Assembly (NCBI RefSeq): GCF_004359215.1
Contig: NC_090610.1
Coordinates: 13,300,509-13,339,104 of the forward strand
Direction: 5' to 3'
Length of the DNA: 38,596 nucleotides
From: Bremia lactucae
Taxonomy: Eukaryota; Oomycota; Peronosporomycetes; Peronosporales; Peronosporaceae
Shown in pieces: positions 1-38,596 of the stretch (its first letter is position 1; each line of letters starts with the position of its first letter). The notes under the pieces were generated by a model. That model had not been told where the DNA came from. It was given only the letters and a program-made list of their open reading frames with translations, and did no database searches. The translations under genes and the position numbers were made by a program.

Positions 1-447
1 TTTTAAACCTGTTTGAACAGGTTCTCTAACACTTTCTCTAGGCATAATGCTAGGAGCTTTAACTTCAACTCTACTTTCTAATTTACTATTAATTTAACCT
101 TTTCCATGAATTGGTTGTCCTAAAGCGTCTACAACTCTTCCTAATACTTCAGGTCCGACTGGAACACCAACGATAGATCCAGTTCTTTTTACAAAAGTAC
201 CTTCTTGAATTTCCCTGTCATTTTTAAAAACAACAACTCCTACAACATCAGGTTCTAAGTTTAAAGCCATTCCTTTTATATTAGTATTATTAAATTCAAT
301 CATTTCTCCAGCTTGAATATTTGTTAAACCGTAACACCTGGCAATACCATCACTCATTGAAAGAACAATACCTGTTTCTTGTAAACTTTTTTCATCTTTA
401 TATTTGTTAATATTTGATTCCAGTATATATGATAATTCAATAGCCAT
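1..447 (-). pseudogene. atp1: Nuclear mitochondrial fragment: 5' part of atp1 (ATP synthase F1 alpha)
   Basis: The minus strand encodes the N-terminal part of the F1 ATP synthase alpha subunit, starting [12 protein letters not shown] at 447 and including [10 protein letters not shown] and [19 protein letters not shown]. After about 117 residues a TAA interrupts the frame near 94-96. The same frame then resumes as INSKLESRVEVKAP and PRESVREPVQTGL to the window edge, which is how intact alpha subunits continue. The DNA is strongly AT-rich, as is about 70 bp upstream (to roughly 516), unlike the sequence that follows. The subunit is mitochondrially encoded in oomycetes, so the stop codon and the nuclear retroelement neighbours point to a nuclear insertion of mtDNA rather than a working gene. 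The left end lies outside the window. A chimeric assembly join is the main alternative. Confidence 0.85.
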
Positions 448-885
448 AATGGTTATTAAATTATCATATTTTAAAATTATTATAAAATAATCTATATTTA
501 ATATATATTTTTTACCCCTCTAATAGTATCCAAGGGAGTTTCACTACAGTTAACGGTAAAATTACGCTAGTTTTTCAGAGATTCCATTTTTTTCTCACCA
601 ATCAGTACCAGTTTGGTGCCACTTGGAGATCATTAAATTATCACTTATTAAAAATATCACGATTTGATTGAAAGAGTGCAGTCGTTGCATGAGTGCGACA
701 AAGTAAACCCACCCTGTGCGTGATCTCAGTTATTAAAACGCAGCTAAGCTTAATATCTTGCTGTCAGATGAATAATGAGTCAGCCCTGGAGATCAGAGTT
801 ATCTCGAACAAGCGTTACATGATTTTCAGCATACAACCTGAACCTGAAGAGGTAAGAGATTGTGCGACGTTCCATGTATCAAAAC

Positions 886-1140
886 GCCATTGGATGTTTT
901 GGCTCTGGACTAAATGCTCTTTTAACAATCGATCTCCTGTGGATTGGGCCCATTGTCACTTATATCATTGCCGAAGAGCAGGTAGGCAGGAGATGCTTGC
1001 TGCTTAAGCTAAGGCTGACTTATTGCCTTTAGGGCGTGCGATTTATCTTCGCTTGTGCTTACCGAGATTGCTTTGGCAGCTTACATAGCTTCTCTATTTT
1101 AGCGGCGTGCTGCATACTTTACTGCTGTTCTAATTCGTAG
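886..1140 (+). other. Possible fragment of a spliced membrane-protein gene
   Basis: An open stretch at 886-981 encodes a hydrophobic helix-like peptide (LLTIDLLWIGPIVTYIIAEE). It ends CAG/GTAGG at a possible donor. A 51-bp GT-AG interval (982-1032) ends TTTAG, and the frame continues in phase to a TAG at 1140. Intron length and splice signals fit oomycete genes. No family is recognised and no upstream exon or start is convincing. It may be a gene relic or a chance arrangement. The rest of 517-1190 shows nothing recognisable. Confidence 0.2.
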
Positions 1141-1219
1141 CACCAGAAGTACTAAATCGTCAACTCTTTATCCAATTGGAGGTGACTGGTACGAGTCGGA
1201 GTCATAGTCCGCCGACTCG

Positions 1220-1659
1220 GTGACCACTGTTAAGGCCTTCGGTTCGCCCGGGGCCGAGTTTGCTAAACCTGTAGGTTCTGGCGTGACGCCCGTAGAATCG
1301 TTAGCAACATCGTTCGTTAGCGACATTGTTTATCACGCTGGAACCTCTTTTGTGGAGTCATCTCGTGATGACTCCACCGACGATGACAACTTTCGTGTTG
1401 CAAAATGGATCACCGGGAACATAGTGATCGCAAAATTAACTTCGATAAGAATGCTACTGGTGGTGCTAGCAAGCGTCACCAAGAACGAAGTGATCATAAA
1501 GATCACTTCGAGCATAATGTGTGCTCAAATACTAACATTAACCAATGGAAGAGGGACCGCAATGCGTTGCGGTTCGCTTCTACGAGCAACCTAATTCGTT
1601 GGTCTGATATGACGTACGAACGGTATAAAAACTCCTTGTACGACTGTTCCAGGCGATAA
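1220..1659 (+). pseudogene. Remnant of antisense ORF of family A' element
   Basis: Two overlapping plus-strand frames (1220-1594, 1405-1659) read as one protein with a frameshift. The first part is Ser/Thr/Asp-rich (VESSRDDSTDDDNF). The second is rich in His, Lys and Arg (KRHQERSDHKDHFEHN) and ends DCSRR at a TAA at 1657-1659. It lies beyond the chromodomain end of a minus-strand element, the place where families A, B and C carry their antisense frames. The acidic-then-basic layout fits, but sequence similarity to those is not evident. It could be an accidental open frame. Confidence 0.35.
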
Positions 1660-2059
1660 AGCCTGATGAGGATAAAACCAGCTCTTCATCGATGTCTTTT
1701 TTCGGCATCGATGGTATACTAGTAAGCGTGCCAAGGATGTGACTCCCTTGTTTCAAGATTAGAAAACGCATTCATCATGTGCAAAGCGCAAATCGCGAGG
1801 CTTGGCTTGACAAACTGGTCACTTAACGTTTAACAGTGTTAGAGTCGTCCCGTAGCCATAAGCTGCACCGTTTGTCTAAATAGGTAGAGTTACCTTGCCT
1901 CTCGTGGGAGGACTCATGTCCCAGCTGTTTTAAGGTTGCAGGACATGCCCCTAAGGAGGCGTACTCCCTGAAAAAGGTCATCTCACGACAGGCGAGAAGG
2001 GATTGCGAACTTACCATTCTTTTATGAGCGTAGAGTTCTCCGATGGACTCTTTAAAGGA

Positions 2060-2200
2060 AGAGGTGGGGTCTGATCGTACTGTCGAACGAGACCCGGGAC
2101 GTCCACTATTCGTTGGGAACAAGGTTCCCAGCTATGCGAGGGTGAACAACCGCGCCAACAAACGAGATAGATCGTTCGGAATTCTTTTCATCTCGCGGTG
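2060..2200 (-). pseudogene. Chromodomain at the C-terminus of pol, family A'
   Basis: Reading the minus strand from about 2200 gives a chromodomain-like string with YLVCWRGCSPSHSWEPCSQR followed by IVDVPGLVRQYDQ. This matches the typical YLVRWRGYPPSHDSWEPRSQL of chromovirus integrases, and copy A3 (34676-34957) has the same block. In chromoviruses this domain directs integration to marked chromatin. Cys replacements and neighbouring stops indicate decay. The opposite strand of the adjoining 2200-2390 resembles the coiled-coil antisense frame of A3 (REDVDHERFCR versus MEEGLDHERGKRRS). Confidence 0.7.
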
Positions 2201-2384
2201 GTTCAAGAACGTTTGACTGGAAAGATTTTCACTGCTCGAGTCCGTCAATGCAATATGAAGGGGGGGGGTCAGGTTCGCCTTACTCGTCGAACCCCAATCA
2301 TCACGATGATCGAGATCGATCCTCCGGCGTCTGCGGGAGGACGTTGATCATGAACGTTTCTGTCGTCATGACTGTCATGCACCC

Positions 2385-3170
2385 AAATCCACTAGAAGGG
2401 TCTTCACCTAGTCATAGCCTCGTACTTGAGCACTATTGACCAGCAGGGTTGAGGTCTGAAATTTCGAGACCTCAGGGACTACGTTACCCATTTGTTCCAC
2501 AACTCTGAACTTAGGGGTAGCTTCAGAGTCAGCGTCAGTAAGGCTTCCCGCCCCTACTGCGCTCCTGCATTCCCGACCCCTCAGTAGTCGATGCAAAACT
2601 CGTGCGTCTCGCACGCTGGTTCTTGCCATCGCACTTCGGGTAGGGAGTCCTCTTGCTGGGCGTCTTCGCCCCAGCAGGGAGCCTGGCATAGCAGCAAGCC
2701 ATCGTATGGCCACGCTTGCCGCATTTGTAACAGACAACGTCTGCATTGCCTAACTTTATGGGAGTGGCATCTGACCTCTCGGCCGACGGCTTAAACCAAG
2801 CTGTCGCCAAGGCACTGTTGTATAATTGCTCTTCAACCAAGGCAATTTGGATTGCCTCTTCCATCCGACGGCACCTTTTTGAAAAGGGCCTTTCGCGATG
2901 GGCCATGCCGTAGTCCGTTCATAAACGTGGGCACCTTAATGTGCTTCGAAATCGGACCTACGGTAATGGACGCCGACAGCGAGCGCATCTCTTGCACATA
3001 CTCTTCGGTCGCAATATTCTTCGGTCGACAATGCTTGTCGCGGACGGTTGCAAGATCGAGCGCAAATTGCGGTCAATCAACTGTCGAACGAGCAGGTGCA
3101 TCAAATCCTTCGCGACAATCTGGTGACAGCTCGTCACGAGATATTATTTTCGAAGAATAAATTAAAGCGT
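2385..3170 (-). pseudogene. Ty3/gypsy gag with zinc knuckle and start of protease
   Basis: The minus strand reads as the C-terminal half of a gypsy gag: RDKHCRPKNIATEEYVQEMR, then ISKHIKVPTFMNGLRHGPSR, then MEEAIQIALVEEQ. A CCHC knuckle follows (CYKCGKRGHTMACC, spacing C-x2-C-x4-H-x4-C), then a tail leading to TSTLLVNSAQVRGYD and LLVDLGA. The last resembles the start of a retroviral-type aspartic protease, with the catalytic DSG changed to DLG. Gag packages the element RNA. Several frameshifts are needed. On the minus strand it is followed directly by chromodomain sequence, so protease through integrase is missing at this join. Plus-strand frames over the same interval are shadows of this gag. 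Confidence 0.75.
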
Positions 3171-3179
3171 TTGGCTCGA

Positions 3180-3490
3180 GAGTTTTAGTCTCTACCCCGG
3201 ACCATCAGCCTTTGCGGGATACCTTGGGCGATTCCGGTGTTATTCGGAGCCGAAAGAAGCCTCCCACTGGTAGTGCGGGGCGGAGACGTCCGACGTAAAA
3301 CGTAAAATGGGTATGCATCCTACAAGGCAGCTCGATCGTGTGTGCATTGCCTTGGCGGTGCAGTACACGGAAGGGGTCGATATACTTGGTCTGTAATTTT
3401 ATTACTGCCCAAATTCGTCACGACATGTTTAGGTAGATTAAATGTAGAGAAGAGGGCTAGATTATTAATTTAACAATAAAATAATGTTTG
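3180..3490 (-). pseudogene. Integrase C-terminal segment, family A'
   Basis: A minus-strand frame around 3300 contains FYVGRLRPAPHYQWEASFG, equivalent to FYVGRLRLCHQYAASSEDG in copy A3 (35314-35580), the segment after the PKFIGPF motif of gypsy integrases. Frames are interrupted. On the opposite strand the same bases encode IRSRKKPPTGSAGRRRPT before a TAA. This parallels VRPRKKPRTDGTGGDDQRKT before a TAG in A3, the proposed C-terminus of the antisense protein. Confidence 0.55.
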
Positions 3491-3989
3491 CTCTTCCATT
3501 TTTATCAGAATTCCGTTTCTGTCGATGCGCCGAACTAGCGTTGGAATTCTGCACGAAACGGACCACTGCTTCTCGAGCCAGCGAAATTGTCCTGCTGACT
3601 CGTTATTTTTGTTTCCAGTGCGCCCAGTGCTTCCAGTGCTTCCAGTCCGCACTGCGGAGATCAAATTCTCCTTTTAGTGAGAGCTTCATTGCTGTCACTG
3701 CTTTTGCTCGTGTCGATGCTGAGTATATCAGCATCGTATTACTAAATCAACAATAGTCTTAGTGCTACTACTAAGTTTGTCTTCTTTAATGTTGAACGAG
3801 TCAACATAAGAATCTTTCACATTGACTGTTGAATCGTTGCGTGATGCGAAAGAGCAAAATTGGACTTTGCTCGAGCGTGTCCTTCCCCCCGTTAAATAAG
3901 GTGACTCTCAAACAAGGTGGGTATACGTGGATGGCGTAAGCCATTCACGAAAAACGGTGTATGCTTTCTTGATGCATGCACCAAATTGT

Positions 3990-4460
3990 TTATGGCAAAT
4001 TTTCCCATCGGCAGGAACTCACTTTAACTCGGAAACGAGTGGACGTATCCACGAAGTATCTCTTTGAGGGCACAATCTGTACGTTCTGTCTGACCATCTG
4101 TTTCAGGATGGTCAGAAGTTGACAATTTTGCTGTGTTCCGAGTGATTTGAAATCAGATTGCCAAAACTCCGCCGTGAGCCGGGGATCTTGATCCAAATCG
4201 GTTCAGGGGGTAACCGATGGAGTCGAAATATCCTTTCAACAAGACACGAGAACAGCTTCGGCTGTAATCTACTTCGGGACTGCAGCAAAATAAACCATCT
4301 TGCTGAAACGATCAACAAATATATGAATACCATTATTCTTGTAAGCGTTTCTGGCAAAAGAAACGCTTACAAGAATAATGGTATTCATATATTTGTTGAT
4401 CGTTTCAGCAAGATGGTTCATTTGAAGACGCAGTCTATAAACACGGACTGCCAACACTCT
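3990..4460 (-). pseudogene. Integrase catalytic core, family A' (interrupted by a palindrome)
   Basis: Minus-strand frames give NNGIHIFVDRFSKMVYFAAV and [20 protein letters not shown]. These match the integrase core of A3 (ILVFVDRFSKMVHLAAVPES, SDRDPRFTAEFWESVFQSLG). The integrase inserts element cDNA into the chromosome using a D,D-35-E triad; the second Asp block is visible here. The segment upstream of NNGIHIF is replaced by an inverted copy of itself (4293-4418), so the core could not be translated intact. Confidence 0.7.
4293..4418. repeat. Perfect 60-bp inverted repeat with 6-bp loop
   Basis: Bases 4293-4352 and 4359-4418 are exact reverse complements, separated by GGCAAA. The left arm is the genuine integrase coding sequence, read on the minus strand. 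The right arm is an inverted duplicate of it that overwrites the neighbouring integrase codons. This is the signature of a template switch to the opposite strand during replication, reverse transcription or repair. A palindromic cloning or assembly artefact is possible. Confidence 0.95.
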
Positions 4461-4792
4461 GCCGGAACAAGCAGAGGTTGTAACGGAGCACGGGATAAAG
4501 TACTAGGCTTTTTACCCGTTGACAAGCTTCGCAAGCACGTATGTTCTTGCGGACGAATCCATACTGGCATGACCAGTAGAAGTCGCGGCTTATCGTGAGA
4601 TAAGTTTTATCCCGTCCGAGATGCCCACTTATTGTTACTCATACATGGTGTGATATCGCATATCATACCGAATTGGACTGACGACACGAGATGTGTCGCC
4701 ATCAATGGCTGTATGATACAGTAGGCATTGCGAGATATGTATCGATCTGATGAAGATCGATATAAGTTCGACAATCCCTTTGAGGATTGTCG

Positions 4793-5390
4793 TTACGGAT
4801 TTCTGAGGTGATCCATCAGTCTTTTAAGAGACTTATCGTCTTCATAGGCTCTTCTTACGTCGTCAATTAATGTCAACGACGGAGAACATATTGTTGAACT
4901 AGTGCGCTTTTCCTCACTGTTGATTAGCGCAGCCGGCTGGAAATCAGGCCGGCGCGAAAGGGCATTGGCGACGATGTAAAGTCGTCCTGATTTATATTCC
5001 ATCGAAAATAATAATTCGTGAACAAGACAGCCACTTCGCCATTCTTTGCAAGAGGTTTTGGACTGTTTGCGACTGTGCGTAAAGATGCATGGTTTGTCAT
5101 AAACAATGAATGGTGTATCAGCACTATAAGCTTAAATTTAATGTCAAAAAGTTCCTTGTCATGCACTGGAAACGCTCAGAGTGTTAAAGCTGACGCGACT
5201 GATAGCAGACGTCGCGCTCTGCGCTGTCTGTGTGATATTGCATTAACGTGCAACCGATTGCGATATCACGGGCGTCGCAGACACATGAGATGGTCTGTCT
5301 TAATCTGCAATCGCCAAGACCGGCGATTGAATCAAGCTTTTCTTGATACTTTCAGGAAGTCGCTGTAAATCAGCGTTTTATGACCACCTG
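4793..5390 (-). pseudogene. RNase H and linker of family A' pol
   Basis: Minus-strand frames contain NHASLRTVANSPKP and EYKSGRLYIVANALSRRPDF, the end of the gypsy RNase H domain (compare KYKPGKQNALADALSRRPDN in family B). A linker follows with IDDVRRAYEDDKSLKRLMDH, ahead of the integrase zinc-binding region. RNase H degrades the RNA strand of the cDNA hybrid. Frames are broken around 5000. Short hairpins at 4741-4761 and 4770-4791 lie just downstream. Confidence 0.7.
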
Positions 5391-5394
5391 ACAT

Positions 5395-6064
5395 ACTGCT
5401 TAAACAAACAAGAATGAATATACTGTCATTTCGGCAAAGTCGTGCGAGTACTTATGAAAAAGGCGCTAGGCCGAAGAATTTCGAAGTAGTTTCACATCGA
5501 CCGGCACAGGCCAGTCGGTGGTCGCCTTGACCTTTTAAGGATCAGGAGGTACACCGTGTTTACCCGATTTGCACCCAAGAAGTGTTTTGATTCAGCGAAC
5601 ATTCACTTCTTTAAAATTTGCATACAACTTCTGCTCGCACATAAGTGTAACAACCTTCCGGATGTGGGACGTTGTACTTCAACGTCAGACTTTCCGTTTG
5701 GGCTCGGCTACGATCGAAGACATCATTGAAATAAATCGGTGCACCGATCTCAACAAATTTGTAACACTTGTAGAATGTGCAGGAGCGTTACTAAGTTCCT
5801 TTGGTACAACTAGCCATCCCCAAGGGATACCGCATAAGGTGCTTACCACCGCGAACGGTTATCCTATTCACGCTTGAGAGTTTGATAGAATCCATCAGCC
5901 ATATCCATTGAAGAAGAGATGGTATTTCATGACATACCATCTATGATGTTACATTCTATCTCGGTATCGACGTTTGAGCCGGCACCGTTACAGTATTCAA
6001 CTTGTCAAATGCATGCATATTCCGCCATCCTCCTGTGGCGTTAACCACACAGAAAGTCGACGAG
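5395..6064 (-). pseudogene. Reverse transcriptase remnant, family A'
   Basis: The minus strand around 5930-5870 contains SSMDMADGFYQ-type sequence, equivalent to FSSMDLMNGFYQ in A3. The HPQGIP region near 5830 corresponds to the MPQGLSNAPATFNR block. The alignment with 37560-38060 can be followed by eye, including IPPSSCGV/RHPPVAFR-type stretches on the other strand. No uninterrupted frame longer than about 100 residues remains. The element is cut at 6064, where a plus-strand integrase begins. Confidence 0.6.
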
Positions 6065-6600
6065 CTATGTATAGAGGTGTAACGGACCGGGATCCACGTT
6101 TTACGTCTGGTTTTTGGCAACATGTGCTCGAGCTGCTAGGTAGCAAGCTCCACATGTCGCCGCAGATCATCCCCAGTCCAATGGCCAAACAGAACGTGCC
6201 AATCGGGTCGTGGCGGATGTCTTGCGCACTATAACAACTCCCAAAGAGTGGAGCAAGCAATTGCCCTTTGTGGAATCGCTATAAATAACAGTGTCCACGC
6301 CAGTACGGGATGAGACACCGTTTTATATTAACGGATTGCGCCATCCTCCGCGTGCACTGATGAATGCGGGTGGAAATTAAGGCTTCCGTGTTGGAAGTTG
6401 CTTGCCCACCGCTCCGTGAGGCAAAAGTATCAGATCCTCGTCCAATGCAAAGGTTATTCGAAGAGTTTCGACGCTTGGTAAACGATGGATACCCTACGTA
6501 TTGATGTGCCCGGCTTGGTGGCTGCCTATGAAAGGAGCACCAGCTGAAGCATCTTCGCTAGTCTCAAATGGACTTGCAGAAGCAGCGTTGTGAGTTACCG
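6065..6600 (+). pseudogene. Integrase core joined to chromodomain, element C1
   Basis: The plus strand reads VTDRDPRFTSGFWQHVLELL and then, after a frameshift, ADHPQSNGQTERANRVVADV, KEWSKQLPFVE and FYINGLRHPPRALMN. This is the core with the second Asp and the Glu of the D,D-E triad. It then jumps directly to chromodomain sequence (near 6400-6590), skipping the PRFIGPF/FYVGRL C-terminal segment present in C2. The copy therefore carries an internal deletion as well as stops. Confidence 0.75.
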
Positions 6601-6639
6601 CCCATGATTTCTTTCACGCGCAAGCGGGCAAAATAGGGT

Positions 6640-7798
6640 AACAGTACCGCCCATGATTTCTTTCACACGCAAGCGGGCGAAATTAATTCACTGCGACCGC
6701 TGTTTCATCGCATCGGAATGCTCATGAATGCGGCGCGAGAATTCCGTCTCGAATTGGTCGGGCGTTTCATTGGAACGCAACACGACCGGGATCGAAAAAA
6801 TACGCCCAAGCGATTTTCCCTGAGCCCTCATGACTTAAAGATGCCATAATTATTATGTGCGTCTAGAAGTGCGCGCTCTAGGAGCGACGCTCTTGGCCCG
6901 TTTAAACGAGGCTATTTAGAAGGAGGGGGCATCGGGGATATGCCACCTGTCACATAGCCACGTTCAAAACGACTGGCTTGTAACACCGACTGAGCACCAT
7001 CACGTGTCGTCGGCGAAGCCAAACGTTCAGGATCCTATATCAGAACCATTATGAATAAGGGTTAAGCGGAAGAAGTTGTGGTTCTACCCAATGGAGTAGC
7101 AGCTGCGCCTCTATGGGCAGCGCTCTAATTAACCATCGCTGCGCTATCCAGCGCAGACGACGAGACAGCATTCGTAAATGTTGCTGTCTCCATGTTGTGA
7201 GCCATGAGAGAAGTTTGGATGGGCAATAATGCGTCACATAGCCACGTTCAAAACGACTGGCCTGTAACACCGACTGAGCACCATCACGTGTCATCGGCGA
7301 AGCCAAACGTTCAGGCTCCTGTATCAGAACCATTATGAATAAGGGTTAAGCAGAAGTCGTTGTGGTTCTACCCAACGGAGTAGCAGCTGCGCCTCTATGG
7401 GCAGTGCTCTCATTAACCATCGCTGCGCTATCCAGCGCAGATGACGAGACAGCATTCGTAAATGTTGCTGTCTCCATGTTGTGAGCCATGAGAGAAGTTT
7501 GGATGGGCAATAATGCGCCATCATCCTTCCTCATGAGCTCGTTGTCCGCATCACTACCATGAGGTGACGGCAACGGTGTCGACTCATTGTAGTCGACAAT
7601 GAGCGACGGATCAACATCATCACTGTTTGAGTGGGATCGATCCTTAAGCCCCGTTAACGCGACAGCAGCAGTAGCTGTCGGCGTTTCGACTAAGGCATTG
7701 GACGCTGCCGGCGTGTTAACGCGGCGCGTGTGCTTAGCGCGAGGTCGAGTGAGTGTCTTTGCAGACGGCCCACCAACGTGGCCCCGTTTCGGTGGCAT
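6640..7798 (-). pseudogene. Antisense ORF of element C1 (MPPKRG-type protein)
   Basis: A minus-strand frame starts with ATG at 7798, 132 bp inside the LTR, and runs 150 residues to 7346: MPPKRGHVGGPSAKTLTRPR, a Thr/Ala-rich stretch, DPSLIVDYNESTPLPSPHGS, DADNELMRKDDGALLPI, then TFTNAVSSSALDSAA. A 284-bp duplication and shifts break it. The sequence resumes with QEPERLASPMTRDGAQ, SVLQASRFERGYVT and, further on, a basic Trp-containing segment shared with C2. It lies opposite to pol, after the chromodomain. No known family is recognised. It is not a sense gag of a neighbouring element, because the adjacent LTR is shared with the plus-strand pol and C2 repeats the whole arrangement. Confidence 0.6.
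6950..7517. repeat. 284-bp tandem duplication
   Basis: 6950-7233 and 7234-7517 are near-identical direct copies, both starting TCACATAGCCACGTTC and ending GGGCAATAATGCG. C2 has only one copy. Because 284 is not a multiple of 3, the duplication shifts the antisense frame. A few single-base differences separate the copies. Confidence 0.95.
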
Positions 7799-7930
7799 CT
7801 TTGGCGCCGTGTATGTTAATACAGGTCGCTGGAGTGATTGAGTGAACTAGCGGCGCGTAAAGCTGCTCGCAGTTTCTCGCTCCTCTTTGACGAATTTAAA
7901 ATGTAAATTCGTTCTTTATGAAATAGATGG

Positions 7931-8450
7931 TGTAACGGGCTAAATTTGCCCTAATTTACACAGTCCCCGTTAAGTACACTTGGTGTACTTAAGGGGATGG
8001 CCAATTACTTAAATAAAGTTATTAGACTCAGCCCTCGGGTGTGGTTCACATTTGTGACCAACCCTTGAGTATGTGATGCGCGTAGGTGCATTCACATTAG
8101 GAGGGATAACGCCTAGCGTCATCCGTTACTCGAGGTATCTAAGAGAGATATGCTCGCAATACATATTAGTGTTATCGATACAGATGACATTTTGATTGGT
8201 GAAAAAAGGTATATTTATTTAAATGCGATTAAATATAAATCAGTCTGAAAACTACTTTCTACTTAGTAAGTGCGCACGAGGAGCCGGATTACCGCTCCCG
8301 TAACGAATTTTTACTAATGTACTTAGTGCTCTGGCTGAGGTCGCTAAGGCGCCCACCACAATTACCTCACTTTACGCAAGTGAAGCAGGTTTAATCGCTA
8401 GGGTGTGTGTCTAAGTAGAGCGTGGCCGCATTACGACGTGCCCGCCAACA
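7931..8450 (+). repeat. LTR, family C (copy C1, 3' LTR)
   Basis: It runs from TGTAACGGGCTAAATTTGCC to CGTGCCCGCCAACA, about 520 bp, and is matched along its length by 11148-11682. It starts TG and ends CA. It is the 3' LTR of a plus-strand element, as pol lies to its left. The purine tract expected just before it is eroded here (GAAATAGATGG) but intact in C2. Confidence 0.8.
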
Positions 8451-9143
8451 CCTCCGACACTGCACTACCTTGTTTTCTCTTTGTCTATCAAGGATTCTGC
8501 ACAGCGCAAGCTGTCTTTGGCCACAGTGACTGGATATATTCAATTTCCAGCCGCCCCCCGTGGGGTCGTTGTGCCCACGGTAATTTTGAAACTTTTCGGG
8601 TTCGGGCCCGAGACAAGGCAGTTTACCTATCGTGTCACGCTGTGCGACACGACGTAGCAGCTCCCTTTCCAGCTCCCGGGTCGCCCTTTCCACTTCCCGG
8701 CGCCGGACCCAGGGGTGGTACTAGCTGAGGTTTCCATTCATGTTAGACCCGTCACCCACCCAGGGACTGCCCAGATAGGAGGCTGCTTAACAATCACAAT
8801 TATCTCGACCCCGTAACCCCTACGCTGCCGACCTTGGTGGTCACATGATGTGGGCTCAGTAGAACCCTAAATGGTTAGTCTTGTGAATGGATTATATGCT
8901 ATCCTTGACGAATTATCATCACGACAGGCGATAACGAACTCGTCGACAAAAGAAATAAGCTTAATAGCTCTTTTGAATTGCATATACCGCAAATATGGTC
9001 AGACGACCAATGGAGTTTACGCAACAATTACCAATAGATTTCGGCACGCTGTAGGTAGTCAGCTACTGTTACAGACGCTCGGTCGATCGATAACTATGGG
9101 CCGACACAAGGTATGTAGTTATAAAAATAAAGAAGCTGCTATG
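8451..9143. other. Unassigned interval
   Basis: No gene or repeat is recognised with confidence. A 100-residue minus-strand frame (8693-8391) begins with a charged helix (ERATRELERELLRRVAQRDT) and could be a worn retroelement piece. A plus-strand frame from 8871 (MVSLVNGLYAILDELSS) has no recognised family and runs into the assembly gap. Confidence 0.4.
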
Positions 9144-9228
9144 TGTAACGGGGCACTGCGACTTGTACTGTTTCAGTACAAGTCCACTTCACACTGCTTC
9201 AGATGTGAGTGGTGCCTCTCGTTAGGTG
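9144..9228 (-). repeat. LTR fragment, family A, cut by assembly gap
   Basis: TGTAACGGGGCACTGCGACT onward matches the first 85 bp of the LTR at 28730. The remainder is lost in the run of N. The strand follows the orientation convention of A1 and A3. Confidence 0.8.
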
Positions 9229-9328
9229 NNNNNNNNNNNNNNNNNNNNNNNNNNNNNNNNNNNNNNNNNNNNNNNNNNNNNNNNNNNNNNNNNNNNNNNN
9301 NNNNNNNNNNNNNNNNNNNNNNNNNNNN
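9229..9328. other. Assembly gap of exactly 100 N
   Basis: One hundred N, the conventional size for a gap of unknown length. The sequences on either side belong to different retroelement families, so the true distance and even the adjacency are uncertain. Frames spanning the gap are meaningless. Confidence 0.99.
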
Positions 9329-9523
9329 ATTTCTGTACTTCCTGGAGGTACTACAAAGTTGTTGCCGCGTTTCATTGGGCCCTTTACGGTGGTTGAAGAG
9401 GTTGGAGACCTAAATTATAGGCTCACCCTTCCCCCGTATATGAAGACGCACCCCGTATTTTACGTAGGTCGTCTGAAACGGTATGTAGACCCAAATGAGG
9501 TCACATATCCTCATCTGGCTTAG
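9329..9523 (+). pseudogene. Integrase C-terminal domain, element C2
   Basis: An open frame encodes LPRFIGPFTVVEEVGDLNYR, LTLPPYMKTHPVFYVGRLKR and YVDPNEVTYPHLA, then TAG at 9521-9523. PRFIGPF and HPVFYVGRL are hallmarks of the region between integrase core and chromodomain in gypsy pol, where the frame normally continues. The TAG overlaps by two bases a TAA on the opposite strand (9522-9520), where the antisense frame ends. The 5' end is in the gap. Confidence 0.85.
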
Positions 9524-9879
9524 GAGACCGATGGTGACGCCGACTTTGAGTCGAGCGTCGTTCGGGTGAGGGGGACGGTGAAGGCGAAAAAGCTATCGGA
9601 CCGATGCCTCCCACCACGAACAGGACTTGGAGAGCAAGGGAGATCACGCGAGTAACGCGGATCCCTCAGCATTATCCTTTCAAAGAGGTCCAAGCGAGTC
9701 TTCAGGCGTTCATAACCCTGACGAGCCTTCGCTCGGACGTCACAAGATCCGAGGCCAGTCGCGAGACTTGACCCTCGAGATCCGCAATACGTCGTTCAGC
9801 AGCGCCTGTGACTAAACTGACGAACGTAAGGCAGCCGCAAGTAGTTGGACGAGATCGCCACTCAATTCGGGCGCCTGCA

Positions 9880-10110
9880 CTAATGGATGTGGGTGGGAAT
9901 CAACGCTTCCTTGTTGGAAGGTTGCTTGCCCACCGCTCCGTGAGGCAAGGGTCAGATCCTAGTCCAATGGAGAGGTTACCCGAAGAGTTTTGGCTCTTGG
10001 GAACCGATCGATTCTCTATGTATTAATGTGCCCGGCTTATTGGCTGCCTATGAAAAGGAGCACCAGCTGAGGCTACTTCGCTAGTCTCAAATGGACTAGC
10101 AAAAGTAGCG
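9880..10110 (+). pseudogene. Chromodomain, element C2
   Basis: With frameshifts the plus strand reads GGNQRFLVGRLLAHRSVR, then LVQWRGYPKSFGSWEPIDSL and NVPGLLAAYEKEHQL. This is the chromodomain signature (VQWRGYP, SWEP) at the pol C-terminus. The same block occurs in C1 near 6370-6590. Confidence 0.7.
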
Positions 10111-10570
10111 TTGTTAGAAGAAACAGGGGTTACAGTACCGCCCATGATTTTTTTCACATCAAGCGAACAAAATTAATTCGCTGCGACCGCTGTTTCATCG
10201 CATCGGAATGCGGATGAATGCGGTGTAGGAATTCCGCCTCGTATTGGTCGGGCGTTTCATTTGAACGCAACACAACCGGGATCGGGAAAATACGCCAAAG
10301 CGATTTTACCTGAGCCCTCCATGGTTCGTCTACAAGAGCGCGCTCTAGGAGCGACGCTCTTGGCCCGTTTAAAGAGGCCATTTAGATTGAGGGTACATTC
10401 GTGATATACCACTCGTCACATAGCCACGTTCAAAACGACTGGCTTGTGACACCGACTGAGGACGTTCACGTGTCGTCGGCGGAGCTTTAGGCTCCGAATC
10501 CTCTATGTCAGAACCATTATGGATTATGGTCTGAGAATAAGGCGTTGTGGTTATACCCAACGGAGAAGCG

Positions 10571-10606
10571 GCTGCGGCTGCGGCTGCGGCTGCGGCTGCG
10601 GCTGCG
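10571..10606. repeat. Six units of a GCTGCG hexanucleotide
   Basis: Perfect (GCTGCG)6 inside the antisense frame. Depending on frame, the minus strand encodes a run of Ala or of Arg-Ser. C1 has only a short Ala run at this place, so the repeat expanded in this copy. Confidence 0.95.
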
Positions 10607-11134
10607 GGCTTTACGGGCAGCGCTCTCATTATCTGTAGCCGCGCTTTCTAGCGCAGGCGACGAGACAGCATTCGCAAATGTTGCTGTCTCCATGATGTGA
10701 GCCATGCGAGAAGTTGGGATGGGCAATAATGCGCCATCATCCTTCCTCATGAGCTCGTTGTCCGCATCACTACTATGAGGTGACGGCAACGGTGTCGACT
10801 CATTGTAGTCGATAATGAGCGACGAATCAGCATCCTCACAGTTAAAGTGGGATGGATCCTATAGCCCCGTTAACGCGACAGCAGCAGTAGCTGTCGGCGT
10901 TTCGACTAAGGCATTGGACGCGGCCGGCGAATTAACGCGGCGCGTGCGCTTAGTGCGAGGTTGAGTGGGCGTCTCCGCAGACAACTCACAAACATTGCCT
11001 CTTTTAGGTGGCACCTTTGGCGCCGTATATGGAAACACAGGTCGCTAAAGTGATTGAGTGAACTAGCGGTGCGTGTAGCTGCTCGCAGTTCCTCGCTCCT
11101 CTTTGACGAATTTAAAAATGAAAATTCGTTCCTT

Positions 11135-11147
11135 GAGGGCGGGGTGG
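11135..11147 (+). other. Polypurine tract of element C2
   Basis: GAGGGCGGGGTGG lies directly before the LTR (TTTAACGGGC, corresponding to TGTAACGGGC in C1). This is the normal second-strand primer site and shows that the element is in plus orientation. Confidence 0.75.
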
Positions 11148-11682
11148 TTTAACGGGCTAAAGTTGCTCTAATAATACACAGTCCCCCTTAAGTGCACCAA
11201 GTGTACTTATGGGGATGATCAATTACTAAATTAAAATAAATCAGACTTAGCACTGGGGTGTAGTTCACATTGGTGACCAACCCTTGTGTATGTGATGCAC
11301 ATGGGTGCATTCACATTAGAAAGGGATGACGGCTAGCTTCATCCGTTACGCGAGGTATCTAATAAATTACGCTCGCAATACATATTAAGTGTTATCTATA
11401 GAGATGACATTTTAATTGGTAAAAATAGGTCTATATATTTAATACGATTAAATATAAATCAGTCTAAAAGCTACTTCCTACTTGGTAAGTGCGCACGAGG
11501 AGCCGGATTACCGCTCCCGTGACGACACTTAACCAGAGTACTTAGAGCGTTGGGTGGGGTCGCTAACGCGCCCACCGCAACTACCTCACTGCACGCAAGA
11601 GAAGCTGGTTAAACCGCTTCCTCGCTGTGCTAGGGTGTGTGTCTAAGTAGAGCGTGGCCGCATTACGACGTGCCCGCCTACA
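11148..11682 (+). repeat. LTR, family C (copy C2, 3' LTR)
   Basis: About 535 bp, matching 7931-8450 along its length and ending GTGCCCGCCTACA. The first bases are mutated (TTTAACGGGC). It is followed by 35 bp that include a piece of family A LTR (TCCACTTCGCACTACCTCAG), then by the solo LTR. Confidence 0.8.
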
Positions 11683-11717
11683 TCGCTTCTGTACATGTCC
11701 ACTTCGCACTACCTCAG

Positions 11718-12156
11718 TGTTACGGGGTGTATCGTTACATGAAATTAACACCTAAAGGTTGTAAATTAATATATTATCTAAAAGGTAGATAATATTTGGA
11801 GAGTATTACTTATCATGGTAATATTTCTAAAGCTTATCCATTGGTAGATATTGACCATTGTATCTACTTTCTCCGCGGTCCAGTCAGCGCTGGACGCGCG
11901 CAAAGAGAAAGACAGATAAGACTTTATCACATGTTTTGTATTAGTTTTTAATTAAGTTAGTATTAAGTAGATAGAACAGAAGAACTTAATTATATTAATC
12001 CAGTTTTTAATTAACCCTCTTTAAAGGAAGTGTTTTAAAGATAGTCTTCCTCTGCACGTACTAGTGTACGCGAAGTGACGTGAGGCACCACTCGCACTGA
12101 AGCAGTGCGAAGTGGACTTGTACTGAAGCAGTTCAAGTCGGCAGTGCCCTGTTACA
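11718..12156 (+). repeat. Solo LTR, family A, orientation opposite to A1 and A3
   Basis: TGTTACGGGGTGTATCGTTA to GCAGTGCCCTGTTACA, 439 bp, is the reverse complement type of 28730-29173. No internal element sequence adjoins it. On its right lies the metallopeptidase pseudogene fragment. No clear 5-bp target duplication is seen, so it may be a recombinant rather than a simple solo LTR. Confidence 0.85.
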
Positions 12157-12205
12157 TGCTGCATGAGATTGGACACACATTTGGATTCGGACACGCTATG
12201 AGTGG
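12157..12205 (+). pseudogene. Left fragment of metallopeptidase pseudogene
   Basis: Forty-nine bases match the active-site region of the intact gene near 21515-21564 with two differences. One of these changes Leu to Phe in the HEIGHTFGLGH motif. The last five bases, AGTGG, are the target duplication of the inserted element. The rest of the upstream gene copy is absent. Confidence 0.9.
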
Positions 12206-12692
12206 TGTAGCGGGGCTACCTCGCTTCTAAAGTCAGAGGAAGACTATCAGATTCAGAGAGTCACTTAGTTCTATTGAACTAATGGGTTTAACAAATCAGA
12301 GAGTCGTACAAGCCATTAAAGCTTAAGAAAATCTAGTTCAAGGGATTCAGGGGTTCGTAGAACCAAGTGGCAACTACTGCCCAAAGAGGTTATACCTAAG
12401 AAAGGCTTCTATATCTTATAGATCAATGCACAAGCCTTAGAAAGGCAGTTCACGCTTTAAGATCAAAAGGGGAACTGCACTTTATTTAATTATTTAGATC
12501 TAAAAAGCTTGCCCTAGCTAATTTAAAATAGATTTCGGCCGCCAGATTTATATCTGGCGGCGACCACATTTTGTACCCATAATAAATGGGATTTAAGGAA
12601 CTAACTATTTTAAAATTAAATAAAAGGGTATTTTACCCATAAGGTAAGTGTACCACAACAACGGTTCACCAACTGATGTGTGCCCCATTACA
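12206..12692 (-). repeat. 3' LTR of family B element
   Basis: On the plus strand it runs TGTAGCGGGGCTACCTCGCT to GTGTGCCCCATTACA. It matches 19129-19571 and 32251-32747. Its left edge is the target duplication and its right edge the polypurine tract. Confidence 0.9.
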
Positions 12693-12704
12693 CCCTCCCC
12701 CGTC
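12693..12704 (-). other. Polypurine tract of family B element
   Basis: The minus strand reads GACGGGGGAGGG immediately before the LTR (TGTAATGGGG). This sets the element's orientation independently of the coding content. Confidence 0.85.
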
Positions 12705-12806
12705 AGACTGTTGACACCGAGGGACAACATTCGCTTCATTTCCTCCTTGAGGTTGGAACCTAAACAGCTAACCGTTTGGTTGTGTTTTCCATTCCTTTGT
12801 CTAATG

Positions 12807-13977
12807 ACATTCAAGCGTGAGTCACAGACTCTGAGCACCTTCCTCGACGACGAGGGAATGGTGGACTTTGAAAGTCACTCGCAATCAGAGGAGGAAAAAG
12901 AGCGGCGTTCGCTCACGCCTTCTCCTCCGGATGAACGTCGGCGAGCCCCAAATCCGTTCCCAGAACGTGGTGCCGCTGATGCCTTAACTGCATTGAGCAG
13001 GACACGAGACCCCGAGTCCAACATCATTACGAATCCGCTCGATGAAGAGCAAGAGCAGATAATCCTCATAGAAGAAAGAGCTCGTCGTCGAGCTGCCAAG
13101 ATAGCGAAAGCAAAAGCCCATAGTGAATAAAGAATCACTCCACTTAGTGCGAACGAGCGTCTCAAAGAGAAAGTGGGTCATAGCTTGGGCATCTGGATCT
13201 CCGGTGACCCGGCGATGACGCCGGAGGAGATCGCTGCTCGCGATGCTCTTCATGAGCAATACCTTACGCCGAAGGTTATGACGCGAAGCCAGTATCTGAC
13301 GCGCTTACGTGATCAAGTCCGTGGGGCTTCGCTGACCTCTATGAGGGATATTCCGATCGTTTTGTTTCCAAACCAAACAAGGACTGAAAATGAAGTCTCA
13401 TTTGAGAAATGTTCACCGGGCCCGCAAACTCCGTAATATCTGGAATATCAGAGAGTCTGCGGATAGAGCTGATATTCGTTTGGAACGGAAGCTTCGCTTC
13501 GACTTTGCTAAGCTTAAGGCCAAAGGCCTGTTACGTTCGGCATTTATGCCACAAAACGAAGAAAGGCCTAGCCAAAATTTCAGTGCTTTGGTTGACCGTA
13601 AAACCAAGGATCGAAGACGCACTGAGGCTTTATATCCATCTAATCCCACGTTTAGTGGTGGGAAGCGTCGTTTGACGCGAGTTGACCCTGAGCTTGGCGC
13701 TCAAAAACGTCAACGGCGTACGGGCAATCTTGCCGAAGAGGTACCTCAAATTCCCAAGAGTTTTCAGAAGACGGGTACCCTAGCCAATTCACCAGATACT
13801 GTGATTGACCCTTACGACGACGTCGCTTTAAAAGTTTCTCCACATAAAACTGAAGGTTTCCCAGCGCATTAAGCAGCGCGGGAGGGGGCCGAAATTTCGG
13901 CGGAAGCATTTGATGCTCTACGGCACGAGGTGCAACTTCTTCGTGAGGTCCTTGCTCGGGTTCAGAGCTCTTTTTGA
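12807..13977 (+). pseudogene. Antisense ORF of family B element (about 390 codons, 3 lesions)
   Basis: On the strand opposite to gag-pol an ATG at 12807, 114 bp inside the 3' LTR, opens MTFKRESQTLSTFLDDEGM, an acidic Ser-rich stretch (SHSQSEEEKERRSLTPSPPD), LDEEQEQIILIEERARRRAA and KIAKAKAHSE. After an in-frame TAA (13128-13130) the same frame continues ISGDPAMTPEEIAARDALHE and VMTRSQYLTRLRDQVRG to 13436. A shift near 13390-13436 leads to a basic region (LERKLRFDFAKLKAKGLLRS, GGKRRLTRVDPELGAQKRQR). Past a TAA at 13870 in the same frame, a zipper-like helix follows (EAFDALRHEVQLLREVLARV), ending at TGA 13975-13977. Its first 840 bp lie beyond the pol stop, where no sense gene would force the frame open. 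The lesion density is like that of pol here. No homologue is recognised. Confidence 0.65.
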
Positions 13978-14212
13978 GGCGGTTCGGGACTTTTTTCAAC
14001 GCTGGAACGTCAGCAGCCTCGTTTAGAGGGCCAGTTGAATATCCTGGTGAGGATGCAACAATCTGCGGCACGAACGCCTGTCTCGGCGCAAGCGCCTTCA
14101 AGTCCACGTGGGATGGGTCCCGATGTGGCTTAAGCAAGTCAACGTAAACAACTGGGTGTGTACGCAGCTTGCTGGGAAGGTTTAGCGTATAAGCTAGACC
14201 CATCTTGGCCAA
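13652..14212 (-). pseudogene. Integrase C-terminus and chromodomain, family B
   Basis: A 186-residue frame reads LNLPSKLRTHPVVYVDLLKP, a Pro/Ala-rich linker, then GNLQFYVEKLLKRRRRKGQ, YLVNWLGYPSSENSWEFEV and a C-terminal tail to the stop at 13652. The chromodomain aromatic residues (Y, W, W) are in place. This is the pol end of the element. The plus strand opposite the linker encodes the helical end of the antisense frame. Confidence 0.9.
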
Positions 14213-15356
14213 AATGGTCCAATAAAGCGCGGGTGCAATTTGATCTTGAAGACCGCGGAAACCAAGTTGGTATGTAGATTTTTAGCGTTTAGCAAAAATC
14301 GGTCTCTGACCATATAAAAATTAGTACAGCTTCTGCCTTTGGCAACCGCTTGTTCTTTTTGTTTGTCTTTGCTATCAGCCAGCGTATCCCTTATATGTCT
14401 TAAGACACTAAATCGCGTCGCGAGAAACTCGCTTACTTGTTTTCGAACGGTAACAGGGCTGATTTCAGCAAGCTTCCCGGCTAATTCACCCCCACCAAGC
14501 CCTGAGCCACGCATTAGAATCGTTAACAGATAGGGTGGGTGAGTGGGATCGTTGACATAGAACGGACTATAGCCTGTAGAGGCATGTACAGCGTTATTTA
14601 ATGCAAATTCTACTACTAGGAGCATAGATCTCCAGCGCTTTGGCTTCTGTGCACAGACACTGCGTAAATCGTCTTCAATGACGCGATTGACACGTTCAGT
14701 TTGATCATCGGTCTGAGAATGGTCCGCGGTAGACATGTCCAATCGTAGTGGCAAGCACTCGGAAAGTTGATTTCCAGAATTTACCCGTGAAACGGGGGTC
14801 CCGATCAGAGACAATCGCCACTGGAAAACCATGTTGTCGAAACACGTGATCGATAAACAGCTTAGCTGTACCCTCTCCATCAATGGAATCCGGCACGGCC
14901 GCTAAGTGAGCCATATTGCTCAAACGGTCAACAAAGGCCACTATACCGGAGTGACCGGCTGAATATTTCGGTAGACCAAAAACCAAATCCATACTAATGG
15001 ACTTCCAGCAACCTATGGGGTCGGGAAGCCAGTGGCGCAGCAGCATGCGCCGAGGGTTTAACCCGTTGGCAAGTTCACATGCGAACATATGTGCTGACCC
15101 ATTCATAAAGTTTGGGCCACCAATAACTCTGGCTTATAGAGCCGTAGATCTTTTCTCTACCGAGATTACCACCAAAGACAGTATCGTGTGCCTCATAGAG
15201 GATTTGGAGCTTCAAATCCTCATCATGAGGAACAACGACACGCGGAGGGTCCGCGATGTCTGTGCAATAAAGCAACAGGTTGTTATCGATAAAAAATCTA
15301 TGTAACCTTGCACGCAAACGTGCCGGCAATTTAATACCTGAATCCGAGTTCTTCAA
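14194..15356 (-). pseudogene. Integrase zinc-binding and catalytic core, family B
   Basis: Three overlapping minus-strand frames cover the integrase. An N-terminal segment from 15356 carries DLKLQILYEAHDTVFGGNLG and SQSYWWPKLYEWVSTYVRM. The core carries SMDLVFGLPKYSAGHS, FVDRLSNMAHLAAVPDS and VSDRDPRFTGKFWKSTFRVL. The E-containing block is QTERVNRVIEDDLRSV, followed by FALNNAVHASTGYSPFYVND and HPRFIGPF. The D, D and E positions are visible. Two or three shifts separate the frames, so no functional protein is possible. Confidence 0.9.
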
Positions 15357-15436
15357 AGCTCGTAGCAGAGCTACACACTGTTCATCCTTGGCGTAAGCGA
15401 ACGGATTAATTCAAGAATAGGCGACGAGATAGTCGC

Positions 15437-16025
15437 TTAATGAGAAAGCTCATTATCCGGCCTGCGTGATAACGCATCAGCCAAAGCATTCTGCTTGCCG
15501 GGTTTATACTTCCCCTCGAAGTTGTATTCCGCAAAAAAGGATAGCCATCGGGCCATCCTCCGTGAGAGATGGGGCGACTTAGTTGCCGTGCGTAATGACG
15601 CGTGATATGTATATATCACAATCGGCTTAGAGCCGAGCAGATGAACTCTGAATTTGACGAGAAAATACTTCATAGCAAGTAACTCTTTGTCATGAACTGG
15701 GTAGTATTTTATTCCGCAGCTTTAAGCTGTCTAGACTCGAATGCAATAACACGTTCGTGCCCATCAACATCTGTTTGTAACAGAGCACTGCCAATGGCAA
15801 AATCTGATGCGTCACAGACGACACTGAAAGGCCAATTTGGGTTTGGCAGTACCAGAATCGGGGCATGGATAAGACTATCCTTAACTGCTCGAAAAGCATT
15901 ATTTTCGGTGCTAGTCCAGCAGCATTCTGTATCTTTTTAAGGAGATTAGATAATGGCGCAGCCATATCAGCGTAATTTTCGCTATATTTGTGTAAATAAT
16001 TGGCGAGACCCAACCACTTACGCAA
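15437..16025 (-). pseudogene. RNase H domain, family B
   Basis: Frames 16025-15690 and 15673-15437 give RKWLGLANYLHKYSENYADM, the connection region after the reverse transcriptase. These continue to IVIYTYHASLRTATKSPHLS, RMARWLSFFAEYNFEGKYKP and KQNALADALSRRPDN, the RNase H end. Shifts break the region. Confidence 0.88.
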
Positions 16026-16105
16026 ACACTTTTGTTTTTTAGGAACCGGCCAATCTACTATGGCTTTTACCTTAGCTCTAAGGCCTCGCTTTCCAATGAA
16101 GCATC

Positions 16106-17001
16106 CTAAAAAAGGAATTTCGTCTGCGCGAAAAATGCATTAGATGCATTGTTATACAATTCGTTTGTGCGCATGCACTCGAGCACTGCTCGCAAATGGT
16201 CTAAATGGTTTCCCATATCCGACCGACCCTGCTCCGCACGACTATGGACAAAAATGTCATCGAATTGATTCTGTGCATAACCTCGATAAGGGCGAAACAG
16301 TTGCGTCACTAGACGATTAAATGTTGCCGGGGCGTTGGAAAGCCCTTGTGGCATAACCAGCCACTCCCATAACATGCCGCTTGGGGTGCTAACCGCTGTA
16401 AGTGGGATATCGCTAGCTCGCATGAGCAATTGGTAGTAACCATCGACTAAGTCCAATGCAGTGTACATCCCACCATATTATTCAGAAGAACATCCTTTCT
16501 AGGAATGGGGGTTTGTGCTGGTATAGTTGCAGCATTAAGCTTATTATAAGCATGTACAATGCGCCATTTACCAATTGACTTTTTGCCACAAAATGTCGGA
16601 TGAGGAGATTTGCTCTCTCGTACCATTCCTGCCTCGTGCTTAGCACGAAAGAAATCGTCAATGACGTCACACTGCTTCCTTGGTAAAGGCCATTGTCTTG
16701 TGACACAGTATTTGGTTACCGGAACCAAGTCAATTTCATGACGAACACCGCTATCCGGAGGTAAAACAGATAGTGGGTTATTACATATCACATCTTGAAA
16801 TTCCTTAATTAAGGAATAAAAGGGATCCGTAGGATCTTTAAGGATCGATGACCCATTTCGCGCACTAAGTGCAGCTTTTGCGTCATCCAGGACAGCTTTG
16901 TCGAGAAGTGACGATGAGTTTAACTCATTCATAGGTCGAATGACCACCATTTCAGATAAGGCAGCAGCTTTCAAGGTTCGACCGAATTCATTAATAGACA
17001 T
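16106..17001 (-). pseudogene. Reverse transcriptase, family B
   Basis: The frame from 17001 carries VTRQWPLPRKQCDVIDDFFR and then WRIVHAYNKLNAATIPAQTP. The next frame, from 16468, has YTALDLVDGYYQLLMR, QGLSNAPATFNRLVTQLF and the catalytic box FDDIFVHSR. All main polymerase blocks are present, with one shift near 16460. The domain copies element RNA into cDNA. Confidence 0.92.
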
Positions 17002-17107
17002 TTCTTCTAGCTCTAAAAGAGCATGAAACGAGGGGATTGCCGCAAGGCTAACTTCCCCCTCAATGTTACCGGTTCACGTGCATTAAAAGGGACTGACCAA
17101 AAGTGCC

Positions 17108-17347
17108 CTGGCGAACCGCCAAAAGTGTCACTATTGATACTCAGTATGGTGCCACCTGGGCCGACCACACTCGGTGAACTTAGACGTGCCACTCCACGTA
17201 TCTCAGGGATATTGCACTCTTGAGGTTCTGGCGAACCGCCAATAGTGTCACTATTGACACTCAGTATGGTGCCACCTCGGCCGACCACACTCGGTGGACT
17301 TAGACGTGCCACTCCACGTATCTCAGGGATATTGCACCCATGATGAT
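17108..17347. repeat. Two tandem copies of a 120-bp unit
   Basis: 17108-17227 and 17228-17347 repeat with an exact period of 120 bp and few differences. Since 120 is a multiple of 3, the minus strand encodes a 40-residue tandem repeat (CNIPEIRGVARLS, PSVVG, GGTILS, NSDT, GGSPE) between protease and reverse transcriptase. Confidence 0.9.
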
Positions 17348-17431
17348 TCGGCCTTAGGCCAACAATGCTTTCAGCATTTAGTGAATCGTTTTTACAACGA
17401 GTGTCACTTGACGGAATACGTGTCGTTACAC

Positions 17432-17950
17432 TTATTTCTGCTGAGTCGGGCTGTTTTTAACATTAGAGTTTCTTAGCTCAGACATCCCAATGTCTAAAAC
17501 ACTGACAGACTCATTCAATGATCCGCGCCAATAGCGATTTCGTTGCCTAGCAAAGGTGGGTTCATGACTCTCCAAAACTTTGCTAGGAACATTGCGCGTG
17601 GCGCCTAAGGTCTTAGACCTCCAATTAATCCATGGCTCATGGTGGTCTAACCAGGCCATACCAAGGATGAGATCATATCTCGAGTCCAAATTAAGGACGA
17701 GACAGCGTTCCATACTGTCAAAGTCCTGAAACTTTATATTTAAGTTCAATGGAAGTTTGAGAACAGTGACACGAGTCCCAGGCGCTAAGCGAACAGTGAT
17801 TGTGTCATCATCATGCGCTCTAAGCGCCTCAACGTATTGTTGACTTCCTTCAACGCAAAGGCGTCGAGCATAATTGCAAGACGCTCCTGAGTCAACTAAT
17901 ATTGACCACGGCTTATCAAAGCCCTTTACAGTCGCTTGAGCGACTAGCAA
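17432..17950 (-). pseudogene. Aspartic protease, family B
   Basis: The 172-residue frame starts MLVAQATVKGFDKPWSILVD and has the catalytic SGASCNYARR, then VRLAPGTRVTVLKLPLNLNI and DLILGMAWLDHHEPWINWRS. The VDSGAS triad and LGMAWL (the second hairpin block) are standard for gypsy proteases, which cut the gag-pol polyprotein. Of the pol domains it is the best preserved. Confidence 0.9.
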
Positions 17951-18149
17951 GCTAAGCTTTTACTCTCGCCCCGTGCCATTAAGCACCGAGCTAATTGGGG
18001 CTAGGTTCTGTTTATCTCACCTCCTATAGGTTCAACAGAGCCTAGGTCTTCCCCAGTAGGGCGCCCCGCACCTACTGGGTATCGACGTTTTCCGCACCGT
18101 ACCAGATCTCTGGTGTAGGTCGGAGTTGGAGCTGTTTCGAGCTTTACGC

Positions 18150-19073
18150 GAATTATGTAGGGGACAGCCGGACGTAAAAGTTTCGTGCTCCCGCGCATAT
18201 AGCATCTACGAATGGTCTTATGCTGTTACACAGCTTAAAGAGCCTCTTCTCCTTCCTCAAAGAGGCTTAGATCCATAGGTTCCGCTCGATTAGATGGAAC
18301 CCATGTGCTCGAAGAGCTTATTCGTTAGACAGGCGTGATAACGCGAGCTAACTTAAAGTCGAACTCGGCGCGTTGCGCTATGAAAACTGCCTCTTCGAAA
18401 GTAGCAGGATGAGATCGGAATAATTCTGTCCGTGCAACGCTCTCATTGAGACCCCCATAAAGATTGTTTCGAAAATTGCTTCTTGTGCCAGGTCTTGATG
18501 GATCGATGCAATAAGATCAACTCCTAGACAGAGTCCCCTAGGGTTCGTTTACCCTGTCGAGTCGCTAGGAGCCGTGCTCGCGTGCGAAAAGCCTGATCAG
18601 ACGGTGCAAACATGCTGGTCATTTGCTGTTTCAGCGAATCCCATGAGGGAAAAGCGTCATTTATGGACGTGCTGCACGATAGTGCCCACTCCATGACTCT
18701 ACCTCCAAGTTTGGAAATGGCCATAGCCACCTTTTGCCGTTCTGTTAAGAACAAGACGAAATCAATGAACATTTCCATCTGCTTAATCCAAAAAGGGAAA
18801 TTTTCTCCCTCTTTTCCCTCAAATGTCTTCACATTTGCAGTTAGAGGGCGAGCCCTCGGCTCTGAGTCAGGTACAGAGATGGCATAGATGCCGCTAAATG
18901 GTCCTGTACCTGACCGATCAGGGAGGCTTCGTACCGCATGAAGGCTTCAAGCTTTGCACGCAGGCCTCTAGTCCCTGGGAGATAATAAATTCCACGTGCT
19001 CAAGCCCGAATAAGGTTTTGAGCTTGTCATAAGCGGCGCGTTGCGCTTCTGAAAATTCTGGAACCTTTTCCAT
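18150..19073 (-). pseudogene. gag, family B
   Basis: Start ATG at 19073: MEKVPEFSEAQRAAYDKLKT, LFGLEHVEFII. After a shift comes MKTFEGKEGENFPFWIKQME, MAISKLGGRVMEWAL and WDSLKQQMTSMF, the retrotransposon gag domain. Further shifts give RSHPATFEEAVFIAQRAEFD, EPMDLSLFEEGEE and RRCYMRGSTKLLRPAV. The last corresponds to a zinc knuckle whose cysteines are partly lost. A second, truncated copy lies at 31746-32190. Confidence 0.82.
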
Positions 19074-19109
19074 TTTCGTATTAGTCTTGTAAAGACTCAG
19101 CCGTAGATT

Positions 19110-19126
19110 GACTACGAGTGCTACCA
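19110..19126 (-). other. Primer binding site, family B
   Basis: The minus strand reads TGGTAGCACTCGTAGTC, two bases after the 5' LTR end. It begins with TGG, complementary to a tRNA CCA end. The TGGTAGC start resembles sites primed by initiator Met tRNA, but the tRNA is not identified here. Confidence 0.65.
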
Positions 19127-19128
19127 GG

Positions 19129-19571
19129 TGTAGCGGAGCTACCTCGCCCCTAAAGTCAGAGGAAGACTTTCAGACTCAGAGAGTCACTTAGTTCTATTAA
19201 ACTAATGGGTTTAACAACTCAGGGATTCATACAAACTGTTAAATCTTAAGGAATCCTAGTTCAAGGGTCGTAGAACCAAGTAGCAAAAACTACCTTAGAA
19301 AGGCTTCTATATCTTATGGATCAATACGCAAGCCTTAGAAAGGCAGTTCACGCTTTTAGATCAAAAGGGGAACTGCACTTTATTAAATTATTTAAATCTA
19401 AAAACCTTACCCTAGCTAATTTAATATAGATTTCGGCCGCTCGATTCATATCTGGCGGCGACCACATTTGTTACCCATAACTAGCTATTTAAAAAAATGG
19501 ATAAAAGGGTATTTTGCCCATAAAGTAAAGGCCACAACAACGGTTCTCCAACCGATGTGTGCTCCATTACA
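19129..19571 (-). repeat. 5' LTR of family B element
   Basis: Plus strand TGTAGCGGAGCTACCTCGCC to GTGTGCTCCATTACA, 443 bp. It pairs with 12206-12692 and is followed by the AGTGG target duplication. Confidence 0.9.
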
Positions 19572-19776
19572 AGTGGTATCATGGCGCGCGGTTTTAATGA
19601 TATGAATTGACTATTATGCATCTTTGAGGCCGATCCGAGCTCATCGCAACTGGGATATACGCAGTCTAGTGACAAAGGTTGGCTTGATTTAATTCACTCA
19701 ATCCTTCACGAAATTTATGGTCGAAATGGAGCGCATACAAAACGGCAAAGAAATTGATCTTAGATAGCTCATTCCA
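19572..19776 (+). pseudogene. Right fragment of metallopeptidase pseudogene
   Basis: It starts with the AGTGG duplication and matches the intact gene from about 21560 to 21723, then skips about 125 bp and resumes at ACAAAACGGCAAAGAAATTG (gene 21849) for some 40 bp. A CGA-to-TGA change gives a premature stop (GATATGAATTGA). It is the continuation of 12157-12205 and shows that a second copy of the gene once lay just upstream of the intact one. Confidence 0.92.
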
Positions 19777-20111
19777 ATATGTACATTTTCCCACCCAACA
19801 AAATATTAAAGTTATTGCATTGGCCCAAAAGATCAGTCTATTGACCACTTCTCATTGACCACCTCCAATAATTAATAGCATTCGTTAAAAAAAATGAAAT
19901 TTGGTTTTGACGGGGCTAAGATCTGTAGAGGTTTTACTGAGCTAAAAAAAAGGAATGGCTCAACGGCTCCTCACTTTTAAAGTAAAAGGCATTCTGGACA
20001 GTCTATCGGTGTGTTGGAAAAATTGGAGTGTTTCTTGCTGACGCTAAGGATAATTCGGTGAACAAGCATCAAATTACACAACTGGATTGCATTGCGTTTA
20101 TAAGTTGGAAG

Positions 20112-20342
20112 ATGTCAACACCAACAAAAGTCAACCCCACCAGGCACATGCGAATTAATAAGGCGGCCGATGAGCGGGCGGGTGTTACGGTTGCCCAAAT
20201 CCCCAAGAAAAGTCCCTTCGAAGGTTCGGAGAAAGTGGAATCAAGTAAACTTCACCCTGCATGTGAAGAGGTACCATCTTGCGGTAACGAGAACGTGATG
20301 ATTCGTGGGTGTGATGACGAAAATGCCGCTGAGGATACTTAG
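20112..20342 (+). CDS. Hypothetical short ORF upstream of metallopeptidase
   Basis: A 76-codon frame from ATG at 20112 (MSTPTKVNPTRHMRINKAAD) ends ENAAEDT* at 20342. A longer version starts at 20028. It is Lys/Glu/Ser-rich with no recognised domain. It lies about 300 bp upstream of the metallopeptidase start on the same strand. It could be a small gene, a relic from the duplicated locus or chance. 19777-20111 shows nothing else recognisable. Confidence 0.25.
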   Translation: MSTPTKVNPTRHMRINKAADERAGVTVAQIPKKSPFEGSEKVESSKLHPACEEVPSCGNENVMIRGCDDENAAEDT

Positions 20343-20637
20343 GCGAGGTAGTGAATCTAACAATACAAACAACTTTAAGCATTGCGTATTCAACTGCTCG
20401 ACCGCAATATGTGGAGCGTTTTTCAAACTTTATTTTTTGACAATGTAATATAATTATTTTTCCGTTATGCTCAGTAGAAACAATGAAACGTCTTTTTTCA
20501 ATTCGCTTTTATCGACTGCACAAATGTCAATTGACATTGTCCTTCATTTGTGTGGTGGCAAATCACAGTCACAAATACTTGCATTTTAATCGGGACATTA
20601 TTGTTTAATCTCTTTCCAATCGACATATCTGCAACAA

Positions 20638-23586
20638 ATGTCTCCCCAAGCGTCAATTGTGATCGACAATTTGCAAGAAGGCGAGGTGCTCGCCTACCCG
20701 TTAGTGCTGCTCGAGGGTCGTATCCTTAATTTAAATTCTCCTGATACACTTTTTCTAGTCGCTCATTTGGACGATGCCTGCACTTCCCTCTGGCCAATTT
20801 CCCCGTCCGGCTGTTTTAAGGCATTTGTGCTTCTCCCATCACCCGGTCAATTTACCATCACTCTGCAACTCGATGGCGTCGCAACTCGCATCTTTCCCAT
20901 TGAGTATCAACGTCCAATCACTCGCTACATGTTAAAATTTCACTATCAAATTTGCTCTGACGCCGACGTCCGCAATGGATTCGATGCCCCTCGGGGTGTC
21001 GCTAATTCCAATTCTGTCGCCATTGCCAAGATTCAGTTTAATGCTTTGCTACTTCAAATGGCAATGGCCGAGCTCATGCACTCCGCAGGTCTACCACGGC
21101 GGACATTTTCAATGCAATTTGCGCCCGACGGAATGCCAGACGTGACGCTACTGCGCTGCAGCTTCACTAATGCCCACGCGCACGCAATCGACGATCAAGA
21201 GCTCCTGAAGTTGGTCCAAAAAGATATTGAAGCTACGGGAATTGACAGACATCCAGAGCTAGAATCGAAGTACGCAGTGATACTCGGTTGCTCGAGATAT
21301 AATACGGAAACGAGAATAGCAGAGGGACACACTGCACTTGGAGGCGATAAAGTAGCAATGTTGGGGTCGTGTGGATTACACACATGGCCCTCGCATATTG
21401 GTGAGCTGTCCTTGTGCTGTTTGAATAACACGCGCATTGATGAGCGAGATTTGCTGGATGATAGTTGCTTTCGAGGCACGCACTGGGCAACGTTTTCCAC
21501 TGGACTTGGTGCCATGCTGCATGAGATTGGACACACATTTGGACTCGGACACGCTACGAGTGGTATCATGGCGCGTGGTTTTAATGATATGAATCGACTA
21601 TTATGCATCCTTGAGGCCGATCCGAGCTCGTCGCAACTAGGATTTACGCAGTCTAGTGACAAAGGTTGGCTTGATTTAAATCACTCAATCCTACGCGAAA
21701 TTAATGGTCGAAATGGAGCGCATTGGAATGCTGCATCAGCTCATCTGCTACGACACAGTCCATGGATTTCAGGACATGCCAGGTCATCACTCGTAGGCCC
21801 TACAGTGGTATGGAGCAACTCTGTCCTTGGACCTGTTGGACTCGGGACACAAAACGGCAAAGAAATTGATCTTAAAGAGCTCAATCCGTCATCTACCGTT
21901 GAAGATGAAATTGGTGCTATCGTGCTCGATGCTGACACGTATTTAAATCACTTGGAGATTTGGACACGCGCTGAAGTGAAAGAAAGAGAACAGACGGAAC
22001 CACTTCGTGCTGCCGGCACCAAACACTGGTTTCTTCTTGTCAGTGGCGAATATATTACTCGCGTAGATATCCGTGCCATGGCATGGATCGATGGTATTCA
22101 GCTGCATACAAACTTGCGTTCATCTCGTTGGTTTGGTGGTATAGGTGGCATACTCCACACGTTTAAAGTTGCTGAAGGGTGGCATGTAAGTGCATTTTTT
22201 GGATCAAGAGGAGATTCGTATGTTGGGAAATTGGGTTTACGCTGCCTCCAAACCCCTTTTATATCCTCGCTGTCTCATTCGCTAGGGCGCCATGGAAGAA
22301 GCAGCCCGATTTCTAAATCTCCTCTTGCAGGAAAGGCATTAGAAGATGGTCCTAAGACGCCATTTTTAACAACCATCCCCGAAATTAAGGCTGTTGTCGT
22401 CCAGTGCGGCAGCTATGTCGAGTCTGTCAAGCTGATATCTTTAGAGGAAGCAGCATCAAATTTGAGCAATCCGACGTTCTACGGCTCAAATGAGCACGTA
22501 TTTCAACTCTGTCCTGGCGAAAAATTGATAAAGTTAGAAGTATCCAGTGGCCACTGGGTTGATGGTATTAGATTTACAACAACGCTACGTGTTGGACCTT
22601 GGTTTGGAGAAGGGAGAGGGTCCGTCGACACAGTTATGGAAAGTCCTGCTGGTCATCGGATTTGCGGGATTCATGGAATACGTGGAGCCCAATACGTTGG
22701 CGCCATAGGAGCACTTTATTGTGCTGATGGTGGAACAACATGTCCCCAGATGAAATCTCAGGAAAGAGTAGGGCCCAAAGAGTCAGAAGCACGAGCTTTT
22801 CGACTTATGAAGACCGTGCCGTTCTCGAATCGAATTGCAAATCATCTAATAACAGAACCGCTCTGTGGAATTTTGGTGGCAGTTCGTTGTGGCGTGGTAA
22901 TGTCTGTGGTGTCCTATGGCAGTTTGAACAAATATGATGAAGCGGTGAATGACCTCCACTCCACTCTTCTCTCGGCAAATGATCCATATCAAGTGCATTG
23001 CGTTTCGCTGGAGCCTGGGGAAAAGCTCGTCCAAATCGACGCGACCTTCCAGCAGGGTAGTGTCTGCGAGCCATACACAGTCATTGATGGCATTTGTTTC
23101 CACACTACGAAGCGGTGTTCATCGTGGTTTGGAGCATTTCGTAAATCAAATTTGCACTTTTTTATGGCAGCGAAGGGCACCAGCATCATTCATGTGCAGG
23201 GATGTTACACTGGACGCAACCTGACTGACCTTGCGGGATTCTTTGGAGTCACTGCCAACAGTTCGCAGCTATTATACCCGGATGCTCGTGTTTTAATTGA
23301 TGAGGGGGCCGATGACATTCGAGTGGAAGCGGCTCTACCAGAGTTCGGCATTGAAACGGTAGTGTTGGTTGAAATTAATAATGGCGACCATCTAGACAAG
23401 GATGCCTGGACGTGGAATCAGTCCAAAATGCCGTACCCCCAAGTGTGGCGAATTCCGCTTAAGATGCTGGAAGACTGCATTGAAAGTGCGGATAGCAAGC
23501 GCACGCTTTTTAATGACTACCTCATTTGTGCCATTAACTCGGGTGGCGCATACACCAAGACTTCTGCTCCAGCATTGCGCCCGTAA
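20638..23586 (+). CDS. Zinc metallopeptidase with jacalin-like repeats (YIL108W-type)
   Basis: An intact, intronless 982-residue protein. The N-terminal 440 residues look like the putative peptidase family that includes yeast YIL108W. The active site is HEIGHTFGLGH at about residues 295-305: two metal-binding His and the catalytic Glu, with a third His in metzincin spacing. SGIMARGF follows. Three jacalin-like, probably sugar-binding, segments come after, near residues 440-545 (WIDGIQLHTN, RWFGGIGG), 590-700 (HWVDGIRFTTTLRVGPWFGE) and 745-870 (DGICFHTTKRCSSWFG). No signal peptide or membrane segment is visible, so it is probably intracellular. The substrate is unknown. It is convergent with Nup107, with 95 bp between the stops. 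An interrupted duplicate lies upstream (12157-19776). Start chosen: first ATG of the long frame. Confidence 0.85.
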   Translation: MSPQASIVIDNLQEGEVLAYPLVLLEGRILNLNSPDTLFLVAHLDDACTSLWPISPSGCFKAFVLLPSPGQFTITLQLDGVATRIFPIEYQRPITRYMLKFHYQICSDADVRNGFDAPRGVANSNSVAIAKIQFNALLLQMAMAELMHSAGLPRRTFSMQFAPDGMPDVTLLRCSFTNAHAHAIDDQELLKLVQKDIEATGIDRHPELESKYAVILGCSRYNTETRIAEGHTALGGDKVAMLGSCGLHTWPSHIGELSLCCLNNTRIDERDLLDDSCFRGTHWATFSTGLGAMLHEIGHTFGLGHATSGIMARGFNDMNRLLCILEADPSSSQLGFTQSSDKGWLDLNHSILREINGRNGAHWNAASAHLLRHSPWISGHARSSLVGPTVVWSNSVLGPVGLGTQNGKEIDLKELNPSSTVEDEIGAIVLDADTYLNHLEIWTRAEVKEREQTEPLRAAGTKHWFLLVSGEYITRVDIRAMAWIDGIQLHTNLRSSRWFGGIGGILHTFKVAEGWHVSAFFGSRGDSYVGKLGLRCLQTPFISSLSHSLGRHGRSSPISKSPLAGKALEDGPKTPFLTTIPEIKAVVVQCGSYVESVKLISLEEAASNLSNPTFYGSNEHVFQLCPGEKLIKLEVSSGHWVDGIRFTTTLRVGPWFGEGRGSVDTVMESPAGHRICGIHGIRGAQYVGAIGALYCADGGTTCPQMKSQERVGPKESEARAFRLMKTVPFSNRIANHLITEPLCGILVAVRCGVVMSVVSYGSLNKYDEAVNDLHSTLLSANDPYQVHCVSLEPGEKLVQIDATFQQGSVCEPYTVIDGICFHTTKRCSSWFGAFRKSNLHFFMAAKGTSIIHVQGCYTGRNLTDLAGFFGVTANSSQLLYPDARVLIDEGADDIRVEAALPEFGIETVVLVEINNGDHLDKDAWTWNQSKMPYPQVWRIPLKMLEDCIESADSKRTLFNDYLICAINSGGAYTKTSAPALRP

Positions 23587-23681
23587 ATATACCGCACAAT
23601 AGTTAATTGACGACATCTTAAAAAGACATGACTCCTATTGACATCAAATGCCACCCCTTAATTTTTAAGTAATTGTCTAAT

Positions 23682-26600
23682 TTATGTGATAACAGTCTCA
23701 GGAGCAAGTTGCAAACTTTCGACGAAGATCAGCGATATCGCGCTTTCACGAATTCCGTGCAACAGGTCTCGACACTGATCCTGATCCAGCGCAAGGTAGA
23801 CACCATAGTGCTCGTCAGCCACCACATCAGCGACTTGAATTGACTTTTGCAAAAGTGGCGCTGCGAGTGCCGTCTTGGCATCTGTAGGAAAGTAAGTAAG
23901 GCGCATGATAGTTTTCGCTGACTCGAGCTGAATAAAGTGGAGATTAAACACTAGCATCGGCAAGCAGCGCTTGCGAAGCGCAAGATCCTCGGTGGCATTG
24001 TTCGGGCAGCCAATCAGCCATCCATTTTCAAAGTGCAGAACCTCGAGTATTGCAGCAGTTGATCGCGATACGTGAACCATAATGTCAGCCAGATATTCCT
24101 TCTCCTCGCTGTAGAATGACATTGCGCGTGTATTTATGCAGTTTCTCCATAAATCATATTGCGCACATGCCTGGATGTATACACGCCAGCAAAGGAATTC
24201 GCGCATGGCTCGCTCAATCTCGTCATTAGTACGCAACAATTGACCGTCGCGATTCATGTCTAAAACGCCGATCGAGTCCTCCGGTAAGCATTCTTCGATA
24301 AGTTCCTTTACGGCAGCTACTTTTCCCTCATGGATAAATTGTCGTGCAAGCATATTGACACGAATTAACGCTTCAGCTCGATGCTGCGAATAAAAACATA
24401 GGAACTCGATCGTCTTAATTCGCCTTCTATCAAGGTCCGTCGTGGGCACGTTCGAGGGCAGCGGCTGAATCTTTTGCTCTTGCTGATTTATTGCCATTTC
24501 CTTATAATCGTTGCTTAATCGCTCAACCACAGACTGCAGCACGATTGACAGCACGTCTATGCCAGCGTATTCCAGAATTCTCTTGCTGCAAAGTTCGCGC
24601 TCAAATGTATCGTCGACCGTCGACAGCATTTGCACGTAAATTTCTGTGGCACCAAATGTTGGAAGTCGGTTAGCGTAGACTGGCACGAATTGCAACTGTC
24701 GACGTTTGACCAGGTGTCGAATATACAACTTAAGAATCATGTGGCCCGACTGTTCGTCAAAATGCTCACCAGTAAAGCTGGCAAACAGTATAAAATGAGC
24801 GGCAAAGCGCAAAAACAGCGACGACGTTACGTCAGATTGCCCCGTCGAGTTCAGCTGCAAATCCCAATTGTACGAATCATCGTTGGGAGTAAATAGCACG
24901 GTGTCAAAAATACTCGACACGATGTACTGAAAATTGGCCGTGACCAACTTTGATTGAATCTGACGGTGTGGTTCATGAGCCTGCAATCGAACAAGTTCGC
25001 TCGAACTTCCTCTCAGCTCATCAAAAATTGTCTCAAGATTCGCTTGGTAGCGCTTAAGGTACTTCATCTTATCGAGCAAGCTCAAGTAGTGACGCCGATA
25101 GTGCACATTATTGCCAACAATAAGCTGTGTTGTCTGAGTCTTGACTATGAGCAATTTGTACAAAATTTCGTCAAGCTGGTGCTCCATACTACCATGCAAA
25201 TAAGCCCAGCAATGGTCTTCCCAGCTTTCGCATAATGAGCTCTTTATTATCACCTGAATGTTACCACTCAACGCCGCATATATCATCTCCTCATAGCTTT
25301 TCGCAAGCAGGCTGGAGCTTTTCGAGAGCTTTCCTTTAGCAGTTTCCTCGGACAAGCGCCAACACATCGATTTCCAAAGCGCACGAAACGGATTGCCCCA
25401 ACGTTCCAGTGCACACTCAGTGCTTTCATTGCTCTCACTAGCGCCAACGACATGGCCTCCGGATAAGCTCGCTGCTCTCCACGATTGGCCCACCCGGATA
25501 CACAAATCAATTGCATCGTCCATTCGTCCAGCGCGAAGGTAAAGCCAAAGAGCTTTCATTAACTCCGCTTCATCCTCCAAGTCATCTGTCAACACGTTCG
25601 CATCTCCGTCACGCATGATTGCGTCAGGATCCATCGAAACTTTTCGTTTCAAATCCTTCTGTTTCTTGATCATCCTTAGTGTGCGAGATCCTTTTAAGCC
25701 TGACTTGTCGTTTAACTCAATAGTGCTCTCCAGCGCCATGTTTTCCAGCCACGTCTTCACCGCTTTTTGAATTTTAAACGTTTCGTTACGAGTTTCCAGT
25801 AGACGTCCAGCGTCATCCTCCAGCGTCTCAAAGTGCAGCTCATCTATCTCACCTTCTACCAGCATCAAGCTGTCCTCCCCATCTGCCATGTCTTTAGTCG
25901 TATGGCACACTTGCCGCAATTCAAACAATAGTCTCCACGTATTGCGTTCGTCTCTCAGCTCTTTGATCTCACTCTGCAGTCGCTTCGTCGGAGCTTCGCG
26001 TAGCTTGCTGCTACTCGCCAACGATTCCTCTAGCTTTTCCAATTGTTGCTGCAATACTGCAATGTACCCACTGAGCAACTTTTCGCAAAACAAATCGGAT
26101 ATTTCTACGTTCTCTAAATTTTCATAAAAATCCGCTGCCATTTCGGCAAATAAAGCTTCTTCCGGGCGCACATGCCGCGAGTATAAGGCTCCCCTTGCGG
26201 ACGGAACAGCGTTTAGTGATAACGACTGACTCAGCGTCGCCAATTGATTCATCGTCGAGTCAGTAGAAGTGGCTAGTTGCTCCATCGACAAAGATGCTCC
26301 ATAGACCGACGAGATGGATGAGATAGACAATTTCGGATCCGCTCGATGCATCTTTTTGCCGTCAAAAAGAGTTCCACTTTTATTAAGAAAACTGTGCTGG
26401 ACATCAGCAGCCTTGACAACGTGGATAGCACCTTCAAAGTCCATGCCACAGTCTACGACAAGCCAAGAATCATCTACCACTTGTCCACCAAACATGACGC
26501 GCGCGTCCCTAGCAGAAAAGCCCAACGCTTGTACGCTGTCGCGCTTCTCACACAGCGCTTTCTTAAGGTCTTCGATGGTAGTAAAACGAGGCTCTATATC

Positions 26601-26975
26601 GACAAACTCCGTTGACTGGTCTGGAAACACGCCCTTGACATGGAGTCGACCCTGACGCACCGATGTAGTCACAACAGGCTCCAGCAGACGCGTTTCCTCG
26701 TCATTATCATTACTTAGGTTCTCATTATTAATTTTAAAGTTCTGTTCGAGTCCAAATTTGTCTGGAGATCCTGAGATGGACGAGAAGTGGAAGCTGTCGG
26801 CGCCCTTATCAATCGTGCTACCCACACCAAATCCCGAGCTGCGGGACTGCTCCAGCTCCGGTGCTTCACCTATAGATGCTAAAAGACGAAGTGATTGGTC
26901 TGCGCCATCAATTAGACGCTGCACTGCTGCATTGCGCCGCGCGCCGTCGCCGCTGGAAGAGGAACGTCCAGCCAT
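23682..26975 (-). CDS. NUP107: Nuclear pore protein Nup107/Nup84, with N-terminal ubiquitin-like segment
   Basis: An intact single-exon protein of 1097 residues. Residues 1-100 are Ser-rich and disordered. Residues about 110-190 (LHVKGVFPDQSTEFVDIEPR, TTIEDLKKALCEKRD, ARVMFGGQVVDDSWLV, GAIHVV) look like a ubiquitin-like fold. From about 250 the protein is helical. It carries ALWLYLRAGRMDDAIDLC and QSWRAASLSGGHVVG near 470-500 and REFLCWRVYIQACAQYDLW near 925, which fit the Nup107/Nup84 family. This is a scaffold of the outer ring (Y complex) of the nuclear pore that pairs with Nup133. Length fits the family (700-1000) plus the extra N-terminus. A convergent neighbour lies on the left; a divergent intergenic stretch is on the right. 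Confidence 0.82.
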   Translation of the reverse strand: MAGRSSSSGDGARRNAAVQRLIDGADQSLRLLASIGEAPELEQSRSSGFGVGSTIDKGADSFHFSSISGSPDKFGLEQNFKINNENLSNDNDEETRLLEPVVTTSVRQGRLHVKGVFPDQSTEFVDIEPRFTTIEDLKKALCEKRDSVQALGFSARDARVMFGGQVVDDSWLVVDCGMDFEGAIHVVKAADVQHSFLNKSGTLFDGKKMHRADPKLSISSISSVYGASLSMEQLATSTDSTMNQLATLSQSLSLNAVPSARGALYSRHVRPEEALFAEMAADFYENLENVEISDLFCEKLLSGYIAVLQQQLEKLEESLASSSKLREAPTKRLQSEIKELRDERNTWRLLFELRQVCHTTKDMADGEDSLMLVEGEIDELHFETLEDDAGRLLETRNETFKIQKAVKTWLENMALESTIELNDKSGLKGSRTLRMIKKQKDLKRKVSMDPDAIMRDGDANVLTDDLEDEAELMKALWLYLRAGRMDDAIDLCIRVGQSWRAASLSGGHVVGASESNESTECALERWGNPFRALWKSMCWRLSEETAKGKLSKSSSLLAKSYEEMIYAALSGNIQVIIKSSLCESWEDHCWAYLHGSMEHQLDEILYKLLIVKTQTTQLIVGNNVHYRRHYLSLLDKMKYLKRYQANLETIFDELRGSSSELVRLQAHEPHRQIQSKLVTANFQYIVSSIFDTVLFTPNDDSYNWDLQLNSTGQSDVTSSLFLRFAAHFILFASFTGEHFDEQSGHMILKLYIRHLVKRRQLQFVPVYANRLPTFGATEIYVQMLSTVDDTFERELCSKRILEYAGIDVLSIVLQSVVERLSNDYKEMAINQQEQKIQPLPSNVPTTDLDRRRIKTIEFLCFYSQHRAEALIRVNMLARQFIHEGKVAAVKELIEECLPEDSIGVLDMNRDGQLLRTNDEIERAMREFLCWRVYIQACAQYDLWRNCINTRAMSFYSEEKEYLADIMVHVSRSTAAILEVLHFENGWLIGCPNNATEDLALRKRCLPMLVFNLHFIQLESAKTIMRLTYFPTDAKTALAAPLLQKSIQVADVVADEHYGVYLALDQDQCRDLLHGIRESAISLIFVESLQLAPETVIT

Positions 26976-27125
26976 CGAATTCCGGGAAATTGAGGATACT
27001 ATCCGGACGAGATTGCTTTATTAGCAATATTAATATTGTGACTAATCCTTTCAAGTAGCTTATTCTGTAAACGTAGATATTGCTTTAATACTTTGGAATA
27101 TGGGTAGCGGATGCCGCGAGAAACG

Positions 27126-27374
27126 CTAGAGCTTCAAAAGCTGAACAAACTGCCTTTCGTTAAGGTAGCCGGCGGACTGATTTTCAATAAAATTTATTTT
27201 GTCGTCAGCATAATGTGCTTTAACACGTCGATCTTGATTGATATAAGTAGCTAAAAGTGCATTAAAGCTTTTAAACTCAATTTTGCCAGGTAAGAGGTAT
27301 ATTACGAAACGATTGCCCATCACGCAAAGCGATACATTATTCTCCAGCATATTCAATTGCATTGTTGTTGACAA
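27126..27374 (-). CDS. Hypothetical protein, possibly a last exon
   Basis: An 82-codon frame, MSTTMQLNMLENNVSLCVMG, RFVIYLLPGKIEFKSFNALL and FIENQSAGYLNERQFVQLL, ends at 27126. Codon use looks coding. The frame is closed just upstream, so it may be the final exon of a spliced gene lying between Nup107 and the four-exon gene. A plausible upstream ATG (MSWLLALVDELNFH, near 27563) has no resolved splice path. No family is recognised. Confidence 0.4.
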   Translation of the reverse strand: MSTTMQLNMLENNVSLCVMGNRFVIYLLPGKIEFKSFNALLATYINQDRRVKAHYADDKINFIENQSAGYLNERQFVQLLKL

Positions 27375-27617
27375 AGAAAATAACTCGAAAGATTACAGTT
27401 GCTCAACTATAGCTGAAACTTTTCCATCGTTCAGATACCCTTTCTAATCAGAGCATTCTGTCCAAAAAGACGATAAATGTGAAGACGATAGGGTATCCCA
27501 GCGATACATAAACAACAAGAAATGAAAATTAAGCTCATCTACTAAAGCTAGAAGCCAAGACATCTCGATATTCAATCTGCCTACTTACAAGATGACTTTT
27601 CAAGTATTCGATGCTCT

Positions 27618-28258
27618 TTACTCCAGCGGACTGTAGACAATTCGTTGAAGTGCTCCAAGTTGCTCCAAAACTTGAATGACCATCTTTAGATCAAATATGT
27701 TGCCGTTGTCGTCCTTTAGTGCAGCGATTAACAAACCACAATTAGTCAATTGACTCGACTTAAAGCCGGATACGTCGATTTTCGGGCACTAGTTATTGAA
27801 ATAAAGACGTTATGATTCATTAAAGAGCTCATTTGCTAGTGTCCAAAACAAACCGAAAATCGAAATTGGTTGTCGCCGCTAGCATAGTTCGTTGCATCTG
27901 TCTGGCCCAGCTGTACGCACAAAGCATAGCAATAAGACCAGTTTGGTTAAAGAATCTATCAAGCTTGAGAATATGGTAAGCTATAGGCAGAGAGGTAGGT
28001 AATAAGGTGGAAAGGATATTGATAAAATGACGTTTGGTGACAGAGTCCGCGAGGTACTAATGACACCATCAAAATTTTAGCTGGTGGGACTTTTATTGAA
28101 GAAGATACAGAGAGCAAGCCAACCTCAATATTCCAGAAGCCATTATGAACGGGCACGTCCAAGTGAAAATCCACCTGCAGATTCAGCTCGTCTGTAAGTT
28201 TCGCTGGGTTGGGCGAGATGTCCACACCGGTGACGTCTACTGTCGGTCGCGCGGTCAT
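27618..28258 (-). CDS. Conserved-looking 133-residue protein, four exons, one AT-AC intron
   Basis: Exons on the minus strand: 28258-28124, 28056-28020, 27912-27854, 27788-27618 (stop TAA). Introns are 67 bp (GT-AG), 107 bp (AT-AC) and 65 bp (GT-AG). The first and third fall between codons and the AT-AC intron is phase 1, so the frame stays open throughout. The product begins MTARPTVDVTGVDISPNPAK, continues NLQVDFHLDVPVHNGFWNIE, and has DSVTKRHFIKLGQTDATNY across the AT-AC junction. It ends IVYSPLE. The alternation of short hydrophobic strands suggests a small beta-rich cytosolic domain. I do not recognise the family with certainty. Start: the only ATG before the coherent frame. 27375-27617 is otherwise unassigned. 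Confidence 0.7.
27913..28019 (-). other. Minor-spliceosome (U12-type) AT-AC intron
   Basis: Donor ATATCCTTTCC at 28019 matches the U12-type 5' splice consensus exactly. The intron ends GTGCGTAC at 27913. A branch-like TTCTTTAAC (27954-27946) differs by one base from TTCCTTAAC but lies about 34 nt from the end, farther than usual. Joining ATC-A to AG-CTG restores the reading frame as HFIKLGQTD, whereas no GT-AG choice does. Confidence 0.7.
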
Positions 28259-28729
28259 TGCTTAAAAATAGTTTAACATAACACCTACGTAATTGAATCG
28301 TTTACTAGCATATAAGCGAAAAAGTATCATTTTAGGCGGGTTACGTTTTGGATTCGATACGAAATGTCATCATAACGCAACAACGTTCTTGCGCAGAAAG
28401 GGAAGGATAAAAGCGACGAAAAATGCTCGTAAAATATACATATTTTAAAGTCGGGTGACTCGATAATGCCAAAATCTACCAAAGTAGTGTGGCTGCCACG
28501 AAATAGAATTTCAGAACTCGCTTTATGACTTTGGCATCATGGCTGTCAAGGACCAGGCCAACTGGTGTAACGTGTCGAAACGGACAAATTTCATCTAGTG
28601 TTTGGCGTTGGGCAATTTTCCTTAAAATGATTGTAAAGTTGCACTTCAGTTGTTAAACCGTTTATGTGGTGTCATGCACATTTCCATAGGTGCTAGTTGC
28701 AAGGCTAGAACGCTCAATTACAGACCTTT
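28259..28729. other. Intergenic, no feature recognised
   Basis: Upstream of the four-exon gene and before the family A LTR. It contains no convincing frame and no repeat shared with the rest of the window. It probably holds the promoter of the minus-strand gene. Confidence 0.5.
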
Positions 28730-29173
28730 TGTAACGGGGCACTACGACTTGTACTGCTTCAGTACAAGTCCACTTCGCACTGCTTCAGTTGCGAGTTGTG
28801 CCTTACGTTACTTCACGTACACTAGTACGTGCAGAGGAGGACTTCTCTTTAAGACAACTAACTTAAAGAGGGTTAAATGAAAACTTTATTAATATAATTA
28901 AGTTTCTCTTCTTTCTATCTGTTAATGCTAACTTAATTATGAACTAATACTAAAAATGCAATTGAGATCTTATCTGTCTCTCTTTCTTTGTTTACGTTTA
29001 CAGCTGATTAGTCTGCGGGATAAATAGATAGAACGGCTTATTCCTATTTATGGATAAGATTTCCGAGCATTACTATATAAAGTAATATTCTCCACATATT
29101 ATCTACATTTTAGATAATATATTAATTAACAACCTTTAAGTGTTAATTTCATGTAACGATACACCCCGTTACA
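28730..29173 (-). repeat. LTR, family A (copy A1, 3' LTR)
   Basis: Plus strand TGTAACGGGGCACTACGACT to ACACCCCGTTACA, 444 bp, with 10-bp inverted ends (TGTAACGGGG/CCCCGTTACA). Near the start is an internal hairpin, ACTTGTAC/GTACAAGT. It matches 33069-33521 and, inverted, 11718-12156 and 31062-31499. Confidence 0.9.
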
Positions 29174-29186
29174 TCACCCCTCCCTT
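29174..29186 (-). other. Polypurine tract, copy A1
   Basis: The minus strand reads AAGGGAGGGGTGA, abutting the LTR. It shows that the element is in minus orientation and that this is its 3' LTR. Confidence 0.8.
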
Positions 29187-29286
29187 AAACGACAATCACT
29201 CTGACTGTCATTGGGTGGAGTGGTCACTATGTGACCACTTAATTTAAAAATGATGTTGATTGGTCAGAACCATCATTTTCCATCGC

Positions 29287-29472
29287 ATGAAGGACAAATT
29301 CATGCGGGGTGCTGGTAGTGCGGCGCCTTCGGCTGCGGTTCGTGCAGCCGCGGGTGACGCACTGTTATCTCTTGCGGCAGACGGAACGTCTGCCGTAGTA
29401 TCTTCTTTTCGCGCAACACTAGATGTTGTGGGAGCACGTGGTAGTTCACCACGTGAATACACCCAATCTTAG
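29287..29472 (+). pseudogene. N-terminus of antisense ORF, copy A1
   Basis: ATG at 29287, 113 bp inside the 3' LTR, opens MKDKFMRGAGSAAPSAAVRA, an Ala-rich stretch (GDALLSLAADGTSAVVSSFR) and GARGSSPREYTQS before TAG at 29472. It is identical to A3 up to the codon after REY. It lies opposite to gag-pol. Downstream to about 30060 the related sequence is full of stops. 30061-31061 is treated separately. Confidence 0.5.
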
Positions 29473-30060
29473 GAGGTACGACTAAGAAGCGAAGACGACA
29501 AATGGCCAACTCGTCAAGGAAGAAGCAGTGGCTATAGACCGAAGCGGCTATCTATGCCCTTCGAATGGGGACTCAATCTGATAAACGAGAAAATACCCAA
29601 TATGGTACCGACGGCGATATCCCTCACCAAATTACGTCCACGTACGGACACCTACACCTGTAACTTCAAGTGGACTAGCGTGCACAATAAAACTTCCGAG
29701 CACCCATCCACGTGGTACCACTCAAGCGAGTAAAGACAATAAAAGGTCCTCTCGCCCCGAAAACCGCGGCTTTGCCGAAGATAATAATAGCAGCGAAGAG
29801 ACTAAACCTACTAAACATCCCGCCTAAATAGCGACAAAGATACAGGCCCATGATACCACCACAAAGAGCAATCGCGCAAAAGAAGATCGCCAGATAGATA
29901 CTTTTAGTAACACCATAATAACTGAAAATAAGCAGAAAAAGTATCACTTTGGCAACCTGCAGCACGGCATCGCAAAGATAAGACATAGCACGCAAGCCGG
30001 GCCAAAGACATAACGCGAACAGCGTTAAATAAGAGAAAAACTAACCGGTGCAAAGTAAAA

Positions 30061-31061
30061 AATGCAAACGTAGCGATGTTCGCGGGTCCGAATCATCGAG
30101 CAACCTATTGATCACGTGTTTTACCGTCTTATAGACAAAGCAATGGTCTGCCTCAAGAAAGGTGAGAGCAGGAGCCACACGGCAAAACGCCTAATCAGGC
30201 ACTGACTGGATCTCCTGACTGAGCTAATGCTACTCATGCGGAAGCCATGCTGGTGTTATGCGCCAGCATTTTATAGTAGGGCTTCGTATCTGATATACAA
30301 AATCGAATTGGACGTATTGCACACCTATCGGGCTTACCTATCGCGCTAAGCAATTAAGTCAATTGTTCCTGATCAACGCGTATTCGGGAACACGCTCTCT
30401 GAAAGTAATATAACGCTAGCGATTTCTGGTGGTTTAGCAGTAAGTTGGTGGCAGTAACAAATTTATCTATGGCCGGTCAATGTTCGTAGCATCGACATAT
30501 CGTGGAATTTTAGAGGTCCATTGTGGTGCCCTGCGTGGAACACACAGTCCCACGTCGAAACCGAGCCACTTTAAAAGTGTTAGTTCGAAGCCTCAAGTGC
30601 AATGATAAATAAATAAGGTTGTGAGTCGGTTGCCCTCGCCAAATTCTCCTACATATACAGAGGCATCATGCCGTAGCTCTATTCGTAAGAAGGCGGGTAC
30701 ATATTTCCGATTGAAGTTGAATGTCCAGCATAGTTGGGGCGGCGCAGAACCACATATTGAAAGTTTTCTGATCGGTGAATTATAAGCACTCAGAACGTCG
30801 ACCAATAGTAATAAAAAATCCGTTCCTACGGAACGTCTACGATTTCGTTTTCGCCGCAGTTAGATATGCAGTATTAACGTGACTTTGCCGGTCTGTGGAG
30901 AAACTTACACTGTCATTGAAGCCCCTAAAGGTGAATATGGTGTTTATTTAGCCTTTCAATGCAAGCCATACATTAGTCCCTGTGCTATGTCATATAAATA
31001 GCTTTTGGAGTAGCGTGGTGGGAATGAAACGCCGCTAATAACGTGTTTCTTATACATTTCC
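30061..31061. other. Unassigned kilobase
   Basis: No family is recognised. A 70-residue minus-strand frame (30805-30593) has RKLSICGSAPPQLCWTFNFN and RHDASVYVGEFGEGNRLTT; it may be a gene relic but cannot be placed. No LTR or pol motif was seen. Confidence 0.4.
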
Positions 31062-31499
31062 TGTAACGGGTTTTTCGTTACATGAAATTAACACTTAAAG
31101 GTTGTTAATTAATATATTATCTAAAAGGTAGATAATATTTGGAGGATATTACTTTATATAGTAATTTCGGAAAGCTGATCCATTGAAATATATGGGCAAT
31201 TATATCTACTTGCTCCGCGGTCCAGTCAGCACTGGACGCACGCAATGAGAGAGACAGATAAGACTTTATTACATGTATTGTATTAGTATGTAATTAAGTT
31301 AGTATTAATTAGATAGAAACAGAGGAACTTAATTATATTAAAACAGTTTTATTTTAGCCCTCTCTAAAGCAAGTGTTTTAAAGAGAGTCTTCCTCTGCAC
31401 GTACTAGTGTACGTGAAGTGACGTAAGGCACCACTCGCACCGAAACAGTGCGAAGTGGACTTGTACTGAAGCATTACAAGTCGGCAGTGCCCCGTTTCA
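31062..31499 (+). repeat. LTR, family A, inverted relative to A1 and A3
   Basis: TGTAACGGGTTTTTCGTTAC to TCGGCAGTGCCCCGTTTCA, about 438 bp, same orientation as 11718-12156. No internal element sequence is recognised on either side and the last bases are mutated. It is probably a solo LTR. Confidence 0.85.
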
Positions 31500-31745
31500 C
31501 CCACAAGCAATCCCGCCACGTCAGCATTCTTTATTGTCAACCCTCTGTCCAAGATTTTCTGTAAAGTGCTTTATATTTTTTTTGATGAGCTCTGGCACTT
31601 TACACAAATGGCGCGAAGCCTTTGTCGAGTTTCAGCTTTCATTGCTGCCTTGTTCCCATATAACCGGTTTAATTGCTTATTTGTAAGCACTCTCACGACA
31701 TGTCGTGACCACAGTCCCGCACTGCTAATCTCCACATTCAAAACG
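31500..31745 (-). other. Unidentified fragment, possibly another gag
   Basis: The minus strand reads NKQLNRLYGNKAAMKAETRQ and then, in another frame, QKILDRGLTIKNADVAGLLV. The last resembles the short Leu/Asp pattern of copia-type gag proteins, but the match is loose. The junction with family B gag is near 31745. Confidence 0.3.
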
Positions 31746-32747
31746 ATGCATGAGGGAAAAGCGTCGTTTATGGACGTGCTGCACGATGGTGCCCACTCCA
31801 TGGCTCTACCTCCAAGTTTGGAAATGGCCATAGCTACCTTTTGCCGTTCTGTTAAGAACAAGGCAGAATTAATGGACATTTCCATCTGCTTAATCTAAAA
31901 AGGGAGATTGTCAACCTCTTTCCCCTCAAATGTTTTCACATTTACAGTTAAAGGGCGAGCTTTCGGCTCTGAGTCAGGTACAGAGATGTACGGGTTGGCA
32001 TGGATGCCGCTAAATGGTCCTGTACCTGACCGATCAGGGAGGCTTCGTACCGCATAAAGGCTTCAAGCCTCGCATGCAGGACCTCTGGTCCCTGGGAGGT
32101 AATCAATTCCACGTGTTCAAGCCCAAATAAGGTTTTGAGCTTGTCATAAGCGGCGCGTTGCGTTTCTGACAATTCTGGAACCTCTTCCATTTTCGTGAGG
32201 GATAAGTCTTTAAAATACTCAGGCGTAGATTGACTACGAGAGCTACCAGATGAAGCGGAGCTATCTCGCTCCTACAGTCAGAGGAAGACTTTCAGACTCA
32301 TAGAGTCACTTAGTTCTATTGAACTAATGGGTTTAACAACTCAGGGTGTCCTACAAGCTATTAAAGTGAAAAGAATCCTAGTTTCTTGCAACTTTGAGGC
32401 CTTCAGCCTAACCAAGTGGCAACAAATGCCCAAGAGAATATACCTTAGAAAGGCTTCTTTCTCTTACAGATCAATGCGCAAGCCTTAGGAAGGCACTTAA
32501 CGCTTTAAGAGCAAAAGGGGAACTGCATTTTATTAAATTATATAAATCTTAAAACCTTAAAACCTTATCCTAGCTAATTTAATATAGATTTTGGCCGCCA
32601 GATTTATATCTGGCGGCGAACACAATTGTTACCCATAATAAATGGGATTAAGTAACTAACTATTTTAAAATTAGATAAAAGGGTATTTTACCCATAAAGT
32701 AAATGTATCATAACAACGGTTCTCCAGCCGATGTGGGCCCCATTACA
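31746..32747 (-). mobile_element. 5' fragment of family B chromovirus, copy B2
   Basis: From right to left on the minus strand: LTR (32251-32747), primer site TGGTAGCTCTCGTAGTC (32248-32232), and gag start ATG at 32190 (MEEVPELSETQRAAYDKLKT, LFGLEHVELI). After a shift come MSINSALFLTERQKVAMAIS, KLGGRAMEWAP and SINDAFPS, then the match to family B ends near 31746. It is a truncated relative of the full element at 12206-19571. Confidence 0.85.
32251..32747 (-). repeat. LTR, family B (copy B2, 5' LTR)
   Basis: Plus strand TGAAGCGGAGCTATCTCGCT to GTGGGCCCCATTACA, 497 bp, aligned with 12206-12692. It is followed directly by the tail of a family A LTR. Confidence 0.85.
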
Positions 32748-32815
32748 CCACTCGCACTGAAGCAGTACGAAGTGGACTTGTACTGAAGCAGTACAAGTCG
32801 GCAGTGCCCCGTTAC
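32748..32815 (+). repeat. Tail fragment of family A LTR
   Basis: CCACTCGCACTGAAGCAGTA to GTGCCCCGTTACA equals the last 68 bp of the inverted family A LTR type. Copy B2 appears to have inserted into, or recombined with, a family A LTR. The following 250 bp (32816-33068) show nothing recognisable. Confidence 0.85.
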
Positions 32816-33068
32816 ACGATGAGAATTGGATATTACAAGCACCAGGCACTAATCGATGCGTCGATTTTCTGGCATCCAGATTCCAGCTGATACCAAACGA
32901 TTTAATTTTCTGAGCAAAATTGCTTTCCTTAGCGTCAAAAAAATTGAATGGTATCGATGTACTTCAAAGCAAGATGTAAAGAATCGACATGATTCCAGTG
33001 AGCTCGATCTCCGCTCTGCCACATTAACTTTTTGAGCGCAATGTCCGCTAACACCCGTGTATGGTATG

Positions 33069-33521
33069 AGTAACGAAGCACTACGACTTGTACTGCTTCA
33101 CTACAAGTCCACTTCGCACTGCTTCAGTTGCGTGTGGTGCCTTACGTTATTTCACGTACACTAGTACGTGCAGAGGAAGACTTCTCTTTAAGGTAACTAG
33201 CTTAAAAAGGGTAAAATGAAAACTGTATTGATATAATTAAGCATCTCTTCTTTCTATCTGTTAACTCTAACTTAATTATAAACTAATAGTAAACATGCAA
33301 CGGAATTCTTATCTTATCTTATCTGTCTCTCTCTTTTGTTTATCTCTACAGCTGATTAGTCTGCGGAATAAATAGATATAATGGTCTATACCTATTTATG
33401 GATAAGAATTCTGAACATTACTATATAAAGTAATATCCTCCAAATATTATCTACCTTTTAGATAATATATTAATTAACAACCTTTAAGTGTTAATTTCAT
33501 GTAACGATACACCCCGTTACA
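33069..33521 (-). repeat. LTR, family A (copy A3, 3' LTR)
   Basis: About 453 bp. The first base is mutated (AGTAACGAAGCAC for TGTAACGGGGCAC) and it ends ACACCCCGTTACA. It aligns with 28730-29173 with scattered differences, then is identical from 33456 onward. Confidence 0.88.
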
Positions 33522-33534
33522 TCACCCCTCCCTT
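33522..33534 (-). other. Polypurine tract, copy A3
   Basis: The minus strand reads AAGGGAGGGGTGA directly before the LTR, identical to copy A1. It confirms minus orientation. Confidence 0.8.
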
Positions 33535-33634
33535 AAACGACAATCACTCTGACTGTCATTGGGTGGAGTGGTCACTATGTGACCACTTAATTTAAAAATG
33601 ATGTTGATTGGTCAGAACCATCATTTTCCATCGC

Positions 33635-35459
33635 ATGAAGGACAAATTCATGCGGGGTGCTGGTAGTGCGGCGCCTTCGGCTGCGGTTCGTGCAGCCGCG
33701 GGTGACGCACTGTTATCTCTTGCGGCAGACGGAACGTCTGCCGTAGTATCTTCTTTTCGCGCAACACTAGATGTTGTGGGAGCACGTGGTAGTTCACCAC
33801 GTGAATACGCCCCCTCTTTGGAGGTCGACTAAGAATGCGAGACGGACGAAATGGCCGACTCGGGGAGAATAGAACAGTGGCCTGATAGACGTCAAGCGGC
33901 TGACTATGCGCCTTCGAATGAGAGGGCTCATTCTGATAGACGAGTTAATAGTCAATTTGGTTCCGACGATGCGATAATCCCTCATCCCCCGTTCCGTCTC
34001 CCGTACGGTCACCTCCACCTGTTTCTGTGCAAGGTGACGACTATGGCGTAAGCCATCGTAATAAAACTTCTTGTGGTACCCCTGCTTCAGTGGTACCACT
34101 CATGGGAGTAAAGACAATAAAATGTCTCATCTCGTCCCTGCGAAGAAGCCGTGGCTTTTGCCAGAACGGCTAATCAATAGCTTGTCTGGAGAGACTACTC
34201 CTCACAATAAATATCCCTTCTTTATTGCGACAAAGCTACATGGCCTTGATACCACCGCAAAGAGCTTTCGCGCTGAGGAAGATTTCTATCTCGATGCTTT
34301 TCTTAAGCATCGATGATTTAGTGGCAATAATAAGCGAGATAAAGTCTCGCTTTTGCAAGCCTGGAGCACGTGCATTCGCAATGTCTAAGACATTGGACGC
34401 GAAGCCTGGCTTCAAAGACATAACGCGAATCGCGTTAAATTTGAGAAACGAACTCCAACCGGTGCAAAGTATAAATTGCATCCGTTGTCACGTGAGGTTG
34501 GGCTTCCATGCCTCACGTGGCGTGATCCCTGTCCGTTTTGTGTTGACAACGCGAAGAGAGTAAAATGGGATGTCCTATTCCCTTTCTTCGCCCTGGCGAA
34601 GGGCTCGCATCTCTATTGAGATGCGGGATGCGATTGACGTTTTGCAATCGATTTACAGGCGCCAGATGCGCGTGTCTACCGATGGACCTTCTGAACCATC
34701 GGATGGGTCTCGTCATACTGACGGACGAGGCCCTTAACGTCAGCAACCAGCTGGGAACGAGACTCCCAGCTGTCATGCGAAGGTGGATAACCACGCCAGC
34801 GAACAAGATAACTTGTTCGCTGCCCCTTCACATCACCGTCATTCTGGATACGTTCCACAAGGATACTTTGCCACCGTGGGAATCCACCAATGGTTGTGGT
34901 GGAGGAGGGAAAATTAGATCCGAACCGTATGTCGGATCTAATGTCGAGGATCGACAAAATCGATCACTTCCTCCATGATATGGAGGAGGGACTTGACCAC
35001 GAGCGCGGCAAGCGTCGCTCGATAGAGCAGACGGTGCAGGCTCACCATATCGAGTGGTTGGAAGACCGTTCGAAGAGTGCGTACTCCATGTTGGAGTACA
35101 AACGGAAATGTCACGCTCTTCGTGATGAGCTGTCGTCAGCTCATCGCAGTTTCGAGGATATTCGGAACCGGCATGAGAAACTCCAGTTTCAACATGAGAA
35201 TATTTCAGTAATATTAGTAAATATAAAATATTTTAAGTTGGTTAGCAACTTTGTGGGGAGGTTCTTTAAAATTTGAAACACCTTTATTATTTGTTTTAGG
35301 ATCTGGTTCGCGATCACAAGAATCTCTTAAACTCCAGTTTCAACATGAGAATCTGGTTCGCGATCACAAGAATCTCTTCTTGAAAAGGGTGGTCAGGTCC
35401 GTCCTCGGAAGAAGCCGCGTACTGATGGCACAGGCGGAGACGACCAACGTAAAACGTAG
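33635..35459 (+). pseudogene. Antisense ORF of copy A3, with coiled-coil C-terminus
   Basis: ATG at 33635, 113 bp inside the 3' LTR: MKDKFMRGAGSAAPSAAVRA to SSPREYAPSLEVD, TAA at 33830-33832. The same frame continues ADSGRIEQWPDRRQAADYAP to 34051. Further pieces in other frames are MSHLVPAKKPWLLPERLINS (from 34122), RAEEDFYLDAFLKHR, MSYSLSSPWRRARISIEMRD (from 34568) and STDGPSEPSDGSRHTDGRG. A long helical, highly charged stretch follows (from 34929: MSDLMSRIDKIDHFLHDMEE, LDHERGKRRSIEQTVQAHHI, LEDRSKSAYSMLEYKRKCHA). After the cox1 insertion it ends QVRPRKKPRTDGTGG and TAG near 35457-35459. At least five lesions are needed, so the joined protein is uncertain. The helical part overlaps the pol linker on the other strand. 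Confidence 0.45.
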
Positions 35460-35580
35460 GATGCGCTCGCATCCTACGTGGCAATTCTATTATGTACGAA
35501 TGGCCTCTGCGATGCAGTACACGGAAAGGCCCAATGAACTTGGGTACACGCTTAGGTACGTTTACCGTAGAGAGTAGCAC
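34676..35580 (-). pseudogene. Integrase C-terminus, linker and chromodomain, copy A3
   Basis: The frame from 35580 has VPKFIGPFRVLHRRGHSYII and RMRAHPTFYVGRLRLCHQYA. A Pro/Ser/His-rich linker follows across 35170-34960. The frame from 34957 contains DVKGQRTSYLVRWRGYPPSH, DSWESRSQLVADV and VRQYDETHPMV, stopping at 34676. The chromodomain is intact in its aromatic residues. The linker is interrupted by mitochondrial DNA. Confidence 0.9.
35202..35300 (+). other. cox1: Mitochondrial cox1 fragment inserted in copy A3
   Basis: An AT-rich segment of about 99 bp, read in one frame near 35226-35299, encodes ILSWLATLWGGSLKFETPLL followed by FVLG. This is part of cytochrome oxidase subunit 1. The flanking retroelement sequence is duplicated around it: AAACTCCAGTTTC to GAGAAT occurs at 35178-35201 and 35329-35352, and ATCTGGTTCGCG to ATCTCTT at 35301-35328 and 35351-35378. 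It is a nuclear mitochondrial insertion, probably from break repair. Plus-strand frames crossing it are chimeric and not genes. Confidence 0.88.
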
Positions 35581-35649
35581 TAGATCATTAATTTTAAATG
35601 AATGAACATTTGCTCTTCCATATTTGTCTGCATTTCATTTCTGACAGTT

Positions 35650-36885
35650 TCACTGCGTGAGAAATGAATCCTGAACAAAACGGATTATTGGTTCTCGAGT
35701 TAGCAGAAAGTCTTCTGCTGACTCATTTGTTTTGTCTTTCCCAGTACGCTTTGTGCGCACTGCCATGAGATCTTTCGCATCTTCGATGTCGATTTCTTCG
35801 ACATCGACATCACTCGCGTCGTTGTTAACTTCGACGCGTGATGAGCAGGAGCCAGAAGTGGTTTTGCTCGTGCGAGTCCACCCCCCCTTCAAACTAGAGA
35901 ATTCCTTTAATTGGGTGGGTACACGAGGATGGCGTAAGCCATTCCGAAAGAACGGTGTATGCGTTGTAGACGCATGCACCGAATTATTGATGGCGAATTC
36001 GACCATCGGTGAAAACTCGCTCCGATTCGGATACGATTGTGCTTAACCTCGAAGTATCTCTTCGAGAACGCGATTTACGCGTTCTGTTTGACCATCCGTT
36101 TCCGGGTGATCGGATGTTGACATAGTCAGCCGTGTTCCGAGAGATTGGAACACGGATTCCCAGAACTCTGCCGTGAATCTTGGATCTCTATCCGAGACCA
36201 ATTCACGAAGTAACCCATGGATTTCGAATACCGTGTCGATAACGACACGGGCACAGTCCGGAGCCGTAATCGACTCTGGAACTGCAGCAAGGTGTACCAT
36301 CTTGCTGAATCTGTCTACAAAAACAAGGATTTCATTGTTTTTGTGATCGTCTTCGGGAAATCCGAAGACGAAGTCCATAGATACGGATTGCCAACACTAT
36401 GCCAGAAGTGGTAGAGGTTGAAGAGATGCACGGGATGAAGGGCTAGGTTTCACCCGTTGACATACCTCGCAAGCACGAATGTACTTGCGCACGGACAGAT
36501 ACTAGCGAGGCCAGTAAAAGTCGCGACTTAATGTGAGGTAAGTATTCTCACGTCCACGATGTCCACTTGTTGAAGCATCGTGACACTCATACATGATGCG
36601 CAAGCGCAAATCATTGTTTGTTGGGACGACGATACGTGGAGTGTCGCCGGCAACGGCTGCGTAAAACAATAAGCCGTTGCGTGTGGTGAATCGATCGGAT
36701 GACGATCGATATAAAGCCGGTAAATCTTTAAAAGATTTATCGGATGGATTCATTAGATGATTTATCAAACATAGAAGGTCCTTATCTTCTGTGTAGGCTT
36801 TTTTTATGTCATCAACTAAGGTTGATGACGGAAAACTCGCAGTGAGTGTTGCAACAGTGGGATTAATTTCACTGTTGGAGTGCAC
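35650..36885 (-). pseudogene. Integrase zinc-binding domain and core, copy A3
   Basis: The frame from 36885 carries LRLRIMYECHDASTSGHRGR and ENTYLTLSRDFYWPR, the His part of the H2C2 finger. The frame from 36378 has MDFVFGFPEDDHKNNEILVF, VDRFSKMVHLAAVPES, VSDRDPRFTAEFWESVFQSL and DGQTERVNRVLEEILRG, giving D, D and E. The frame from 36006 has MVEFAINNSVHASTTHTPFF and RNGLRHPRVP. Shifts separate the frames. Confidence 0.9.
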
Positions 36886-36889
36886 TGCT

Positions 36890-37416
36890 TACTCGAAATC
36901 GGGTCGGCGTGATAACGCATCGGCGACGACATTAAGCTGTCCTGGTTTATATTCGACGGATAAATTATACTCCGCGAAGAAGGATAGCCACCTCGCCATA
37001 CTTTGTGAGGGGTGTGGGCTGTGGGCTGTTTACGGCCGTGCGTAATGATGCATGGTCCGTATATACGATGAACAGTCTATCTCCGAGGAGATAGACCCTA
37101 AATTTAGCCAGTGTATATTTCATGGCAAGGAATTCCTTGTCATGACTGGGTAATTGCGTTCAGCTGGTTGCAGCTGGCGCGATTGGTAACAGACGACGCG
37201 CTCCGCGCCGTCTGTATCGTATTGCATTAACGCGCACCCGATTGCGAAATCGCGGGCATCACAGACCACATCGAATGGTCTGTCTTGATCTGCAATCGCC
37301 AAGATGGGCGGTTGCATCAAGCTTTGCTTGATACCTTCAAAGGAACACTGACAATCAGCGTTCCATAACCATTTCTCGTCTTTTTTTTTCAAGAGACGAG
37401 AGAGATGAACTGTCAT
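36890..37416 (-). pseudogene. RNase H domain, copy A3
   Basis: The frame from 37416 reads HLSRLLKKKDEKWLWNADCQ, CSFEGIKQSLMQPPILAIAD and PFDVVCDARDFAIGCALMQY, the N-terminal part of gypsy RNase H with its first Asp. The end of the domain lies in a different frame toward 36890. Confidence 0.88.
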
Positions 37417-37563
37417 CTCTGCTTAATTTCAAGAGTACTTGTGCAAATACGCCGCTAACCAAGAAACTTTCAAAGTCCCTTGACATCGACTGGAACTGGC
37501 CAGTCGCTAATTACCTTGATCTTTTCGGGATCAGGGCGCACGCCGTGTTTACCGACGATGCAC

Positions 37564-38500
37564 TCAAGAAATAATTTTCGCATGCTGTGAATATACACTT
37601 CTTGAAATTTGCGTACAACTTATGCTTTGCATAAGTGTAAAAACCTGACGAACGTGAGTTTTATGAACTTCCATGTCCGTCTTACCGTCCATGGCCCGGC
37701 TATGGACGAATACATTGTCGAAATAACTCGGTGCGAATTCTCGCACCGGTCTCAACAGATTTGTTTCGCATCTGTTGAATGTTGCAGAGGCGTTACTAAG
37801 CCCCTGAGGCATCTCTAGCCATTTCCAGAGCATCCCACTGGGAGTGCTCACTGCTGTTTACGAGATGTCCCGTTCACGCATAAGGATTTTGATAGAACCC
37901 ATTCATCAGATCCATAGAAGAAAAGATCGTACTCTTAGACATACTATCTATGATTACGTCTTTTCTAGGTATCGGCGTTTGAGCCGGTACTGTTGCAGCA
38001 TTCAGTTTGTTGAATGCGTGCACTATCCGCCACCCTCCTGTGGCCTTTCGCACACAGAAGGTCGGAGAGCTATGTGGGGAGGTTGACTCCCTTACATGGC
38101 CCGCTTTTACTCGATCGGTAAAGAATTTATCGATCGCAAGTACTTGTTCACGAGGCAGTGGCCACTGCTTCATGACACAGTACTTCGAGCCCGGTTTGAG
38201 CTCGATCTCATGTCGAGTGCCTTTATCCTTAGGCAACTCGCATGGAACTGCTTCAGGGAATACATCCCTGAATTCTATTAAATCCTCGTATAGAGGATTT
38301 CCCTTGAGTGACTCCCAAGATTGAGTACTGTATCTCTCAATCCGAGTCTTCTCATCGAGGACATTTTCGTCCATTGATGAGCTGCTGAGAACCCGTTCGT
38401 TCTCTGCAAAAATTACCGCTGACCGAATGTCGGTTACGTAATCGTCCTCTGTGACGAGTACGCAGATCTGCTTGATTTTCCCACAATGCAGATCTCTCAA
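37564..38500 (-). pseudogene. Reverse transcriptase, copy A3
   Basis: The frame from 38500 (208 residues) has YEDLIEFRDVFPEAVPCELP, MKQWPLPREQVLAIDKFFTD, GWRIVHAFNKLNAATVPAQT and STIFSSMDLMNGFYQ. The next frame, from 37851, has MPQGLSNASATFNR and YFDNVFVHSRAMDG. The catalytic pair FDD is FDN here, so polymerase activity would be lost even without the frameshift. The left part of pol (protease) lies outside the window. Confidence 0.92.
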
Positions 38501-38596
38501 GAACCGCTTAGGTTCTAGGGTTGGTAATTGAGTTATCTCCGAAGTTAACTTCGGAGGCGCATACAGATCAAGAGTAGAAGCGCCTACTCTCGATCC

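What the first reader, a model, noticed from the sequence alone, without database searches (positions are those of the whole stretch)
12807..13977. Long antisense gene in a complete chromovirus (family B)
In the one element whose borders are fully defined (LTRs, AGTGG duplications, primer site, polypurine tract), a plus-strand frame of about 390 codons runs opposite to gag-pol from 114 bp inside the 3' LTR to the integrase linker, with only two stops and one shift. The first 840 bp lie beyond the pol stop, so sense coding cannot explain the openness. The product has an acidic Ser-rich start, a basic middle (KRRLTRVDPELGAQKRQR) and a zipper-like end (LRHEVQLLREVLARV). Antisense extra ORFs are known in plant Tat-lineage elements, and a basic-zipper antisense gene is known at the 3' end of a human deltaretrovirus. 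I know of none described in oomycete chromoviruses.
Basis: partly seen in the sequence, partly recalled or inferred. Interest (0 to 1): 0.88.

Follow-up and report, generated by a model that had tools for sequence, protein, structure and literature searches.

The report
Conserved backward gene in oomycete retrotransposon
An old, broken retrotransposon in what is likely the lettuce downy mildew genome carries a second gene that reads backwards across the end of its main gene; its sister copies show the mutation pattern of a kept protein, and protein relatives occur in other downy mildews and Phytophthora, but what the protein does is only predicted (likely regulating the element from the nucleus).

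Summary
The antisense gene is real, though the window copy alone could not show it (450 of 2000 shuffles match its open run). Across 53 sister copies the antisense frame averages 1.26 stops in the 818 nt beyond pol; the other five frames average 6.2-24. Variants private to one copy fall evenly on codon positions (197/218/193); variants shared by 15% or more fall 1/4/16 and are 15 synonymous to 6 not, against 126 to 482 (p = 1.5e-6; p = 0.0025 with 34 DNA-found copies). Relatives occur in Peronospora, Hyaloperonospora and Phytophthora; their C-terminal parts are codon-compatible with lying opposite a pol chromodomain. The gene runs 12804-14133 and overlaps pol by 482 nt. Predicted protein: acidic disordered start, unmatched helical domain, basic disordered linker, coiled coil. 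The bZIP reading is not supported. The kind is known (plant elements, Boty brtn); this protein family, in oomycetes and across a chromodomain, was not found in print. Transcription and function are untested.

The parts
12201..12205 (.). target site duplication AGTGG (left)
12206..12692 (-). 3' LTR of the minus-strand element
12693..12706 (-). polypurine tract (reads C-rich on the + strand)
   Evidence: by reading
12804..14133 (+). antisense gene (ATG 12804-12806, stop 14131-14133); broken in this copy by stops at 13128-13130, 13870-13872, 13975-13977 and frame changes at about 13.41 kb and near 13.98 kb
   Evidence: ATG in 48 of 53 copies
12804..13651 (+). part of the antisense gene outside pol: acidic start and central domain
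13023..13540 (+). predicted helical domain (IITNPLDE ... LERKLRFDFAKLKAKG), mapped from P0023 residues 83-254
   Evidence: mapping to the window by reading
13652..14133 (.). overlap of the antisense gene with the end of pol
   Evidence: a pol-frame stop in the same column in 50 of 53 copies
13663..13719 (+). basic cluster KRRLTRVDPELGAQKRQRR in a predicted disordered linker
13697..13843 (-). pol chromodomain (PF00385, E 2.2e-11)
13903..14064 (+). predicted coiled coil, opposite the pol linker between chromodomain and SH3
   Evidence: mapping by reading
14123..14215 (-). pol SH3_Tf2-1 domain (weak, E 0.0027, below the curated cut-off)
14705..15133 (-). pol integrase core piece (PF00665, E 0.00036, below the curated cut-off)
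15075..15410 (-). pol integrase H2C2 piece (PF17921)
15437..15936 (-). single pol RNase H region (PF17917, PF17919), in two pieces
16106..16477 (-). pol reverse transcriptase piece (PF00078)
17432..17959 (-). pol protease piece (PF08284)
19129..19571 (-). 5' LTR
19572..19576 (.). target site duplication AGTGG (right)

Best explanation
This chromodomain retrotransposon carries, on the strand opposite gag-pol, a second protein gene of about 440 codons that its sister copies show to have been kept by purifying selection, and whose product would likely be an oligomeric nuclear protein that regulates the element. Shown: the frame is kept open and selected outside pol (shared variants 15 synonymous to 6 not, private 126 to 482; ratio about 0.1 of neutral); protein relatives occur in Peronospora, Hyaloperonospora and Phytophthora; their C-terminal parts are codon-compatible with lying opposite a pol chromodomain. 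Predicted: acidic disordered start, helical domain, basic disordered linker, coiled coil; in the overlap each protein's ordered part lies opposite the other's flexible part (coil opposite pol linker, chromodomain opposite the basic linker). Inferred and untested: an antisense promoter in or next to the 3' LTR, nuclear entry by the basic cluster, oligomerisation by the coil, action on the element's own transcription or integration. My belief is about 0.95 for a real protein gene and about 0.4 for the regulator role; the figure below is for the whole.
For: Selection. Stops per frame. Relatives: 23 proteins at E <= 0.001 (only the 7998 candidates sharing most words were scored), 21; Peronospora effusa P0027 covers 99% of the query at 42%, Phytophthora ramorum P0038 98% at 32%; alignment. 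Antisense arrangement elsewhere (17 antisense by 18 pol proteins, best 40-residue window): 1.00 for P0027 with P. effusa pol P0060 and P. farinosa pol P0051; 1.00 for P0023/P0044 and P0028/P0046 (unnamed); 1.00 for P0029, P0031, P0032 with Hyaloperonospora brassicae pol P0048; Phytophthora P0038 and P0042 and unnamed P0033 peak at 0.925, 0.95 and 0.975 with P. fragariaefolia or P. idaei pols; shuffled antisense proteins (3 shuffles by 4 pols each) reach at most 0.675. ATG in 48 of 53 copies. Architecture. Precedents discussed as nuclear or DNA-binding regulators: PMC7264820 passages, PMC11963269 passages.
Against: No RNA or protein data could be examined. A recalled oomycete initiator motif scored at background near the start. 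Two sets of rows with identical scores carry stops in the frame: 4 rows (one read, L084: 1 stop) and 12 rows (one read, L085: 3 stops), so copies without an intact frame were multiplied, by transposition or by the assembly. In the overlap neither the antisense frame nor pol shows significant selection in this test. The compatibility test is not clean: proteins that are merely homologous also score high (pairs range 0.65-1.00), one Phytophthora pol (P0132, P. fragariae) fits P0038 and P0042 poorly (0.70, 0.725), and P0031, labelled Peronospora matthiolae, fits a Hyaloperonospora pol best. No nuclear, DNA-binding or regulatory domain was found by sequence or fold. Only proteins, no DNA, were seen for other species. 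The frame is also fairly open upstream of the ATG (0.94 stops per copy over 177 nt), so the true start could lie further up.
Confidence: 0.62

Rival explanations
1. The open antisense frame is chance or a by-product of base composition or of sense coding.
For: In the window copy alone the open run is matched by 450 of 2000 shuffles. One sense register also shows a synonymous excess (13 to 8, p 0.0007), as expected when third positions coincide.
Against: 1.26 stops per copy in the antisense frame against 6.2-24 in the other five; no sense register was stop-free in any of 53 copies over that part; synonymous excess strongest in the antisense frame, also with DNA-found copies alone; relatives with E down to 3.2e-150.
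Confidence: 0.02
2. The antisense RNA, not a protein, is what matters: convergent transcription makes double-stranded RNA that limits copy number.
For: Sense and antisense small RNAs map to Gypsy elements of Phytophthora infestans (PMC3522703, passages); the dsRNA idea is raised for plant antisense ORFs (PMC7264820, passages).
Against: The codon-position pattern and the protein conservation call for translation. The RNA effect could act in addition.
Confidence: 0.08
3. The protein is a structural or integration partner, for example binding the integrase tail or chromatin to steer insertion, rather than a transcription regulator.
For: The gene lies opposite the chromodomain of pol; coiled coil and basic linker fit a scaffold as well.
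Against: Nothing specific; overlap does not imply interaction. Plant precedents are discussed as regulators.
Confidence: 0.25
4. An HBZ-like basic-zipper factor.
For: Same side of the element and same direction as HBZ (recalled); basic cluster and coil both present.
Against: Basic cluster and coil about 60 residues apart in P0023; no bZIP hit in the lists seen.
Confidence: 0.03

Closest known systems
Antisense aORFs of plant elements (Retand, Grande, RIRE2)
   Same: Protein frame antisense to gag-pol near the 3' LTR, kept in most copies and found across species, function unknown (PMC7264820 section 5, and passages; PMC11963269 passages).
   Different: Retand is a non-chromovirus lineage with a 2,933-6,566 bp pol-to-LTR region and a TRP28 domain in 97% of clusters; here the element has a chromodomain, the space beyond pol is under 1 kb, the gene overlaps pol by 482 nt, and no TRP28 hit was seen.
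brtn of Boty elements, Botrytis cinerea
   Same: Additional antisense gene in a retrotransposon of a filamentous plant pathogen outside plants (PMC7264820 section 5; title of Zhao et al. 2011 in the reference list of PMC8365987; that paper itself not read).
   Different: Fungal host; sequence not compared here, and whether brtn overlaps pol was not seen.
HTLV-1 HBZ (recalled; HTLV antisense genes are mentioned in passages of PMC7264820 and PMC11963269)
   Same: Antisense gene running inward from the 3' LTR side.
   Different: bZIP arrangement not found here.
Chronos elements of oomycetes (PMC5348765: section 5; passages)
   Same: Oomycete Ty3/gypsy elements with a chromodomain at the pol end.
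   Different: Chronos has dual RNase H domains; the window element shows one. The terms antisense, opposite strand, additional ORF and third ORF do not occur in that paper's main text.

Membership tests
Ty3/gypsy element with chromodomain (chromovirus-like) | protease, RT, RNase H, integrase, then chromodomain at the pol end | tested here: met
   (searched in pieces; integrase core and SH3 hits are below their curated cut-offs)
Ty3/gypsy element with chromodomain (chromovirus-like) | RT phylogeny inside the chromoviruses | not tested
   no RT tree was built
Chronos | dual RNase H (second one archaeal-like) | tested here: not met
   one RNase H region, directly followed by integrase H2C2
Antisense accessory ORF (aORF-3R) | protein frame antisense to gag-pol beside the 3' LTR, present across the family's copies | tested here: met
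   it also runs into pol
Antisense accessory ORF (aORF-3R) | antisense transcript | not testable with these tools
   no RNA data
Retand-type TRP28 protein | PF04195 domain | tested here: not met
   absent from the Pfam hits of 5 proteins at E <= 10 and from the 25 of 33 families shown for 26 proteins
Boty brtn | sequence homology to BRTN | not tested
   BRTN sequence not fetched
bZIP (HBZ-like) | basic region directly joined to a leucine zipper | tested here: not met
Any solved fold | structural match of the central domain | tested here: inconclusive

The most novel reading that the evidence does not exclude
A family-wide double-coded gene: throughout Peronosporaceae, chromodomain retrotransposons use both strands of the end of pol, with each protein's folded part written opposite the other's floppy part, so that the targeting chromodomain and an accessory nuclear coiled-coil protein of unknown fold have evolved locked together for the age of the family, the accessory protein controlling the element's expression or targeting.
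Probability: 0.5. Interest if true: 0.82.

Novelty: new variant of a known kind. Interest (0 to 1): 0.72.

Why it matters
In the papers seen, antisense accessory genes are discussed mainly for plant elements, without known function. One kept in oomycete chromodomain elements, lying opposite the chromodomain, suggests that the kind arose more than once, gives a protein family without known relatives to test, and would explain some 'hypothetical' gene calls in Phytophthora and downy mildew genomes. Gypsy elements bulk large there (Bremia: 53.3 of 91 Mb, PMC6570648 passages), so a self-encoded regulator would bear on genome expansion in these pathogens.

Full report
What is in the window. A minus-strand Ty3/gypsy element lies between AGTGG duplications (12201-12205, 19572-19576) with LTRs at 12206-12692 and 19129-19571. 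Searched in pieces, its pol carries protease, RT, one RNase H, integrase H2C2, a weak integrase core, a weak SH3_Tf2-1 and a chromodomain at 13697-13843. The genome has 115.9 Mb in 220 contigs, close to the 115 Mb gapped Bremia lactucae assembly (PMC6570648, passages); the species is an inference. Oomycete origin is supported by the named relatives.

Is the frame real? In the window copy alone it is not beyond chance: 450 of 2000 shuffles reach its 107-codon run in 12806-13651. The sister copies decide. 83 loci were reduced to 65 distinct, and 53 passed coverage and identity filters after mapping to the register of L019, a copy whose frame is open as it stands. In the 818 nt beyond pol the antisense frame averages 1.26 stops per copy; the other two plus-strand frames average 12.9 and 24.0, and the three sense registers 6.2, 16.3 and 7.2 (indels ignored, gapped codons skipped). 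10 of 53 copies have no stop in that part, which is not the same as an intact gene.

Selection test without a consensus. Variants found in a single copy arose mostly after insertion; variants shared by many copies arose mostly in the replicating lineages (inference). In the part beyond pol, private variants lie 197/218/193 on codon positions 1/2/3, and shared ones (15% or more of copies) 1/4/16 (p = 9e-5). Shared variants are 15 synonymous to 6 not, private ones 126 to 482 (p = 1.5e-6), a ratio of about 0.1 of neutral; thresholds from 5% to 25% all give p below 1e-4. Of the other five frames only one sense register also shows a synonymous excess (13 to 8), as expected where third positions coincide, and every sense register has stops in all 53 copies over that part. 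With the 34 kept copies that were found by DNA similarity alone the result stands: 9 to 5 against 118 to 357, p = 0.0025 (15%); 13 to 14, p = 0.012 (10%). In the overlap with pol neither frame gave a significant result.

Relatives. The open frame of L019 finds 23 proteins at E <= 0.001, among them Peronospora effusa P0027 (42% over 99%), P. matthiolae P0031 (39% over 95%), Hyaloperonospora arabidopsidis P0030 (44% over 81%), Phytophthora ramorum P0038 (32% over 98%) and P. citrophthora P0042 (34% over 68%) (alignment of 16). They share an order of conserved stretches: VDYxSDT, APNPFPERG, IITNPLDE, VRLERKLRFDYAKLKAKGQL, QKRxRRxGN, SPDTG and a C-terminal coil, not each in every protein. In P0036 and P0042 the upstream extension reads TPLHPPP(P), which a C-rich complement of a polypurine tract could give, so they may also sit beside a 3' LTR (by reading).

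Antisense arrangement in other species. No foreign DNA was at hand, so 17 antisense proteins were tested against 18 pol proteins for codon compatibility in the register of the window. Best 40-residue windows score 1.00 for P0027 with P. effusa and P. farinosa pol, 1.00 for P0029, P0031 and P0032 with H. brassicae pol, and 1.00 for P0023/P0044 and P0028/P0046. Phytophthora P0038, P0042 and unnamed P0033 peak at 0.925, 0.95 and 0.975 with P. fragariaefolia or P. idaei pols. Shuffled antisense proteins (12 scans each) reach at most 0.675. Pairs as a whole range from 0.65 to 1.00, so homology alone gives high values; the rise to 1.00 with a particular pol is the telling part. Against a simple own-genus rule: P0031, labelled Peronospora matthiolae, fits the Hyaloperonospora pol best (1.00 against 0.825-0.85 with the two Peronospora pols), and one Phytophthora pol (P0132) fits P0038 and P0042 poorly (0.70, 0.725).

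Protein. The P0023 model (26 sequences, mean pLDDT 63.9) shows a disordered start (1-81), a mainly helical domain (86-250), a largely disordered linker (267-370) with the basic cluster, and one long helix (375-431) with heptad pattern. The P0036 model gives the domain at 123-287, mostly above 90 with a dip near 150-170. No fold match and no convincing family match were found. The linker lies opposite the chromodomain, and the coil (13903-14064) opposite the pol linker between chromodomain and SH3, so ordered parts alternate between strands. That interlock is read from coordinates and model; it was not tested statistically.

Mechanism. The committed reading is a self-encoded nuclear oligomer acting on the element. 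Steps shown: the coding frame, its selection and its protein relatives. Steps inferred: promoter, nuclear entry, oligomer, target. Rivals are an integration partner and antisense RNA. Against any strict need in each copy: two sets of rows with identical scores (4 and 12) carry stops in the frame (one of each set was read); whether they multiplied by transposition or by assembly repeat placement is open.

Known or new. Antisense accessory frames are known in plant elements (PMC7264820: passages and section 5; PMC11963269: passages) and in Botrytis Boty (brtn; seen through PMC7264820 and the reference list of PMC8365987). Searches for oomycete or chromovirus cases listed none that I could recognise from titles and abstract starts, and the oomycete element paper PMC5348765 has no occurrence of antisense in its main text. 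The library lacks most subscription papers. Hence: a new variant of a known kind.

Noticed in passing
17108-17347: A 120-bp tandem duplication (93% alike) inside pol between the protease and RT pieces of the same element.
   Followed up: no
20590-23586 and 19568-19736: A 998-aa open frame with a Metallopep domain and three Jacalin-like lectin stretches; a 169-nt piece within it (21555-21723) is matched at 93% by 19568-19736 at the outer edge of the element's 5' LTR.
   Followed up: partly
23682-27017: Minus-strand 1111-aa frame matching Nup84/Nup107 (E 1.7e-140), an ordinary nuclear pore gene.
   Followed up: partly
L084 (4 rows) and L085 (12 rows): Sets of antisense-gene matches with identical scores scattered over contigs, carrying in-frame stops; recent amplification or assembly repeat placement.
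   Followed up: partly
P0027, P0030, P0031, P0038, P0042: The antisense protein is listed as an uncharacterized, hypothetical or unnamed protein in Phytophthora and downy mildews, so it may inflate gene counts there.
   Followed up: no
P0058, P0075: Albugo pol proteins 64% identical to the pol tail of this element over 89% and 74% of the query, high for so distant a host; horizontal transfer or contamination was not tested.
   Followed up: no
6949-7516: Tandem 284-nt repeat (96%) elsewhere in the window.
   Followed up: no
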